Origin: Alphaproteobacteria bacterium
Lineage (GTDB): Bacteria > Pseudomonadota > Alphaproteobacteria > Sphingomonadales > Emcibacteraceae
NCBI GenBank assembly: GCA_020446675.1
Contig: JAGREE010000011.1
Span: 62,001-126,000 of the forward strand
Length of the DNA: 64,000 nucleotides
Direction of reading: 5' to 3'
Below are positions 1 through 64,000 of this stretch, piece by piece. Numbering within the stretch: position 1 is the stretch's first letter; every line of letters starts with the position of its first letter. A model generated the notes under the pieces. That model was not told the origin of the DNA, did no database searches, and saw nothing but the letters and a program-made list of their open reading frames with translations. A program made the translations under genes and the position numbers.

Positions 1-2
1 TT

Positions 3-569
3 GAAGAACGGATTTACCGCATGCGCTGTGTGGAAGCTTGGTCGATGGTTATCCCCTGGGTTGGTGTATCCTTATCGGAAGTGATTAAAAAACTTAAGCC
101 CACCTCAAATGCAAAATATATCTATTTTGAAACGTTGGTTGATGAAGAACAGATGCCAGGTCAACGACGTGGCGTCATAAAATGGCCATATCGCGAGGGT
201 CTAAGAATGGATGAAGCCATGCATCCGCTCACCATTATGGCCGTTGGACTATACGGGAAAAAACTTGCTAACCAGAACGGCGCACCGATGCGCCTTGTTG
301 TTCCCTGGAAATACGGGTTCAAGGGTGTAAAATCCATTGTTAAAATTTCATTTGTTGAAAAGGAACCGAACAGCAGTTGGATGCGGCTCGCCCCCAATGA
401 GTATGGCTTTTATGCAAATGTGAACCCAAATGTGCCTCATCCCCGCTGGTCACAGGCCACAGAACGGCGTATCGGCGATTTCAGACGCCGGGATACATTA
501 ATGTTCAATGGTTACGGTGAACAGGTCGCGCATCTATATGACGGAATGAATTTACGAAGATATTATTGA
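3..569 (+). CDS. msrP: Protein-methionine-sulfoxide reductase catalytic subunit MsrP (5' truncated by window edge)
   Basis: This is the C-terminal part of a molybdopterin sulfite-oxidase-fold enzyme that repairs oxidised methionines in periplasmic proteins. About 189 codons are visible; the frame is open to the left edge, so the Tat signal and N-terminus lie outside the window. The visible part begins with the motif [18 protein letters not shown]. Its Cys (codon at 27-29) matches the molybdenum-ligating cysteine of the YedY/MsrP family, and the segments [14 protein letters not shown] and [14 protein letters not shown] are typical of the family. The stop overlaps the start of msrQ, the membrane haem partner, as is usual for this pair. 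The nearby moaA gene would serve its cofactor but is 48 kb away. Confidence 0.93.
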
Positions 570-1189
570 TGACTAAAGACTGGCGACGTGTTCTTATCCA
601 TATTCTTTCTGTTTTGCCGGCTCTATGGCTATTTTGGCAGATGTCATTATGGTATCGCTTTTTGCCCCATGATCTATCCGCAAACCCGATTGAGTATATC
701 ACAAAATTTACGGGTGACTGGACAATCCGTTTTCTGCTTATCACATTAAGTGTCAGCCCGATTACGAAATTCACTGGCTGGCGCATTCTGAAATACAGGC
801 GGGCGGTCGGTTTATATGCATTCTTTTATGCACTTCTTCATTTTCTGAACTATATGGTGCTTGACTATTTCTTTGATTGGCCCTTGATTCTGGAGGATAT
901 ATTTAAGCGTCCGGCCATTACTTTTGGCATGGTGGCATTCACATTGCTTATACCGCTTGCTATTACGTCTTTTAAGTTTTTCATCAAAAAAATGGCCAAA
1001 AATTGGCAAAAACTTCATCAACTTATTTACATTATTACTATCTTTGCAGTTATTCATAATTACATGATGGTGAAAGCTGATGTACTTATACCCGTAATTC
1101 ATGCTATAATCCTTGCCAGTTTGTTATGTATGCGGGTTTATTTAAAATATAATAATCGTAAAGCGAGTATTAAAAAACAATTGGCATGA
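569..1189 (+). CDS. msrQ: MsrQ haem-binding membrane subunit of the methionine sulfoxide reductase system
   Basis: This is an integral membrane b-type cytochrome that passes electrons from the respiratory chain or flavin reductase to periplasmic MsrP. The 206-residue protein is mostly hydrophobic, with about six membrane segments. Conserved histidines include those in YALLHFLNYM and in KLHQLIYI and FAVIHNYMM, which fit the ferric-reductase-like YedZ family. I chose the ATG at 569, which overlaps the msrP stop (TGATG); a TTG one codon upstream is also possible. Its own stop overlaps the next start (ATGA), so msrP, msrQ and the YjbQ gene look translationally coupled. Confidence 0.92.
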   Translation: MTKDWRRVLIHILSVLPALWLFWQMSLWYRFLPHDLSANPIEYITKFTGDWTIRFLLITLSVSPITKFTGWRILKYRRAVGLYAFFYALLHFLNYMVLDYFFDWPLILEDIFKRPAITFGMVAFTLLIPLAITSFKFFIKKMAKNWQKLHQLIYIITIFAVIHNYMMVKADVLIPVIHAIILASLLCMRVYLKYNNRKASIKKQLA

Positions 1190-1605
1190 AGCAATTTACA
1201 AATGAAATTACTTTTCAGACAACCGGATCCAGCCTCCTTGACGTAACAGGGCCGATTAAAAGCTGGGTTGCCGATCAGGGCATATCAAAAGGGCTCCTTA
1301 CCGTTTTCATCAAACATACATCTGCCTCTCTCGTCATTCAGGAAAATGCTGATCCTGATGTGCTGTTTGACCTTAACAGCTATTTCAGAAAACTGGTGCC
1401 GGAGGGGGATCATCTTTACCGACACAGTACTGAAGGGCCGGATGATATGCCGGCACATATTAAAGCCGCACTCACGCAAACCCAGCTTAATGTGCCGATT
1501 TCGGATCATGAATTGATGCTAGGACTTTGGCAGGGTGTATATATTTTTGAGCATCGTGCCCATGCACACAAGCGGACAATAGCCCTTCATTTAATTGGGG
1601 AATAA
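1186..1605 (+). CDS. YjbQ family protein (UPF0047), secondary thiamine-phosphate synthase-like
   Basis: A 139-residue single-domain protein of the YjbQ/UPF0047 family. Family hallmarks visible are FIKHTSASLVIQENADP (about residues 41-57), the RHSTEGPDDMPAH segment (about 79-91) and the C-terminal EHRAHAHKRTIALHL. Some members have weak thiamine-phosphate synthase activity, but the real role is unsettled. The start ATG overlaps the msrQ stop (ATGA), so it belongs to the same transcript as msrPQ. Nothing in the sequence links it chemically to methionine sulfoxide repair; co-transcription is the only connection. Confidence 0.9.
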   Translation: MKQFTNEITFQTTGSSLLDVTGPIKSWVADQGISKGLLTVFIKHTSASLVIQENADPDVLFDLNSYFRKLVPEGDHLYRHSTEGPDDMPAHIKAALTQTQLNVPISDHELMLGLWQGVYIFEHRAHAHKRTIALHLIGE

Positions 1606-1670
1606 ATTCTGTGCATTTTTAAAAAGACGGTTTATAACTATTGAAAATTATTTAATGACGGGACCGATCT

Positions 1671-2942
1671 ATGGAAAAACTTATATCCGAAAATAAATTA
1701 CTGAACACAAGACGTGGACTTTTAAAAGGGGCAGCCCTTGCTTCACTTGCATATTTAACTGCCGGCAGAACCGTTGTTTCTGCTCAGGAAGCCTTTAAAA
1801 AGCAGGCAGCAACAATGACTGATGAGCAGTTATTTGCAAATGTCAGAAAACAATTAATGCTAAAAAATGGACTGGTATATCTTAATACAGGAACGCTGGG
1901 CCCTGCACCAAAACTGGTTTATGATAAAGTAACCTCCCTTATGGAGCGTCTCGAAGCCAACCCTGCAATAGAAAATTTTGGTCCTCTTGGCCTTGAAATG
2001 GAAAAAACCCGCGCAAAGGTGGCTGCATTTATGGGTGCAAATGAGGATGAAATCATTTTAACCCGTAACACAACGGAAGGGATCAGCACCGTTTGTTCCG
2101 GTATTGACTGGACAGCGGGCGATGAGATATTGACCACCAACCACGAACATGGCGGCGCGGAAACCGGGCTGGATTTTCTGGCGGCGACCAAAGGGGCCGT
2201 AATAAAGAAAATAACTATGCCATATCCTGCAAGCAGCAAAAAACAATTGCTTGATCTGATCAGGGAAAATTTAACTCAAAAAACAAAATTATTACTCCTT
2301 AGCCATGTTGAAACGGTAACAGGGTTGAGATGGCCTATTAAGGAAGTGGCCGAGCTGATTAAAGGAAAAGATATTCTTTTCATTGTCGACGGCGCTCAGG
2401 CACCGGGGATGCTGAAAATCGATCTGCATGATTTGGGCTGTGACGCTTATGCCTGTAGTGGTCATAAATGGGTAATGGGTCCCAAGGAAACAGGTATTTT
2501 ATATATGCGAAAAGAAATCCAGCCAATGGTCAACAATGTTTTCATCAGTGGTGGGTACGGCGTATACTCTCACTCGTCTGGAACCAGAAATGCGCCAATT
2601 ATCATAGGTTTCGGGGATGTTCTTGACTGGCATATGGCGATGGACAGCGCACGCATTGAAAAACATTGCCTTAATCTCGCGACCTATTGCCGTGATGAGC
2701 TTAAAAAAGTAAAAGGCATCAGGATTATTAGTTCAGATGATCCGGCGCTGACCTCAGCGATTGTCAGTTTCAGTCTGCCGGAAAATATAAAAAGTGGTGA
2801 TGTTTTCAGCACTATGCGGGATAAAAACATCACCATAAAAAGACTGCCTCAATATAATGCTATCCGTATTTCCAATCATATGTTCACGACCAATGAAGAT
2901 GTCGATAAAATGATTGCATTACTTAAAACATTTTTGACATAA
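1671..2942 (+). CDS. Class V aminotransferase-fold PLP enzyme with Tat-type signal
   Basis: A 423-residue PLP-dependent enzyme of aminotransferase class V (isopenicillin-N-epimerase / cysteine-desulfurase-like fold). The N-terminus has a twin-arginine motif (NTRRGLLKG, Arg 14-15) followed by a hydrophobic stretch ending near AGRTVVSA, so export by Tat as a folded holoenzyme is likely. The PLP-binding Lys is K266 in CSGHKW, and D240 in FIVDGAQA would contact the pyridine nitrogen. NTTEGIST (about 133-140) fits the phosphate-binding loop. It stands alone, 65 bp after the YjbQ gene. Substrate is unknown: exported members of this family include racemase/epimerase-like enzymes as well as lyases. 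Confidence 0.85.
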   Translation: MEKLISENKLLNTRRGLLKGAALASLAYLTAGRTVVSAQEAFKKQAATMTDEQLFANVRKQLMLKNGLVYLNTGTLGPAPKLVYDKVTSLMERLEANPAIENFGPLGLEMEKTRAKVAAFMGANEDEIILTRNTTEGISTVCSGIDWTAGDEILTTNHEHGGAETGLDFLAATKGAVIKKITMPYPASSKKQLLDLIRENLTQKTKLLLLSHVETVTGLRWPIKEVAELIKGKDILFIVDGAQAPGMLKIDLHDLGCDAYACSGHKWVMGPKETGILYMRKEIQPMVNNVFISGGYGVYSHSSGTRNAPIIIGFGDVLDWHMAMDSARIEKHCLNLATYCRDELKKVKGIRIISSDDPALTSAIVSFSLPENIKSGDVFSTMRDKNITIKRLPQYNAIRISNHMFTTNEDVDKMIALLKTFLT

Positions 2943-2975
2943 ATCCCGCGTTCAGGTCACGGAATTTATATAAAA

Positions 2976-3950
2976 CTAAAAATCATAAAGAACGCCGATA
3001 CGAGTAATTGTATCGGTTTTCTTTCTGCCAACGGGCGCGTCGCGGTTATATAGCACATCAAAGGAAAGTTTTCCGCTTAGGGCCCCACTGACTTTCATGG
3101 TATAGGCAGCTTTATTTTCGATAACCATTTTACTGCCAATAAATATCTTTGACTCATTCTCAAAATCACTGCGGTCATTGACATTCCATGTAAAAAGACT
3201 GCTTGCATAACCAGTAACATCAGTTTCATATCCGTCTGTTGCGATAGGTTTGGTCATAAGTATTGCAGGACCGGCCTCAACATTCCATTTGTAGTTATCG
3301 TTATCAAATACCCTAAGTCCATAACCGGCATTCATCGTCAGACGCTTATTAAACGCTCCGTAACTGTCACCTTCGAAACTGGCAAATCCGGTAATATATG
3401 AAATTTCACTTATGCTATAATCATTTTTAAAGGACACACCGTATCGCCGCTTATTGGTAACCCCGTTACTGGTATTATAATCAAAATAGGTCGCAATTGT
3501 TTGTTGATAAGGCCCAGATTCCCTATGGAATTTTGCCTCAGTTCCAAATGATTTCTGTTGGGTGTTCCCTGTTGTAAACAGGCCGTTAATTTCGACCGAT
3601 TTATCCCACCCTGGCAGAAAGGTCTGTGAAAATTGTTTCGCACCACTATCCGAAAAAATTGTCCCTTCTACGGGTGACGGTGAAGCAGCAGGCGCAGGAG
3701 CTGGTTCCTGCTCCGACGCCGGTTCCGGCATAATCTGGGTCGCAATATTTCTGATTTCAGTCTCATCATCTGGATTTGCGGCAATAAGAAGCTCAACGAG
3801 TGTCTGAAAATCTTTTCCGCCATCTTTTTTTGATGCGACCATTAGAAGATTGAATTGTTCAGGGCTTATTTCCGCATATGCGGCCATTGGAGTCAAAGGA
3901 AGGCAAAACAGCCCTAACGCAAGAGCTGTCTTGCAAATATTGGTAGTCAT
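2976..3950 (-). CDS. DUF481 (YdiY-like) outer-membrane beta-barrel protein
   Basis: A 324-residue protein with a Sec signal peptide (cleavage likely after MAAYA near residue 26), a helical and then Ala/Pro/Glu-rich linker to about residue 95, and a C-terminal barrel domain of about 220 residues. The barrel has alternating hydrophobic strands such as KSVEINGLFTTGNTQQKSFG and ends in an aromatic residue (IGVLYDF), as outer-membrane proteins do. This matches the DUF481/YdiY 'salt-induced outer membrane protein' family. It is followed within 17 bp upstream by the YceI gene on the same strand, so the two probably share a transcript. Its function is not known. Confidence 0.83.
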   Translation of the reverse strand: MTTNICKTALALGLFCLPLTPMAAYAEISPEQFNLLMVASKKDGGKDFQTLVELLIAANPDDETEIRNIATQIMPEPASEQEPAPAPAASPSPVEGTIFSDSGAKQFSQTFLPGWDKSVEINGLFTTGNTQQKSFGTEAKFHRESGPYQQTIATYFDYNTSNGVTNKRRYGVSFKNDYSISEISYITGFASFEGDSYGAFNKRLTMNAGYGLRVFDNDNYKWNVEAGPAILMTKPIATDGYETDVTGYASSLFTWNVNDRSDFENESKIFIGSKMVIENKAAYTMKVSGALSGKLSFDVLYNRDAPVGRKKTDTITRIGVLYDF

Positions 3951-3966
3951 TATTTTTTCTCAAGTC

Positions 3967-4560
3967 CTATTTTGTAAATGTTAAGTAAAATGACATTGGA
4001 ACGACGGACGCAATGGTTTCAAGCCCGGCCAGTTCACGCAAAGTTTCAATTGAATCAACAAGTTCATAGTCATCAGCATCAATAAACAGTACACCTTGTG
4101 GTATAACCATAACTTTATTTTCCCCAAGTCTTGTCACCACAAGCGTAACATCCTGTTCGATTTTCTGGCCAACCAGTTCAAGCTGAACCGAGGTTTCAAC
4201 CACACGGCTGCTGCCGATTTTCTGATTTTGGTAATCCGCTAAATCAACATTACCCGTTAATTTTGCAGAAGCATTTTCCGCGACCTTAAAAACAATATCG
4301 CGCATGCGGCCGTCACGAACCTCGACCTGCGTATCAACGGAGGCAAGAGCAATATCAATATTAATTTGGCCGCTGTCTGAAATTGACCCGGAAATGGTCT
4401 TAAAAGTATTGCTTTCTCCAATCGAGTCATTTTTGATCGTGCCATAGGAAATATTCGAATTCGCAGCATCCAGTTTCCACTCAGCCAATGCGGCATTGGA
4501 AAAAAGAGAAGTGGCGGCAAATATTAACAATGTGCCTATTTTGAATTTCATGTTATTCAT
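3967..4560 (-). CDS. YceI family periplasmic lipid-binding-like protein
   Basis: A 197-residue secreted protein of the YceI family, a lipocalin-like fold that binds polyisoprenoids in characterised members. The signal peptide ends near SNAALA and the mature domain starts with WKLDAANSNISYG, close to the usual YceI opening. RDGRMRDIVF is the conserved N-D-R-D-like strand motif, here in variant form. I preferred the ATG at 4560 because AGGGTG lies six bases upstream; a GTG at 4569 is also in frame. It precedes the DUF481 gene on the same strand, which suggests a two-gene envelope operon. Confidence 0.85.
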   Translation of the reverse strand: MNNMKFKIGTLLIFAATSLFSNAALAEWKLDAANSNISYGTIKNDSIGESNTFKTISGSISDSGQINIDIALASVDTQVEVRDGRMRDIVFKVAENASAKLTGNVDLADYQNQKIGSSRVVETSVQLELVGQKIEQDVTLVVTRLGENKVMVIPQGVLFIDADDYELVDSIETLRELAGLETIASVVPMSFYLTFTK

Positions 4561-4632
4561 TTTAATCACCCTGTTCTAAATTTGTTATGTTAGTTTATAT
4601 CACATATGACGTTCATTCATGCAAGTTATAAG

Positions 4633-6786
4633 TTAACTGTAAAAACGTTGGCCATCTTTCTGCATTTTACGTAGCATTTCTGGTACTTTAAATACATCAC
4701 CGTGTTTTTTGGATAGTTCGTCACATTCACTGATAAATTTATCAATACCTATCGTATCAATCATACTTATCGGCCCACCGGTCCAGGGCGCAAAGCCCCA
4801 ACCAAAAATAGCCCCTATGTCGGCGTCTTCAGGTTCTGTTACGACATTTTCTTCAAGGCAGCGTACAACTTCAAGTGCCTGACGGTAGATAAGCCTTCTT
4901 GTCACATCTTCCTGACTTGGTTGTTCATCGGCAAGGGGATAATAGTCAGCAAGACCTTTCCAAATATGCTTTTTATCATTTTCCGGATATTCATAAAACC
5001 CTTTACTATTTTTCTTGCCATATCGACCAAGGTCATAAAGCTTGGCAATGACTTCGTGGCTTGCTTCAGCGTGATATTTATCTCCCAGAGCCGCTTTTGT
5101 CGCTTCACTGATATGATGACTGAGGTCAATACCAACTTCGTCATTAACAGCAAAGGGACCTACGGCCATGCCGGCATAAACACCGCTATTTTCTATAAGA
5201 ACTGGGGAAATGCCTTCTGACAGCATATTGGAAGCTTCAAGCGGATACGTCATGAAACAGCGGCTGGTATAAAATCCGCGACTATCATTGACAACAATGG
5301 GGGTTTTTCTGATCTGCCGGGCATAGTCCAGTGCTTTGGCTAGTGCCAGCTCGCTGGTTTTCTTGCCCAGTATAATTTCCACCAGAGGCATTTTATCAAC
5401 AGGCGAGAAGAAATGAATACCGATAAATTTATCTTCATTACGGGATGATTTCGCCAGAATACTGATCGGCAGTGTCGATGTGTTTGATCCGTAAATGCAG
5501 CTTTCCGGTATGACTTCTTCTGCTTTTTTCGTGACGTCCGCTTTCACTTTCGGGTCTTCAAGCACTGCTTCAATAATCAGGTCGCATCCTTCAAGGTCGG
5601 CATAATCGGTGGTTGGTTTGATCAGACTCATGAGCTGATCAGCTTCTTCCTGGGTTACCTTTCCGTATTTAATTCCTTTTTCAACAATGCCTTGTGAATA
5701 GGCTTTGCCCTTTTCAGCAAATTTCATTTCCCGGTCAAGCAGGATCACTTCAATCCCCGCCTTTGCAGAAACATAGGCAATACCAGCCCCCATCAGTCCG
5801 GCGCCAAGCATACCTAATTTCTTGGTTTTTGCTTCCGGGACATCTTTTGGTCGCCTGATCAGCTTGTCCGCCTTGTTTTTATTAACGAAAAGTGTTCTGA
5901 TCATATTTGGCGCAACATCCCCCATCAGCTGCTGAGTGAAATACTGGCTTTCCACTTCAATCGCCTTGTCCATGGGCAATTGATGGCCTTCATAAACGGC
6001 GGAAAGGATGGCAACAGTTGCGGGATAGTTATTTTTGGTTTCTTTTTGGGTCATGGCCGGGGCCCCCATAAAAGTCTGGACAATATTGGGGTCATATACA
6101 CCCTGTCCGCCCGGTATTTTAAAGCGTTTCTGATCCCATGGCTGTTCAGCTTTCCCGCCAGCAAGTATCCAGGCTTTGGCTTTCTCAACAACTTCATCTG
6201 CCGGCGCAATCTCGTGAATTACATTATTGGACAAAGCCTGCTTGGGGGTCATATTTTTCCCTTGCAACAAATAGGGAAGGGCAAGCTGTATTCCCATAAG
6301 CCTTGGCAGGCGCTGGGTTCCGCCGGCACCAGGAATAAGCCCGATCTGAACTTCTGGCAGACCAAGTTTAATATTATCATTATCGGCCACAACACGGTAA
6401 TGGCAGGACATTGCGAGTTCAAACCCGCCGCCAAGGGTTAAACCGTTTATGGCAATGGCAAAAGGCTTTCCACATGTTTCAAGTAACCTAAACAGTCTGT
6501 TTAAGGTAAAGGACGCTTCAAATACTTCGTCAGGGGTGGCATCTTTACGTCCAGCAAGGTTGCCAAGGACCATATTTAAATCGGCACCGGCAAGAAATCC
6601 ATTTTCTTTTGCGGAACAGATAACGGCACCTTTAATTTTGTCATCGCCTATAATTGTTTTGATATGTGCTTCAAGCTCACTGATAAAGGCCTGATTGATA
6701 ACATTCATGCTTTGGCCTTCCACATCGATGGAAAGCAGGGCTATGCCGTCTTTGTCAATATCTATTTTAATGGCTTTCTGTGTCAT
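4633..6786 (-). CDS. FadB/FadJ-type enoyl-CoA hydratase / 3-hydroxyacyl-CoA dehydrogenase
   Basis: A bifunctional beta-oxidation enzyme of 717 residues, the usual length of FadB/FadJ alpha subunits. Residues 1-190 form an enoyl-CoA hydratase domain with the oxyanion loop GFLAGADL and both catalytic glutamates (E123 in GGGFELAM, E145 in LPEVQIG). From about residue 322 there is an NAD-binding Rossmann fold (G328, G330, G333 in MLGAGLMGAG), with the catalytic His H458 in GIHFFSP and two C-terminal helical 3HCDH domains. It is the last gene of a leftward operon with a thiolase and an acyl-CoA dehydrogenase, so together they cover a full beta-oxidation cycle. A ribosome site (GGAAG) precedes the ATG. 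Confidence 0.94.
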   Translation of the reverse strand: MTQKAIKIDIDKDGIALLSIDVEGQSMNVINQAFISELEAHIKTIIGDDKIKGAVICSAKENGFLAGADLNMVLGNLAGRKDATPDEVFEASFTLNRLFRLLETCGKPFAIAINGLTLGGGFELAMSCHYRVVADNDNIKLGLPEVQIGLIPGAGGTQRLPRLMGIQLALPYLLQGKNMTPKQALSNNVIHEIAPADEVVEKAKAWILAGGKAEQPWDQKRFKIPGGQGVYDPNIVQTFMGAPAMTQKETKNNYPATVAILSAVYEGHQLPMDKAIEVESQYFTQQLMGDVAPNMIRTLFVNKNKADKLIRRPKDVPEAKTKKLGMLGAGLMGAGIAYVSAKAGIEVILLDREMKFAEKGKAYSQGIVEKGIKYGKVTQEEADQLMSLIKPTTDYADLEGCDLIIEAVLEDPKVKADVTKKAEEVIPESCIYGSNTSTLPISILAKSSRNEDKFIGIHFFSPVDKMPLVEIILGKKTSELALAKALDYARQIRKTPIVVNDSRGFYTSRCFMTYPLEASNMLSEGISPVLIENSGVYAGMAVGPFAVNDEVGIDLSHHISEATKAALGDKYHAEASHEVIAKLYDLGRYGKKNSKGFYEYPENDKKHIWKGLADYYPLADEQPSQEDVTRRLIYRQALEVVRCLEENVVTEPEDADIGAIFGWGFAPWTGGPISMIDTIGIDKFISECDELSKKHGDVFKVPEMLRKMQKDGQRFYS

Positions 6787-6798
6787 AATCTTCCTTCC

Positions 6799-8004
6799 TT
6801 ATACGCGTTCTATGATGGTCGCTGTGGCCATGCCGCCACCAACGCATAATGCGGTCAGGGCATATTTACCACCAGTACGTTCAAGTTCATCCAGCGCAGT
6901 TCCCAGGATCATATTACCGGTTGCGCCAAGCGGATGGCCCATGGCAATAGCTCCGCCGCAGACATTAACGTCACTTGTCGGCACATCCATTTCCTGGCAG
7001 AAACGAAGTACGACTGAGGCAAACGCCTCATTCACTTCCCAAATATCAATGTCCTGTTTCGTAAGACCCGCTTTTTTAATCGCTTTGCGGGCGGCTTCGC
7101 CCGGACCGGTCAGCATAATGCTTGGATCAACGCCAACATCAGCAAAGGCGACGATCCGGGCCCGTGGTTTTAAGTTATATTTTTTTGCGGTTTTTTTGTT
7201 TCCGATCAGCATTGCACCTGCGCCATCAACGATACCACTGGAATTGCCGGCATGATGGACATGATTGACGCGTTCTATATCCGGATATTTTTGCATAATA
7301 ACGCTGTCAAAGCCTAACTCTCCCATATCGGTAAAGGAAGGCTTTAAGCCGGCCAGATCTTCCATTGTTGTTTGTGGCCGCATATGTTCATCATGATCAA
7401 GAACTGTTCTGCCAATATGATCTTTGATTGGGATTATGCTGTTTTTAAAACGTTTTTCGTCCCAAGATTTTTTAGTGCGCTGCTGACTCAGAATGGCATA
7501 TTCATCACATTGTTCCCGACTGAAGCCATATTTGGTTGCGATCATATCCGCACTAATTCCCTGCATTACAGTGCCAATTTTGTTCGTGACCTGAGGGTCA
7601 AATATCCATGCCCCACCGTCAAACCCCATTGGGACCCGAGACATACTTTCAACGCCGCTGCCAATCACCAGATCTTTTTGTCCGGCCATGACACTCGCTG
7701 CTGCATAATTCGTCGCAACGAGACCTGACGCACAAAAGCGGTTTACATGAAGCCCAGGAACATGATCGCTGTAACCGGCCATTATTGCGGCAAACCTGCC
7801 GATGTCACCACCTTGTTCTCCAACGGCCGTAACGCATCCCGTGATGACTTCCTCTACGGCCGTGACCTCAAATTCATTACGGCTCTTAATTGCTTTTAAA
7901 ATCTGTGTAAGCAGGCTGATCGGCGTTACACTGTGGAGGCTGCCATCCTTTTTGCCTCGTCCTCGTGGACTTCTTACATGATCAAATATAAAAGCTTCAG
8001 TCAT
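6799..8004 (-). CDS. Acetyl-CoA C-acyltransferase (thiolase)
   Basis: A 401-residue thiolase that cleaves 3-ketoacyl-CoA in beta-oxidation. The acylated cysteine is C91 in VNRFCASGLVA; the C-terminal GGAIAMGHPLGATG supplies the active-site His and ALCVGGGMATA the second Cys. I set the start at 8004 (MTEAFIFDHVRSP) because AAGGAAA sits seven bases upstream; the longer frame to 8043 would overlap the upstream gene and adds a non-homologous 13 residues. It is 12 bp upstream of the FadB/J gene on the same transcript and starts just after the acyl-CoA dehydrogenase stop. Confidence 0.95.
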   Translation of the reverse strand: MTEAFIFDHVRSPRGRGKKDGSLHSVTPISLLTQILKAIKSRNEFEVTAVEEVITGCVTAVGEQGGDIGRFAAIMAGYSDHVPGLHVNRFCASGLVATNYAAASVMAGQKDLVIGSGVESMSRVPMGFDGGAWIFDPQVTNKIGTVMQGISADMIATKYGFSREQCDEYAILSQQRTKKSWDEKRFKNSIIPIKDHIGRTVLDHDEHMRPQTTMEDLAGLKPSFTDMGELGFDSVIMQKYPDIERVNHVHHAGNSSGIVDGAGAMLIGNKKTAKKYNLKPRARIVAFADVGVDPSIMLTGPGEAARKAIKKAGLTKQDIDIWEVNEAFASVVLRFCQEMDVPTSDVNVCGGAIAMGHPLGATGNMILGTALDELERTGGKYALTALCVGGGMATATIIERV

Positions 8005-8026
8005 ATTGATTTCCTTAATGTTTTCA

Positions 8027-9817
8027 TTAGAAAGAATTTGCATCCAGATTCATAACATCTTCTGAACCGGCTTCAATTTTAATACGTAGTGCCGTTGTTT
8101 CCGGGAGTAAATGCCGATAGTAGAAATTAGCAGTTTTAATTTTATTTTGCAGAAATTCTTTATTTCCCGAACCTTCGGCGATCATGGATTTTGCTTTTAA
8201 AACCATCATGCCCCAAGCATATCCCATAGAGACCAGCGCCATCAGATTAAGATAATAATGGGCGACAGCACCGGCGTGATCCGGGTTTTTCATCGCATTC
8301 TGCATCAGCCAAACAGTTGCGGCCTGTTGCCGATTTAGAGCTTTTTCCAGCGGTTCTGTGTAGGACGTCATCTCTTCTTTATCTTTATTATTATCAATAA
8401 ATTTTTGAATGATATTAAAAAAGCTTTTAATGGCTTCCCCGTTTTTATAGGGCAATTTACGGCCAATAAGATCCATCGCCTGGATTCCGTTAGTGCCTTC
8501 ATAAATGGGAGCAATTCTGGCATCCCTAAGAAACTGCTCCATGCCCCATTCGCAAATATATCCGTGCCCACCAAAACATTGCATTGCCCGGCTGGCGGCC
8601 TCTACTCCCTGATCCGTCAGGTAGGATTTAAGTACAGGTGTAAGAAGGGCAAGCAAATCTCTCGCCGTTTCTTTTTTTTCTACCGTTGTCTCTCCAATTG
8701 ATCTGTCAATCTGTAATCCGGCCCAAACGATCATGGCCCGCGCCCCTTCGATAAAGGCTCTGTTGGTCATCAGCATCCGGCGAACATCAGGATGTACAAT
8801 AATCGGGTCTGCCGCTCCTTCAGGGTTCTTAGAGCCGGTTAGGGCCCGTCCCTGTAATCTTTCTCTGGCGTAATTTGCGGCATTTTGCTGTGCCACTTCC
8901 GCAATGGCAAGCCCCTGAACCGCAACACCCACCCGCGCTTCATTCATCATCGTGAACATAGCACGCATGCCTTTATTCTCAGGGCCGAGCAGGTAGCCTT
9001 TCGCATTATCGTAATTTAAAAGACAGGTTGCATTTGAATGTATACCCATTTTTTCTTCGAGTGATCCGCAGCTCACCCCATTTCTTTCTCCAAGTGTGCC
9101 ATCTTCAAGTACCAGAAATTTTGGAACAATAAATAAACTAATCCCGTCTGTTCCTGCTGGAGCTCCATTGATGCGCGCAAGTACCAGATGAATAATATTT
9201 TCGGTAAGATCATGATCACCTGCCGAAATAAAGATTTTTGTACCGGATATTTTATAGGAACCATCTTCGTTGGGCTCAGCTTTTGTGCGTAATAGTCCCA
9301 GATCGGTGCCACAATGAGGTTCCGTCAGGTTCATTGTCCCAGACCATTTTCCTGAAATCATATTGGGCAGGTAGATTTGTTTTTGCTCATCACTGCCCCA
9401 AATATGAATGGTTTCAGACGCTCCCTTGGTCAGTCCCGGATACATTGCAAGTCCCCAATTGGAAGATACCATCATTTCGTTAAGAGCAATGCCCAATGTC
9501 ATTGGAAGGCCCTGTCCACCATATTTAGGGTCCCCGGTCAAACTTTGCCAGCCTCCATCCGTAAATTGAGAATAGGCCTCCTTGAAACCTTTAGGTGTAG
9601 TGACCACGCCATTCTGAAGCTTGCACCCTTCTTTGCCACCACTTTGATTAATGGGCTGGAATATATTTTCAGTTAGTTTTGCTGCTTCCTCTAAAATAGC
9701 ATCTATGACATCAGGAGAGGCTTCTTCAAAAGCTTCCAGATAATTATATTGCTGAAGATCAAATACTTCATGCATTAAAAATTTATAATCTGCTACCGGA
9801 GCTTTATATGTGGGCAT
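8027..9817 (-). CDS. Acyl-CoA dehydrogenase, long form (DmdC-like subfamily)
   Basis: A FAD-dependent acyl-CoA dehydrogenase of 596 residues, longer than the roughly 380-residue classical enzymes. It has the N-terminal helical extension (MPTYKAPVADYKFLMHEV), the core with FAD/substrate motifs NLTEPHCGTDLG and KIFISAGDHD, the catalytic glutamate in IYEGTNGIQAMDL (about residue 445), and a C-terminal extra helical domain of about 120 residues. This architecture is shared by 3-methylmercaptopropionyl-CoA dehydrogenase (DmdC) and by many alphaproteobacterial fatty-acyl-CoA dehydrogenases. Its operon with thiolase and FadB/J favours fatty-acid oxidation; a DMSP role is not supported by other genes here. 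It is the first gene of the operon. Confidence 0.92.
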   Translation of the reverse strand: MPTYKAPVADYKFLMHEVFDLQQYNYLEAFEEASPDVIDAILEEAAKLTENIFQPINQSGGKEGCKLQNGVVTTPKGFKEAYSQFTDGGWQSLTGDPKYGGQGLPMTLGIALNEMMVSSNWGLAMYPGLTKGASETIHIWGSDEQKQIYLPNMISGKWSGTMNLTEPHCGTDLGLLRTKAEPNEDGSYKISGTKIFISAGDHDLTENIIHLVLARINGAPAGTDGISLFIVPKFLVLEDGTLGERNGVSCGSLEEKMGIHSNATCLLNYDNAKGYLLGPENKGMRAMFTMMNEARVGVAVQGLAIAEVAQQNAANYARERLQGRALTGSKNPEGAADPIIVHPDVRRMLMTNRAFIEGARAMIVWAGLQIDRSIGETTVEKKETARDLLALLTPVLKSYLTDQGVEAASRAMQCFGGHGYICEWGMEQFLRDARIAPIYEGTNGIQAMDLIGRKLPYKNGEAIKSFFNIIQKFIDNNKDKEEMTSYTEPLEKALNRQQAATVWLMQNAMKNPDHAGAVAHYYLNLMALVSMGYAWGMMVLKAKSMIAEGSGNKEFLQNKIKTANFYYRHLLPETTALRIKIEAGSEDVMNLDANSF

Positions 9818-10162
9818 TTGAAATCCTTGATTGAAGTGTAATTTTTTGTGTGTGGTAGGATATCTTTTCCTTAAAGGTAAATATTATCATTAATTTATCA
9901 AGAGAAATATAGCAATTTGGTCAATAAACATAATCATATAAATTGAAGAACAATCACTGATAATAAATTTTTAAAATATCTTTGATATAGACTCAAATAT
10001 GCTTCCTAATTGTGACATTTTAATGATAAGATCGTGTTCACTTGCGGGAAAATAATTTTGGGTCTATATAAGGCCAAGGATTGATTCTTTTTGTTGGTTT
10101 TGCTGGGGTTTTCAAATAAAGCACGGTAAAAAAATATAAACTCTAATATAAATGTAAATTAA
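9818..10162. other. Intergenic region between beta-oxidation operon and tauE-like gene
   Basis: A 345-bp AT-rich gap between two divergent transcription units, so it must hold promoters for both. An AAGGATTTCAA ribosome site for the acyl-CoA dehydrogenase lies at its left edge. I see no open frame with a ribosome site, no strong palindrome and no RNA gene in it. Confidence 0.6.
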
Positions 10163-11089
10163 ATGCAGATTTACCTGCCTATTGCCGAACTTTCCATGAA
10201 CATTTTTGTTCTACTTGCTATGGGGGGTGGTGTGGGTTTTTTGTCGGGTATTTTTGGCGTGGGTGGCGGATTTCTAATGACACCGCTGCTTATATTTTCT
10301 GGTGTACCGCCGGCAATTGCAGTGGCTTCACAGGCAAGTCAGATTACGGCGGCTTCAGTGTCTGGAGCAGTAGCCCATTGGCGCCGTGGGGGTGTTGATT
10401 TCAAAATGGGTCTCGTTCTGATTGGCGGTGGTGTCGTTGGGACTTATTTTGGAACGATGATCTTTACTTATCTTCGTGAAATTGGTCAGGTCGATCTCAT
10501 GATTTCTCTCGCTTACGTTGTATTCTTGGGAGGAATTGGTTTCCTGATGTTTATTGAAAGCATTCGCCGGATTATTCAGAATTTAAGAGGTATAACCCCC
10601 AAGGTCGAAAGACGCCAGCGAACATGGATAGATGCTCTGCCTTTTAAAATGCGGTTCAGAAAATCCAAAATGTATATTAGCGTTATTATGCCGCTTGCTA
10701 TTGGTGGTTTGGTAGGGGTCCTTTCGGCCATTATGGGTGTTGGTGGTGGGTTTGTGATGATTCCTGCTATGATTTATCTTCTGCATATGCCGACGAATGT
10801 TGTGATAGGAACGTCCCTTTTGCAAATTACATTTGTTACTGCAGCAACAACCTATCTTCATTCAATTAATACGCAAACAGTTGATGTGGTTCTGGCTATG
10901 GTTCTTCTGACTGCTGCGGTTATTGGAGCACAGGTTGGTGTAATTGTTGGCGCAAAATTAAAAGGTGAGCAACTTCGTATTCTGCTAGCAAGTATGGTTT
11001 TGATTGTCTGTGCAAAAATGGCCTATGATCTGGTGGTTGAGCCGAAAGACCTATTCACAGTTTCTGCTATTTCTTCCGAGGGGTTATGA
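10163..11089 (+). CDS. TauE/SafE family sulfite/anion exporter
   Basis: A 308-residue polytopic membrane protein of the TauE/SafE (DUF81) family. The two half-repeats are visible, each with a glycine-rich signature: GGGVGFLSGIFGVGGGFLMTPLLI near residue 21 and IGGLVGVLSAIMGVGGGFVMIPA near residue 180, separated by a basic cytoplasmic loop (KVERRQRT). Family members export sulfite, sulfoacetate or related anions. The stop overlaps the start of the next gene, a TIGR02186-like protein with which it is commonly paired in alphaproteobacteria. The start is not certain; an internal ATG at 10196 would also keep the first membrane segment. Confidence 0.9.
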   Translation: MQIYLPIAELSMNIFVLLAMGGGVGFLSGIFGVGGGFLMTPLLIFSGVPPAIAVASQASQITAASVSGAVAHWRRGGVDFKMGLVLIGGGVVGTYFGTMIFTYLREIGQVDLMISLAYVVFLGGIGFLMFIESIRRIIQNLRGITPKVERRQRTWIDALPFKMRFRKSKMYISVIMPLAIGGLVGVLSAIMGVGGGFVMIPAMIYLLHMPTNVVIGTSLLQITFVTAATTYLHSINTQTVDVVLAMVLLTAAVIGAQVGVIVGAKLKGEQLRILLASMVLIVCAKMAYDLVVEPKDLFTVSAISSEGL

Positions 11090-11880
11090 TGTTTAGGAAG
11101 AGTAAAATAGCGTTAGTAGCGGCAGTGATAATAGTTTTTGGCGAATTTAATCAGGGGCGGGCCGAAACTCTGGTAACTGACTTGTCTCAGCATTTGATTG
11201 AAATTACCTCTCAGTTTTCAGGACGGGAACTCTTACTGTTCGGCGCATTGGAGCGCCATGCCATGGAGAGCATCCAGTCTGACGACATCACCGTTCAGGG
11301 TCTAGATTATGATATCATTGTGGTGGTTCAAAGCAGTCCCACGGATGTCGTTATCAGAAAAAAAAATAAAGTTGCCGGTATCTGGATAAATAGTGAAGAT
11401 CAGATCATCAGAGGCGTTCCCGGTTACTATGTGATAGGGTCAACCCGACCGCTGGATGAATTTTTATCTAAAAAAGACCAGTCTGAATTGGGGCTTGGAC
11501 TTGAAAATTTAAGAATAGTCAATGACGACGGTGAAGAAATTAAGGAATATAAAGAAGCACTCATCCGTAACATGATTGAAAATGGTCTTTATAAAGAAAG
11601 CAGTGGCAATGTCATGATCAAGGATGAAATTTTGTTTCGTGCCAACCTCGCCTTTCCATCAAACATGCCAGTTGGTAACTATACGGCAGATGTTTATCTG
11701 GTTCGCGATAGCAAGGTCATCATTAATCACAGGACCGATCTTCTGGTTGACAAAAGAGGGCTAGAAAGATTTATATTCAATTTTGCCCATGATTATCCGC
11801 CATATTATGGGATCATCGTTGTTATATTGGCCATTTCAATCGGTCTTTTCACAGGGTTCGTTGCCAAGAAAGTAGCCTGA
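11086..11880 (+). CDS. TIGR02186-type alphaproteobacterial transmembrane protein (Alph_Pro_TM)
   Basis: A 264-residue protein with an N-terminal signal peptide (ending near NQGRA), a soluble extracytoplasmic beta-rich domain, and one membrane helix at the C-terminus (YYGIIVVILAISIGLFTGFVA). The layout and the motif FSGRELLLFGA close to the mature N-terminus match the TIGR02186/Alph_Pro_TM family, which is largely restricted to alphaproteobacteria and sits beside TauE-type exporters. Its role is unknown; a partner in anion export is inferred from the coupling. Two start codons, 11086 and 11089, overlap the exporter stop; GAGGGG spacing slightly favours 11089. Confidence 0.85.
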   Translation: MMFRKSKIALVAAVIIVFGEFNQGRAETLVTDLSQHLIEITSQFSGRELLLFGALERHAMESIQSDDITVQGLDYDIIVVVQSSPTDVVIRKKNKVAGIWINSEDQIIRGVPGYYVIGSTRPLDEFLSKKDQSELGLGLENLRIVNDDGEEIKEYKEALIRNMIENGLYKESSGNVMIKDEILFRANLAFPSNMPVGNYTADVYLVRDSKVIINHRTDLLVDKRGLERFIFNFAHDYPPYYGIIVVILAISIGLFTGFVAKKVA

Positions 11881-11890
11881 TAAATATACT

Positions 11891-12172
11891 TTAATGCGCA
11901 GCAATTATGTCTGTCCTGTGTATACTTCTTAAGTAATAGGAAATTTTGTGCCAGAGTTTTGCCGATTGAAAGTCTCTTTCCAAAATCAGGTTTTTTTCAA
12001 TTTTGGTCGAAATTTCAATCGCGCCTGAGCCATATTGTGTCAGCAAATCCTGCGCCGTAAGTTTAAGAAATGGATCGGGATCAATTCCCATCATATTCAT
12101 TTCAACAAGTATATTGACCATCGTGTGGGGTTTAGGTGTAATGGAATTAACCGCATTGTTATCTGAATTCAT
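11891..12172 (-). CDS. Hypothetical protein, 93 residues
   Basis: A small soluble protein that I do not recognise. The start at 12172 (MNSDNNAVNS) is supported by AGGAGC six bases upstream; the longer frame to 12211 lacks such a site. The sequence is mostly helical with no Cys motif, signal peptide or membrane segment; it contains DPFLKLTAQDLLTQYGSGAIE, which suggests a small helical domain. It is convergent with the TIGR02186 gene, with only 10 bp between the stops, and divergent from pepP. Confidence 0.62.
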   Translation of the reverse strand: MNSDNNAVNSITPKPHTMVNILVEMNMMGIDPDPFLKLTAQDLLTQYGSGAIEISTKIEKNLILERDFQSAKLWHKISYYLRSIHRTDIIAAH

Positions 12173-12374
12173 GCTTTTGCTCCTGTTATAAAAACATGAA
12201 GCAAATGGCATGCCATTGCTAAGGTGCTGAATTTAAAGTAAAATAGAACAGGAAATTTTCACTGGGGCATTATATGCCGGGCATGAGATTGCAAAAGTAT
12301 TAAAATTGCCGACTAATATACTTGCAAATTCTGATGATCCTGCAAATATAGTGCGCCAGAAATAAGAGGCTTAA

Positions 12375-14159
12375 ATGGAAAAAAGATTAAGGGCGCTCAG
12401 ACAGGAATTAAGAAAGCATAAGCTGTCAGGATTTATTGTCCCACATACCGATGAACATCAAAGCGAATATACACCGTCCTATGCTGAAAGGCTTGCCTGG
12501 ATTTCGGGGTTTGACGGTTCGGCTGGCCTTGCAGCAATTACTTTGAACCAGGCTGCCATATTTGTTGACGGGCGCTATACACTTCAGGTCAGAAATCAGG
12601 TTGATAGAACCTTATTTTCCATAATGAAATTACATGAAGACCAGACTGAAGATTGGTTTCTGGAAAATCTGGAAGAAGGCGCAGTCATCGGATATGATCC
12701 CTGGCTTCACAGTAAAATCTGGCTGGAAAAAGCAAGAAATACACTTGCTGCAAAAAATATTACTCTAAATGCACTAAGTAAAAACCCGATTGATGAAATC
12801 TGGCAGGACCGTCCAGCACCATCCAATGCTCTGGCACAGGTATATAAGCTTAGATATTCAGGTGAGAAATCATCCTTAAAACGAAAAAGGATTGCATCGC
12901 AAATTAAAGCAAAAGGGGCTGATGCACTGGTTATTACATCATTGGACAGTATTGCATGGCTTTTTAATATTCGTGGTTCGGATGTTGACATGACACCACT
13001 TGTTTTAAGTTTTGCCATTCTATACAGCACCGGTAGCGCAGATTTGTTCATTGACCCTACCAAACTGGATGAGGACGTCATCAGTCATCTTGGAAAATAT
13101 GTGGCCCATTATCCAAAAAAGGATTTCTTAAAAGCGGTAAAATCGCTTGGTCAAAAAGGTCTATCAATTATGATCGACCCGAAGAGGGCTCACGCCGCCG
13201 TCTTTGAAGCACTTAACACAGCAAAAAAGAAAGTTATTGAAGCAGATGATCCTATCCAGTTAGATAAAGCCTGTAAAAATGATGTGGAACTTGAAGGGAC
13301 GAAAAAAGCCCATATTCGTGATGCTGTCGCCGTATGCAGGTTTTTATGCTGGCTTGATCAATATGCTCCTACTGGCAAAATAACAGAAATTGACGCCGTG
13401 AATGAGCTTTATGATTTAAGAAAAGAAGTGTCACTTTTCCAGGGGAACAGCTTTGCGACCATTAGTGGTGCCGGTCCGAACGGGGCAATTGTGCATTATA
13501 AGGTGACTGAAAATACATGTCGGAAACTTGAGAAGGACATGATTTATCTGGTTGATTCCGGTGGTCAGTATCTTGATGGTACTACAGATATTACTAGGAC
13601 CATTGCAATCGGTACCCCGACCGAGCAGCAAAAGGATCATTTCACTCGTGTTCTTAAAGGACATATAGCTCTTGCACAGGCTCGTTTTCCACTTGGCCGG
13701 ACAGGGGCGCATCTCGATACCCTAGCCCGTAAATCATTATGGGATGTCGGTTTGGATTATGAACATGGAACGGGTCATGGTGTGGGGAGCTATCTTGGCG
13801 TTCATGAAGGACCACAAAGCATTTCACCGCTTAGCTTCAATGTGGCACTTAAGCCCGGAATGATTTTATCCAATGAGCCCGGATACTATAAAACCGGGGA
13901 ATATGGTATTCGGATTGAAAATCTGGTCATTGTTCGGTCCAGCGATTTCGAGGAAGATGAGCGCCCAATGTTGCGTTTTGAAACCATTACTTTAGTCCCG
14001 ATCGATATTCGCCTGGTAAATGCTCATATGATGTCAGCGGCAGAAATTACCTGGCTCAATATTTATCATGCAAAAGTTCGTGAAAAAATTGCTCCTTTAT
14101 TAGAGGGAGCGGAAAAAGAATGGCTGATAAATGCTACGAATTCAATTACTACGTTATAG
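12375..14159 (+). CDS. pepP: Xaa-Pro aminopeptidase (aminopeptidase P, M24 family)
   Basis: A 594-residue dimetal peptidase that removes N-terminal residues preceding proline. The long form has two creatinase-like N-terminal domains (residues 1 to about 310), the pita-bread catalytic domain, and a C-terminal M24_C extension of about 60 residues. Metal ligands are visible in order: Asp in VDSGGQYLDGTTDITR (two Asp), His in GTGHGVGSY, Glu in SNEPGYY and Glu in RIENLVI; HYKV supplies the usual proton-shuttling His. The ribosome site AGAGG precedes the ATG. This class is cytosolic and feeds peptide breakdown, consistent with the amino-acid catabolism genes nearby. Confidence 0.93.
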   Translation: MEKRLRALRQELRKHKLSGFIVPHTDEHQSEYTPSYAERLAWISGFDGSAGLAAITLNQAAIFVDGRYTLQVRNQVDRTLFSIMKLHEDQTEDWFLENLEEGAVIGYDPWLHSKIWLEKARNTLAAKNITLNALSKNPIDEIWQDRPAPSNALAQVYKLRYSGEKSSLKRKRIASQIKAKGADALVITSLDSIAWLFNIRGSDVDMTPLVLSFAILYSTGSADLFIDPTKLDEDVISHLGKYVAHYPKKDFLKAVKSLGQKGLSIMIDPKRAHAAVFEALNTAKKKVIEADDPIQLDKACKNDVELEGTKKAHIRDAVAVCRFLCWLDQYAPTGKITEIDAVNELYDLRKEVSLFQGNSFATISGAGPNGAIVHYKVTENTCRKLEKDMIYLVDSGGQYLDGTTDITRTIAIGTPTEQQKDHFTRVLKGHIALAQARFPLGRTGAHLDTLARKSLWDVGLDYEHGTGHGVGSYLGVHEGPQSISPLSFNVALKPGMILSNEPGYYKTGEYGIRIENLVIVRSSDFEEDERPMLRFETITLVPIDIRLVNAHMMSAAEITWLNIYHAKVREKIAPLLEGAEKEWLINATNSITTL

Positions 14160-14183
14160 AATAAATCAAAAGCGAAACATTAA

Positions 14184-15233
14184 ATGAGTGAACATATTCT
14201 GTTTGAAGAAAAGTCTGGTCTTGGGATTATAACGCTTAACAGGCCGGATGTTCTTAATGCTCTATCGACAGCGATGTGTTCAGCCTTAGATAACAAGTTA
14301 AAAACATGGGAAGATGATAATTCTATAAAGGCTGTCCTGATTACTAGTGGGGGAGGAAAAGCTTTTTGTGCCGGCGGTGATGTGAGGACCATTGTTGAAC
14401 AAGGGTACGAGAATAATGTTCTGGCACCTGAATTCTTCTCTACAGAATATAAAATGAATGCCAGGATTTATCATTTTAGAAAACCCTTTATTGCCCTTCT
14501 GGATGGAATTACCATGGGCGGAGGTGTCGGTGTCTCTATTCATGGCTCACACCGAATTATCACTGAAAATACTCTTTTTGCCATGCCTGAATCGGCGATT
14601 GGCTTAATCCCTGATGTCGGCGGAAGTTATTTCTTGCCGCGTCTTCCCGGTGCGCTCGGCCTTTATCTTGGTCTTACCGGCGCAAGATTAAAAGGGTCTG
14701 ATATATTATATGCAGGTATTGGTACTGCCTATATGAGCGCTGAAAAATTGCCTGGTTTAATTGAAGCACTTATCGAAGAAGATATTACAAGCCATAATGA
14801 TGTGGACATGATCATCGCCCGTTATGCTGAAGATCCTGGTGCTTCTACACTGGATGAATTCAGAGACCTTATTGACGCTGCATTTAGTGAAAATATAGTA
14901 GAAGAAATTTTTGATCATCTAAGCATTATTGATCATAATTGGGCGAGAGAGACCCTTGCCGTATTGAGAAAAATGTCACCCATCAGCCTTAAAATTATTA
15001 CTGAGCAGCTATCCCGCGGCGCAAAACTCGAATTTGATGACTGTATGAAGATGGAATTTCGGATTGTGTGTGCCATTTCGTCTTATGACAGTGATTTTTA
15101 TGAGGGTGTTCGGGCCGTGTTAATTGATAAGGATCATGCACCCAAATGGATGCCGCCCACACTGGACCAGGTTACAACGGATATGGTGCTGGCACATTTT
15201 AACAGTCCTGCAAGTGGTGATTTGCCGCTTTAA
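14184..15233 (+). CDS. 3-hydroxyisobutyryl-CoA hydrolase-like protein (crotonase superfamily)
   Basis: A 349-residue crotonase-fold protein. Length and the motif set GKAFCAGGDVRTI, DGITMGGGVGVSIHGSHRI and PESAIGLIPDVGGSYFLPRLPG match 3-hydroxyisobutyryl-CoA hydrolase (valine degradation) better than simple enoyl-CoA hydratases, which are about 260 residues. The Glu in PESAIG is the expected catalytic acid/base, and the C-terminal domain carries the family segment FRIVCAISSYDSDFYEGVRAVLIDKD. It lies 24 bp after pepP, probably in the same transcript, and converges on a pseudouridine synthase gene with which it shares a TTAA stop overlap. Confidence 0.88.
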   Translation: MSEHILFEEKSGLGIITLNRPDVLNALSTAMCSALDNKLKTWEDDNSIKAVLITSGGGKAFCAGGDVRTIVEQGYENNVLAPEFFSTEYKMNARIYHFRKPFIALLDGITMGGGVGVSIHGSHRIITENTLFAMPESAIGLIPDVGGSYFLPRLPGALGLYLGLTGARLKGSDILYAGIGTAYMSAEKLPGLIEALIEEDITSHNDVDMIIARYAEDPGASTLDEFRDLIDAAFSENIVEEIFDHLSIIDHNWARETLAVLRKMSPISLKIITEQLSRGAKLEFDDCMKMEFRIVCAISSYDSDFYEGVRAVLIDKDHAPKWMPPTLDQVTTDMVLAHFNSPASGDLPL

Positions 15234-15883
15234 AAGGGAACAGGACTGTCAAAAGTCATTTTTACTTTTTCTATCGGGTGCATTATTGTCAGTGAAGTTG
15301 AGTGTAGACAAAGCCTGTTGCTCATTGCCAACGCTTTTTCATGGGCATAAAAACGATCCCCCAATATTGGATGTCCGAGTTCCTTTAAGTGAACCCGTAA
15401 TTGGTGCGAGCGACCGGTTAAGGGCGTCAGTTCAACGTGGCATTCATTTTCCAGTCTTTTTATGACACGCCATTCTGTCTGTGATGGTTTTCCATTTTCA
15501 ATATCAACCATTTGTTTTGGTCTGTTGGGCCAGTCACAGATGAGGGGCAGGTCAATTAAACCTTGATCTTTTTCAATTTGTCCAAAAATACGGGCACTAT
15601 ATTTTTTCCCAACATTTCTGTTCTGAAACTGAAGGCTAAGATGGCGATGGGAGAATTTACTTAGCCCCAATATTATAAGCCCTGAAGTATCCATATCAAG
15701 TCTGTGGACTGTTCGGGCATTGTCAAATTTCTCGCACGCTCTTTTCTCCAGACAATCTGAAAGTAAAGGCCCTTTTCCCGGCACCGACAAAAGACCGCTT
15801 GGCTTGTCAAGAACGAGTATTTCATCGTCATGATAAACGATGTTCAAATAGGGATCAGTAGGAGGGCAATAATTTTCTATCAT
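15230..15883 (-). CDS. RluA-family pseudouridine synthase
   Basis: A 217-residue RNA pseudouridine synthase of the RluA family. The catalytic aspartate is in HRLDMDTSG (about residues 60-68), preceded by LDKPSGLLSVPGKG and followed by GRSHQLRVHLKELGHPILGDRFY, the usual C-terminal signature. There is no S4 domain, so it resembles the short RluA type that modifies 23S rRNA and some tRNAs rather than RluC/RluD. Which site it modifies cannot be read from sequence. Its stop codon overlaps that of the upstream convergent gene (TTAA). Confidence 0.9.
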   Translation of the reverse strand: MIENYCPPTDPYLNIVYHDDEILVLDKPSGLLSVPGKGPLLSDCLEKRACEKFDNARTVHRLDMDTSGLIILGLSKFSHRHLSLQFQNRNVGKKYSARIFGQIEKDQGLIDLPLICDWPNRPKQMVDIENGKPSQTEWRVIKRLENECHVELTPLTGRSHQLRVHLKELGHPILGDRFYAHEKALAMSNRLCLHSTSLTIMHPIEKVKMTFDSPVPF

Positions 15884-15943
15884 AATATCCTGTTCTTATA
15901 TATTCTTCCCAACAAAGAACAGAAAAATGTTTGCGTGGGTGAT

Positions 15944-17167
15944 ATGAAAAAGTCTTTGGGAATTTGGCGAACTTGGGCATTGGTTGTTGGAACCATTATC
16001 GGATCAGGTATTTTTACATTGCCCGCAATTCTCGCACCCTATGGAAAGAATAGTTTTTATGGCTGGGGACTTGCAACATTTGGAACGTTAAGTATTGCAT
16101 TTGCCCTTAGCCATCTATCTTCCCGAAATCCAAGAGAAGGCGGACCATATACATTTGTAAATGAAGCGTTCGGGCACTATCCGGCTATGTTTATTGCCTG
16201 GGGATATTGGATTTCCGTATGGGTCTCAGTCGCTGCAATTGCCACGTCTTTTTCAGGTTATATGGCAATTTTCTTTCCTGTCATTGCAGACTATTATTGG
16301 TTATCTGCACTTGTTGCTATTTTGGTTGTCTGGATATTTACATATGTCAATGTTAGAGGGGTTGAAGAAGTAAGCGTTGTCCAGTTGATTACGGTCATTC
16401 TAAAATTAATTCCACTTTTAATAGTTGGAGCCATCGGATTTGTGATGGGTGATATTTCAGACGTTCCGGCACTTAATCCAAAAGAGGAAGGCTTTCCCAC
16501 CATGGTGTCTGGAATAACACTGTTGGTTATGTGGTCATTTATCGGGATTGAAGCGGCAACAGTTCCATCTGATAATGTTGAAAATCCAAAAAAAACAATC
16601 CCGCGCGCACTTGTGCTGGGAACATTAACTGCAGCAGCGGCCTATATTTTGGCAACGGCCGGGGTAATGGCTCTAATTCCCTCAGAAATATTGCAGTTTT
16701 CTACATCCCCTTTTGCGGATGCCGCATCTTTAATTTTTGGCGATATTGGCGCATTAATGATTGGTTTTGGCGCACTGATTGCAATAGGTGGTGCTCTTAA
16801 TTCCAATATTTTATTAAGTGGCACTGTGCCGATGGCAGGGGCTATTGATGGATTATTTCCTTTACGTTTCAAGAATACAGATAAAAATGGAACGCCTGTA
16901 TTCTCATTAATCTTTTCAAGTGGCCTGACATCTGCAATCATTTTATTTAATGCAAATAAAGGGACGTTAAAAGCTTTTGAAATCATGATATTAATTGCCA
17001 CCTTCTCAGTTTTATTAACGTATCTTGGAACCAGCTTGGCCAGTATAAAACTGCAGCTAAAAGACAGAGCGAATGGCCAGCCAATAAATTTTCTGACTTT
17101 TATGAATTCATTTCTGGCTATTTTATATTCCCTTTTTGCGATAATTGGGGCTTGGGTTATTTATTGA
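15944..17167 (+). CDS. APC-superfamily amino-acid permease
   Basis: A 407-residue polytopic transporter with about eleven or twelve membrane helices. The first helix carries the unwound substrate-binding motif VGTIIGSGIFTLPAIL, typical of APC amino-acid/polyamine transporters, and helix 6 has WSFIGIEAATVPSDNVENPKKTIPRA. I set the start at MKKSLG (15944); the open frame runs further upstream to 15830, overlapping the divergent gene, but that part has no transporter character. It is 35 bp before a dimethylarginine dimethylaminohydrolase gene, so methylarginine, arginine or citrulline/ornithine is a plausible substrate. That link is inference. Confidence 0.87.
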   Translation: MKKSLGIWRTWALVVGTIIGSGIFTLPAILAPYGKNSFYGWGLATFGTLSIAFALSHLSSRNPREGGPYTFVNEAFGHYPAMFIAWGYWISVWVSVAAIATSFSGYMAIFFPVIADYYWLSALVAILVVWIFTYVNVRGVEEVSVVQLITVILKLIPLLIVGAIGFVMGDISDVPALNPKEEGFPTMVSGITLLVMWSFIGIEAATVPSDNVENPKKTIPRALVLGTLTAAAAYILATAGVMALIPSEILQFSTSPFADAASLIFGDIGALMIGFGALIAIGGALNSNILLSGTVPMAGAIDGLFPLRFKNTDKNGTPVFSLIFSSGLTSAIILFNANKGTLKAFEIMILIATFSVLLTYLGTSLASIKLQLKDRANGQPINFLTFMNSFLAILYSLFAIIGAWVIY

Positions 17168-17202
17168 TAAAAAAAGGGAAGTTCAATTATTAAGGATAAA
17201 AT

Positions 17203-17964
17203 ATGTTTAAACATGCAATAGTGAGATTGCCTTGTGAGGCATTAATCAATGGACTTACAGAGGCAAAATTGGGCAAGCCTGATTATAGCAAAGCACTTTT
17301 GCAGCATGACGATTATGTATCTGCTCTGAAAGAATGTGGTTTGAATGTAACTGTTCTAAAAGCCCTTGATGAATTCCCTGACAGCTGTTTTGTAGAGGAT
17401 GTAGCTCTTATGACTCCCCACTGTGCCGTGCTTACAAGACCTGGCGCACCAAGCAGACGCGGTGAGGTCGAGCATATAGCCGATGTAGTAAAAATTTTTT
17501 ATGATAGAGTTGAACATATTATCGCTCCAGGTCAGGTTGAAGCGGGTGATATTATGATGGTAGGTGACCATTATTATATTGGCCTTTCCAGTCGAACAAA
17601 TCGGGAAGGAGCAAATCAGTTGATTTCCATACTTGAAAAATATGGAATGAGTGGGTCTATGGTAGAAATGGCAGAAATGCTTCATCTGAAGACCGGACTC
17701 GGATATTTGGAAAATAATGTTCTTCTGGCATGTGGAGAATTTATAAGTAAATCTGAGTTCCAAAATTATAATATTATAAAAATAAACGAGAAACAAAGTT
17801 ACTCAGCAAACAGTGTCTGGATCAATGATATAGTGCTTGTTCCCAGTGGGTTTCCTGAAACGGCCAAGGCAATTGGAGATGCAGGTTATAGGGTTCGGGA
17901 AGTTGATGTATCAGAATTTCGTAAACTCGATGGTGGGTTAAGTTGCCTATCACTAAGATTCTAA
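17203..17964 (+). CDS. Dimethylarginine dimethylaminohydrolase (DDAH)
   Basis: A 253-residue amidinotransferase-fold hydrolase that converts N-omega-methylated arginines to citrulline plus methylamines. Catalytic residues align with the Pseudomonas enzyme: Cys near the C-terminus (C248 in DGGLSCLSLRF), His H161 in LHLKTGLGYLENN and Glu E113 in VEAGDIM. FPDSCFVEDVA (about 58-68) forms the substrate guanidinium region. Length matches the family. A good ribosome site (AAGGATAA) precedes the ATG. It follows the APC permease by 35 bp, suggesting uptake followed by hydrolysis of methylarginines released from degraded proteins. Confidence 0.9.
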   Translation: MFKHAIVRLPCEALINGLTEAKLGKPDYSKALLQHDDYVSALKECGLNVTVLKALDEFPDSCFVEDVALMTPHCAVLTRPGAPSRRGEVEHIADVVKIFYDRVEHIIAPGQVEAGDIMMVGDHYYIGLSSRTNREGANQLISILEKYGMSGSMVEMAEMLHLKTGLGYLENNVLLACGEFISKSEFQNYNIIKINEKQSYSANSVWINDIVLVPSGFPETAKAIGDAGYRVREVDVSEFRKLDGGLSCLSLRF

Positions 17965-18067
17965 TTTACGTAATATTTTTATTAGATTATTTAAGTTAAA
18001 AAGCAGGGTTTGATTTTTACCCACGTATAAAAATTACTAAACTTTTAAAAAATATAATGGAATTAAT

Positions 18068-19522
18068 ATGGTTCAGTCGCGTTTTTATGGGACAAAATCA
18101 GGTATTATCTGTGCATTTACTCTGGCCAGTCTATTGGTGTCTGGGTGTGCGCCTCAGTTTAATATTGATAACCAGGTCGATATGGTGGCAGTGCCGGACG
18201 CATGGCAAAGCCCGGATATTGAAACTGTCAGATCAGAATTAAAATGGCTGGACGAGAAAGATACAAGAGAGTTGCCTCAAATCGTCATGCAGGCACTTGA
18301 TAATAATCCGGATTTAAGAATTTCGGCTAACAGGCTCAAAACGGCGATGGCCCAGCAACAAATCGTTGATAGTGCACGAAGTTTGACAGGCAATATTACG
18401 GGCAGTGCTTCAAGAAATGGTGACTTCCAAAGTGGAACAGCGGACAATCAGAATTTTTCACTTCGTGGAAGTCTGGCTTGGGAAGCTGATGTCTGGGGAC
18501 GGCTGGCCAGTGATAATGCCGCGGCTGAACAAAATGTCCTTGCTGTAAAAAATGACTTTGAATATGCAAGACTGTCATTGGCAACAAGGACAGCACAAAG
18601 CTGGTTTGATGTTGTTGAGGCAGAAATGCAAAACAGACTTCTGGAACTTAACCTGGAAAAATTATTACAAGCAAAAGATCTGGTACAAAGCCGCTATTCA
18701 AGAGGTCTTGTCGATGTGCTCGATGTGTTGCAGCTTGATACAAATCTGGCAACGGCCCGTTCCAATTTAGCCGGTCAGCGTCAAACTGTTATTGAACGGA
18801 TGAGAAATCTGGAAACACTTGTTGGATCGTATCCATCGGGATTAGTGCCAAAAGAGGCTCAGCTTCCTAAATTGGATGGGGTCATTTCTATGGGTATCCC
18901 TTCTGATCTATTGGCTTCCAGACCGGATATTGTTGCTGCCAAAAACAGAGTAATGGCGGCCAATTATGACCTTAATTCTGCAAAAAAAGCTCTTTACCCT
19001 TCTTTGAGCATTAATGGAAGCACCACAGCAAGTGGCGATCAGCTGAAAGATATCGTCGATGTAGATCATTTGGTCTGGAGTGTTGTAGGAAACGTGGTTG
19101 CACCGGTTTTTGACGGTGGCCGTCGCCGTCAACAGGTTGTGCTTAGTGAAGTAAGTTTAGACAGCAGTCTTGCTAGCTATCTGAAAGTAGTTCTTAATGC
19201 ATATAAGGAAGCTGAGAATGCGCTGACGGCGGAAGTCACGCTCGCAGAGCAGGAAACTCATTTAACAACGGCTGTTGAAAGTGCCATTGCCAGTGAGGAT
19301 AAAGCGCTTGAGCAGTATGGAAAAGGTCTTATTGATATTCTTTCTCTCATAAATGTGCAGAGAAATCGCATTTCTTCACAGCAAGGTCTTCTAAGAGTAC
19401 AATATAACAGGCTTCTTAACCGTGCAGATTTATATCTGGCACTAGGAGGTCAGGATTTGGAAAATTATATTAGTCAATTGTCTGCATCAAATCAGTCTAG
19501 TCGTAATCAGGATCAATTATAA
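18068..19522 (+). CDS. RND efflux outer-membrane lipoprotein (NodT/OprM-type, TolC family)
   Basis: A 484-residue outer-membrane channel of tripartite efflux systems. The signal peptide ends in a lipobox (LLVSGC, lipidated Cys27). Two repeats of the outer membrane efflux protein domain follow; the motifs GSLAWEADVWGRLASDNAAAE and SRPDIVAAKNRVMAANYDL are characteristic, as is the GKGLIDILSLINVQRNR region in the second repeat. It is the first gene of a three-gene operon and its stop overlaps the adaptor start (TAATG). The intergenic region upstream is 103 bp and AT-rich; no regulator gene is adjacent. Confidence 0.93.
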   Translation: MVQSRFYGTKSGIICAFTLASLLVSGCAPQFNIDNQVDMVAVPDAWQSPDIETVRSELKWLDEKDTRELPQIVMQALDNNPDLRISANRLKTAMAQQQIVDSARSLTGNITGSASRNGDFQSGTADNQNFSLRGSLAWEADVWGRLASDNAAAEQNVLAVKNDFEYARLSLATRTAQSWFDVVEAEMQNRLLELNLEKLLQAKDLVQSRYSRGLVDVLDVLQLDTNLATARSNLAGQRQTVIERMRNLETLVGSYPSGLVPKEAQLPKLDGVISMGIPSDLLASRPDIVAAKNRVMAANYDLNSAKKALYPSLSINGSTTASGDQLKDIVDVDHLVWSVVGNVVAPVFDGGRRRQQVVLSEVSLDSSLASYLKVVLNAYKEAENALTAEVTLAEQETHLTTAVESAIASEDKALEQYGKGLIDILSLINVQRNRISSQQGLLRVQYNRLLNRADLYLALGGQDLENYISQLSASNQSSRNQDQL

Positions 19523-20970
19523 TGAAAAAGAGTTATACACAGTTAACCATAGTTTTAGGTATCGCCGTGATTACGAGTGTTATTTTTGTAACTATGTATA
19601 TTTTCCGCCCCAAAGCACCCGTTGAAAGGCTTGAGGATCGTGTAGAACGTCTAGAGGTGATTACCGCTAAGAAGCAGGATGTTTTTCCAATTGTTAAGAC
19701 CCAGGCGGTTGTAGAAAGCAAGTTAACGATCAATATTAAGTCTCAGGTATCCGGACAGATCGTCTATACATCGCCTAAATTTCTAACAGGCGGTTTTTTT
19801 GATACCGGCGAAGTGATCTTAAAAATTGACCCAAGTGATTATGAACTTGCATTGGCGCAGGCTGAAGTGAATGTTGCCCGTGCCGAGCAGACATTAAGCG
19901 TGGAAAAAGAACAGGCTGAACTTGCGAGACAGGATTGGGAAAAATATGGTGAAGGAAAAGCGACTGAGCTGGTGCTTCGAATTCCTCAGCTTCGCGAAGC
20001 AGAAGCAGGGTTAAAAGGGGCACAGGCAAACTACGAAGCACAACGTATTCGTCTGGAGCGAACAGAAGTAAAAGCGCCATTCCCGCTCATGATTGATGAG
20101 AAACAGGTTGATTTGGGGCAGGTCGTCGGCACCAATCAGGACCTTGTGTCTGTGTTTGGGACAGAAGAAGCAGAAATTCGCATGCCTCTTAGCCAAAAGC
20201 AAATTGATTTGCTGGATATTAAAAATGTTGGCATTTTACCAAAAGACGAAGTTCTTGATGTTAAAATCAAAGATTTAACACGTGAAGATCACATTGCCTG
20301 GGATGCTCAGATTTTAAGGGTTGAAAGCTCAATTGACAGAAAAAGCAGGGTTTATTACGCGGTCGCAACCATTTATGATCCTATGAACCTTAAACATGAA
20401 AAACCGACACCGCCCCTATTGCCAGGTGTTTTTGTTGAATTGGAAGTATTTGGACCAAAAATAAGTGATGTTTTTCATGTGCCTGTAAAAGCGATGCATG
20501 ATGATGATGATATTTTTATATTTGAAGATGGTAAGTTGATCACCAAACCTGTGAAAGTGGTGGACCGGGATAAAGACTTTGTCACCATTGAATCAGGTAT
20601 TGAAGTCGGTGATCTGATCACCACATCACCACCCTTTTCATACGTTCCGGGCATGAAATCGATGGTGGCCAACCTTGATGGGGTTCCAGTGGCAAGACCG
20701 GGTGGAGGCCCGAATGTTGCAGGAGGACAAAGACCAGCTGCCGGAGCCACTTCCGGTGGTCCGGCTACAGCAAATGCTGCAGAGGCACAAGCTGGTGATC
20801 AGACAAATAATAGAGCATCATTTGCTAATATGACCCCCGAACAGCGACGGGCGGCAATTGCCAATATGACGCCAGAACAAAGAGCTGCAATGCAGGCAAG
20901 ACGACAGGCCGCTGGCGGTGGTAATGGCAGTATGGCAGGCGGAAATTCGCCACAGGGAGGAAACCAATGA
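19522..20970 (+). CDS. RND efflux periplasmic adaptor (HlyD/MFP family) with Gln/Gly-rich tail
   Basis: A 482-residue membrane-fusion protein that joins the inner-membrane pump to the outer-membrane channel. It has an N-terminal membrane anchor (residues about 7-29), a lipoyl half-motif (INIKSQVSGQIVYTS), an alpha-helical hairpin rich in Glu/Ala (about 100-180), the second lipoyl half (ERTEVKAPFPLMIDE) and beta-barrel domains. Residues from about 395 form an unusual low-complexity Pro/Gly/Ala/Gln tail with a duplicated NMTPEQR motif. Start overlaps the upstream stop (TAATG) and its stop overlaps the pump start (ATGA). Confidence 0.92.
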   Translation: MKKSYTQLTIVLGIAVITSVIFVTMYIFRPKAPVERLEDRVERLEVITAKKQDVFPIVKTQAVVESKLTINIKSQVSGQIVYTSPKFLTGGFFDTGEVILKIDPSDYELALAQAEVNVARAEQTLSVEKEQAELARQDWEKYGEGKATELVLRIPQLREAEAGLKGAQANYEAQRIRLERTEVKAPFPLMIDEKQVDLGQVVGTNQDLVSVFGTEEAEIRMPLSQKQIDLLDIKNVGILPKDEVLDVKIKDLTREDHIAWDAQILRVESSIDRKSRVYYAVATIYDPMNLKHEKPTPPLLPGVFVELEVFGPKISDVFHVPVKAMHDDDDIFIFEDGKLITKPVKVVDRDKDFVTIESGIEVGDLITTSPPFSYVPGMKSMVANLDGVPVARPGGGPNVAGGQRPAAGATSGGPATANAAEAQAGDQTNNRASFANMTPEQRRAAIANMTPEQRAAMQARRQAAGGGNGSMAGGNSPQGGNQ

Positions 20971-23900
20971 GAAATATAATTGCATGGTTTGCTGATAACC
21001 ATGTGGCAGCAAACCTGTTAATGGTTTTGATCGTTATAGGCGGTATGGTCAGCTTGCCGCTGCTGCGTACTGAAGTATTCCCGATTGTTGCGCCAAACGA
21101 AATTTCCGTAACTGTGAGTTATCTTGGTGCCGGGCCGAATGAAGTTGAGGACAATATCACAATTCCGGTTGAAGAGGCTTTAAAAGGGGTGCCAAACATC
21201 AAGAAAATGTCATCTCGTTCGGGTCGTGGAAGTTCAAGAGTAACCCTTCAGCTTGCTCGCGGTGCAAATGTCCAGATTGCTATGGATGAGATTCAGGCAA
21301 GAATTGATGGTATCCGCTCGTTTCCGCGGGATATTGAACCACCACGTGTAAAACTTGAAATTCAGAATGATGACATTATTGATGTTGTTGTATCAGGAAA
21401 TACGGATCAGCAAACACTTGCTGCCGTGGCAAGAAAGGTTCGTTCTGATATGCTGGCCTTACCGGATGTCAGTCTTGTAGAAGTCCGCGGTATGCCACCA
21501 AATACAATCAGTATCGAAGTATCTGAATTCGATCTACGTCGTCTTGGGCTTTCTATGCAAAGTGTTGCGAATGCTATTAGTGACAGCTCGGTTGATATAT
21601 CTGTGGGATCAATCAGAAACGGTTTTGGTTCATTACAGATCAGGGCTGATAATCGTGCCTACTATAGTGACGAGTTTGCTGATATTACGATACTTCAGCA
21701 ATCTAATGGTACCCGTATTAAACTTGGGGACATTGCTGAAATTAAAGATGGTGTTAGTGAACGGTTTTTCATCTTCCGCTCAAAAGGAAAGCCTTCAATT
21801 GTTCTCTCAGCTGAATTAAGCCCTGGTCAGGATGTATTGAGGCTTACCTCACAAATTAAAGACTATCTTGAATCAGCTGCTCCTACATTTCCGCAAGGTA
21901 TAACTGTAACCACCTGGCGCGATGACAGTGTTGAATTTTTTCAGCGCTTGGAAATGCTGATTTCAAACAGTTTATCAGGTCTTGTGCTTGTATTCTTCTT
22001 GCTTCTTATGTTTCTGAGGCTTGATCTGGCTCTGTGGGTGACATTTGGTATTGTCATTGCTTTCTCCGGTACTTTTATCGCAATGAATATGTTTGATTTT
22101 TCTGTGAACCAGATATCCTTGTTTGGCTTCCTGCTGGTCTTGGGGATAGTTGTCGATGATGCCATTGTAATCGGAGAAACGATACACGAAGCCCAGCGAG
22201 AGGGCAAGAAAGGGCTGAAAGGCGCCATTTTCGGTGCCCAGACCTTATCAAAACCTGTTATTCTATCTGTGTTCACGACGATACTTGCTGTTGCCCCGCT
22301 TCTCCTTTTTGAATCTGAAACAGGTCAACAGGCCCGTGATATTTCTGTGGTTGTTGCGGCTGCTCTTCTTTTCTCACTTGTGGAATGTCTGCTTATTTTG
22401 CCCTGCCATTTATCAGGCAACAAGCCTTTTGAGCCGGATTATGATTGGTATAGAAAGTTTCTCAAATTCCAAAGCAAGGTTGCACAGTGGCTTGTGGATT
22501 TTGCCAGATATAAATATAAGCCGTTTATTGAAAAATGTTTGCGAGTGAAATACCTGACATCGAGTATTTTCCTTTCCATATTGGTTTTGTTTGTTACGGC
22601 TTACGTACTTGGTTTTGTCCGCTCATCATTTAATCCGGAAATTCCGAGTAATATTCTTCGTTACAGCGTAGAAATTTCTGAAACAGCACCGGAGGGGACA
22701 GGCGAGCGAATTCATAATGCTATGGTTGACGCAATAAGTGGACCGGGTGGCGTTGAAGAAAAATTTGCAAAAGAGACCGGGATGGAAAGAAATATTCTTT
22801 TCCCGAACTATGACAGTTTTGTTTTTGGCAATAATATCCGCATGTCGCTTGAAATGTCTTCAGAAGCACTGGCGATTATTAAACCTGAAGAAGTGATGAA
22901 TGAATGGCAGGAGCGTGTCGGGGAAATCCCGGAAGCCGTTGAAGTAACACTCAAAAACTCACGCAGTGATCAGCGTCGCGGGGGTGATTTAAGTTTCTAT
23001 GTTTCGGCCAGCAATCAAAAAGATCTTGCTGATGCGGTTGAGAAGGTCAAGCTCGAAATGCGCGATATTCAGGGACTAACCCAGATTTACGATAACCGTG
23101 ACAGACAAACTCTGGAGCTCAATATCAAGCTGAAGCCGGAAGCGGAGCATTATGGCCTGACATTAGGCATACTCAGTCAGCAGGTTCGACTGGCGTTTTA
23201 TGGTCGGATTGTTCAGCGGATCCCTCGTGATGGCGAAACAATGGATATCATGGTCCGCTACCCACTGGAAGCACGTCAGAATATCAACGCGCTAAGGGAA
23301 ATGTATATTAAAACACCGGAAGGTGGGGAAATACCTTTTAACATGGTTGCAGAAATGGAATATGTTCCGCTTCTGCTCTCACCGGAGCGGATTAATGGCC
23401 AGGACATTATTAAAGTTCAGGCAAGTATGAATAAAAATATTGTTTCTCCCTATGAAACCTATAAGCATCTAGAAAACAGTGTTTTCAAAGAACTGGAAAA
23501 AACGATACCGGGATTTTCGGTCATCCCTGACGGTGAAATTGAAGAGGAAAGCATTTTCTTTGGTGAAATAACTTTCTATCTCTCCCTTGTATTGCTGGCA
23601 ATCTACGCGGTCCTAGCAATTGGTCTTCGTTCATATGTTGAGCCTCTTATTATTCTTACTGCCGTTCCATTTGGCTTTGTCGGGGCAATAATTGGTCACC
23701 TGCTGATGGATATGCCCATTAGTCTTTATTCATTCCTCGGGCTTTTTGCGGCGGCGGGTGTGGTGATTAACGATAACCTTGTGCTTATCGACTGTATAAA
23801 GGGCCTTAAGAAAGATGGAATGCATTTCAGGGAAGCAATTCCTGAAGCGGGCAGAATGCGCTTCCGGGCGATAATTCTGACCTCTCTGACAACCTTTATC

Positions 23901-24110
23901 GGACTGGTGCCGATTATGCTGGAAACCAGTTACCAGGCAATCTTTGTGATTCCGATGGTGGTTTCATTGACCTTCGGTGTACTTTTTGCAACATTTATTA
24001 CGCTGATCCTGGTTCCTTGTCTCTATGACATCAAGGATACAATTCTGGAAAGAATTGAATCCTTAAAGCCTAAAGAAGAGGGAATTACGGACATCGGTAC
24101 CGCCGAATAA
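20967..24110 (+). CDS. RND efflux transporter permease (AcrB/MdtB-like)
   Basis: A 1047-residue proton-driven inner-membrane pump of the HAE-type RND family. It starts with a membrane helix (NIIAWFADNHVAANLLMVLIVIGG), has two large periplasmic loops and twelve membrane helices. The proton-relay aspartates are present in helix 4 (LGIVVDDAIVIGE) and the helix-10 region carries AAGVVINDNLVLIDCI. SEISVTVSYLGAGPNEVE-type porter motifs open the first loop. A strong ribosome site (GGAGGAAACCA) precedes the ATG, which overlaps the adaptor stop. The 'NLLM'-type N-terminus resembles the subgroup often found without a TetR/MarR regulator; substrates cannot be inferred. Confidence 0.95.
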   Translation: MRNIIAWFADNHVAANLLMVLIVIGGMVSLPLLRTEVFPIVAPNEISVTVSYLGAGPNEVEDNITIPVEEALKGVPNIKKMSSRSGRGSSRVTLQLARGANVQIAMDEIQARIDGIRSFPRDIEPPRVKLEIQNDDIIDVVVSGNTDQQTLAAVARKVRSDMLALPDVSLVEVRGMPPNTISIEVSEFDLRRLGLSMQSVANAISDSSVDISVGSIRNGFGSLQIRADNRAYYSDEFADITILQQSNGTRIKLGDIAEIKDGVSERFFIFRSKGKPSIVLSAELSPGQDVLRLTSQIKDYLESAAPTFPQGITVTTWRDDSVEFFQRLEMLISNSLSGLVLVFFLLLMFLRLDLALWVTFGIVIAFSGTFIAMNMFDFSVNQISLFGFLLVLGIVVDDAIVIGETIHEAQREGKKGLKGAIFGAQTLSKPVILSVFTTILAVAPLLLFESETGQQARDISVVVAAALLFSLVECLLILPCHLSGNKPFEPDYDWYRKFLKFQSKVAQWLVDFARYKYKPFIEKCLRVKYLTSSIFLSILVLFVTAYVLGFVRSSFNPEIPSNILRYSVEISETAPEGTGERIHNAMVDAISGPGGVEEKFAKETGMERNILFPNYDSFVFGNNIRMSLEMSSEALAIIKPEEVMNEWQERVGEIPEAVEVTLKNSRSDQRRGGDLSFYVSASNQKDLADAVEKVKLEMRDIQGLTQIYDNRDRQTLELNIKLKPEAEHYGLTLGILSQQVRLAFYGRIVQRIPRDGETMDIMVRYPLEARQNINALREMYIKTPEGGEIPFNMVAEMEYVPLLLSPERINGQDIIKVQASMNKNIVSPYETYKHLENSVFKELEKTIPGFSVIPDGEIEEESIFFGEITFYLSLVLLAIYAVLAIGLRSYVEPLIILTAVPFGFVGAIIGHLLMDMPISLYSFLGLFAAAGVVINDNLVLIDCIKGLKKDGMHFREAIPEAGRMRFRAIILTSLTTFIGLVPIMLETSYQAIFVIPMVVSLTFGVLFATFITLILVPCLYDIKDTILERIESLKPKEEGITDIGTAE

Positions 24111-24116
24111 CGGGAC

Positions 24117-24437
24117 CTAATATAATGCGGGGACCTTGACAACCATACCGTCAAGGTCCTCTGTCATTTCAATTTGACAGCTAAGGCGGCTTCCTGCTCT
24201 GCGATTATCAAGAAAATCAAGGAGCGCACTTTCATCTTCATGTGCCGAGCCGGTTTTGGCTCTATATTCTTTGGGTATAATGATATGGCATGTGGCGCAG
24301 GCGCAGGCGCCACCACAATCCGCATCAATCCCTTCGACATTATTTGTTACTGCGATTTGCATCAATGTCTTGCCGATTTTGGCATCAACGACATATTCTT
24401 TATTCTCAGGGGATATAAAAGTAATTTTTGGCATCAT
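24117..24437 (-). CDS. Adrenodoxin-type [2Fe-2S] ferredoxin
   Basis: A 106-residue vertebrate/adrenodoxin-type ferredoxin. Cluster ligands are C41, C47, C50 (C-x5-C-x2-C in DCGGACACATCH) and C87 in SRLSCQIEM; C45 is an extra cysteine between them. Length fits FdxB-like proteins that feed electrons to P450s or cluster assembly. Two adjacent ATGs (24437, 24434) are possible; the first overlaps the stop of the Lrp-family gene (TAATG), so the two are coupled. The coding end contains a perfect 10-bp inverted repeat. No P450 or ferredoxin reductase is in the window. Confidence 0.93.
   Translation of the reverse strand: MMPKITFISPENKEYVVDAKIGKTLMQIAVTNNVEGIDADCGGACACATCHIIIPKEYRAKTGSAHEDESALLDFLDNRRAGSRLSCQIEMTEDLDGMVVKVPALY
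24131..24159. repeat. Perfect 10-bp inverted repeat at the convergent end of RND operon and ferredoxin gene
   Basis: The arms GGACCTTGAC (24131-24140) and GTCAAGGTCC (24150-24159) are exact reverse complements around a 9-base loop. The repeat lies within the last codons of the ferredoxin gene, just 20 bp past the stop of the convergent efflux pump. There is no T-tract, so it is not a standard intrinsic terminator, but a hairpin here could limit read-through from either side. Confidence 0.6.
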
Positions 24438-24943
24438 TATTCACTAATTTTAATGGCACTACTGGCCTTTATTTCTTCCATTACCACATATGTATGTGTG
24501 CTGCTGATATCTTCAATAGTGGAAAGTTTCTCACCCAGAAAACGTCTGTAATGATCCATATCACGGGTTCGAACTTTGATAAGATAATCAAAGCCGCCGG
24601 CAACCATATGACATTCCTGAACCTCATCCATTTCAAGAATAACCTGACGAAAATGATCAAGGGCTTTTGTTGTTGTCCGGGCCAGTGATACTTCAATAAA
24701 GGAAACGAGTGCGGCATCCAGCATTTTAGGGTCAAGAATGGCGACATAATCTTTAATGAAGCCCTCTTTTTCCAGTCTTTTGACCCTCTCCAGGCACGGC
24801 GTCGGACTTAAATGGATAAGCTCTGCAAGTTTTACATTGGAAATTCGGCCATCCAGTTGAAGTAACTCTAAAATTCGGCGGTCAGTTCGATCCAGCTTGC
24901 GTGAGCCCGGCGGGGTTTGTGAAACGTCTTTATTAATGGCCAT
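24437..24943 (-). CDS. Lrp/AsnC family transcriptional regulator (putA/sdaA-linked)
   Basis: A 168-residue feast/famine regulator. Residues about 17-65 form the winged helix-turn-helix (LDRTDRRILELLQLDGRISNVKLAELIHLS), followed by the RAM/AsnC effector-binding domain with the conserved HMVAGGFDYLIKVRTRDM. Length and the N-terminal half resemble true Lrp more than AsnC. It is transcribed away from serine dehydratase and putA; in alphaproteobacteria an Lrp-type regulator (PutR) typically controls putA. An Lrp-box-like site lies upstream of putA at 26854-26868. Regulation of putA, and perhaps sdaA, is therefore inferred. Stop overlaps the ferredoxin start. Confidence 0.92.
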   Translation of the reverse strand: MAINKDVSQTPPGSRKLDRTDRRILELLQLDGRISNVKLAELIHLSPTPCLERVKRLEKEGFIKDYVAILDPKMLDAALVSFIEVSLARTTTKALDHFRQVILEMDEVQECHMVAGGFDYLIKVRTRDMDHYRRFLGEKLSTIEDISSTHTYVVMEEIKASSAIKISE

Positions 24944-25212
24944 AATAATATCTTTAAAAATTCAATTTAACCAGATTAAACATATGAAGAATCGGATAGG
25001 ACCAGTATTTTATGCTATAAGCTTGCCATTGAACAGTTTTAAATATAATGTTGGCCAAAGCTTATGAATAAGCGAAGGAAAATATTCTAAGTCTCGGCTT
25101 GACTTTAGGAAATTAGGGGCGTAGATGGTGTGTTTTCCGGCATAAAATTGCCTTAATTACTATGTAAATTAAAAGGCAGTAGATTAAAGTTTGATAAAAT
25201 ACAGGTAAAACA

Positions 25213-25359
25213 ATGAGCAACCAGACTATTGAAGAGCTTGCAAAAAAACTGATCCGCCGTATGGGGCGCAGTCAGGCCATAGAGATTTGTGAAGCGAATA
25301 AATGGTCAAGAGTATTAGAGCATATCAAGTCACTTGATAAGACGGCTCAAAACGCATAA
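25213..25359 (+). CDS. Small conserved-looking hypothetical protein, 48 residues
   Basis: A short frame beginning ATG AGC AAC CAG at 25213, with AGGTAAAACA upstream as a weak ribosome site. The product is basic and helical: it opens MSNQTIEELAKKLIRRMG and continues with RSQAIEICEANKWSRVLEHI, ending in a polar tail. Amphipathic periodicity and lack of rare composition suggest a real peptide, not noise. It precedes sdaA by 56 bp on the same strand and follows a 270-bp gap after the divergent Lrp gene. I do not know a function; it may be a small regulatory or adaptor protein of the amino-acid catabolism transcript. Confidence 0.6.
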   Translation: MSNQTIEELAKKLIRRMGRSQAIEICEANKWSRVLEHIKSLDKTAQNA

Positions 25360-25415
25360 GCTGCGTTTAATATCTTTTCTATATTAATTCCCTGAGAAAT
25401 GAATAAGGTGGGAGC

Positions 25416-26789
25416 ATGTATTACAGCGTTTTCAACCTTTTTAAGATCGGTATAGGACCATCAAGTTCTCATACGGTCGGACCAATGGTCGCGGCAAAAG
25501 CATTTCTTGAGTCACTGACGGATATAAAAAAAGTTGGGTCCGTTAAAGTCGATATATATGGTTCACTCGCGCTAACCGGTCTGGGGCATGCCACGGACAA
25601 GGCACTGCTTCTTGGCTTGTCTGGATTGAAGCCAGCGACCGTAGACCCGGCAATTATAGATGACCTCTGCGACAATATAAAATCTTCCTCAAAAATTAGT
25701 CTGCTTGGGACTAAGGAAATTTCATTTTCAATGAAAGACCATATGTTATTTCATATGGAAGAGCTTCTCCCTCATCACAGCAATGGAATGACATTTCACG
25801 CTTTCGACAGCAAAGGCCAGAAAATAGCCTCGGAAAGTTATTATTCCGTTGGCGGCGGTGCCATTATGAGTGAGGCCGATTTTGGCCGGAACACGCCCCC
25901 GCCAGAAGAAATAGAAGTTCCCTATCCATTCGATAGCGCACAGGAACTTTTGGATCTTTGCAGCCTCCATAAACTTTCGATTGCCGAACTGATGTGGGAA
26001 AATGAGAAGGCATTAATGCCGAGGCAGAAAATCAAACAGGGGCTCGATAAAATATATGATGCCATGCAGTTTTCAATTGACCGGGGCTGTGCGACCAGCG
26101 GCAAACTTCCTGGTTCACTTAATGTAAAACGAAGAGCGGCACAGGTCCTTTCTTCGCTCAAGGAAGCGCAGGAAAAACAGCTTGGCGATCCGTCTGTTAT
26201 ACTTGACTGGATAAATTTATGGGCCCTTGCGGTTAATGAGGAAAATGCCGCCGGTGGTCGTGTGGTGACGGCGCCGACAAATGGTGCCGCTGGTATAATT
26301 CCGGCGGTTTTAAGGTATTTTGCCCGCTTTTATAATCGTAACGGCGATAAAAAAGCAGTTTATGACTTTCTGCTGACGGCAACGGCGATTGGTTCTTTAT
26401 ATAAAAAGAATGCATCAATTTCCGGTGCAGAGGTAGGGTGTCAGGGCGAAGTAGGTGTTGCCTGCTCCATGGCGGCCGCGGGCCTTACCGCTGTCATGGG
26501 CGGAACAGTGCTTCAGGTTGAGAATGCTGCCGAGATTGGAATGGAGCATAATCTGGGCCTGACCTGTGATCCTATTGGCGGTCTTGTGCAAATACCCTGT
26601 ATTGAAAGAAATGCAATGGGGGCGGTAAAAGCGATTGACGCGTCACGGCTGGCACTAAGGGGGGATGGGCTTCATCATGTCTCTCTTGATAAGGTAATTG
26701 AGACCATGCGCCAGACAGGTAAAGACATGCAGTCAAATTATAAGGAAACCTCAAAAGGGGGACTGGCCGTCAATGTGGTTGAATGTTAA
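25416..26789 (+). CDS. sdaA: L-serine ammonia-lyase, single-chain [4Fe-4S] type
   Basis: Deaminates L-serine to pyruvate and ammonia with a [4Fe-4S] cluster, not PLP. The 457-residue single chain joins the beta domain (residues 1 to about 155, beginning [21 protein letters not shown]) to the alpha domain. Cluster cysteines are visible in [18 protein letters not shown] and in the [21 protein letters not shown] segment. AAGGTGGGAGC gives a strong ribosome site. It lies between a small gene and putA on the same strand, with 128 bp before putA; the group serves use of serine and proline as carbon and nitrogen sources. Confidence 0.95.
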
Positions 26790-26853
26790 TAGCATTAAAT
26801 TCTATAAAAAAACCATTTTAATAGATAATATATCGGCAATTTTTTTAATAAAG

Positions 26854-26868
26854 TAGGACATTCTACTA
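26854..26868 (+). promoter_or_regulatory. Lrp-box-like operator upstream of putA
   Basis: TAGGACATTCTACTA agrees with 12 of 15 positions of the E. coli Lrp consensus YAGHAWATTWTDCTR. It sits inside a perfect dyad AGTAG-N6-CTACT (26852-26867), 50 bp upstream of the putA start, in an AT-rich stretch. With an Lrp-family gene 2 kb away, this is a good candidate operator. Agreement was counted by hand. Confidence 0.55.
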
Positions 26869-26917
26869 TATTATACGATATATTCCCGTGATCATCCATT
26901 TTAAAAAGAGGTGTCAC

Positions 26918-29900
26918 ATGTATTCTATAAATGATCAAAAAGTGATTGAAGCATTGTCTCTGGGCGAGATCAGACATAATCTGCGTCTTGCTATACATGC
27001 TGATGAAGACACATGTGTCAATAATCTGCTCCATGCCACAGAACTGACAACTGGGGAAAGAAATCGTCTGGTTGATCAGGCCCGTGTCTTCGTTGAAAAA
27101 TCCAGGGAAAGAAGCGGTCGTCAGGGGACGATGGACTATTTCCTGCAGGAATTTGATCTTTCCAATAAAGAGGGTGTGGCCCTCATGTGCCTGGCTGAAA
27201 GCCTGCTCAGGGTGCCCGATGGGGCAACGGCCGATAAACTGATTTCGGAAAAAATCAGTGCAGGGCGCTGGTCTGATCATAAAGGCCATTCTGAAAGCAC
27301 TTTTGTCAATGCATCGACATGGGGTCTGATGCTGACGGGTGAGTTTGTAGAGCTTGGTGCAGATGTAAAAAGAAACACGGATAACTGGTTCAAAAATTTT
27401 GTCAAAAAAGCCGGAGAACCGGTTGTTCGGACTGCTATTATGCAGGCAATGCGGATTATGGGCGGGCAATATGTTCTGGGTCGCACCATTGATGAAGCCA
27501 TAAGCCGTGGCAAAAAGGAAAACAGTCCTGATACCCGCTTTTCTTTTGATATGCTGGGGGAAGGGGCGCGGACGCTGGCTGATGCGGACCGTTATTTTGA
27601 AGCCTATAAAAAAGCAATTCTGGAAATTGCTGAACAGAATGAAAATTCCGATCCATATTCTGCAAATGGTATTTCAGTAAAATTCTCGGCCCTGCATCCA
27701 CGTTATGAAATGGCACATCATGAAACGGTAATGTCCGAAATGGTTCCAAGAATTACCGAGCTGGCGGCGTTATCCCGGGAAAATGGTCTTGGCTTTACCA
27801 TTGACGCCGAAGAAGCCGACAGACTTGATCTGTCCCTTGATATTTTTGAAAGTCTTGCCCGCTCATCAAAGCTCCAGAATTGGGATGGTCTTGGTATTGT
27901 TGTTCAGGCCTACCAGAAAAGGGCACCATATGTCATTGATTGGCTAAAAACCTTGGGTCGGGAACTGGGCCGTAAATTTATGGTCCGTCTGGTCAAGGGC
28001 GCTTATTGGGATAGCGAAATTAAACATGCACAGGAAGCGGGCCTTAGCGATTATCCGGTATATACGAGAAAACCAACAACAGACCTTTCCTATCAGGTAT
28101 GCGCTGAACGATTAATGATGGCGCGGGATGTCTTCTTCCCACAGTTTGCAACGCACAACGCCTATTCTGTTGCACTTATTCTTGAGCTAGCGAAAAAATG
28201 GAACGTTGCTCCGGACGAATTTGAATTTCAACGGCTTCATGGCATGGGTCACCTTCTTTATGATGTGGTCAAAAATAATGTTGAAAGGCCGTTTAATATC
28301 CGTGTTTACGCGCCTGTTGGCGCGCATAAGGATTTGCTTCCCTATCTGGTTCGTCGTCTGCTTGAAAACGGCGCCAACAGCTCTTTTGTTAACCGTTTCA
28401 TGGATAAGCAAGTCGCCGTTGAAGAGCTGATGCAGGACACTATTAAGCTGGTAGAGGAAAAAACTCCAAGACGCCACAGCATGATCCCGCTGCCAAAGGA
28501 TATTCTGGTGGCGTCCGGATGTGAAAAATTCCCTAGAAAAAATGCTGCTGGCTTTGACCTATCCGACCCACTCGAAATTGAAAAACTGTCTTCCAGCCTC
28601 GTTGTGAAACATGATTGGCAGGCTGGGCCTATTGTCTGCGGAAAAAGGGGTTTTGAAAATCCGGAAAAAGTTCTAAGCCCGACAACCGGCGATGTGGTCG
28701 GTTTGGTTGGCAGGACATCAGATGATGATATTGAAAGAGCACTGGATGCTGCAAAAAATGCTCAAAAACCCTGGGACTCTTTGGGCGGTGCCGTCCGGGC
28801 AGAGATACTGGGTAAGGCGGCAGATGCGTTAGAGCGAAACTGCCTGCCCCTGATGGGGCTTATTGCCGCGGAGGCGGGTCGAACGCTCGCCGACGGTCTT
28901 TCCGAAGTACGTGAAGCGGTGGATTTCCTGCGCTATTATGCAGGGCAGGCACATGAAAATTTTGAAGGGGGGAAAGCTTTGCCCGGACCCACTGGTGAAC
29001 GCAATGAACTTTATCTTCAAGGTCGCGGTACATTCCTTTGCATCAGTCCCTGGAATTTTCCACTGGCAATTTTTATGGGCCAGGTATCTGCAGCACTTGC
29101 TGCTGGAAATGCCGTTATTGCCAAACCTGCTGAACAGACACCGATTGTCGCCAGTGAGGCGGTAAAATTTTTGCATGCTGCCGGGGTTCCTGCTGATGTG
29201 CTACATCTGCTTACCGGAGATGGCGCCACAATCGGCGCTAAGCTCGTTGCTGATGAACGAATTGACGGTGTTGCTTTTACCGGATCAACAGAAACGGCAA
29301 AAATTATTAATCGCACGCTGGCCAATCGTGAAGGGGCAATTGTGCCGCTTATTGCCGAAACGGGAGGACAAAATGTCATGATAGTTGATAGCACTGCCCT
29401 GCCGGAACAGGTGGTGGATGATGCCATTTCATCAGCATTCCAGTCAGCCGGACAACGGTGCTCGGCACTTAGAGTTCTTTTCCTTCAGGAAGAAGTTGCG
29501 GATACAATTATTCCGATGCTGAAAGGTGCGATGGACTGTCTTAAGGTCGGCAATCCGGCGGAGCTTTCTACAGATGTTGGCCCGGTTATTGATCAGGATG
29601 CAAGAACCCAATTACAAGACCATGCAGACAGGATGGATAAGGAAGCAATTTTGATTAACGCCCTTTCAGCACCGAAAGAGCATAATAAAGGAACTTTTTT
29701 TGCCCCTCGATTATATGAAATTTCATCACTTGATAAACTTAAAAAAGAGGTATTTGGCCCGATCCTTCATGTGATCCGCTTTAAGTCATCAAAGTTAGAC
29801 GACATTCTTGAGCAGGTCAGAAACACGGGCTTTGGTCTGACCCTTGGTGTCCATAGCCGCATTGAGGAAACTGCCAATTATATATTCAGAAATCTTGATG

Positions 29901-30100
29901 TCGGGAATACTTACGTTAATCGGAACATTGTCGGTGCTGTGGTTGGTGTCCAGCCGTTTGGGGGGCAGGGACTTTCCGGAACCGGGCCAAAAGCCGGTGG
30001 TCCAAGATATCTTTATCGCTTTGCAACGGAAAAGACATTGACCATTAACACGGTCGCGACCGGCGGTAATGCAGAACTTTTTGCCATGAAAGAAGAATAA
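26918..30100 (+). CDS. putA: Bifunctional proline dehydrogenase / L-glutamate gamma-semialdehyde dehydrogenase PutA
   Basis: Oxidises proline to glutamate in two steps, with FAD in the first domain and NAD in the second; peripheral membrane enzyme. The 1060-residue chain has a PRODH barrel (roughly residues 150-470; motifs RLVKGAYWDSEIKHAQ, YPVYTRKPTTDLSY, FATHNAYS) and a P5C dehydrogenase domain from about 560 (ISPWNFPLAIF, FTGSTETAK). The catalytic Glu is E814 (AETGGQN) and the Cys is C848 (AGQRCSALR). The N-terminus has no ribbon-helix-helix domain, so this PutA cannot repress itself as the E. coli one does. I chose ATG 26918 because AAGAGGTG precedes it; the frame extends to a GTG at 26888. 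Confidence 0.96.
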   Translation: MYSINDQKVIEALSLGEIRHNLRLAIHADEDTCVNNLLHATELTTGERNRLVDQARVFVEKSRERSGRQGTMDYFLQEFDLSNKEGVALMCLAESLLRVPDGATADKLISEKISAGRWSDHKGHSESTFVNASTWGLMLTGEFVELGADVKRNTDNWFKNFVKKAGEPVVRTAIMQAMRIMGGQYVLGRTIDEAISRGKKENSPDTRFSFDMLGEGARTLADADRYFEAYKKAILEIAEQNENSDPYSANGISVKFSALHPRYEMAHHETVMSEMVPRITELAALSRENGLGFTIDAEEADRLDLSLDIFESLARSSKLQNWDGLGIVVQAYQKRAPYVIDWLKTLGRELGRKFMVRLVKGAYWDSEIKHAQEAGLSDYPVYTRKPTTDLSYQVCAERLMMARDVFFPQFATHNAYSVALILELAKKWNVAPDEFEFQRLHGMGHLLYDVVKNNVERPFNIRVYAPVGAHKDLLPYLVRRLLENGANSSFVNRFMDKQVAVEELMQDTIKLVEEKTPRRHSMIPLPKDILVASGCEKFPRKNAAGFDLSDPLEIEKLSSSLVVKHDWQAGPIVCGKRGFENPEKVLSPTTGDVVGLVGRTSDDDIERALDAAKNAQKPWDSLGGAVRAEILGKAADALERNCLPLMGLIAAEAGRTLADGLSEVREAVDFLRYYAGQAHENFEGGKALPGPTGERNELYLQGRGTFLCISPWNFPLAIFMGQVSAALAAGNAVIAKPAEQTPIVASEAVKFLHAAGVPADVLHLLTGDGATIGAKLVADERIDGVAFTGSTETAKIINRTLANREGAIVPLIAETGGQNVMIVDSTALPEQVVDDAISSAFQSAGQRCSALRVLFLQEEVADTIIPMLKGAMDCLKVGNPAELSTDVGPVIDQDARTQLQDHADRMDKEAILINALSAPKEHNKGTFFAPRLYEISSLDKLKKEVFGPILHVIRFKSSKLDDILEQVRNTGFGLTLGVHSRIEETANYIFRNLDVGNTYVNRNIVGAVVGVQPFGGQGLSGTGPKAGGPRYLYRFATEKTLTINTVATGGNAELFAMKEE

Positions 30101-30175
30101 CTGTATGTTTGACGACAAATAGGATTTATAACCGGACCTCAAAATCATCAGTGCAATAAAAGGGGATATCTAAAT

Positions 30176-31705
30176 ATGACTAAAAAATACCGTTACGTTT
30201 TTTTGATGAGTGGTTTCGCCCTTTTGATGTTTGGTCTTTCATCATGTTCCGAACAGGATATGGCGAATATTAGGCTTCTGGCACATTTAAAAAAATATGA
30301 CGAGGCCCGCAATTTAATCATTGAAAGAAATTATAAGCAATCAAACCCGATTTCCCGCGATGAATGGGAAGCACATTTTGCTGTCGATGATAGTGATCAG
30401 TTTACGCCGATTGATACTGGTCTGCTTGAAGAAAATGAAAAACTGATTATCGAACAAAGCCGAAAAGAGGCAATCAGAAAATCAAATATTGATATCACAC
30501 CACTAAGGGGTGATCCGGTTGCCCTCGCTAAATTCTGCGAAGAAATCCCCAAAGGCGGCATGCTGCATGTCCATCCATATGGTCTATTTACACGGGATGT
30601 TGTCATAAAAATACTCAGCAAATATAATCCGGTTGTTGAGCCTGAATATTTTATTAAAACCATCAATGATCAGGGTCAGAAGCTTTATGACTATGAAATT
30701 GAAGCACTTAGATCCCTTCCAAAGTCAGAACATTTCCTCTCATTGAGTGAAGCAGATCAAAGTCTGTTTGTTGATTTTTTCTTTTTGCCCACTGACCCGC
30801 CATCCCATGACTTCACCAGATTTGATGCCATTTTTGTTTTTGTCATCTGGATGGTGGAGGACGAACATCTTGATGAAAAAATGGAAATGCTTTATCTCGA
30901 TTTTCTAAATCGCGCTGCGGGCCATGGTATCAGCTATATTGAATTTACCAACGGTTTCCCACCCACACTGGAAAGCATTGAAAAGCTGACAAACTGGTCA
31001 GATAAATTTTACAAGGAAACCGGCGTTGTTGTGCGCTGGAATCTTGGTCAGCTTCGTTTCCTGCCTGGCGAGAATAATGGGGACCTGATTAAAAAATGGA
31101 ATGCGCTTCTTGTTGAGCACCCGACCGATGCCATTGTCGGGGTTGATCTTTATGCCATAGAGCGGGGGAACCCCGCACTGGAACGCGCGCAGGAAGCCTA
31201 TGGGTTCTTAAGCGGCTATAACCGGGACCATCCGGATGATCACCCGTTGGAAATGACGATGCATGCAGGGGAGCTGGGTGATCCACGCAATGTCCGGGAT
31301 GCTTTGGTAATGGGGGCATCGCGCATTGGCCATGGGGTAAAGTTAAAGGATGATCTGGTCACCCTTGAATATGCCCGTAATATTAAGCCCGGCATTGAAA
31401 TGAATATTACCAGCAATTACAGGCTGGAAGTGTTTGATATGAAAACGGGGCCACATCCTTTCTTACGCTTTTTGCGTCTTGGTATCCCGGTCAGTCTTTC
31501 GACCGATAATGACGGCATTTTTGATACCAATATTTCAAAGGAATGTATTGCTGCGGTCAGCACCACTGATGTCACTTATGCCGAGTTGCAGCAGATGAGC
31601 TTTAACAGCATCAGCACCAGTTTTGCCAGTCCGAAAGTAAAGGATATCCTGAGCAACCGTTTGCGCCAGAGCTTTACACTTTTTGAACAGGAATATCTTA
31701 ATTAA
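30176..31705 (+). CDS. Adenosine deaminase-like secreted lipoprotein (ADGF-like)
   Basis: A 509-residue lipoprotein (lipobox LSSC, Cys24) with an amidohydrolase barrel of the adenosine-deaminase family. Metal and catalytic motifs are present: HVH (H131, H133), HAGE (H363, E366), RIGHGVKL, and STDND with the metal/catalytic Asp at D444-D446. The long N-terminal helical region before the barrel is like secreted ADGF/CECR1 growth-factor deaminases and unlike the roughly 340-residue cytosolic Add. Extracytoplasmic deamination of adenosine or a related nucleoside is likely. It converges on an ABC importer and shares a TTAA stop overlap with it. Ribosome site AAGGGG. Confidence 0.85.
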   Translation: MTKKYRYVFLMSGFALLMFGLSSCSEQDMANIRLLAHLKKYDEARNLIIERNYKQSNPISRDEWEAHFAVDDSDQFTPIDTGLLEENEKLIIEQSRKEAIRKSNIDITPLRGDPVALAKFCEEIPKGGMLHVHPYGLFTRDVVIKILSKYNPVVEPEYFIKTINDQGQKLYDYEIEALRSLPKSEHFLSLSEADQSLFVDFFFLPTDPPSHDFTRFDAIFVFVIWMVEDEHLDEKMEMLYLDFLNRAAGHGISYIEFTNGFPPTLESIEKLTNWSDKFYKETGVVVRWNLGQLRFLPGENNGDLIKKWNALLVEHPTDAIVGVDLYAIERGNPALERAQEAYGFLSGYNRDHPDDHPLEMTMHAGELGDPRNVRDALVMGASRIGHGVKLKDDLVTLEYARNIKPGIEMNITSNYRLEVFDMKTGPHPFLRFLRLGIPVSLSTDNDGIFDTNISKECIAAVSTTDVTYAELQQMSFNSISTSFASPKVKDILSNRLRQSFTLFEQEYLN

Positions 31706-32514
31706 CCTTTTAGCGCACCGGCGGTCAGTCCCTGAACAATAAATTTCTGGATATAGGCGAAGAAAATACAGACCGGTATCAGGGCGAGGATCATTGCTGC
31801 GGCCATCTGCCCCCAGTCCACGGAAAATTTGGTAACAAAATTCATTATGCCGGCCGGAAAGGTCATCTGTGACTGACGATTAATAAACATCAGCGCGAAA
31901 AGCAGTTCCGACCAAGCGGCAGTGAATACAAAACCGAGCGTCGCGCCAATACCGGGAAGGCAAAGTGGCAGAGTAATTTTTTCAAGGGCTTCAAGACGGC
32001 TGCAGCCATCAATCATCGCCGCTTCCTCAAGCTCAACGGGCGTGCCGTCAAAGAAAGTCTGCATTAAAAAGCAGGCAAACGGCAGATTAAAGGCTGTATA
32101 AACCAGAATTAGCCCGGTCAGGCTGTCAACCAGATTAATCATCGTCAGCACATTATAAATCGGCGCAATCACCATGACGATTGGGAACATCTGCGTGATC
32201 AGTAGCACGGTTATAAGGGCGACTTTTCCTTTAAACTGAAAGCGGGAAAGCGCATATCCGGCAAGGCTGGCGATAATTGTGACCAATATTGCCGTGGTGG
32301 CGGAGACAATGAAGCTGTTTAAAAAATAATCGGGAAAGCTCCCTTCCACCAGCACCGCGTAATAATGATCGAATGTAACTCGGCTTGGCCACATCACGAC
32401 CCCTTCGGAAAAGAGCAGGCGGTCAGGCGTCAGAGATATTTTCAGCATCCAGAAAACCGGGAAGAGTGTGAAGAGAAGAAAAGCGGATATGATCAGATAT
32501 TTACCGTATTTCAT
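31702..32514 (-). CDS. ABC transporter permease, MalG-type (carbohydrate family)
   Basis: A 270-residue inner-membrane permease of the CUT1 sugar-importer family with six membrane helices. The EAA loop that docks the ATPase is clear: EEAAMIDGCSRLEALEKITLPLCLPGI (about residues 180-206). It is the last gene of a leftward operon with a MalF-type permease and a solute-binding protein. No ATP-binding subunit is encoded in the operon or elsewhere in the window, so a shared ATPase encoded elsewhere (MsmK/UgpC-like) is implied. The substrate is unknown. Confidence 0.92.
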   Translation of the reverse strand: MKYGKYLIISAFLLFTLFPVFWMLKISLTPDRLLFSEGVVMWPSRVTFDHYYAVLVEGSFPDYFLNSFIVSATTAILVTIIASLAGYALSRFQFKGKVALITVLLITQMFPIVMVIAPIYNVLTMINLVDSLTGLILVYTAFNLPFACFLMQTFFDGTPVELEEAAMIDGCSRLEALEKITLPLCLPGIGATLGFVFTAAWSELLFALMFINRQSQMTFPAGIMNFVTKFSVDWGQMAAAMILALIPVCIFFAYIQKFIVQGLTAGALKG

Positions 32515-32523
32515 GGCTGGAAC

Positions 32524-33399
32524 TCACAAAAATGTTGTCATTTTTCGGCGGATGCGACCAAGAATAAGGCCATAAATCATCAACAGGATTAAAAGCGCAA
32601 TGGAAAGCACGGATGCATAACCGAAATCCATTTTCTGGTAAGCGGTATCATAAATATATGTGGCGACAATCTGGGTTGAATTGGCCGGGCCGCCATTGGT
32701 CATGACAATGATAATTTCTGCAAAATTGGCGATCCATATCGCCCGCACCAGAAGCGTGATAAGTATGGTCGGTGCCATCAGCGGCAGGGTAATATGGCGA
32801 AAAGCGTCAAGTCCGCTGACCCCGTCAATGCTCGCCGCTTCGTAAATTTCATTGGGGATCGTGCGCCGCGCCGCCAGCAGCATAATGGCAAAAAACGGAA
32901 TGCCGAACCAGACATTGGCAATGATCGGCCCCCACATGGCATGATCCGGATCGCTTAATAAATTTTCCGGCTTTTCCATAAGCCCAAGTCCTTCAAACAG
33001 GTAAGGCAGCGGCCCGGTTACCGGGTTAAACATCCACACCCACATCAGCCCGATCAGAAAGGACGGCACCGCCCACGGCACGAACAGCACCGGCTGGATC
33101 AGCCTGATCCCCCGAAAACCGTGGTTTAAAATAAGCGCCAGCATAAGCCCGAACGTGAACTGGAAAAATAGCGATGCTGCCGTCCAGAACAGGGTGTTTA
33201 TAAGGCTCATGGAAAATATTTTATCGTCCTGTAAAAGGCGGAAAAACTGATCTAGTCCGACAAAGTCCCGCGTCCCTGATATCAGGTCAAAATCATAAAA
33301 GGCATAGCTGACCCCGGTGATCAGCGGCACCAGCACCAGCAGAAAAATAAACAAAATCGTCGGCGCAAGATAATACCAAGGGGTTAAAAATTTTGTCAT
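32524..33399 (-). CDS. ABC transporter permease, MalF-type (carbohydrate family)
   Basis: A 291-residue six-helix permease, partner of the MalG-type protein. The EAA motif is YEAASIDGVSGLDAFRHITLPLMAPTI. I set the start at 33399 (MTKFLTPWYYLAPT), where ATGA overlaps the stop of the solute-binding protein gene; the longer frame starting at 33447 adds a charged, non-homologous 16 residues. Nine bases separate it from the downstream permease. Confidence 0.92.
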   Translation of the reverse strand: MTKFLTPWYYLAPTILFIFLLVLVPLITGVSYAFYDFDLISGTRDFVGLDQFFRLLQDDKIFSMSLINTLFWTAASLFFQFTFGLMLALILNHGFRGIRLIQPVLFVPWAVPSFLIGLMWVWMFNPVTGPLPYLFEGLGLMEKPENLLSDPDHAMWGPIIANVWFGIPFFAIMLLAARRTIPNEIYEAASIDGVSGLDAFRHITLPLMAPTILITLLVRAIWIANFAEIIIVMTNGGPANSTQIVATYIYDTAYQKMDFGYASVLSIALLILLMIYGLILGRIRRKMTTFL

Positions 33400-34673
33400 T
33401 CTGCCGCTTCCCATCGTTTTTCCGCCGCGGTCATGAAATCCGCCCACGCCCGTGCTGTTTCCTCCGGCGTTTGTTCGCCCAGCATCATGGCCTGCCCGGA
33501 CTGGACCACCTCGATACTGTCAAATTCAGCAATATCCGGCAGGTAATTGGGGTTGATCATATACTGATAATGTGGGTCTTTCGTGGTTTGAAGCCATCCG
33601 GCACCAATTCCGTCCGCATCAAATATATTTTCCGATAATCCCTTATAAATCGGCACCAGTCCCGAGCGCTCGGCCCAGGCCCGGTTATTTTCCCGGGAGA
33701 GCAGATGCCGCACCAGTTTAAAAGCCGCCGCCTTATTCGAGGATCCTTCCAAAACCGACCAGCCAATATAACCCAGATGAGGAAAGGAGTTGCCACCTGG
33801 CCCCAGCGGCATCGGCGCCGAACCATAATCGTCATCATCCATGCGTTTCCGAAGGGACGTGAGCGCATCCGGCGTCTGGTGCAGCATGGCGCAGGTGCCG
33901 GAATAAAAGCCCGACACCGTTTCATTAAGACCCCAGTTAAGGCTGTCTTTGGGCGCATAGCCGTTTTTATAAATATCCCGGATCAGGGTCAGGCCCTTTG
34001 CCGCACCGGGCTGGTAAAAGGTGCTTTTGCCCTCATTATCAAAAAAGCGGTTCGAGCCGTTCATGGTCGTCATGATCCAGTAATAAAAAACCGCGCCGCC
34101 GCGCCCGCCATGATGGCAATAACCGTAAATGCCGGGAAGGGCGGATATTTTCGCCGCGTCCTCGTAAAAGTCGTCCATGGTCAATGGCGGTTTTTCAATG
34201 CCGGCGCGGGCAAATATTTTCTTGTTATAAAGCATTGCCCGCAGATAATAGCCGTATGGCACCGTATAAACCCGGCCACGGATACTGCCATAGCTGAAAG
34301 TATTCGCCTCCAGATCATCATCAAATTCTGTCTGCTCAAGATATGGGGTCATATCGGCAATCTGCCCGGCGCTGACATAGCGCGACAGCCAGAAATCCGG
34401 CATTTCAATCACATCCGGATATTGCCCGCCGGCAATCATCATGCTCAGCTTTTCAAAGGCCTGCCCCCAGGAAAGCGAAATCACATCCACCCTGATCCCC
34501 GGGTTATCCTCTTCAAAGCGGTCAAGCTGCGCGCGTAAAAGCCCCGTCCGCTCCGCCGAGCTATTGACCTCAACAATCAGCAGGTTATTCGGGTCATGCT
34601 CCCTGTCGGACATCGCCTGCCAGCCGGCAAAGCCAAGCACAGCAATGACAAAAATGACCGCCGCTTTGATCAT
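33396..34673 (-). CDS. ABC transporter extracellular solute-binding protein (family 1)
   Basis: A 425-residue periplasmic binding protein of the sugar-binding family 1. After an N-terminal hydrophobic segment (MIKAAVIFVIAVLGFAGWQ), the domain opens LLIVEVNSSAERTGLLRAQLDRFEEDNPGIRVDVISLSWG and continues with GGQYPDVIEMPDFWLSRYVSAG, typical for this group. There is no lipobox cysteine, and the segment has no clear signal-peptidase site, so it may stay anchored. I chose ATG 34673; the frame runs on to 34745 without a ribosome site. It is the first gene of the importer operon and is divergent from the phosphoribosyltransferase gene. Confidence 0.88.
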   Translation of the reverse strand: MIKAAVIFVIAVLGFAGWQAMSDREHDPNNLLIVEVNSSAERTGLLRAQLDRFEEDNPGIRVDVISLSWGQAFEKLSMMIAGGQYPDVIEMPDFWLSRYVSAGQIADMTPYLEQTEFDDDLEANTFSYGSIRGRVYTVPYGYYLRAMLYNKKIFARAGIEKPPLTMDDFYEDAAKISALPGIYGYCHHGGRGGAVFYYWIMTTMNGSNRFFDNEGKSTFYQPGAAKGLTLIRDIYKNGYAPKDSLNWGLNETVSGFYSGTCAMLHQTPDALTSLRKRMDDDDYGSAPMPLGPGGNSFPHLGYIGWSVLEGSSNKAAAFKLVRHLLSRENNRAWAERSGLVPIYKGLSENIFDADGIGAGWLQTTKDPHYQYMINPNYLPDIAEFDSIEVVQSGQAMMLGEQTPEETARAWADFMTAAEKRWEAAE

Positions 34674-34795
34674 GTGGCAAAATTCCCCTTTTTTATTTTT
34701 TATTCTATCAGCCTGCGGGCAAATTGAAATTCCTTTTTTTCGCACACCACGTTATATTAAATTTGCAAGATTTAAGAATTACGGATAGACGGGAC

Positions 34796-35374
34796 ATGAA
34801 AAAAACATATATCTCCGCCGCGGAGCTGCTCTCCTCCTCATTAAAGCTCGGGGAAATCATTATTAAGGACGGCTTCCGCCCCGATTTTATCGTTGGTGTC
34901 TGGCGTGGCGGCACCCCGGTCGGCATTGCGGTGCAGGAACTGATGGATTTCTGCCATATCAAAACTGATCATATCGCCATCCGCACCTCAAGCTATACGG
35001 GGATCGCCGAACAACAGGCTTACGTCAAAGTTTACGGCCTTCATTACCTGATTGAAAATATGAACCATGAAGACAGGCTTCTGATCCTCGACGATGTGTT
35101 TGACAGCGGCCGCAGCATCAACGCCATCATTCATGAACTGGAAGTGCAGATGCGAAAAAACATGCCGCTCGATGTCCGGGTCGGCACCGTTTATTATAAA
35201 CCGAGCAAGAACCTCACCACCCGCATCCCCAATTATTTCGTCCATAAAACAGAAGACTGGCTGATTTTCCCCCATGAGCTGGATGGCCTGACGGACGAGG
35301 AAATTACCGCCAACAAACCCGACGCTGACATGCTTGTCCGCCTGCGCCGGGCCTGCGCAAAAAATCTTTACTAA
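34796..35374 (+). CDS. Purine-type phosphoribosyltransferase
   Basis: A 192-residue type I phosphoribosyltransferase. The PRPP-binding motif LLILDDVFDSGRS (about residues 96-107, Asp99-Asp100) is intact, and WRGGTPVG near residue 36-43 provides the pyrophosphate loop. The family resembles hypoxanthine/xanthine-type PRTases (Gpt/Hpt-like), which salvage bases with PRPP. I set the start at MKKTYISAAEL (34796), preceded by GACGGGAC; the frame extends further upstream without homology. Its neighbour, a secreted adenosine deaminase-like protein, would make hypoxanthine precursors, so purine salvage is a reasonable inference. Confidence 0.86.
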   Translation: MKKTYISAAELLSSSLKLGEIIIKDGFRPDFIVGVWRGGTPVGIAVQELMDFCHIKTDHIAIRTSSYTGIAEQQAYVKVYGLHYLIENMNHEDRLLILDDVFDSGRSINAIIHELEVQMRKNMPLDVRVGTVYYKPSKNLTTRIPNYFVHKTEDWLIFPHELDGLTDEEITANKPDADMLVRLRRACAKNLY

Positions 35375-35394
35375 AAAAAATAAAGACGGATCCG

Positions 35395-35907
35395 CTATTC
35401 AAGCACCCCGGATGCCGCCACCTTGAACGCACCGTCACCCACATATTCCTCCATCACCACCTGACGCGGAATGTCATTAACATGGGGCAAATGGGTGGAA
35501 TGGAGCATTTCAATTTTCCAGTCGTGCCCGTCCTTGACCACCACGGCGCTTTCAAGCCAGGCAAGTGACATTTTTTCCCCGTCCGCACTTTCAAAGTCAG
35601 ACCGGTACCAGAAACTTAAACTCACCGAGTTTCCGTGATTGCGGCTGTCAATGATGGAAAAATAATTGCGCCGCGCCATCACGCCCTCGGTCTTTTTCGT
35701 CTCGCGGATCAGATCATCCATCGTTTCGATCTTGCCATTGATCAGATACTGAAAATCTTTCGTGCCATACTGGCTCATATGATGATAATTATAGGCCGAC
35801 ATGGCGGCGAATAATTCCTCAATCGCGTTAAAGGGGCCCGTCGCCTGCGCCGATGCCCCGGCGCATGTCATAATAAAAACGGCGGCTAATGTACTAAAAA
35901 ATTTCAT
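35395..35907 (-). CDS. Secreted hypothetical protein, possible NTF2/SnoaL-like fold
   Basis: A 170-residue protein with a Sec signal peptide (MKFFSTLAAVFIMTCAGASA). The mature part (AIEELFAAMSAYNYHHMSQYGTKDFQYL, then a stretch of beta strands ending in DGHDWKIEMLHSTHLP) has the helix-plus-curved-sheet pattern of NTF2-like/DUF4440 proteins. I chose ATG 35907 because GGAGA lies seven bases upstream. It is convergent with the phosphoribosyltransferase, 20 bp apart. I do not recognise a specific family and the fold call is low-confidence. Confidence 0.7.
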   Translation of the reverse strand: MKFFSTLAAVFIMTCAGASAQATGPFNAIEELFAAMSAYNYHHMSQYGTKDFQYLINGKIETMDDLIRETKKTEGVMARRNYFSIIDSRNHGNSVSLSFWYRSDFESADGEKMSLAWLESAVVVKDGHDWKIEMLHSTHLPHVNDIPRQVVMEEYVGDGAFKVAASGVLE

Positions 35908-36020
35908 GAAAATTCTCCGATATTTTTTAACTCGAAAAGACTGCAAAATAAGGGAAAAGCTTAGGAAGATAATATGTCTGAAATGAGGCGTTTTTACCGC
36001 TCTTTAACCATAAGAAGTGG

Positions 36021-36080
36021 TCTATGACTTACTTTTCTGGCCTATGATTTTCTTTTTTGACCTATGGCTTTCTTTTTTGA
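36021..36080. repeat. Three tandem 20-bp repeats at and beyond a gene 3' end
   Basis: Three adjacent 20-base units: TCTATGACTTACTTTTCTGG (36021-36040), CCTATGATTTTCTTTTTTGA (36041-36060) and CCTATGGCTTTCTTTTTTGA (36061-36080). The third contains the last codons and stop of the small membrane-protein gene on the minus strand; the other two lie downstream of it and each still carries a TAG. The nearest two differ at 2 positions, and the outer one is more diverged. Confidence 0.85.
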
Positions 36081-36307
36081 TACGCGCGGATAATCCCGAA
36101 AAGGCTGATGACGAGCCACGCCCCCTCAATCACCGCCGCGCTTAAATTAAAATCAATGCTTAAGGATATCAGGATCAGCCCCGCACCAACGGCATTCATC
36201 ACCGAATAGGATATGTGCTTAACATCAACCCGGTCAAGCTGGATGAGCGCGTAAGCAACCAAAATCAGCAGCACCCCGATCAGGCCGATAAAATCAAATA
36301 TCGTCAT
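36062..36307 (-). CDS. CBU_0592-family small membrane protein
   Basis: An 81-residue integral membrane protein with two to three helices (FIGLIGVLLILVAYALIQL, YSVMNAVGAGLILISLSI, AVIEGAWLVISLFGIIRAY) and a basic C-terminus. It resembles the CBU_0592 family of small uncharacterised membrane proteins, whose signature includes the spaced glycine/asparagine motif seen in NAVGAGLILIS. The ATG at 36307 is preferred over a TTG at 36313. The stop codon lies inside a three-fold tandem 20-bp repeat. Function unknown. The gene lies just after the histidine phosphatase, 19 bp away on the same strand. Confidence 0.8.
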   Translation of the reverse strand: MTIFDFIGLIGVLLILVAYALIQLDRVDVKHISYSVMNAVGAGLILISLSIDFNLSAAVIEGAWLVISLFGIIRAYQKRKP

Positions 36308-36332
36308 AATCAAACAGGCTCATTGCTCTGGC

Positions 36333-36824
36333 TTATTCAAAAGTCGTCACCATTTTTTCAAGCACCGGTTCCGCGTCGGTGATGGTGACCTTAAACATCT
36401 GCTCATAATCGCTTTCATCAAGCTTGGGGATACTGACCCCGCTTAAGAGCGACGCCAGGTCCGGTGTGCTTGAACTATGCGCCACGATCAGGAACACGCC
36501 TTCCTGTTCCTTTAACTGTTCGGCAAATGTGGCAAGGTCGTCTGTGCTGAACGGCTCAATCGCGACCCCCTTGGCCGCCGCTGTCACCGTCGCCGTCATG
36601 ATGGTGCGGTGGGTCATGGTTGAATAAACGCGGGCAATCGGCGTGCCGTCCAGCATCGCGGCAATATTGGCCGCGCGGCGTAACCCCTTCGCGGTTAGCA
36701 GTGGGTCATCGCCGTCCATTTTCTCCGCATGGCGGACCACATAATATGTGCTTTCAAACGCCATTGCCCCCGCGGGCATGCCCACTATGAACAGTGATAA
36801 AATTAAAAGTGTAATTTTTTTCAT
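36333..36824 (-). CDS. Exported histidine phosphatase family protein (phosphoglycerate mutase-like)
   Basis: A 163-residue histidine phosphatase with a Sec signal peptide (ends near AGAMA). The phosphorylated histidine is H32 in YVVRHAEK, and the second catalytic histidine is in FLIVAHSSSTPDLASLL (about residue 115). HRTIMTATVTA near residue 71 supplies a substrate arginine. Exported proteins with this short form include SixA-like and Ais-type phosphatases; substrate unknown. AAGGGGATG gives a good ribosome site. It probably shares a transcript with the CBU_0592-family gene downstream. Confidence 0.87.
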   Translation of the reverse strand: MKKITLLILSLFIVGMPAGAMAFESTYYVVRHAEKMDGDDPLLTAKGLRRAANIAAMLDGTPIARVYSTMTHRTIMTATVTAAAKGVAIEPFSTDDLATFAEQLKEQEGVFLIVAHSSSTPDLASLLSGVSIPKLDESDYEQMFKVTITDAEPVLEKMVTTFE

Positions 36825-36905
36825 GGAACATCCCCTTTGATTATACCATCTAATATATTTTATGCCGCAGTATAGCCGCCAACGCGCGCCGCGGCAATCG
36901 CGCTT

Positions 36906-37298
36906 TTATTCCCATTTCGCATTTTGAAGCACGACGCGGTACCCGTCCGGGTCCTCGTATGTGCGGCCCTGAACGTCCCAGTACGGGTTGAATGATTTAA
37001 CTGGGGCGTATCCCGCATTTTCCATGCGGCTTACCGCCCCTTGCCATTCGGTATGGTCAGGCAGATAAAAAATGATCAGATTGTCTTCCGTCGGTGCCTT
37101 TCCCGCCACATGGTCGTGGGACCGCGTAAATTCAAAATGATACGGCCATCCCTTTTTCCCCAGCATGATACCGTCAAAACCGTTATGACCTAAAAAGCGG
37201 TCAATAATTTCAAATCCCAGCCCGTTCCGGTAAAAACACACCAGCGCCTCCAGATCATCACTCGGCCTGGCCACCCTTAATATCGGTGGATTTGTCAT
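36906..37298 (-). CDS. VOC family protein (glyoxalase/bleomycin-resistance fold)
   Basis: A 130-residue vicinal-oxygen-chelate domain protein with the two beta-alpha-beta3 modules. The opening PILRVARPSDDLEALVCFYRNGLGFEIIDRF and the closing TYEDPDGYRVVLQNAKWE are typical. Likely metal ligands include the His in WPYHFEFTRSH and the Asp/Glu in EDPDGY. Its ATG overlaps the stop of a 37-codon signal-peptide ORF upstream (TAATG), so translation may be coupled. Function in metabolism is not evident. Confidence 0.9.
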   Translation of the reverse strand: MTNPPILRVARPSDDLEALVCFYRNGLGFEIIDRFLGHNGFDGIMLGKKGWPYHFEFTRSHDHVAGKAPTEDNLIIFYLPDHTEWQGAVSRMENAGYAPVKSFNPYWDVQGRTYEDPDGYRVVLQNAKWE

Positions 37299-37411
37299 TA
37301 TATTATACTCGTCATAGTATCATTCACCATTTGCGCATTCACCGTGGTTATAAAACTCATGAAAACAGCCAGCATAATAAGGGGAATTTTAATCATTACC
37401 AGTTTTTTCAT
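37298..37411 (-). CDS. 37-residue ORF encoding little more than a signal peptide
   Basis: A short frame with a very good ribosome site (AAGGGGAGGTTAC before the ATG at 37411). The product begins MKKLVMIKIPLIMLAVFMS, a near-perfect Sec signal peptide, continues to a plausible cleavage site after TTVNA, and ends ten residues later. The stop overlaps the VOC gene start (TAATG). It may be a genuine leader/small secreted peptide or the stub of a secreted gene whose body has been lost. It lies next to the AT-rich insertion. Confidence 0.55.
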   Translation of the reverse strand: MKKLVMIKIPLIMLAVFMSFITTVNAQMVNDTMTSII

Positions 37412-37593
37412 GTAACCTCCCCTTAGATTATGTCACCCTGATTTTTAACCTATATTGAAATGTTGAACTAACCAAAAAAGTCATATGTTGATAAAATTCT
37501 TAATACAATATATTCTAGAATTTAATATAATATTATACAACTTTTCTAATTAACGTTTTGGTTGTAGGATATGGTAATGTCTGGGGATTATTT

Positions 37594-39663
37594 ATGACAT
37601 ACAAGCCAAAAATTAAACAAAGCCTAACTGGAAGAGTTAGGAATTTTAACTTACCTCCCACCGCAGAGAACTGCCTAATGCCAGTATATGAGGCAATTAG
37701 CAATGCTTTATACGCTATTCAGCATAAGTATCCAGATAATTGGGCAGATACAGGAGTAATAGAAGTTGAAGTATTAAGAAAAGTTGAGAAAGATAATGGA
37801 AATTCTTCAGCTATTAATCCCGTAATAGGTTTTGTAGTTTCCGATAATGGGGTTGGGTTGGAAGACGATCTATTTGATTGTTTTCAAGAATTGGACACAG
37901 AGTATCGTGCAGATAAGAACGGTAGAGGAATTGGAAGGTTATCATGGCTAAAAGTTTTTAAAAATGTAAGCCTCGTATCTATTTTTACTCGTGGATCAAA
38001 AAAAATACAAAGGTCCTTTACGTTCCAACTTTCTAATAAAACGCCCTTTAAAAATTATGAGGAAGAGATTCAAAAGGATCTTGCTAAAACGGGGACAATT
38101 GTTCACCTGAATAATTATATTGATATATATTTCACTAAATCACCAATCAAACAAAAAGATATTCAGAATAAATTGATATCTCACTTTATTTCAATATTTG
38201 CTCAACCTAAACGGTTGCGTATTAATTTAATTGATGAAGGTAAGGTAGAAAATCTTTCGGACTTATTTTTTAGGTCAATTGTAGGGAACAAAAAAATCGA
38301 AGAGATTTATATAACAGAAGATAAAATTGGTATAATTGAACATATGTTATTGCCAAAGAATATAGCCCCTATTGGTAATTCGATAATCTATTGTGCGGCA
38401 GAGAGGTCGGTTATCACTACATCAATAGATGAAGTGATAGGTATGAAGCATTTGTCTGATAATGATCATGGAAGTTTGATATACATCGGTCTAATTTCAG
38501 GCGAAGTTTTCGATGATGCGCTAAATCACGAGCGTACTTCATTTGATTTTGGTGACATTAATTTTGAGGAAGTAAATAAAATTTTTGTAAACAAATCGAA
38601 AGAGTATTTGGAACCATACTTAAGTGCGAGACGTACAGCTAATAAAATGTTGTTTGAAAGTGTAGTATCTGAAAACCCGATGTATTTATCGGTAGTTGAA
38701 GATGTTGATAAATATATTGAACAAATGCCTCTTAATTGGGACGAAACAAAGCTTGTGCAAGATGTTGCTGTAAAGAGATATAGAGCCAAGAAAAGACTAA
38801 CGAAACAAATAGAAAAATTAGATGAGAATGTAAATAAATTTTCAGATGAAGAATATTTAAGTGAAACTAAAAAAATTATTAAAAATCTTAGTGACACTGA
38901 GAAAAGTTCACTAGCTCAATATGTTGTGGAAAGAAGACTGGTAATAAATTTATTAAAACAGAGAAGAAAAATAGCTTTTGATTCTGGTAAACATAATTAC
39001 GAAGAATCTGTACATGAAGTCATATGTCCTTTAGGGGTCACAAACGATGTGATTGACTATGATGACCATAATTTGTGGTTGATTGATGATAGATTAGCTT
39101 ACTACTCGTTTGTAGCATCTGATAGGCCTATAAGTAGTTTTTCAAGCGATACATCTACGCCAACAGAGGAAGAATTAAATCATCGTGAAGAGCTTGGTGA
39201 AATAAAAGCATATAGCGACACCGGCGAACCCGATCTTTTTATTTATAAATACCCACTTCTTTTTAGAAGAAAAAATACAAACGATTCAGTTACGATAGTA
39301 GAGTTTAAAGCCCCTGGGAAAATTAAGTATTCTGGTGCTGTAGGGGATAATCCAATTATGCAAATTAGAAAGTACATTATAACTTTGAGAAAAAGGAGTT
39401 GTTATGATGTAGATGGAAATAAAATTGCGGATATTACAGAAAGAACCCCATTTATTTGTTTCTTAATAGCTGAGTCATCTCCACAGTTAGACAACTTGCT
39501 GAATGCTTCAGGAATAACACAAAGTACTATAGAGGGATATGGCCGGTATGGGTTTTTTAAAGATTTAAATGCTTATTTTGAATTTATTCCATATGATCAG
39601 GTAATAAGGAATGCCGAATTACGAAATGAAGCTTTTTTTAAAAAGTTAGGTCTTTCAATTTAG
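37594..39663 (+). CDS. GHKL (Hsp90-like) ATPase fused to a PD-(D/E)XK nuclease-like domain; candidate defence protein
   Basis: A 689-residue two-domain protein in DNA far richer in A+T than its neighbours. Residues about 20-250 form a GHKL ATPase: N-box YEAISNALYAI (Glu33, Asn37), G1 box SDNGVGLED (Asp84, Gly88) and G2 box NGRGIGRLSW (Gly110-Gly114). A charged helical, probably coiled-coil linker (about 345-460) follows. The C-terminal third has the pattern of a PD-(D/E)XK nuclease: EPDLF (Asp547), IVEFKAP (Glu570, Lys572) and NPIMQIRKYI (a Q-x3-Y type helix). NLWLIDDRLAYYSF (about 493-506) is another conserved-looking segment. There is no His-kinase phosphoacceptor domain and no partner gene on the same strand. 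Start 37594 has GGGGA seven bases upstream; the frame extends to a TTG at 37558. The overall reading is an ATP-gated nuclease, plausibly anti-phage; no activity is shown by sequence. Confidence 0.78.
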   Translation: MTYKPKIKQSLTGRVRNFNLPPTAENCLMPVYEAISNALYAIQHKYPDNWADTGVIEVEVLRKVEKDNGNSSAINPVIGFVVSDNGVGLEDDLFDCFQELDTEYRADKNGRGIGRLSWLKVFKNVSLVSIFTRGSKKIQRSFTFQLSNKTPFKNYEEEIQKDLAKTGTIVHLNNYIDIYFTKSPIKQKDIQNKLISHFISIFAQPKRLRINLIDEGKVENLSDLFFRSIVGNKKIEEIYITEDKIGIIEHMLLPKNIAPIGNSIIYCAAERSVITTSIDEVIGMKHLSDNDHGSLIYIGLISGEVFDDALNHERTSFDFGDINFEEVNKIFVNKSKEYLEPYLSARRTANKMLFESVVSENPMYLSVVEDVDKYIEQMPLNWDETKLVQDVAVKRYRAKKRLTKQIEKLDENVNKFSDEEYLSETKKIIKNLSDTEKSSLAQYVVERRLVINLLKQRRKIAFDSGKHNYEESVHEVICPLGVTNDVIDYDDHNLWLIDDRLAYYSFVASDRPISSFSSDTSTPTEEELNHREELGEIKAYSDTGEPDLFIYKYPLLFRRKNTNDSVTIVEFKAPGKIKYSGAVGDNPIMQIRKYIITLRKRSCYDVDGNKIADITERTPFICFLIAESSPQLDNLLNASGITQSTIEGYGRYGFFKDLNAYFEFIPYDQVIRNAELRNEAFFKKLGLSI

Positions 39664-39803
39664 TTATCATTTAAGAATCCTATTATTTTTCTCGCCAAAC
39701 ATTTTTTATTTCTTTGAGACTACTTTAACAGATAAGCAAGTCTGACTTAATCATTGTTATATGAATCTATAGCGATTTTGATTTTTAAAAGATTATTTTC
39801 CTC

Positions 39804-41072
39804 CTACCCCACCATTTTCATCGCATTTTCAAGATCAGTGATTAAATCCTCGACATTTTCAATGCCGACCGACAGGCGGATGATGCTGTCGGTGATGCCG
39901 GCTTTTTCGCGGTCTTCCTTCGGGGTGGCGGCGTGGGTCATGCTCGCCGGATGCTGGATCAGGCTATCGACATTGCCGAGCGACACGGCAAGGGTCGGGA
40001 TGGTGACTGCATTGGCGAAGGCCTTGCCATTTTCAGCACCGCCCTGTTCCCCGTCGATCAATTCAAAGCTCAGCATGCCGCCGTATCCGTTCATCATCTG
40101 TTTTGTCGCAAGCGCATGATAAGGGTTATTTTTTAGCCCCGGATAATAAACATGTTTCACTTTCGGCTCACGTTCCAGCCATTCGGCAATAGCCTGCGCG
40201 TTTTTGGCATGGCGCTGCATACGAATTTCAAATGTTTTAAGGCCGTTATTAATCAGCCAGGTGTCCTTGGGGCTGGGGGCGACCCCCAGCATTTTATAAG
40301 TGAGCCCGACGCCTTTACCGCCCGGGTGCATATAATCCAGATGGGTGCTGACGATGGCGCCGCCGATCACCTGACCATGGCCGCTGATATATTTTGATGT
40401 GCTGTGGACCACCACATCACAGCCAAGGGTCAGCGGCCGTTGATGATAGGGTGTGGCAAAGGTGTTATCGACCATCACCCACATGTCGTGTTGGTGCGCC
40501 GCTTTCACCAACCTGTTCAGGTCAATAACCTCAAGGTTCGGGTTTGACGGTGTTTCCACAAACACCAGTTTCGCGTCCGGATTGGCGGCGATCACCGCAT
40601 CCATGCTGTCCGGGTCGGTCGCCTGTTGCCAGATCACGGTAATGCCAAGGCGCGGGGCCAGTTCATTAAAAAATTTGAATGTGTTGCCGTAAAGGCCCAT
40701 TTGCACAATCGCCTTGTCCCCGGCGCCGATCCGCGCCAGCACTGCCGCCGATGTCGCGCCCATGCCCGATGATGTGACCTTGCCCATGACAAGTTCATTT
40801 GGCGCCTTATCCGGGTTGGCACGGATCAGGTCGATCCCCTCCATATAGGCGATTTTGTTGGCCAGATGGTCCATATTCGGGTTGTGGGTGCGGGTGTAGG
40901 CATATCCCTTTTTCCGGCCGGCGAAGATATCGGCCCCTTCGTCAACATTTTCAAAGCCGAATGTTGATGTCTGGTATATGGGCATGACATGCGAATGTTT
41001 ATCGTGTGATCCTTCGCCCACATGGTTGACCACGGTGCCCATGCCGTGTTCGGGCTTTACTTTGTCTTTCAT
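39804..41072 (-). CDS. Cys/Met metabolism PLP-dependent enzyme (methionine gamma-lyase / cystathionine gamma-synthase-like)
   Basis: A 422-residue PLP enzyme of the Cys/Met family. The PLP lysine is in VHSTSKYISGHGQVIGG (Schiff base in STSKY) and the phosphate/pyridine residues are in SGMGATSAA and MVDNTFATPY. YTRTHNPNMDHL (about residues 58-69) gives the neighbouring-subunit tyrosine/arginine. Whether it cleaves methionine, makes cystathionine or uses O-acetylhomoserine plus methanethiol cannot be decided from sequence. It is last in a leftward group with MTA phosphorylase and a rhodanese-MtnA fusion, so use of methanethiol from MTA recycling is a likely role. Ribosome site AAGGATAAAAATA. 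Confidence 0.88.
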   Translation of the reverse strand: MKDKVKPEHGMGTVVNHVGEGSHDKHSHVMPIYQTSTFGFENVDEGADIFAGRKKGYAYTRTHNPNMDHLANKIAYMEGIDLIRANPDKAPNELVMGKVTSSGMGATSAAVLARIGAGDKAIVQMGLYGNTFKFFNELAPRLGITVIWQQATDPDSMDAVIAANPDAKLVFVETPSNPNLEVIDLNRLVKAAHQHDMWVMVDNTFATPYHQRPLTLGCDVVVHSTSKYISGHGQVIGGAIVSTHLDYMHPGGKGVGLTYKMLGVAPSPKDTWLINNGLKTFEIRMQRHAKNAQAIAEWLEREPKVKHVYYPGLKNNPYHALATKQMMNGYGGMLSFELIDGEQGGAENGKAFANAVTIPTLAVSLGNVDSLIQHPASMTHAATPKEDREKAGITDSIIRLSVGIENVEDLITDLENAMKMVG

Positions 41073-41129
41073 TTATTTTTATCCTTAAGCATCTGACATA
41101 ACACTGTTATTTTAAATTTATAATAAAAC

Positions 41130-41160
41130 CGGTTTATAACAAATCGGTTCATAACAAAAT
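41130..41160. repeat. Tandem 15/16-bp duplication of the 3' end of the MTA phosphorylase gene
   Basis: CGGTTTATAACAAAT (41130-41144) and CGGTTCATAACAAAAT (41145-41160) are adjacent near-copies. The right copy contains the terminal codons and stop (TGA) of the minus-strand gene; read on from it, the left copy supplies an in-frame TAA four codons later. So the gene carries a duplicated end with tandem in-frame stops. Confidence 0.75.
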
Positions 41161-41901
41161 CGGGACCTGGCATTCCTCGTCCGTGGTTTCCTTCAGCACA
41201 TCAAGCATGAGGGCGATCATTTTGGCGCGGACCTCGTCAATATTGCCTTCATGGATGGTGATATTTTCCTCTAGCCCCGCGGCAAGGTTTATGGGCAGCG
41301 CGACAGCACCGAAGCTCATCCCCAGTTCCCCGGCCAGATACACTTCCGGGCAGGCGGTCATACCGACCACATCTCCGCCGAGCATCTGATACATTTTAAT
41401 TTCCGCCGGGCTTTCAAAGCGCGGGCCGTTGGTCGCCACGTATGTCGCCCCGTCATGAACATTGATGCCGTGCCGGAGGGCCAGTTCAATTGTTTTGGCG
41501 CTTAAGGTGGGGCAGAATGGCTTGCTCATTTCCACGTGGCCGATGCCGCGCTCGATTTCATCAAAAAAGCTGAACGCGCGCCCCGATGTAAAATCAAGAA
41601 AATCGCGTAAAACCGCAAGCTCCAGCACCGGATAGCCGCGGCTGATGGCGCCGACCGCATATGTCGCCATAATCCTGCTGACGCCAAGATCCTTAAGCGC
41701 GCGGATATTGGCGCGGTAATTCACTTTATGGGGCGGGGTTGTATGCTTGACCCCGTGCCGGGTCAGGAACACCACATCCTTATATTCGCCCTTGCCTAAA
41801 TAGACCATGGCCTCGCCATAAATATTGCGGATATGTTTTTCCTCCACCTCAATCCCGGGAAGGTTATAAATTCCGGTGCCGCCGATTATTGCCACTGTCA
41901 T
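41149..41901 (-). CDS. mtnP: S-methyl-5'-thioadenosine (or thioinosine) phosphorylase
   Basis: A 250-residue purine-nucleoside phosphorylase-fold enzyme that cleaves 5'-methylthioadenosine, the by-product of polyamine and autoinducer synthesis, to adenine and methylthioribose-1-phosphate. Motifs visible: IIGGTGIYNLPG (phosphate loop), RHGVKHTTPPHKVNYRANI and NGPRFESPAEIKM, GMTACPEVYLA. Distinguishing MTAP from MTI phosphorylase by eye is not safe. It lies 37 bp after the rhodanese-MtnA fusion gene, whose isomerase-like domain would act on its product. Ribosome site GGAAGAG. Confidence 0.9.
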   Translation of the reverse strand: MTVAIIGGTGIYNLPGIEVEEKHIRNIYGEAMVYLGKGEYKDVVFLTRHGVKHTTPPHKVNYRANIRALKDLGVSRIMATYAVGAISRGYPVLELAVLRDFLDFTSGRAFSFFDEIERGIGHVEMSKPFCPTLSAKTIELALRHGINVHDGATYVATNGPRFESPAEIKMYQMLGGDVVGMTACPEVYLAGELGMSFGAVALPINLAAGLEENITIHEGNIDEVRAKMIALMLDVLKETTDEECQVPILL

Positions 41902-41938
41902 GGGGTCTCTTCCTTTTTTATTTTCTCTTTTTTTCTTT

Positions 41939-43354
41939 TTACCATGTTTTATAATTCTTAAGCGTATAGGGGCTTAGAACCCCGAGGACCGTGACCACGC
42001 CGGCCACATATTTGGGCGGGGTGATATCGAATGTCGGGTAGCGGGCGCCGATCACGTCAATGGTGGTGGGCTGGCCCAGCGCCTGTCTTATTTCGGCGGG
42101 GTCGCGTTCCTCAATCACGATGTCAGATGCGGTTTTTTTATTATCGTCCCGCCCCCAGGCAAACGCGAAATAGGGGATATCATGGGCGTGGGCGCTGATC
42201 GCGTTTTGGTAGGTGCCGATTTTATTGCACACATGCCCGTCAACGGTGATCAGGTCGGCGGCGGTGATATATTTCTGGATATTGCCCTCGCTCATGATAT
42301 GGGCGGGCATATTGTCGGTGATCAGGTTGACATCAATTCCTAACTCATGAATGGACGGGGCGGTGAGCTTCGCGCCCTGAAGGTATGGTCTCGTCTCCGG
42401 CGCGTAACAGGTCAGCTTCTTGCCGTCCCGCGCCGCAAGGGCGAGGGAAAGCAAAAACCCCGCTTCGCCAAAACACATGGTCAGGATCCCATCCCCATCC
42501 TCGATCAGGTCGGCCATGGCCCGCGCCCGCAGCGCATAATTATCATAAATTGTATTTTTTATCGCCTCGATCCGGTTTTTGATGGCGTCGTCCACGCTTG
42601 TGCCCTGGGCTTCGGCTAAGTCGGCCGCCTCCAGCACCTCATCAAGGCGGAGGCTCATCGCCGTGTTGGTCGGGCGGGTGGCGACCAGCGTGTCGCGCGC
42701 CGCCTTTAACGCCGCCGGCCCATCATTGGCGACAATCCTCATCGCATTGACCGCCGCCATCCATGGGCCGCTTCCTTGGGTCACCATATCCTTTATCGCC
42801 TGCGCCACTTCATCAACGCTTTCGCAGGTGACATAGTCTTTTTTAAACGGGTACTGACGTCGGTCGCCGATCCGCACTTTGCCATTTTCAAACCGGGCAA
42901 TATTTTCAGGGTTCACGACAAAGGGCAGCAGCGCGTAAATCCCTTCCTTCTCCGCCGGGGATTTGCCGGATGGTTTTTCCGTGATTTGGCCCTTTTCGGC
43001 CGCCCATTTGGTAAAGCCGCCCTCGATATGGCAGACATTTTTAAGCCCCACATCCTGCGCCGCGTGGGTGGCCAGCGCGCTGCGCCATCCCTTGTTACAG
43101 TAAAAGACAAATTTATGATCGCTCTCAAATATCTTTTTATAATAGGGGCTATTCGGGTCAACCCAGAATTCGGTCATGCCGCGCGGCATATGAAACGCGC
43201 CGGGGATCATCCCCTCCGCGCCGATTTCCCGGATATCGCGCAGGTCGACAAAGGTCACCTTCGGGTCATCAAGCGCCAGTTTTGCCGCCTCCACGCTGAT
43301 GGTTTCAATATGTTTGTTGGCGTGGTCCACCAACTCCTTGCTTGTTTTTGCCAT
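41939..43354 (-). CDS. Rhodanese - MtnA-like (methylthioribose-1-phosphate isomerase) fusion protein
   Basis: A 471-residue two-domain protein. Residues about 15-125 form a rhodanese domain with active loop CNKGWRS (Cys86) and the structural motif DLRDIREIGAEGMIPGAFHMPRG. Residues about 160-460 match the MtnA/eIF2B-alpha-like isomerase fold: TRPTNTAMSL (227-236), a Cys in ILTMCFGEAG (C294, the catalytic Cys position), APETRPYLQGAKLTA (318-332), AADLIT (Asp367, the catalytic Asp position) and NKIGTY (377-382). The usual RGAPAIG substrate loop is replaced by QGSGPWMA (193-200), so substrate or chemistry may differ. The gene heads a leftward operon with MTA phosphorylase and a Cys/Met PLP enzyme. 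A rhodanese with MtnA suggests sulfur transfer coupled to methylthioribose breakdown; this is inference. Confidence 0.82.
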   Translation of the reverse strand: MAKTSKELVDHANKHIETISVEAAKLALDDPKVTFVDLRDIREIGAEGMIPGAFHMPRGMTEFWVDPNSPYYKKIFESDHKFVFYCNKGWRSALATHAAQDVGLKNVCHIEGGFTKWAAEKGQITEKPSGKSPAEKEGIYALLPFVVNPENIARFENGKVRIGDRRQYPFKKDYVTCESVDEVAQAIKDMVTQGSGPWMAAVNAMRIVANDGPAALKAARDTLVATRPTNTAMSLRLDEVLEAADLAEAQGTSVDDAIKNRIEAIKNTIYDNYALRARAMADLIEDGDGILTMCFGEAGFLLSLALAARDGKKLTCYAPETRPYLQGAKLTAPSIHELGIDVNLITDNMPAHIMSEGNIQKYITAADLITVDGHVCNKIGTYQNAISAHAHDIPYFAFAWGRDDNKKTASDIVIEERDPAEIRQALGQPTTIDVIGARYPTFDITPPKYVAGVVTVLGVLSPYTLKNYKTW

Positions 43355-43467
43355 TTTCTTTGTCTTATCTTGTTATGTCGTTTAGCCCGCAAAAAACTTT
43401 TGGGAAATTGAATATTTTACTATATGGTTTTAGCCGTCATTAGAAAACAAAATTATGGGACTTATGG

Positions 43468-44751
43468 ATGATAAATAAATGGTGGGCGGCGCCTCTCTGC
43501 TTTTTTGCGTTTCTGGTTTCGGCCTGTGCTGAACAACCGGAGATTGAAAGTAAAGATACACAATTTCTCGTGGTTGGCAAAACCGCCAATTACCGCCAGG
43601 ACCCCTCCGGCATGCAAGCCATGCTCAACTATCATTTCTTCGCCGAAATCTTTGTCAAATCCGGCGGCCATATCACGAACGGAACATTAAGCAACCCCGC
43701 CATCGGCACCATGACATTTGCTGATCATCCTGTTGTCCTTGAAACCCATGGCGGCCGTTATGGCACCGAAGCGGATCTGAACGCGCTTTATCCCAACGGT
43801 GAATATATGTATCAATATACGGAATCCGATGGTCGGGTTCTTCATATTCCCGTCATTCTGTCCAATAAGGATGACGGCAAAACCCGCATTCCAAAATCCC
43901 CCGTCATCACATTATCGCAGAACGGCACTGTTGTTTCCGCCGATATTGTGGATCCTGATCAGGATCTGAAGATTTCCTGGACCCCGTTTAGCGAGGGTGG
44001 GGCAGATGAAAACGGTTTTGTCGATGATCTGATCTTTGCCGTGGTCGGTAATTGTAAGGGCGAAAAAATATTTCACAGCGGCGTGCCGTTTGGCGGGGGA
44101 GAGCATTTAACATATGTTGATAAGGATGTCACCATTGATAAAAGCCTGCTCTCACCCGGGGAAGTTTTTCAGGTATCCGTCGAACATGCTGTGATGAATA
44201 CAAATTATGTCGGCAATGTACCGACCATTGCCACTTATGCCTCAACTTCATTTCTTGATTTTCATACAACGGGCGAAAATAAAAATGACTTAAAATGTAC
44301 CCCGCTTCCCGTTCAGATGGATAAAGGGCAAACAGACAGGAGCTTAAAAGGAACTATGGATCTTCCAAAAATTGATGAGCAGGTCACCATGCTTTATTAC
44401 AGTGCTGATGACTGGGATAAAGCGGTGCAGTTTTATGGTGGCGATCTTAAACTTAAAGCAACATTGGATGATGATTGGGTGAAAATTTTTGCTCTGACCG
44501 AAAGTGCTTTTATCGGCGTTGTCAAGGAAAGCGACGGCGGGTTCCATAAACCCATTAAGGACAGTGCCGTAATGGTCAGTATTGTCTCGAAATCAATTGA
44601 TGACTGGTACAGCGCAATTTTAAATGCCAAAAACATCAAAGTTGAACATGAACCCTATGATAGCGATACGGCACCAATCCGAGCCTTTCTGATCCGTGAT
44701 CCGGGCGGGTATACGGTTGAATTTTTCCAATGGACAAATAAGTCAGAATGA
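43468..44751 (+). CDS. Lipoprotein with N-terminal beta-rich domain and C-terminal VOC-like domain
   Basis: A 427-residue lipoprotein (lipobox LVSAC, Cys20). Residues 30 to about 285 are a beta-rich region with no motif I recognise (NYRQDPSGMQAMLNYHFFAEIFV at the start, many Asp/Gly turns later). Residues about 305-425 look like a VOC/glyoxalase unit: LYYSADDWDKAVQFYGG at its start and FLIRDPGGYTVEFFQW at its end. A periplasmic or surface VOC domain is unusual, as most are cytosolic. It stands alone and is followed by a clear terminator. Function unknown. I chose ATG 43468; a nearer ATG at 43464 is out of frame. Confidence 0.72.
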   Translation: MINKWWAAPLCFFAFLVSACAEQPEIESKDTQFLVVGKTANYRQDPSGMQAMLNYHFFAEIFVKSGGHITNGTLSNPAIGTMTFADHPVVLETHGGRYGTEADLNALYPNGEYMYQYTESDGRVLHIPVILSNKDDGKTRIPKSPVITLSQNGTVVSADIVDPDQDLKISWTPFSEGGADENGFVDDLIFAVVGNCKGEKIFHSGVPFGGGEHLTYVDKDVTIDKSLLSPGEVFQVSVEHAVMNTNYVGNVPTIATYASTSFLDFHTTGENKNDLKCTPLPVQMDKGQTDRSLKGTMDLPKIDEQVTMLYYSADDWDKAVQFYGGDLKLKATLDDDWVKIFALTESAFIGVVKESDGGFHKPIKDSAVMVSIVSKSIDDWYSAILNAKNIKVEHEPYDSDTAPIRAFLIRDPGGYTVEFFQWTNKSE

Positions 44752-44767
44752 TTAATCAAATAAATAA

Positions 44768-44794
44768 GGCGCTGAAATTAATCAGCGCCTTTTC
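44768..44794 (+). terminator. Intrinsic terminator after the VOC lipoprotein gene
   Basis: GGCGCTGA (44768-44775), loop AATTAA, TCAGCGCC (44782-44789), then TTTTC. The 8-bp stem is perfect and GC-rich, 17 bp after the stop. Confidence 0.85.
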
Positions 44795-44828
44795 ATTGCA
44801 AATGTGATTTTTAAATCAGTATCCTATA

Positions 44829-45332
44829 TTATTTAGGCATTCTTTGCGCACGAACATCAACTTCGATATTCCAGGCAGGAACTGCTAACCCGGCAACCTC
44901 TACCACGGCACGAACCGGTTTGTTTGGTTGATCATCAGTGCCAAAAAATTCTGCGAAAGCTTTGTTGAAACCGGCAAAATCCATTTTGCCCATTTTTGGG
45001 TCGGCAACCAGATATACACGAACCATAACAATATCACCCATGCTCCAACCAGCTTTTTCAACGGCTTCTTTAATGCTGTTGAATGTGCTGCGAGCCTGTG
45101 TTTCTGTGTCACCATAAGTTTGTTGTTCACGTGGTGCATCAGGGTTCACTGCTCTTGGGCCCTTACCACTTACATAAAGTGTTTCAGCGCCAGCAGGTAC
45201 TTCAATAGTTGAATAAAAGAAGCGGCCTTCATCATTGCGCTTGACAGCATCCTGAGCGTTTGCTGAAAAAGCGGCAAAAATTGTAGCACCACTTAAAGCT
45301 GCGGCAGCGATGATTTTGATTAGTTTTGACAT
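44829..45332 (-). CDS. Exported RidA family protein (imine/enamine deaminase)
   Basis: A 167-residue protein made of a Sec signal peptide (ends AFSANAQ, about residue 27) and a RidA/YjgF domain. RidA proteins hydrolyse reactive imines and enamines formed by amino-acid oxidation; the catalytic arginine is present (R141 in RAVVEVAGLA). A secreted RidA is unusual, since the classical enzyme is cytosolic. It is last in a leftward operon behind a flavin amine oxidase and a cytochrome c, all exported, so a job in clearing the imine product in the periplasm fits well. Ribosome site AAGGGAGA. Confidence 0.88.
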   Translation of the reverse strand: MSKLIKIIAAAALSGATIFAAFSANAQDAVKRNDEGRFFYSTIEVPAGAETLYVSGKGPRAVNPDAPREQQTYGDTETQARSTFNSIKEAVEKAGWSMGDIVMVRVYLVADPKMGKMDFAGFNKAFAEFFGTDDQPNKPVRAVVEVAGLAVPAWNIEVDVRAQRMPK

Positions 45333-45450
45333 TATTTTCTCCCTTGGAATTCAATTCAGCATTCTGCGAATGCCGTCAAATAGTAATTTATAGGATTCTT
45401 TTTATTTCGCAATAATTTCCGGTATCATTCGAAAAATGTGGATTGTCAAG

Positions 45451-45852
45451 TTAGTTGCCAGGACCAAATCCATCATCTTCCTCTGATACCATTTCAATTG
45501 CATTATCCACTTCGTCCTGTGTGACTTCTTCTGCTTTATTGCCCCAACTGTTACGAATGTAGTTAATGATTGTGGTAATTTGTTCCGGTTCAAGATCGCC
45601 GATAAAAGTCGGCATTCCGGCTCTACCTTCCAAAAGAAGGTAAATAACTTCTTCTTTATCTCCCTGAACAAATGTATTGCCTTTGAGGGCAGGGTATACG
45701 TCTTCAAAACCTACCCCACCGGGCTGATGGCAAGCTTCGCAATAATCAGTAAAAATTTGCGCCCCATCTTCTGAAAAATCCTGCGCCGATGCTGTTGATA
45801 GGAAAATTAAGGATCCCATTAAGGCAATAAATATTTTAAAATAATTTTTCAT
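45451..45852 (-). CDS. Small periplasmic mono-haem cytochrome c
   Basis: A 133-residue class I cytochrome c with a Sec signal peptide (ends TASA). Haem attachment is CEACH (C38, C41, H42); the axial methionine is in GRAGMPTF (M80). The C-terminal tail is strongly acidic (EEVTQDEVDNAIEMVSEEDDGFG), which suits docking to a basic partner surface. It sits between the flavin amine oxidase and RidA genes; the most economical reading is that it takes electrons from the oxidase, as CycN does from the related nicotine oxidoreductase NicA2. Confidence 0.9.
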   Translation of the reverse strand: MKNYFKIFIALMGSLIFLSTASAQDFSEDGAQIFTDYCEACHQPGGVGFEDVYPALKGNTFVQGDKEEVIYLLLEGRAGMPTFIGDLEPEQITTIINYIRNSWGNKAEEVTQDEVDNAIEMVSEEDDGFGPGN

Positions 45853-45865
45853 TTTAAACCCACTA

Positions 45866-45881
45866 TTTTTCTCGTTAAATT
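45866..45881 (-). repeat. 16-bp leader motif, copy 1 (same sequence at 59332-59347)
   Basis: On the minus strand AATTTAACGAGAAAAA, 13 bases upstream of the cytochrome c start codon. An identical 16-mer lies 11 bases upstream of an unrelated gene at 59332-59347, on the same strand. Whether it is a shared control element or a chance match in AT-rich DNA is not decided. Confidence 0.4.
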
Positions 45882-45943
45882 GCCACTGTTATTTAATTAT
45901 TTTAAATGTTTGTGACTATATTATGTCCTCTAGTTAGCAGTAT

Positions 45944-47578
45944 TTATGCTTGTTGTGCAACGCGCTTGTCAATCACTTCCATAGTAGACCATGCTCCTTC
46001 AATAGCACCAGCCATCCAGCCACTAAGAGCAGGCGATGCAATATTTCCAGAAATGAATATACGTTTGTCACCTTTTTGCATGACAGGGAATGCTCTTTCC
46101 TGTCCTCTACGTGACCAGCTTTCCCAGCCTGCCAATGCATATTTCATTTTATGCCAGGAGACGCACATCGCTTCGCCTGTGAAATGGTTTCTGTATTTGC
46201 CAGGGTGGAATTTTTCACCTGTAGAAATGGCAAATTCAACACGGTCTTTTATTGATAAATTACTGACACTAACGGCACCGCCACCCATAGCATAATATCC
46301 TAGAATAACGCCGGTATCACCATGAGCGGAGCCAAATAAATTGCCTGATGGATAGCTTAACTGACTACATTCAGGGATGTCTGTGTGATTTACGCCGCCA
46401 TAAATCATATCATCCTGCTCCCAAAAACGGCGGTTCATTTCTACGCCCATCTTGCTGGCAGGATTACTGCGCGTCGTCAGCAGTGCCTGTTTGAAATCTT
46501 CACTTAGGTTAGTATTGATTTTTGCTAGAACGCCAAGAGGCATTGTCGCGATGACATAATCACCTTTTACGGTTTTGACTTTGCCAGTTTTTGTATTTGT
46601 ATAAGTGATCTCAACACCGTTATCATCCTGAATAATGTCTGTCACTTCTGACATATACTCTATCTGATTTTTCTTAAGTGCTTTTTTTAATCCCAGTGCA
46701 ATCTGATCCATTCCTCCAACAGCCTGGAACATTACAGCGGGATGGTCTGCTGTTTCATGACGACTTGCCTGAGCAATTGAAAAAACATCAGCCATTTCAT
46801 AGGGGTCTGATAATTTACCAAAGTTTGTAGCGGCACCTGGATATGAAATGTAGCCACGAGCACGGTTTGCACGGTAATTCAGTTCTTTATTGTCAATTAA
46901 CCCTGAACGCTTGAGGTGTTCAAGTAATTTTTCCTTATCTTCCTGTGTAATGAGGCTGTCTAAGGCACCCTGATCTGCAACTTTGGCCAATAATTCTGCT
47001 TCATATCCGGCAAAGTCAACATCAGCATATTCCTGACGAATTGGAACACCTTTAAATGGCCCTTCTTTATTTTCGTAATAATAATAGGCTTTACCTGATT
47101 TATTGACCATTACTTCAAGAGGAACACCCATTTGCTGAGCATAATATATTGTTGATCTGTGCTCTGCCGGAATACGCCAGGGACCATAATTAACGTAATT
47201 TCCCTCACGGAAATTACAGACCTGTTTTTCACCGTCCAATTCTTCAATTACTGATCCTTTGCGGGCAGAAACACATCGTCCGCCTGCATAATCATTGGCT
47301 TCTATAATATGCGTATTATAACCTTTCTTGCCCATTTCATAGGCAAGTACCATACCGGCCAAACCTGCACCCAAAATGATTATTTTTTTACCTTTACCAT
47401 CATTTGACATTTCGGGTGGACGATCCGCCTCTGATGCAAAACCAATGTCCCAACCTTGCATGGCTGTCATCACAGCAGCTGTGCCACCTATCATACCAAC
47501 AGATTGCAAAAAGGATCTTTTCGTCATTCCTGATGGCTTTTGACCAATGCTTTGCAGTGACTTTTCAGTTTCCTTCAT
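45944..47578 (-). CDS. Exported flavin amine oxidase / amino-acid dehydrogenase (NicA2-like)
   Basis: A 544-residue FAD-dependent amine oxidase with a Tat-like signal (TKRSFLQSVG, Lys20-Arg21, then a hydrophobic stretch). The FAD dinucleotide motif is IIILGAGLAGMVLAYEMGKKG (G70-G75), followed by EANDYAGGRC, where the GGR(C/S) turn is a hallmark of the monoamine-oxidase fold. The C-terminal flavin motif RIFISGNIASPALSGWMAGAIEGAW is also typical (here NIAS instead of the usual GEH/ASE). Tat export means FAD is loaded in the cytoplasm. Substrate is probably a free or modified amino acid or amine. First gene of an operon with cytochrome c and exported RidA. Ribosome site GAGGGAA. Confidence 0.9.
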   Translation of the reverse strand: MKETEKSLQSIGQKPSGMTKRSFLQSVGMIGGTAAVMTAMQGWDIGFASEADRPPEMSNDGKGKKIIILGAGLAGMVLAYEMGKKGYNTHIIEANDYAGGRCVSARKGSVIEELDGEKQVCNFREGNYVNYGPWRIPAEHRSTIYYAQQMGVPLEVMVNKSGKAYYYYENKEGPFKGVPIRQEYADVDFAGYEAELLAKVADQGALDSLITQEDKEKLLEHLKRSGLIDNKELNYRANRARGYISYPGAATNFGKLSDPYEMADVFSIAQASRHETADHPAVMFQAVGGMDQIALGLKKALKKNQIEYMSEVTDIIQDDNGVEITYTNTKTGKVKTVKGDYVIATMPLGVLAKINTNLSEDFKQALLTTRSNPASKMGVEMNRRFWEQDDMIYGGVNHTDIPECSQLSYPSGNLFGSAHGDTGVILGYYAMGGGAVSVSNLSIKDRVEFAISTGEKFHPGKYRNHFTGEAMCVSWHKMKYALAGWESWSRRGQERAFPVMQKGDKRIFISGNIASPALSGWMAGAIEGAWSTMEVIDKRVAQQA

Positions 47579-47893
47579 TTTGTTCCCTCAAATTTTTTAC
47601 TAAAATTTTTATGCTTTCTCTATATTTTCTATACTCTTTATAGATTTAGGATCAGCATAAAATTTAACCTCAATATTAATGTTACATTATCATATAACAT
47701 TTGATCATATATCACTAAAATTCAATTTGCAAATATTCTGTTGCCATATTCAAAAAGTATATAATTCTTTGGTTAGTAATTGTCTAGATTTTTATTAGTT
47801 TACATATAACCAATTATCAATAAGCCAGATAAAATAAAGGTTTTCTTTTAAAATTAAAGAAATAATTTTAAAATATTTATTATTTAGGAAATA
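47579..47893. promoter_or_regulatory. AT-rich intergenic region upstream of amine oxidase operon, with an inverted repeat
   Basis: A 315-bp AT-rich stretch between the amine oxidase start and the moaA-linked gene end. It must hold the operon promoter. At 47678-47701 there is an inverted repeat AATGTTA-N10-TAACATT, about 100 bp upstream of the oxidase start, which could be an operator. No coding frame or RNA gene is visible. Confidence 0.4.
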
Positions 47894-48211
47894 TCAGAGG
47901 ACAAGCGGCGGTCTTTTAATATCTACTTCGAAAACAAGTTCATGGCCTAAATTGTTACCGCATTGAAACTTAAAGGATAATCCACGTTTATCGGGCCGGT
48001 AAGACAGGAGAAGCCGATTCGGCAGCCCAATCGAAATTTCATCATCCTGAAAAGATAAAAATTGTGTTGTGTCCAACTCAACGTTTAATTTCATGGTTTT
48101 TCCGCCTGGAAAAACTGATTCCTGAAAAAGGTGATTTTCTACCAGAAGCTTTTCAAACTCTTCCTTACTCAGTCTAAGGCTGGTCTTTTGTGGTTCTAAC
48201 TTTAATTTCAA
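47894..48211 (-). CDS. Small moaA-coupled hypothetical protein (DUF7009-like?)
   Basis: A 105-residue acidic-basic beta-strand-rich protein. It starts with TTG at 48211, one base after the moaA stop, and is supported by AGGGGG five bases before the start; the next in-frame ATG would lose the first third. The opening KLKLEPQKTSLRLSKEEFEKLLVE has a hydrophobic alternation that I associate, without certainty, with the small DUF7009 family. Tight coupling points to a role linked to molybdenum cofactor synthesis or to MoaA; that is inference. Confidence 0.7.
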   Translation of the reverse strand: MKLKLEPQKTSLRLSKEEFEKLLVENHLFQESVFPGGKTMKLNVELDTTQFLSFQDDEISIGLPNRLLLSYRPDKRGLSFKFQCGNNLGHELVFEVDIKRPPLVL

Positions 48212-48212
48212 A

Positions 48213-49187
48213 TCAGCCCCCTGTTGAAGACAGATTGGTCATAATGCCGGTATCGCCCATTGCCAGGAAATGTGAGGAGGCTTTATATTCTAGCTGTTTA
48301 TGAATAAGGGCTTTGAGAGGTTCTTTTTGATCATCACTTTGTAGTTGATGGCGAAGTGGAATTCCAATATTGCCAAAAAGGCATAATCTAAGATCACCAG
48401 AAGAGGTAATTCTCAACCTATTGCATCCTGTGCAGAAATCCTTTGAATAGGGAGCAATAATACCAATTGATCCCTGATAATTAGGATGTGTGAAATTAAC
48501 GGCAGGGCCATCACCAATGGCGCGTAAATTTTCCACCCAACCACGTTCAAGCAATTGGTTTCTGATATGGTCAGCAGACTGATGAAATTTATTAAAATAC
48601 GTCAGATTGTCACCTGTCTGCATCAGTTCGATGTAACGAACACTGATACGTGTATCTTTAATATAGTCAAGATATAGATCAAGTTCGTCATCATTAACAC
48701 CTTTAAGCAAGACGACATTAATTTTTACTTTTTCGAACCCAACTTCAAGAGCTTTGTCAATACCAGCACGAACTTCATTCATCCTGTTATGACCGGTAAT
48801 GTCGTGGAAACGTTTGGCATTCAAGCTATCAATGCTTATATTGACAGCATTTAATCCTGCGTCATGCCATTCTTGGGCATGTTCTTTTAATTTATAGCCA
48901 TTTGTGGTGAAGGCCAGAGTTTTAATTTCAGGTCTTTTTGAGATCATACGGGCAATTTTGGTAAAATCCTGACGAATAGTTGGCTCTCCACCAGTGAGCC
49001 TAATTTTCCAGACGCCAAGTTCAATGAAAGCATCTACAAGTCTGTCAATTTCATCAAGACGCAAAAAATTTTCATTACCAGTTTTTTTGTAACCATCGGG
49101 CAAACAATATTGGCAACTAAAATTGCATATTTCTGTTATCGAAAGGCGCAAATAGGGGAATGTTCTGTCAAATTTATCAACAAGCAT
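48213..49187 (-). CDS. moaA: GTP 3',8-cyclase MoaA (molybdopterin synthesis)
   Basis: A 324-residue radical-SAM enzyme that starts molybdenum cofactor synthesis from GTP. The radical-SAM cluster is CNFSCQYC (C21, C25, C28), the second cluster cysteines are in CTGCNRLRIT and RLCLFGNIGIP, and the C-terminus ends in GG (LSSTGG), needed for activity in MoaA. TGGEPTIRQDFTKI provides the SAM-binding glycines. Other Mo-cofactor genes are not in the window. The downstream small gene is coupled to it. The cofactor would be used by enzymes such as MsrP. Confidence 0.95.
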   Translation of the reverse strand: MLVDKFDRTFPYLRLSITEICNFSCQYCLPDGYKKTGNENFLRLDEIDRLVDAFIELGVWKIRLTGGEPTIRQDFTKIARMISKRPEIKTLAFTTNGYKLKEHAQEWHDAGLNAVNISIDSLNAKRFHDITGHNRMNEVRAGIDKALEVGFEKVKINVVLLKGVNDDELDLYLDYIKDTRISVRYIELMQTGDNLTYFNKFHQSADHIRNQLLERGWVENLRAIGDGPAVNFTHPNYQGSIGIIAPYSKDFCTGCNRLRITSSGDLRLCLFGNIGIPLRHQLQSDDQKEPLKALIHKQLEYKASSHFLAMGDTGIMTNLSSTGG

Positions 49188-49410
49188 TATTTATTCTCTT
49201 TTCCAAATACGGGAGGCCAAAATGTTTCCATATTAACCCGGCGGATTTATTTCCGCGGCCAGATTATCCTGTCAATCCTGATTTAGATAATAAGGCTTCA
49301 GAGTTGTTAAAAGTAAGACTATCATATATTTTGATTTGAAGAAATACCAGTCACAAAAATTTTATTATGCTGTAATTTAATCAGAATTATTCATTTGGGA
49401 AAATGATTGA

Positions 49411-50019
49411 TTAAAACGGCCTTCTTGAGTTCAGAGCTGTGGTCAGAGTACCATCATCAAGATAATCAAGTTCGCCACCGATTGGAACCCCATGAGCTAG
49501 CCTTGAAACAGTAATGTCCAAATGCTTTAGTTGTTCTGTTATATAATGGGCAGTTGTCTGACCATCCACTGTCGCGTTTGTGGCAATAATAATTTCATTC
49601 AATTCCGGGGAGGTTGCGCGTTCAATAAGCGATCTTATGTTCAGATCATCAGGGCCAATACCATCAAGCGCCGACAATGTGCCTCCAATAACATGATATA
49701 AACCTTTAAACGAGCCGCCCCGTTCAAGAGCCCAAAGATCAGCGACGTCCTCAATCACGCAAATAATACTTCTGTCCCTTTTAGGATTTTCACATATATG
49801 GCATGGATTCTCAACATCAAGGTTTCCGCAAACGGAGCAAGGATGGACATTCTCTGCCACACTGGATAGAGCATTCGCCAATGGCCTCATTAAGCTATCT
49901 TTCTTTTTAATAAGCTGCAGAGCAGCCCGTCTGGCAGAACGAGGACCCAGGCCGGGAATTTTTCCCAGCAGGTTAATCAAATGATCAAGTTCATTATTAT
50001 TGGATGGCGTTTTATACAT
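49411..50019 (-). CDS. recR: Recombination protein RecR
   Basis: A 202-residue member of the RecFOR pathway, which loads RecA on gapped DNA. The N-terminal helix-hairpin-helix ([21 protein letters not shown]), the C4 zinc finger ([16 protein letters not shown], about residues 57-72) and the Toprim domain ([28 protein letters not shown]) are all present. It is last in the dnaX-ybaB-recR order that is conserved across bacteria; 10 bp separate it from ybaB. Confidence 0.97.
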
Positions 50020-50029
50020 AAATTAGTCT

Positions 50030-50353
50030 TTAGAATGGTAAATTAAGTCCTTCAGGAAGATCAAGTCCACCAGTTAATTTTGCCATTTCGTTTTTGCTAA
50101 ACTCGTCTACTTTTCTTTTCGCATCATTAAAAGCAGCGACAATAAGATCTTCAACCATTTCTGTATCATCACTATTGAAAATACTTGGATCAATTTTTAA
50201 TGAACGTATTTCAAATTTGCCGTTCAGTGTTACATTGACAAGTCCGCCGCCAGAAGTTCCTGTATGCTCAGATTTTTGCAGGTCTTCCTGCATTTGAGCC
50301 ATCTTGCTCTGCATCTCCTGCGCCTGTTTCATCATTTTGCCCAAATTCTTCAT
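50030..50353 (-). CDS. YbaB/EbfC family nucleoid-associated protein
   Basis: A 107-residue DNA-binding protein of the YbaB/EbfC family. The N-terminal coiled helix (MKNLGKMMKQAQEMQSKMAQMQEDL), the central GGGLVNVTLNGKFEIRSLKIDP strands and the C-terminal MAKLTGGLDLPEG are family hallmarks. It lies between dnaX (46 bp) and recR (10 bp). Role in nucleoid structure or recombination is not settled. Confidence 0.95.
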   Translation of the reverse strand: MKNLGKMMKQAQEMQSKMAQMQEDLQKSEHTGTSGGGLVNVTLNGKFEIRSLKIDPSIFNSDDTEMVEDLIVAAFNDAKRKVDEFSKNEMAKLTGGLDLPEGLNLPF

Positions 50354-50399
50354 GGCATTGTCCTTAAATTATTGGAATCTATTTTTATGATATAGAGAC

Positions 50400-52202
50400 T
50401 TAGTCACTATCATCAAGACCGAATTCATCCGCACTGATTAAATTATCCAGGTCAATGTCATCAATAGGCATTGAAAATACATCATTGATTTTTCTGATAT
50501 CTGAAATTGTTGAACCTTCAAATTGATTTAACACAGCTTTGATCAGATCGTTATTCTTGACCATATCTTTTAAAGCTTCCAGCTCGGCTACATCCTTATC
50601 ATGTAATGTGTCTTCTCCCAATTCAGAAGACAATGAAATCACCCAGTTTTTTCCGGTCCATTTTTTTAATTCGGCAGACATTCTGCCCGCAATATTTTTA
50701 GGGACGCGGGAATTTGGCCTGATATCAATACGCCCAATGCTATAACTTACCAAATGTACATTATCGTTAAGATGAAAAGCTATTTCGGGAATAGCATTTT
50801 TTTCAAATAACTTTACCAATTCTGCAAAAGTTGATGGTGCTTCAATATAGTTATTTTCTGAAAGAGGATTAGGATCTCCTATACTTATTGCGACCTGTCC
50901 ACTTCCCTGAATCACACTGAATGCTTTAGGTGCATTGGGGCTTGATGACTGATTTTGATGAGTTGATCCCTTAGCTGTTGTCCCATTGCTGCCAGAAGCT
51001 GTTTCTGTTGAGAGAGTATTATAAGCTTTAGGATTATTCTTTAATTGCTTCACGAGGTCTTCAGGCGAAGGCAGATTGGAACTATAAGTCAGCCGGACAA
51101 TGACCATTTCTGCAGCTGAAATCGGATTAGGGGAAATGCGTACTTCTTCAGCACCTTTTAGCAGCATCTGCCATGTACGGGTTAGCACTGGAATAGAGAG
51201 GCCTCCGGCCATTTCTAGCCCCTGCTTTCGTTCTGCTTCTGATGTGACCAGATCGTCTCCGGCGTCTGGAACAACCTTAAGACGGGTAAGCCAATGTGTA
51301 ATTTCCAGCATATCCTGAATAATAACAGCAGGATCCGCACCGTGGTGGAACTGATGGCGCAATTTTGCCAATGCATCAGCCGTTTTTCCCTGCAATATGT
51401 CATTATATAAATCAAAAATCTGTGCCCGGTCAGCAAGCCCAAGCATATCACGGACCTGTTGTTCACTAACCTTTCCTGCACCATGCGCAAATGCCTGGTC
51501 AAGCAAGGACAGGCCATCCCGTACAGATCCTTCAGCAGCGCGGGCAATCATGCCAAGGGCGCTTTCTTCAATTTCACAATTTTCTTTCTCGGCAATTTTA
51601 GAATAATGGCCCATTAGTTCCTCAATCGATACACGCCTTAAATCAAATCGTTGGCATCTGCTGAGTACAGTAACGGGAACTTTACGAATTTCTGTGGTGG
51701 CAAAAATAAACTTTACATGCCCAGGCGGTTCTTCCAGTGTTTTAAGCAGGGCATTAAAAGCATTGCGCGAAAGCATATGTACTTCATCGATAATATAAAT
51801 TTTATAACGTGCTGAAACAGAGGCATATTTTACGCCGTCAATAATTTCCCTTATATCATCAACACCAGTCCGGCTGGCCGCGTCCATTTCCATGACATCA
51901 ACATGGCGACTTTCACTAATGGCAATACAGTTTTCGCATTCTCCACATGGTTCAATAGTTGCTGTACCTTTACCGTCTTTGCCGGTACAGTTTAATGCTT
52001 TTGCAATAATGCGGGCTGTTGTTGTTTTACCGATTCCCCGGACCCCTGTCAGGATAAAAGCGTGGGCAAGTCGACCTGTTTCAATAGCGTTAGATAGAGT
52101 ACGGACCATGGCATCCTGGCCAATAAGTTCAGCAAAATCAACAGGGCGATATTTTCTTGCCAATACTCTGTAGTGGGTGTCCTTGTCGTTGTTTTCCGCC
52201 AT
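50400..52202 (-). CDS. dnaX: DNA polymerase III subunit gamma/tau
   Basis: The clamp-loader ATPase of the replicative polymerase, 600 residues. Walker A is GVRGIGKTTTARI (about 53-65), the zinc module is CGECENC preceded by CTGKD, Walker B-like motif is IDEVHML and the sensor/arginine-finger segment is LSRCQRFDLR. Domains I-III run to about residue 375; the remaining tau part is less conserved and ends with an Asp-rich tail (DDIDLDNLISADEFGLDD). I see no obvious slippery A6/G frameshift site. SRP RNA lies 107 bp upstream on the same strand. Confidence 0.96.
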   Translation of the reverse strand: MAENNDKDTHYRVLARKYRPVDFAELIGQDAMVRTLSNAIETGRLAHAFILTGVRGIGKTTTARIIAKALNCTGKDGKGTATIEPCGECENCIAISESRHVDVMEMDAASRTGVDDIREIIDGVKYASVSARYKIYIIDEVHMLSRNAFNALLKTLEEPPGHVKFIFATTEIRKVPVTVLSRCQRFDLRRVSIEELMGHYSKIAEKENCEIEESALGMIARAAEGSVRDGLSLLDQAFAHGAGKVSEQQVRDMLGLADRAQIFDLYNDILQGKTADALAKLRHQFHHGADPAVIIQDMLEITHWLTRLKVVPDAGDDLVTSEAERKQGLEMAGGLSIPVLTRTWQMLLKGAEEVRISPNPISAAEMVIVRLTYSSNLPSPEDLVKQLKNNPKAYNTLSTETASGSNGTTAKGSTHQNQSSSPNAPKAFSVIQGSGQVAISIGDPNPLSENNYIEAPSTFAELVKLFEKNAIPEIAFHLNDNVHLVSYSIGRIDIRPNSRVPKNIAGRMSAELKKWTGKNWVISLSSELGEDTLHDKDVAELEALKDMVKNNDLIKAVLNQFEGSTISDIRKINDVFSMPIDDIDLDNLISADEFGLDDSD

Positions 52203-52309
52203 AAAACTCTGTCTCGAAGCTCAAATGAATCAGTATTGAAATGACTATAAATTTTGTATCGCAGGAATGCTATAGTCGATGTGAAATTATTTTGGTTTTT
52301 TTGAAAAGT

Positions 52310-52396
52310 GAGAGATTGAACGACCCGGCGATCCCGTTACGGCTGCTCCCTTCCGGGCCTGACCGGATTGGCGGGTAAACCGTCCGCCAATCTCTC
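52310..52396 (-). ncRNA. ffs: Signal recognition particle RNA (small bacterial 4.5S type)
   Basis: The minus strand carries the SRP Ffh-binding apical loop (GGTCAGGCCCGGAAGGGAGC; E. coli has GGTCAGGTCCGGAAGGAAGC). The ends pair: 5' GAGAGATTG (near 52396-52388) with CAATCTCTC (52318-52310). At about 87 nt this is a short bacterial SRP RNA without an Alu domain. It precedes dnaX, a common position. Ends are inferred from the pairing and the promoter. Confidence 0.93.
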
Positions 52397-52400
52397 GCGC

Positions 52401-52431
52401 TTTATATGGTCTTTTTTACTGTTGATTTCAA
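52401..52431 (-). promoter_or_regulatory. Likely sigma-70 promoter of the SRP RNA gene
   Basis: On the minus strand TTGAAA (52431-52426) and TATAAA (52406-52401) are separated by 19 bp. Transcription would start about 6 bp downstream, at the 5' side of the predicted RNA stem (52396-52394). The 19-bp spacer is slightly long. Confidence 0.6.
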
Positions 52432-52507
52432 GTTAAAATTTGTTTCCAGATTTATGGGGCTGGTAATTTCATTTTATATATGTCACTAAATTGGCAAAAG
52501 GTGATAA

Positions 52508-53395
52508 ATGTTTTTTGAAAATTCCTGTATTTTTGCTGAATTCCCACTGGATCCCTGTGATCATATCCGAAGCAATGATGACTTATTAAATGAACTTGCA
52601 ACCTCGCCAAATGCACGATTTGTTGTAATCAGGCAGGGGGAGGCTTTAATGGATAGGGAAAGCGGCCATCTCCCTGAATATTTCTCCGCTGGCGAAATTA
52701 AAAGTGAAATGGTGTTTTTGGGTCAGGATCTGGAACATAGTTATTTTGCAATTGAAATCAGTGACTGTAACTGTGGTCAGTTTCTGGATCTTAGAACCAT
52801 TGCGCGTACAGCATCAGCCAATGGTTTTTCGCCCGTTCCTTCCCTTCTTGCACGTGCCAAAATGCTACTTGACTGGCACCAACGTCACAAATTTTGTGCC
52901 AACTGCGGAGAAAATACAAAAAGTGCAAAAGGCGGGTATGTACGTATTTGTCCCGCCTGTAAAACAGAACATTTTCCTCGGGTAGATCCTGTCGTTATTA
53001 TGATGATTATTTATGATGATAAATGCCTACTTGGCCGGAGTAAGCATTTTGCGCCCGGGATGTATTCGGCACTTGCAGGGTTCATGGAACCGGGTGAAAC
53101 CATTGAAGAAGCAGTACGAAGAGAGGTGATGGAAGAAGCCCATATCAGAGTGGGTGAGGTAAAATATATAAAAAGTCAGCCATGGCCATTTCCTTCATCT
53201 TTAATGATTGGAACCATAGGTAAAGCTCTAAACAATGTTATTGAAGTGGAAAATGACGAACTCGAACAGGCACAGTGGTTTGATAAAAATCAAATCCAAA
53301 ATGTTTTAAAAACAGGCGGTGATGACAAATTTCGTGTGCCGGACAAATTGGCCATTGCCCGACATCTTCTTGAATATTGGTTATACCACTATTAA
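52508..53395 (+). CDS. nudC: NAD+ diphosphatase NudC (Nudix hydrolase)
   Basis: A 295-residue NADH pyrophosphatase/NAD-decapping enzyme. The zinc ribbon is CANCG...CPACK (about residues 131-156); the Nudix box is GFMEPGETIEEAVRREVMEEAHI (about 196-218), with catalytic Glu residues in REVMEE; the NudC-specific motif SQPWPFPSSLMIG follows. It can hydrolyse NADH, NAD and remove NAD caps from RNA. The ribosome site AAGGTGATAA precedes ATG 52508. Its stop overlaps the convergent pheA stop (TTAA). Confidence 0.96.
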   Translation: MFFENSCIFAEFPLDPCDHIRSNDDLLNELATSPNARFVVIRQGEALMDRESGHLPEYFSAGEIKSEMVFLGQDLEHSYFAIEISDCNCGQFLDLRTIARTASANGFSPVPSLLARAKMLLDWHQRHKFCANCGENTKSAKGGYVRICPACKTEHFPRVDPVVIMMIIYDDKCLLGRSKHFAPGMYSALAGFMEPGETIEEAVRREVMEEAHIRVGEVKYIKSQPWPFPSSLMIGTIGKALNNVIEVENDELEQAQWFDKNQIQNVLKTGGDDKFRVPDKLAIARHLLEYWLYHY

Positions 53396-54255
53396 TCAGC
53401 TTTCTTGTCAATCCGGTAGGGAGACTGTGGATAACTGCCAAGCATTCTGTATTCATTTGTAAAAAAGGCCAATTCTTCAAAGGCGTCTTTCACGCGTGGG
53501 TCATCCGGATGGCCTTCGATATCAGCATAAAACTGTGTAGCACTAATAGCACCATCAAGCTGATAGCTTTCAAGCTTCGTCATATTAATTCCATTTGTCG
53601 CAAACCCGCCCATAACTTTATAAAGTGCGGCGGCGGTATTTCTTACCTGAAAGATAAAAGACGTCATGGTTGGGACATCCCGTGGCAGGTATTTTAATTT
53701 TTCCCTGGAAAATACAACAAAGCGGGTAGTGTTATGGCTGGCGTCTTCGACATCCTGTCTTAAGGATTCAAGGCCATATATTTCACCTGCAAGTGATGAG
53801 GCAATGGCACAGATAGAAGGATCTCTAATTTCCGATAAATGTTTTGCAGCGGCAGCAGTATCGGTGAAAACCTCTCTTCTGATGCCCCAGCGATCAAGAT
53901 TTCGGCGGCATTGCCCTAATGCCTGCTCATGGCTTATTGCACATTTTAAGTCTTCAAGCTTGGTCCCTGGTATGACCAGAAGATGATGGTTGATCCTTAG
54001 AAAATGTTCACCAATAATATATAGATTTGAATGAGGGATCAGGTAATGGATGTCTGCAACACGTCCAGCCACACTATTTTCAATGGGAATGACGGCGTAT
54101 TTTACGTCTCCTTCATCAACAGCAGTAAGAGCATCTTCAAACGTTCGGCAGGGCATTACATCCATTTCAGGGAAAAGCTGTTTAGCTGCCAGGTTAGAAT
54201 AGGCGCCAAGTTCCCCTTGAAAAGAAACCAAATTTTCACTATTTTTATTCGACAT
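53392..54255 (-). CDS. pheA: Prephenate dehydratase PheA
   Basis: A 287-residue enzyme that converts prephenate to phenylpyruvate in phenylalanine synthesis; monofunctional, with no chorismate mutase domain. The catalytic TRF motif is in DASHNTTRFVVFSRE; QGELGAYSNLAAKQLFPE opens the catalytic domain. The C-terminal ACT domain (SFIFQVRNTAAALYKVMGGFATNGINMTKLES) senses phenylalanine. I used ATG 54255 because GGAG lies upstream at suitable distance; a GTG at 54264 is possible. It is divergent from the CycM-type cytochrome gene, a common alphaproteobacterial pairing. Confidence 0.95.
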   Translation of the reverse strand: MSNKNSENLVSFQGELGAYSNLAAKQLFPEMDVMPCRTFEDALTAVDEGDVKYAVIPIENSVAGRVADIHYLIPHSNLYIIGEHFLRINHHLLVIPGTKLEDLKCAISHEQALGQCRRNLDRWGIRREVFTDTAAAAKHLSEIRDPSICAIASSLAGEIYGLESLRQDVEDASHNTTRFVVFSREKLKYLPRDVPTMTSFIFQVRNTAAALYKVMGGFATNGINMTKLESYQLDGAISATQFYADIEGHPDDPRVKDAFEELAFFTNEYRMLGSYPQSPYRIDKKAD

Positions 54256-54451
54256 GGTCTTCACTCTCCAAATATTTGCGCAGTATTCATTTTTAGTCAG
54301 AATCTGTCAATCAAAGACCTTATATATTTTTTAACAAGGACGTATTAAGGATATTTAATTATTTTATGATTAAATGATACTTGTCTCAGCAGAAAAATAT
54401 CTGTACATAAGGGGCATAGTGAAGGGTTGATTCTAATTATTTTATAGCTAT

Positions 54452-54480
54452 TTGACAGCTCTTTAAAATTTAACTGTTAA
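54452..54480 (+). promoter_or_regulatory. Candidate sigma-70 promoter of the CycM-type cytochrome c gene
   Basis: A perfect TTGACA (54452-54457) is followed 17 bp later by TGTTAA (54475-54480), a weak -10. The start codon is at 54499, so the leader would be very short. The spacing is ideal, but the -10 is poor. Confidence 0.4.
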
Positions 54481-54498
54481 TGATTACGGGGATTTACC

Positions 54499-55119
54499 GT
54501 GAACTCACATGATTTCAATAAAGCCGCTATGGGCATTTTAATGTTTATGCTTCTAGCTATTGGTGTCAGCAATCTGACAGAAGTGGTTTTTGAACAAGAG
54601 CCTCTGGAAGCAAATGCGTATCCAATTGATACTGCGTCGGTTGCATCAGCAAGTTCTGCAGATTTAGCAACAGAAAAAGGTCCATCAATTGCTGAACTTC
54701 TCCAAACTGCAAGTGTAGAAAAAGGTGAGTCAGTATTTAAAAAATGTGCTGCCTGTCATACACCTGAAAATGGTGGTGCTAATAAAATCGGTCCTAATCT
54801 GTGGAACGTCGTTGGAAGAAACGTAGCAAGTAAAGCCGATTATGACTATTCGTCAGCAATGCATGAGCATGGTGGAACCTGGAGCTATGAAGCTTTGAAC
54901 CAGTACCTGACAAGCCCGAAAGATTATGTTCCAAAGAACAAAATGGCCTTTGCCGGTGTTAAAAAAGACACTGACCGTGCATCTGTCATTTTGTATCTGC
55001 GTTCTCTTTCCGATACGCCACATGAGCTACCAACAGTAGAGGTGGCAGAAGCACCAGCAGAAGCTGCACCGATAGAGGAAGCTGCACCGGCAGAGGCCAC
55101 AACAGCGGATCCGATGTAA
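54499..55119 (+). CDS. Membrane-anchored cytochrome c (CycM-type)
   Basis: A 206-residue cytochrome c that carries electrons from the bc1 complex to terminal oxidase in alphaproteobacteria. An N-terminal hydrophobic anchor (MGILMFMLLAIGVSNLTEVVF) is followed by a linker; the haem motif is CAACH (C83, C86, H87) with GPNLWNVVGR and the axial methionine in KNKMAFAG. The C-terminus is Ala/Pro/Glu-rich and probably disordered. It starts with GTG; GGGGA lies seven bases upstream. Divergent from pheA, and ends at a bidirectional terminator. Confidence 0.93.
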   Translation: MNSHDFNKAAMGILMFMLLAIGVSNLTEVVFEQEPLEANAYPIDTASVASASSADLATEKGPSIAELLQTASVEKGESVFKKCAACHTPENGGANKIGPNLWNVVGRNVASKADYDYSSAMHEHGGTWSYEALNQYLTSPKDYVPKNKMAFAGVKKDTDRASVILYLRSLSDTPHELPTVEVAEAPAEAAPIEEAAPAEATTADPM

Positions 55120-55142
55120 GGACGATAAAATAAAATAAAAAA

Positions 55143-55171
55143 AGCCGTCAGTTATCTGGCGGCTTTTTTTT
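55143..55171. terminator. Bidirectional intrinsic terminator between cytochrome c and NlpC/P60 genes
   Basis: AGCCGTCAG (55143-55151), loop TTAT, CTGGCGGCT (55156-55164; one G-T pair) followed by TTTTTTT on the right and preceded by a run of A on the left. It serves the rightward cytochrome c gene and, read on the other strand, the leftward NlpC/P60 gene ending at 55174. Confidence 0.9.
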
Positions 55172-55173
55172 AT

Positions 55174-56022
55174 TTAAAAAATAAGAGAAGACCGTTTAAT
55201 TGAACTCAAGGGCGGTTTATCTGTCTGAAAGCTGACAATATCAATAACTTCCCTTAATGGATCAATGCTCACTCGCATATGATGGGCATTCGCATGAAGA
55301 AGATGCATATCATCAAGCATAATACCGACATGTCCAGGGAAGAAGGCAATATCCCCATGTCTCGGAATCTGATCTTCATCAAGTGCCACACCAAAATCAG
55401 CCTCCTGCATATCTGTATCTCTTGGTATTGACACCCCTACAGAGGCAAAAGCGAGCTGCACAAGGCCGCTACAATCAATTCCAGCGTTGCTGCGCCCTCC
55501 CCAAAGATAAGGTGTGTATAAAAATTTAAGTGCTTCAGACACCGGGTTTGTACCAAAATCCCCGGAAATATGGGTTGCATAAATCCAGTTGCCATCGGCC
55601 AGTGGAACAAATCCGTTTTCCTGATTTTGGCTGATCACCGAAACCTCTGACATCATATGGATCAGGTCAACTGGGGCAGATTTTAAATTAGGCTCCGGAT
55701 AGATATGTGAGCTTAAAGCACTCACATGATGAGTAGGTGCATGTAAATCCGGCGTGAGACTTTTCAAAGAGCAATATCCGACATAGTTGTCCTTATATGA
55801 TTGTCCCCATGCCCAGCCGTTTTTAACCTCAAAAACATGAAAAAACTCACCATAAAGCAATTGACTAACCATTGGTGATTTTGAGTCAGGAATTGCATAT
55901 AAGGCTGTTAGGCCAACAGCAGCCTGATATTTTTCACCGCTGCTATATTGATCAGCTTTTATTTTATCCTTTAACTTTATATCGGCAATATCATTGCGAT
56001 ATGCATTTAATCTTTTATCCAT
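55174..56022 (-). CDS. C40 family (NlpC/P60) peptidase with SH3-like domains
   Basis: A 282-residue cell-wall endopeptidase that cleaves peptidoglycan stem peptides. Two bacterial SH3-like segments (about residues 33-90 and 100-150) precede the NlpC/P60 domain. The catalytic Cys is C184 (GIDCSGLVQLAF), with His H231 (FPGHVGIM) and H243. No signal peptide is visible, as in cytosolic or recycling members such as dipeptidyl-peptidase VI homologues. Likely cleaves gamma-D-Glu-diamino acid bonds. It is upstream of nothing in the same transcript and lies 22 bp after the MarR gene stop. Confidence 0.9.
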   Translation of the reverse strand: MDKRLNAYRNDIADIKLKDKIKADQYSSGEKYQAAVGLTALYAIPDSKSPMVSQLLYGEFFHVFEVKNGWAWGQSYKDNYVGYCSLKSLTPDLHAPTHHVSALSSHIYPEPNLKSAPVDLIHMMSEVSVISQNQENGFVPLADGNWIYATHISGDFGTNPVSEALKFLYTPYLWGGRSNAGIDCSGLVQLAFASVGVSIPRDTDMQEADFGVALDEDQIPRHGDIAFFPGHVGIMLDDMHLLHANAHHMRVSIDPLREVIDIVSFQTDKPPLSSIKRSSLIF

Positions 56023-56044
56023 TTTCTAACAGTTATGTCCCCAT

Positions 56045-56410
56045 TTAAATATTGTTCAGTTTAACTTGATTTTCCAGATATGACTTTTCAATCAGTTCTG
56101 CAAAATCAGTAAGAAAAACAGCTCCCTTTACTGTTCTTTGAATGAGTACGCTTCGACGATCTTCTTCGTCACGAACTCTTTTAACTAATCCCTGGATACT
56201 TAAACTATCAATACAGCGTGTAATTACAGGTTTTGAAACATTTAGTGATGCGGCCAGGCCGCGGACCGTATGTTTCTTTGGCTCCAGAAAGACGATAAGC
56301 AAAACACTAAGTTGCCGCGTAGTGAGGTCGGGACCCTTTTTAAATACAATATTTGTAAGGGCCTGTTTCCAAAGCTTTAACCCAGCATGGCCACTTAATT
56401 CAAATTCCAT
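56045..56410 (-). CDS. MarR-type winged-helix transcriptional regulator
   Basis: A 121-residue regulator with a MarR-like winged helix: LTTRQLSVLLIVFLE at the start, the recognition helix in NVSKPVITRCIDSLSIQGLVKRV and the beta-wing motif DEEDRRSVLIQRT. Length is short for MarR but typical of a compact MarR/winged-helix subgroup. Its target is unknown; neighbours (peptidase, leucyl aminopeptidase) suggest cell-wall or peptide turnover, which is a guess. Confidence 0.85.
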   Translation of the reverse strand: MEFELSGHAGLKLWKQALTNIVFKKGPDLTTRQLSVLLIVFLEPKKHTVRGLAASLNVSKPVITRCIDSLSIQGLVKRVRDEEDRRSVLIQRTVKGAVFLTDFAELIEKSYLENQVKLNNI

Positions 56411-56487
56411 TATTAACCCGTATTACCTTTATTGAAGCAGATATTGCCAAGGAAACAGGGGTTTGGCAACTTAATAATTATTCTGAA

Positions 56488-57903
56488 TTACGATCCTGTG
56501 CCATAGCGATTGGTCAAAAAATTATACACAGTCCTTAGTCCCATAGCTTCTCCACCAACGGGTTTTCCCGGCCGTGTGCTGGCATTCCAGGCATATACAT
56601 CTAGATGAACCCAGGGTATATCTTCCCTTACAAATTCTTTTAGGAAGAGGGCTGCTGTGATCGCGCCCGCAAATCCCGTGTTTGCAACATTATTGATATC
56701 AGCAATTGAGCTGTGGAGGAGTTTTTTATAAGGGCTGTGAAGCGGAAGTGGCCAGAGGGGGTCATGTTCTTTTTCGGAAAATTTTAAAAGTGCTGCACTG
56801 ATCTCTTTGTCGTCACAGAAAAAGGGTGGGACATCAGCACCCAGCGCGACACGGGCCGCTCCTGTTAATGTTGCAAAATCAATAACCAGATCAGGACTTT
56901 CTTCACATGCGAGAGCAAGGGCATCACATAGCACAAGACGGCCTTCTGCGTCTGTATTGCCGACCTCGATTGTTGTCCCCTTATAACTTTTAATAATGTC
57001 ACCAGGTCTGAACGCGTTTCCAGCTATATTATTTTCTACGGCCGGTATAAGTACACGAAGGCGGACTGGAAGCTTATTTTCCATAATTATCCGCGCAAGC
57101 CCAAGAACATGGGCGGCACCGCCCATATCTTTTTTCATGATCAGCATAACTGATGACGGTTTAATATCGAGACCACCTGTATCGAAACAGACCCCTTTAC
57201 CAATGAGGGTCAATTTTGGTGCTTTTTCATCGCCCCACTTAAAATCAATTAATCGGGGCTCTTTTTCTGCGGCGCGTCCCACAGTGTGAATAGTGTTAAA
57301 ACCGGATTTAAGTAAGGCATCACCCGTAGTAACCTTGAACGACGCCCCAAATAAGTCAGATAGATTTTTTGCAACTTTCTCCAACTCGCTTGGACCCATA
57401 TCACACGTTGGAATATTTACCAGATCGCGGGTAAGGGTCGTGCCTTTTATGATGCTTGAAACCAGATTAAAATTGCAGTTTTTAGGTACTGATAAGACAA
57501 CATTTTTATTGTTTTTATCTTTCAGGTAATAGTCAAAATTATAATGTGCCATGGCCCAGCCAAATACGGCATAGTCACTGTCATGGCTGCTCAGTTCATT
57601 TTCAATGTAATAATTGCCGTCAGGCAGGTTTTCTGCGATTTTGGAAAACAGCCATGGATCATATGGCTCAGAGCCTGTACCCGCAGCAATTGAACGGAAA
57701 TTTCCATCAGCCTCGGAGAAAAAGATAAGTTCACCGCTTTTCGCTTTGAAATTATGTTTTCGGCACCAGTTTAATTGCTCAGCCGGCAAATGAGCTTGCC
57801 ATTCATCCAAATGATCGTTTGAAATCAGATTGATGGCAACCGCATTTTCAGGTTTTTCGGTTTGAAGACATTTAATTTCATCTGTATTGATTTGTGTGAG
57901 CAC
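56488..57903 (-). CDS. Leucyl aminopeptidase family protein (M17)
   Basis: A 471-residue dizinc aminopeptidase. Metal ligands and catalytic residues are visible: K236 and D241 in GKGVCFDTGG, D259 in KKDMGGAAH, and D318, E320 and R322 in GNTDAEGRLVL. The N-terminal half is divergent from classical PepA. A GTG start at 57903 (MLTQINTDEI) is supported by AAGGAA. It is divergent from the GST gene by about 70 bp. Role: peptide breakdown in the cytosol. Confidence 0.93.
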   Translation of the reverse strand: MLTQINTDEIKCLQTEKPENAVAINLISNDHLDEWQAHLPAEQLNWCRKHNFKAKSGELIFFSEADGNFRSIAAGTGSEPYDPWLFSKIAENLPDGNYYIENELSSHDSDYAVFGWAMAHYNFDYYLKDKNNKNVVLSVPKNCNFNLVSSIIKGTTLTRDLVNIPTCDMGPSELEKVAKNLSDLFGASFKVTTGDALLKSGFNTIHTVGRAAEKEPRLIDFKWGDEKAPKLTLIGKGVCFDTGGLDIKPSSVMLIMKKDMGGAAHVLGLARIIMENKLPVRLRVLIPAVENNIAGNAFRPGDIIKSYKGTTIEVGNTDAEGRLVLCDALALACEESPDLVIDFATLTGAARVALGADVPPFFCDDKEISAALLKFSEKEHDPLWPLPLHSPYKKLLHSSIADINNVANTGFAGAITAALFLKEFVREDIPWVHLDVYAWNASTRPGKPVGGEAMGLRTVYNFLTNRYGTGS

Positions 57904-57973
57904 TTGTATTCCTTTTAAATTTGATTATTTTAGCATGATAATATCAGAATTCGGAAATTGTTAGGATAATTTG

Positions 57974-58621
57974 ATGGGGAATTTCACTTTAATAATCGGA
58001 AATAAAAATAACTCAACCTGGTCATTACGGGCATTTCTGGCTCTTAAGCATGCGAGGGTCGATTTTGATGAAATCATGATAGCCTTACGGCCAAAGCTTG
58101 ATCGTGAAAAGCTCGATAAGCTAACGCCAGCGGGGAAAGTGCCCACACTAATCGATGATAATGATTACATCTGGGATAGTTTGGCCATAGCAGAGTATAT
58201 GAACGATTTATATCCGGAAAAATCATTTTGGCCGAAGGATATCAAAACCCGCGCTCATGCAAGATCGGTGTCAGCAGAAATGCATTCGGGTTTTGTTGCG
58301 CTCAGAAAAGCTATGCCGATGGCCTGTCATAGTATTTTTGAGTGTCCTGAAATTACAGGTGACCTAAAAAAGGACATCGACCGAGTAAAAAAAATATGGA
58401 GCGAATGTCTTTCAAAATATAATAAAGATGGCCCCTATCTTTTTGGTAAATATTCAATTGCCGATATGATGTTTGCGCCTGTTGTGTTTCGTTTTAGAAG
58501 TTATCAGGTTGAATTGCCAAAATCACACCAGGATTATTGTCAGTTGATGATTAATCATCCAGATATTAAATCATGGTTGGATGATGCGGACCCTAATGAT
58601 TCTGCTGAAGCAGATAAATGA
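57974..58621 (+). CDS. Glutathione S-transferase family protein
   Basis: A 215-residue GST with an N-terminal thioredoxin-like domain (LIIGNKNNSTWSLRAFLALKHARVDFDEI; Ser/Thr after NN is the likely active-site position) and an all-helical C-terminal domain. The motif GKVPTLIDDNDYIWDSLAIAEYMNDLYP binds the glutathione gamma-Glu. ATG 57974 with AGGA seven bases upstream is chosen over a TTG at 57971. Its stop TGA abuts the convergent stop (TGATCA). Substrate unknown. Confidence 0.92.
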   Translation: MGNFTLIIGNKNNSTWSLRAFLALKHARVDFDEIMIALRPKLDREKLDKLTPAGKVPTLIDDNDYIWDSLAIAEYMNDLYPEKSFWPKDIKTRAHARSVSAEMHSGFVALRKAMPMACHSIFECPEITGDLKKDIDRVKKIWSECLSKYNKDGPYLFGKYSIADMMFAPVVFRFRSYQVELPKSHQDYCQLMINHPDIKSWLDDADPNDSAEADK

Positions 58622-59320
58622 TCAAAGTTCACATTTTTGTACACTGGCATCGACAAAACTTGTTCTGCCGGCGGTGATGCTGAATCGATATTCAGAACCA
58701 GCGGTGATGACACTGTGATAAAGTGGTAAAGTGCCGCTGACTTCCTGTTTATCACCCCCGGGCATCATGAAACTGATAGAGATTTCTTTTGAAGGATCAA
58801 ACCAGGCTTCTGGGCTGCCATTTTCATTTATTGTCGGACTACCATGACCGGCCAGTGTAATAAGACCACGGTAAAAACTGGCCGTTGATGTTTCCTGAGA
58901 AGAAACGGGCGTGAGAATGATAAACCGTTTTGTATCTGTATCAGCGGAACATTTAGAATCTTTTGATATCCCTGCCAAAATTGTCTCCATTCGCTGAATA
59001 TCGACCCCTTCATTTGCCCTTCTGTTAACAACAGCCAGCAGACTTTTAATGTCTTCATTCGGCAGTAATCTTGAAAGTTGATCAACTGTTGCTTTATCCT
59101 TACCTAGTTCAACTTTCAGCTGTTCATTTTCTTCAAGCTGGGTTTCATGACGGGTTTTCCACAAAAGCACTTCTTCCTGTGAAACAGAAATACCAATTTC
59201 ATAGGCATAATACCCGATGCCGCCAAACACACCGATGATAAGAATGAGTTTGGCAATTCCCAATATGCGCTTAGTGCGGCGTTTTTGAAGTTCTTTTCTA
59301 CGTACAAGTCCGAGTGACAT
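58622..59320 (-). CDS. Membrane-anchored coiled-coil protein, unknown function
   Basis: A 232-residue protein: short basic cytosolic N-terminus (RRKELQKRRTKRI), one membrane helix (ILGIAKLILIIGVFGGIGYYAYEIG), a coiled-coil segment (about residues 50-90, rich in Glu/Lys/Leu heptads) and a C-terminal beta-rich extracytoplasmic domain beginning near TKRFIILTPVSSQETSTASF. The layout resembles division or cell-envelope adaptor proteins, but I recognise no family. It starts with a good ribosome site and shares a 16-bp leader motif with the cytochrome c gene at 45852. Convergent with GST. Confidence 0.75.
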   Translation of the reverse strand: MSLGLVRRKELQKRRTKRILGIAKLILIIGVFGGIGYYAYEIGISVSQEEVLLWKTRHETQLEENEQLKVELGKDKATVDQLSRLLPNEDIKSLLAVVNRRANEGVDIQRMETILAGISKDSKCSADTDTKRFIILTPVSSQETSTASFYRGLITLAGHGSPTINENGSPEAWFDPSKEISISFMMPGGDKQEVSGTLPLYHSVITAGSEYRFSITAGRTSFVDASVQKCEL

Positions 59321-59331
59321 TAATTTCTCTG

Positions 59332-59347
59332 TTTTTCTCGTTAAATT
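59332..59347 (-). repeat. 16-bp leader motif, copy 2 (same sequence at 45866-45881)
   Basis: On the minus strand AATTTAACGAGAAAAA, 11 bases upstream of the start codon of the membrane coiled-coil protein. It is identical to copy 1, 13 bases upstream of the cytochrome c start. Confidence 0.4.
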
Positions 59348-59472
59348 TTCCGCTTTATATTATGGGAAAATATCTAAAGTTAAAGTTAAATTATTTTTTG
59401 TTATATTTATGACCGCTTTTTTATTATGGTTTAATAAATAAAAATAAAAATCATTTTTACATAGGGAAAAAT

Positions 59473-60795
59473 ATGAGGGAAACAGAGGACGTTCATGGCA
59501 ATGATGCAAAGCTCAAACGTGAAATAGGCCTGATTGCAACCGGATTTCTGGTGTTGAATGGCTCAATAGGTGCCGGCATTTTTGGACTTCCAGGAAAATT
59601 AATGGAACAGGCAGGTGTCATCGGACCCTGGCTTATTATTATTTTTGGTACATTTATTATAACGGTTGCCTGGACATTCGCGGCAATAGCCAGCTATTTC
59701 AGCTCAACTGGTGGACCGGTCGCCTATGCAAACAGGGCCTTTGGCCCTCTGGTGGGGTTCCAGACAGGCTGGCTTTTATATGTTGGGCGGGTAACGGCGA
59801 TCGCCGCAAATGTCAATGTTTTGTTTAATTATGCCGCGTTTCTCTGGGAGAGCGCTTCTTCAGAAACAATCAGGTTGATCCTTTTTTTCTTAATAATTGG
59901 CACACTTACCGTGATTAATGTGATGGGGATCAAAAAAGCTGTAAAAGCTATTAATATTTTAACGCTTCTGAAAACCATACCAATATTGCTTCTTGTTCTT
60001 CTGGCACTCCCTTATATCACGCCGGAGGGAACATTTCCAAAAGAGTTACCCAGTTTTGATGACATGAATGGTCTGGTGTTGCTCATTCTTTATGCATTTG
60101 TTGGCTTTGAAGGGGCGCTTGTAACGGCGGGGGAAACCAAAAATCCAAAGAAAACAATTCCACGTGCATTAATAATTGGTGTGTTGGTAATAACGGCTCT
60201 TTATTTCTTAGTGTCACTTGCTTACGCAAATGTCGTGGATGAAATCAGCAGTGATATTCCCTTGTTACAAATGGCAGAAATACTTATGGGCAGTACGGGT
60301 GGTTTTATCATCATCATTACGGCAATTTTTTCAATACTTGGCAATGCCACAAGCATTGTAATCGCCGCACCACGAATGACATTTGCCATGGCTGAAGAGG
60401 GATCTCTTCCAAAATGGTTTAGTGAAGTCAATGAAAAATATAATACACCGGCCAACTCTATCGTATTTCTGGGGGTGCTTGCCTTCCTGCTGGCCATATC
60501 GGGTACGTTTGTCAAACTTGCTATCGCCAGCACATTGGCCAGAATGATTGCCTATGCCATTTGTATGTTATCCTTACCGAATATCCGTAAAAAAGCGGAT
60601 CAGGAAACCAGGGATAATGCAACAAAATTACCAGGTGGGTATATTATTCCTGGGGTCGCTTTTTTTGTCTGCCTTTTTGCCATCAGTCAATCGACTTGGG
60701 TGTCATGGAAATATACATTGGGATTAATACTTTTGGGAAGCTTCCTCTATTACTTAAATAAAATAATAGGGAAAAAGGAAAACAGAGATGATTAG
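59473..60795 (+). CDS. APC-superfamily amino-acid permease (first of tandem pair)
   Basis: A 440-residue permease with about twelve membrane helices. The unwound helix-1 motif is NGSIGAGIFGLPGKLM; helix 6 has YAFVGFEGALVTAGETKNPKKTIPRA, which marks amino-acid/polyamine antiporter-like members. Ribosome site AGGGAAAAAT. The next gene is a close paralogue, 20 bp downstream, so both are in one transcript. Substrate unknown; a partner M20 amidohydrolase converges on the pair. Confidence 0.92.
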   Translation: MRETEDVHGNDAKLKREIGLIATGFLVLNGSIGAGIFGLPGKLMEQAGVIGPWLIIIFGTFIITVAWTFAAIASYFSSTGGPVAYANRAFGPLVGFQTGWLLYVGRVTAIAANVNVLFNYAAFLWESASSETIRLILFFLIIGTLTVINVMGIKKAVKAINILTLLKTIPILLLVLLALPYITPEGTFPKELPSFDDMNGLVLLILYAFVGFEGALVTAGETKNPKKTIPRALIIGVLVITALYFLVSLAYANVVDEISSDIPLLQMAEILMGSTGGFIIIITAIFSILGNATSIVIAAPRMTFAMAEEGSLPKWFSEVNEKYNTPANSIVFLGVLAFLLAISGTFVKLAIASTLARMIAYAICMLSLPNIRKKADQETRDNATKLPGGYIIPGVAFFVCLFAISQSTWVSWKYTLGLILLGSFLYYLNKIIGKKENRDD

Positions 60796-60815
60796 ATAGC
60801 CACTAGGAATTATGC

Positions 60816-62111
60816 ATGAGTGAAGAGGCAAAATTAAAGCGTGATATTGGAATGCTGGCAGCCGGATTTCTGGTATTAAATGGCATTATCGGCGCTGGAA
60901 TTTTTGGCCTTCCAGGCAGGCTCGCAGAAGTTGCAGGCACATTTAGTCCATGGCTATTCTTGATTTTTGGCATATTAATTTTAACAGTGGTTTGGCCCTT
61001 TGCAGCACTTTCCAGCTATTTTAGCTCAACTGGCGGGCCAGTGGCCTATGTATCAACGGCATTTGGACCTCTGCTGGGGTTTCAAACGGGATGGCTTTTT
61101 TATGTAGGACGCGTTGCGGCTTTTGCAGCAAATGTAAATCTTCTATTTGATTATATGGCCTATCTTTGGGACGGAGCGTCTCCGGGAATGATTAGAAACA
61201 TTATGATTCTTATCGTTGTTGCGGGTCTTTCGATTATAAATATTCTTGGCATAAAGCGCGCCATTCATGTCATCAATATTTTTACTCTATTAAAACTCGT
61301 ACCAATTTTTCTTCTTATTCTGCTAGGGCTACAATATTTAGCGCCGGAAAATTTAGTGCCGCCGGGAATTCCGGATTTTAATAATGCCAATGCGGTTATT
61401 TTATTAATTTTCTTTTCTTTTACAGGATTTGAATCTGTATTGGCCTCTGCCGGGGAAACAAAGAATGCCAAAAGAACTATTCCCCGTGCATTGTTAACCG
61501 TTTTTATTATTGTGACGATCATTTATTTTCTGCTTCAGCTGGTTTACATAACGGTTGCGCCAGAGATCGAGGGAAGTGCTCCGCTTATCGGTCTCGGGGA
61601 AAGTCTCATGGGGCCAATCGGGGGCATTATTGTTATTTTGACAGCTATTTTTTCCATTTTGGGGAATGTTGCTGGTATAGCTATTTTTGCGTCACGCTCA
61701 ACCTTCGGAATGGCGCATTATGGTTCATTGCCGATGTGGTTCGGGAAAGTAAATGATAAATATTGTACCCCGGCTAATTCCATTATTTTTCAATCAGTTT
61801 TTGTATTTATTCTGGCTGTCTCTGGAACCTTTGTTTACCTTGCAATTGCGGGGACGCTTGCAAGGCTGATTGCCTATTCCATTTGCATCCTTGCATTACC
61901 TAATGTCAGAAAAAATGCTGATGCCGAAACCGAAGTAAACTCCCTGAAAATACCGGGCGGTTATGTTATTCCCTTCATTGGACTGCTGGTTTGTTTTTTT
62001 GCAATATCACAGTCTGAGCTGTTAAGCTGGAAATATCTGATCAGCTTTATAGTGGTGGGGTCATTTCTTTATTTTATGAATGAAAGACTTAAAAAGAAGG
62101 CGGTTCTATAA
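60816..62111 (+). CDS. APC-superfamily amino-acid permease (second of tandem pair)
   Basis: A 431-residue permease that shares many segments with its neighbour, for example MLAAGFLVLNGIIGAGIFGLPGRL and SSYFSSTGGPVAYVSTAFGPLLGFQTGWLFYVGRVAAFAANVN, and the helix-6 motif SFTGFESVLASAGETKNAKRTIPRA. The pair arose by tandem duplication. AGGAATTATGC provides the ribosome site. A 10-bp inverted repeat (62096-62120) overlaps its stop codon and may help end transcription. Confidence 0.92.
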   Translation: MSEEAKLKRDIGMLAAGFLVLNGIIGAGIFGLPGRLAEVAGTFSPWLFLIFGILILTVVWPFAALSSYFSSTGGPVAYVSTAFGPLLGFQTGWLFYVGRVAAFAANVNLLFDYMAYLWDGASPGMIRNIMILIVVAGLSIINILGIKRAIHVINIFTLLKLVPIFLLILLGLQYLAPENLVPPGIPDFNNANAVILLIFFSFTGFESVLASAGETKNAKRTIPRALLTVFIIVTIIYFLLQLVYITVAPEIEGSAPLIGLGESLMGPIGGIIVILTAIFSILGNVAGIAIFASRSTFGMAHYGSLPMWFGKVNDKYCTPANSIIFQSVFVFILAVSGTFVYLAIAGTLARLIAYSICILALPNVRKNADAETEVNSLKIPGGYVIPFIGLLVCFFAISQSELLSWKYLISFIVVGSFLYFMNERLKKKAVL

Positions 62112-62120
62112 ACCGCCTTC
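62096..62120. terminator. Hairpin overlapping the stop of the second permease
   Basis: GAAGGCGGTT (62096-62105) and AACCGCCTTC (62111-62120) are perfect reverse complements with a 5-base loop. It is GC-rich and spans the TAA stop. No T-tract follows, so it is weaker than the other terminators; it lies between convergent genes and could act in both directions. Confidence 0.5.
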
Positions 62121-62131
62121 CTGAATTAATA

Positions 62132-63706
62132 TTACTCAGGTAATGTCGGATATGTTATCCCCAACTGCTCCATATATGTGTTATATTTACTGGCATCATA
62201 ATAAAGCTCTTTTAGCTGCGGTTTGAATTTAGCCATAATATCAACATTCTTTTCAATAGCAGGCTTTTCGGTTGCACTGATAAAGGGCACATAAATGGTT
62301 TCAGCCAATTGAACATCATTAAAATATTTTCGTGCTTCGCTTAGAAGCTCCGGTTTTAAAAGAAGATCGACCATCGTTCTCGCGATCACCTTAGCTCCTG
62401 CGAGAGAGCCTTTATGGGCAACTGGCGTTGCCATCGCAATTGTATTCTTCCAGTTATGACCGCCAAGATTACTGATATTGGCAGGATAATTCAGTGTAAT
62501 GGTTGGAACCAACCATGAAATATCACCAATATCATCAGAACCGCCACTTACCGGATATTCGGAAGGTCCCTGTATGCCGGCAATTTCCATTTCAAGCCCT
62601 TTTTGCTCAGTATCGGCCAGTGCTTGCACAGCTTTGGCAAATGTCTGATCCTTATCATCCCAGATGGGCATGCCGACGGCTTTCATGTTTTCATTAACGG
62701 CTTCTGCGATAGGTTTATTATAATGACGTGGCCAGGCCCCGCCTACAACCCGGTGACTGACAGTTGTATCAGTCATTAAAGCAGCACCTTCAGCAGTTTT
62801 GTTCAGTTTTTCAAAATTTTCCAGAATATTTTCTGCAGTCATCTCTCTGATATAATACCAGACAGAAGCGATTTGTGGCACGACATTTGGTTGGTCACCG
62901 CCATCTGAAATAATATAATGTGATCTTTGAAGCGGGTGAAGATGCTCGCGTCGGGCATTCCAGCCCGCATTCATCAACTCAACAGCATCAAGAGCACTTT
63001 TCCCTTTCCACGGGGCAACGGCGCTGTGTGCACTTTCCCCCTTAAATGTATATTCAACCGATATTAACCCGGTGCCTCGGGCAGCGCCCCATGATACGGC
63101 GAGTGAGCTTCCCACATGGGCAAATAATACGGCATCAACCCCATCAAACATTCCCTCGCGTGTGAAGAAAGCCTTCCCTGCCAAAAGTTCTTCGGCTATC
63201 CCAGGCCAGATTACGATTGTCCCGGGGATATTATCTCTTTCCATCACCTCTTTTAAGGCAAGGGCAGCAGCTATATGCACCGCCATTCCCGAGTTATGAC
63301 CTTCGCCGTGGCCTGGCGCCCCCTCAATCAGAGGGTCCTTATAAGCCACGCCTGGTTTCTGGGACGCTTTTGGAATGCCATCAACATCTGTCCCTAGGGC
63401 GATGACGGGATGGCCACTGCCCCATGTGGCCCACCATCCGGACGGTAGGCCGGCTACCCCTTTTTTTACACTGAATCCATTTTCTTCCAATAGATTTCCA
63501 ACATACCGCTGAGTTTCAAACTCCTGGAATCCAAGTTCTGAAAAACTAAACAGACTATCCACAATTTCCTGAATTAGTTTTTTATTATTTTCTACATGTT
63601 TTGAAACGTCATCCTTCAACGACGCTACTTTTTTGCTGTCCTCTTGAGCTGAAACTGTGGTGTCAAATGACACAAGCAAAAGCAAGATTGTCATAAATAT
63701 GCGCAT
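62132..63706 (-). CDS. Exported M20 amidohydrolase (AbgB/aminobenzoyl-glutamate-hydrolase-like)
   Basis: A 524-residue metallopeptidase of the M20 family with a Sec signal peptide (ends VSAQ). Metal-binding residues fit M20: Asp in IALGTDVDGIP, His/Glu in GAPGHGEGHNSGMAVH, and Glu-rich IAEELLAGKAFF. The dimerisation domain carries YTFKGESAHSAVAPWKGKSALDAVELMNAG. This is closest to the AbgB/HipO-like group that hydrolyses amide-linked amino acids. Periplasmic location with a TonB-dependent receptor and amino-acid permeases next door suggests scavenging of N-acyl amino acids; the substrate is inference. Ribosome site GGAGAAGAAA. Confidence 0.88.
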   Translation of the reverse strand: MRIFMTILLLLVSFDTTVSAQEDSKKVASLKDDVSKHVENNKKLIQEIVDSLFSFSELGFQEFETQRYVGNLLEENGFSVKKGVAGLPSGWWATWGSGHPVIALGTDVDGIPKASQKPGVAYKDPLIEGAPGHGEGHNSGMAVHIAAALALKEVMERDNIPGTIVIWPGIAEELLAGKAFFTREGMFDGVDAVLFAHVGSSLAVSWGAARGTGLISVEYTFKGESAHSAVAPWKGKSALDAVELMNAGWNARREHLHPLQRSHYIISDGGDQPNVVPQIASVWYYIREMTAENILENFEKLNKTAEGAALMTDTTVSHRVVGGAWPRHYNKPIAEAVNENMKAVGMPIWDDKDQTFAKAVQALADTEQKGLEMEIAGIQGPSEYPVSGGSDDIGDISWLVPTITLNYPANISNLGGHNWKNTIAMATPVAHKGSLAGAKVIARTMVDLLLKPELLSEARKYFNDVQLAETIYVPFISATEKPAIEKNVDIMAKFKPQLKELYYDASKYNTYMEQLGITYPTLPE

Positions 63707-63778
63707 TTTCTTCTCCCTTATAAATTGTGGGAATATTATGGTTGAAGATAATGAACCTGTAAAGTTGACAATAAAAAA

Positions 63779-63806
63779 AGCCGGATCACTTTTGGCTGAT
63801 CCGGCT
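63779..63806 (-). terminator. Intrinsic terminator after the TonB-dependent receptor gene
   Basis: AGCCGGATCA (63779-63788) and TGATCCGGCT (63797-63806) form a perfect 10-bp stem with an 8-base loop. On the minus strand it is followed by a T-run (complement of ATAAAAAA, 63771-63778), so it ends the receptor transcript reading leftwards. Confidence 0.88.
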
Positions 63807-63837
63807 TAAAATAAAGTTTATAAATTAATATTAGATA

Positions 63838-64000
63838 TTAGAATGTCCCTTGGAGGGTTAACTGATATACCCGCTGCATTGATGCTTTTCTAATTTCGTT
63901 ATAATCAACAACACCATTTGAAATATTTCCAACATATTTTGTCAGATGATAGCCATTTTTAGCCTTCAGGATGTTTTTAAGATCGAACCTTAGTTTCATG
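63838..64000 (-). CDS. TonB-dependent receptor, C-terminal end (cut by window edge)
   Basis: Fifty-four codons at the right edge read leftward, ending LQGTF and stop at 63838. The frame runs MKLRFDLKNILKAKNGYH..., then YNEIRKASMQRVYQLTLQGTF. A terminal Phe with alternating hydrophobic residues is the last strand of an outer-membrane barrel, and the phrase RFDLKNIL...R.Y.LTLQGTF is common at the C-terminus of TonB-dependent receptors. The stop is 31 bp upstream of a strong terminator. Its ligand is unknown. Confidence 0.75.
   Translation of the reverse strand, partial: MKLRFDLKNILKAKNGYHLTKYVGNISNGVVDYNEIRKASMQRVYQLTLQGTF

Follow-up and report, generated by a model that had tools for sequence, protein, structure and literature searches.

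The gene at positions 37594–39663 (+) of the window, the 64,000-nucleotide stretch of an alphaproteobacterial contig (Emcibacteraceae) that was analyzed, encodes a complete GHKL ATPase-nuclease of 689 amino acids, as identified from its open reading frame, its homologues, and an AlphaFold2 (AF2) model. It is a fresh member, on a deep branch, of a family that has already been described and partly characterized under the names paraMORC3 and VcSduA. Judging from sequence and modeled structure, the predicted function is very likely that of a stand-alone anti-phage nuclease of the paraMORC3/VcSduA kind, acquired horizontally. Horizontal acquisition is suggested because the gene is AT-rich, its site is empty in sister species, and its distribution is patchy, whereas a role in defense is suggested by the invariant active sites, the Shedu-like nuclease domain, carriage on plasmids, phages, and prophages, the defense genes in the neighborhood of relatives, and the literature on VcSduA. 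An earlier sequence-only reading had described the gene as a recently acquired, ATP-dependent effector joining a GHKL domain to a PD-(D/E)XK domain, a combination it could not name as characterized. Residue conservation, fold models, the empty site, the patchy distribution, and the defense neighborhoods support that description except for the last point.

Composition of the gene and its flanks

The open frame is unbroken up to 39663 from either a TTG at 37558, which would give 701 codons, or the ATG at 37594, which agrees with the starts of homologues and with the residue numbering of the sequence-only reading. The gene has a GC content of 32.7% and a GC3 of 24.5%, compared with 48–56% and 57–69%, respectively, in the adjoining genes. 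Its GC3 (0.24) is the minimum among the 48 open reading frames of at least 150 amino acids in the window, the other 47 of which average 0.43, and the GC content of the whole window is approximately 43%. The two sequence lines counted by hand in the earlier reading (30% GC at 38761 and 67% GC at 42601) were both exact, and the contrast drawn from them holds up against the other open reading frames of that size, but the 67% line sits in a GC-rich block and flatters the comparison somewhat. The genes around the insertion (31702–43354) have GC3 values of 0.56–0.69 vs. about 0.30–0.47 elsewhere in the window, possibly reflecting codon bias or an older acquisition. The high GC3 of the lyase gene in this block is common to six sister genomes, the exceptions being G002, G012, and G007.

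Upstream, the AT-rich part of the insertion (37413–37593, +), delimited from the sequence, gave promoter matches at chance level (12 matches at the locus vs. 12.3 expected), and the same scan returned stem-loop matches. The downstream AT-rich edge (39664–39803) showed no flanking repeat, integrase, or tRNA gene, and a search around the insertion for direct repeats, integrases, and tRNA genes found none that would account for the insertion event. The gene has no operon partner, as the earlier reading had noted. Its description of the flanking genes as decayed-looking was mostly wrong, as none of the three neighbors (the lyase, the glyoxalase, and the phosphatase-family gene) is disrupted, and the sole item out of frame is a leader-like stretch preceding the glyoxalase gene (36906–37412, −). 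This leader-peptide-like stretch is fused in frame in the glyoxalase homologue of the sister genome G009 (L135:7016–7552).

Domain architecture and relation to known systems

The N-terminal GHKL ATPase domain (residues 1–180; 37594–38133, +; boundary approximate) contains E33, N37, D84-NGVG, and NGRGIG, and is recognized by invariant residues, Foldseek matches, and HATPase_c matches in relatives. An S5-like transducer or middle domain follows at approximately residues 205–318 (38206–38547, +) with the invariant residues R271 and R314. It was delimited from the secondary structure of the model and from Foldseek, and the S5 label derives in part from the description of paraMORC3 (PMC2292703). 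A helical linker (approximately residues 324–460; 38563–38973, +), taken from AF2 secondary structure, leads to the C-terminal PD-(D/E)XK nuclease domain (approximately residues 465–689; 38986–39660, +), where E470, D547, E570-x-K572, and Q590 are located and for which the evidence consists of invariant residues, AF2, weak Foldseek matches, and hhalign. All motifs named in the sequence-only reading, including EPDLF (D547), IVEFKAP (E570, K572), and Q590-x3-Y594, lie at the residues given there. All 72 homologues keep E33, N37, D84, G86, G88, G112, G114, R314, E470, H474, D547, E570, and K572, while Q590 is kept in 70 of the 72 and Y594 in 71. In the aligned proteins, this conservation is far above chance.

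The full-length AF2 model, built on 68 homologues, has a mean pLDDT of 87.3, and Foldseek matched its N-terminal part to the ATPases of Hsp90/TRAP1, MutL, GyrB, MORC3, and Topo VI (E down to 4e-11). The alignments to MutL, GyrB, and MORC3 span about 340–440 columns and extend past the ATPase domain. Of 11 family members, 9 have matches to HATPase_c models in this region, but the window protein itself has none. The MORC, MutL, Hsp90, and Topo VI ATPases, which share the ATPase and S5-type transducer fold, have housekeeping or eukaryotic roles, and none of them is known to carry a fused PD-(D/E)XK domain of the type found here. Modeled separately, the C-terminal 250 residues gave a pLDDT of 89 and a pTM of 0.88, and the best Foldseek matches were the restriction-fold nucleases McrC, FokI, and MspJI, all weak at E 0.015 or worse. 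The structure prediction proposed in the earlier reading thus returned a GHKL fold in the N-terminal part and a nuclease-type C-terminal domain, the latter on a weak fold match and strong residue conservation; a C-terminal third devoid of a nuclease fold, which the reading had named as evidence against itself, was not what the models gave. Single-sequence searches of Pfam, NCBIfam, PADLOC, and PDB with the window protein yielded nothing meaningful, and PDB profile searches yielded just a sub-threshold histidine-kinase stretch, helical noise of the apolipoprotein type, or no match.

The earlier reading could name no characterized protein with this combination of domains, which is out of date. 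The paraMORC3 proteins, predicted and named in 2008, combine a GHKL and an S5 domain with a restriction-fold domain at the C-terminus that bears E-D-ExK motifs, and they occur sporadically in Proteobacteria and Bacteroidetes (Iyer, Abhiman, Aravind, 2008; PMC2292703). The window protein has the N-terminal GHKL motifs, the S5-type middle domain, and the E-D-ExK restriction-fold domain, the last with weak fold support. The described MORC/paraMORC set lies mostly in restriction-modification (R-M) operons, whereas no R-M gene adjoins the window copy. This does not disqualify the protein from paraMORC3, because the published family includes stand-alone members, noted as copies without conserved neighbors (PMC2292703).

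In 2025, VcSduA, a “Shedu with GHKL ATPase” from the WASA lineage of Vibrio cholerae, was shown to protect from phages, and the substitutions E27A in the ATPase and K557A in the nuclease each abolish protection (PMC12137116, Nat Microbiol). Infected cultures bearing VcSduA were protected at every multiplicity tested, and the protein was filed under Shedu type I-D (PMC12137116). The window protein resembles VcSduA in architecture and residue numbering, with an N-terminal GHKL ATPase, a middle clamp, and a C-terminal PD-(D/E)XK domain in one stand-alone protein. In a relative from V. lentus, the catalytic residues fall precisely on E27 and K557, equivalent to E33 and K572 in the window protein, and a search of the E. 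coli genome with this V. lentus gene found no relative. On the other hand, VcSduA probably belongs to the other deep branch, judging from Vibrio relatives, which are approximately 25–30% identical to the window protein.

The nuclease domain is also similar at the profile level to that of canonical Shedu SduA (PDB 8ti8; Pfam PF14082), with hhalign matching it to a set of PF14082 proteins (93%, E 2.7e-7) in such a way that the D, ExK, and Q positions line up, as against 13% and 0.7% for two small control sets of HsdR N-terminal nucleases (five sequences each, one set being shallow). Canonical SduA differs in that no GHKL domain was recognized within the compared set. The Pfam model SduA_C/DUF4263 (PF14082) did not match the window protein and gave a single match among 68 relatives, with an E of 0.13, and no Shedu structure was among the 50 fold matches listed for the C-terminal domain, all of which were weak. 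Because the domain aligns with Shedu by hhalign yet receives no SduA_C call, the window protein is regarded as a Shedu-like member of paraMORC3 without Pfam-level membership of Shedu. Near one canonical Shedu gene lies an open reading frame (L124:2757–3479, −) whose C-terminal region looks nuclease-like and is similar to the ExK-Q pattern of the family.

Distribution and genomic context

Homologues found by tblastn, nearly all full length, come from one phage and 56 plasmid records, of which typing classed 29 as conjugative; the full-length homologues are 22–58% identical to the window protein. The phage PJN03 copy (L015:2485–4509) is annotated as an N-acetylmuramoyl-L-alanine amidase, yet it aligns over its full length with the GHKL-nuclease family and the annotation is probably wrong. 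A pattern scan with one genome per species gave 378 relatives, 80 of which were taken for analysis, and a scan of viral contigs gave 48 loci. Only three of the 80 are close to the window protein (54–58% identity), from Phenylobacterium, a Rhodospirillaceae MAG, and Porphyrobacter. A quick tree of 68 rows has two deep groups, one with 46 rows across many phyla and the other with 22 rows, almost all alphaproteobacterial, in which the window protein belongs to a long-branched cluster of four members. The family is not core: homologues in the form of core housekeeping genes outside variable loci, the other result that the earlier reading had named as evidence against itself, were not found.

Among 61 genomes, including the window's own, eight match the family at E ≤ 0.001, two of them weakly and partially. 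Three other genomes of the genus have family-profile matches, strong in G009 and G010 and weak and partial in G003. The G009 and G010 proteins are just 26–28% identical to the window protein, and they are therefore most simply explained as separate acquisitions. In two species of the same genus (G002 and G012), the lyase gene (39804–41072 in the window) abuts the phosphatase-family gene (36333–36824) with nothing in between, an empty site relative to the window, in which the GHKL-nuclease and glyoxalase genes separate the two.

Other AT-rich cargo lies downstream of the lyase gene in sister species (L133:4583–6052, L134:142–846, L137:78–3591, L132:5634–6248, L136:4930–6238, and L135:4984–6177). 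Among the examples, G013 carries a 28% GC ORC-CDC6-like ATPase, G001 a 25% GC orphan, G007 an Abi_C protein, and G008 a Z1 helicase together with a DNA methyltransferase, and several of the cargo genes are orphans without a family match. Since an ABC-transporter ATPase gene separates the lyase gene from the cargo in G007, G008, G009, and G011, this is a variable neighborhood rather than one exact attachment site. The region is a candidate defense slot and offers a small catalogue of unstudied defense-like genes.

AT-rich single-gene insertion is a recurrent habit of the family, given that 79 of 86 copies are lower in GC than their flanks, as exemplified by the G030 copy (40% GC in surroundings of roughly 70%) and the Porphyrobacter copy (45% within 64%). 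The survey of homologue neighborhoods that the earlier reading had proposed revealed defense-type neighbors. Annotated plasmid copies adjoin type I R-M operons, a CBASS-type SAVED/ThiF operon, one gene each for a Shedu, an Abi, and a TIR protein, as well as VapBC pairs and integrases, and type III R-M genes are also among the neighbors of family copies. In the broad group (clade B), 23 of 52 copies have R-M genes nearby vs. 3 of 28 in the group of the window protein (clade A) (Fisher p 0.0025), a count over 80 loci that ignores relatedness, includes near-copies among the Sphingomonas and Methylobacterium rows, and assigns seven off-tree loci to clade A by alignment similarity or taxonomy. Recombinases are nearby more often in clade A than in the broad group.

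Predicted mechanism and alternative explanations

By analogy with MutL/Hsp90-type ATPases and VcSduA, the GHKL domain would mediate dimerization. Binding of ATP may then close the S5/helical clamp on DNA or on an infection-specific structure, and the closed clamp would allow the C-terminal PD-(D/E)XK domain to cleave the DNA of the phage but spare that of the host. DNA ends are a plausible guess for the trigger, by analogy with E. coli Shedu, which is reported to sense them (PMC12904381). Because the branch is deep, the mechanism of the window protein and its relatives may differ from that of VcSduA. We tentatively suggest, with the odds against it, that the mainly alphaproteobacterial stand-alone branch might have no R-M partnership and might sense a trigger other than that of VcSduA, such as plasmid or recombination intermediates. 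If so, the branch would represent a distinct type of DNA-sensing nuclease gated by an ATPase and spreading by insertion of the bare gene alone.

The plasmid carriage, with 29 of the 56 records conjugative, the recombinases and VapBC pairs adjoining clade A copies, and the insertion as single genes without phage genes around them would also fit a nuclease of the stand-alone branch that targets plasmids or conjugating DNA or serves competition between mobile elements by destroying incoming or competing replicons. This is unlikely, as copies also occur in phages and prophages, the characterized protein of the same architecture targets phages (PMC12137116), and the window copy lies in the chromosome, next to a slot that in sister species holds cargo of the Abi_C and R-M kinds. 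A repair or mismatch-type role was weighed for paraMORC3 versions outside R-M contexts (PMC2292703), and a MutL-like DNA repair nuclease recruited for host use would agree with the GHKL+S5 module common to MutL and with the many clade A copies lacking R-M partners. It is very improbable given that most sister genomes lack the gene, its composition is foreign, relatives are carried on plasmids and prophages, and the recurring neighbor clusters hold no conserved repair gene. A decayed or silent mobile-element relic would explain the chance-level promoter signal and the lack of a mobility gene or recognizable element ends, but is hardly credible for an unbroken 701-codon frame with every catalytic residue intact.

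As an anti-phage nuclease, the window protein would extend a recently validated defense architecture to a deep branch, and the split between R-M-linked and stand-alone copies poses the testable question of whether the GHKL-nuclease works alone, as VcSduA does, or, in a large part of the family, with R-M partners. A protein of the DUF3800 family may be another partner, as its gene adjoins or is close to that of the GHKL-nuclease on plasmids of Acinetobacter and Sinorhizobium (L012:7995–11194 and L010:7998–12486), the two genes overlapping by a few bases in Acinetobacter.
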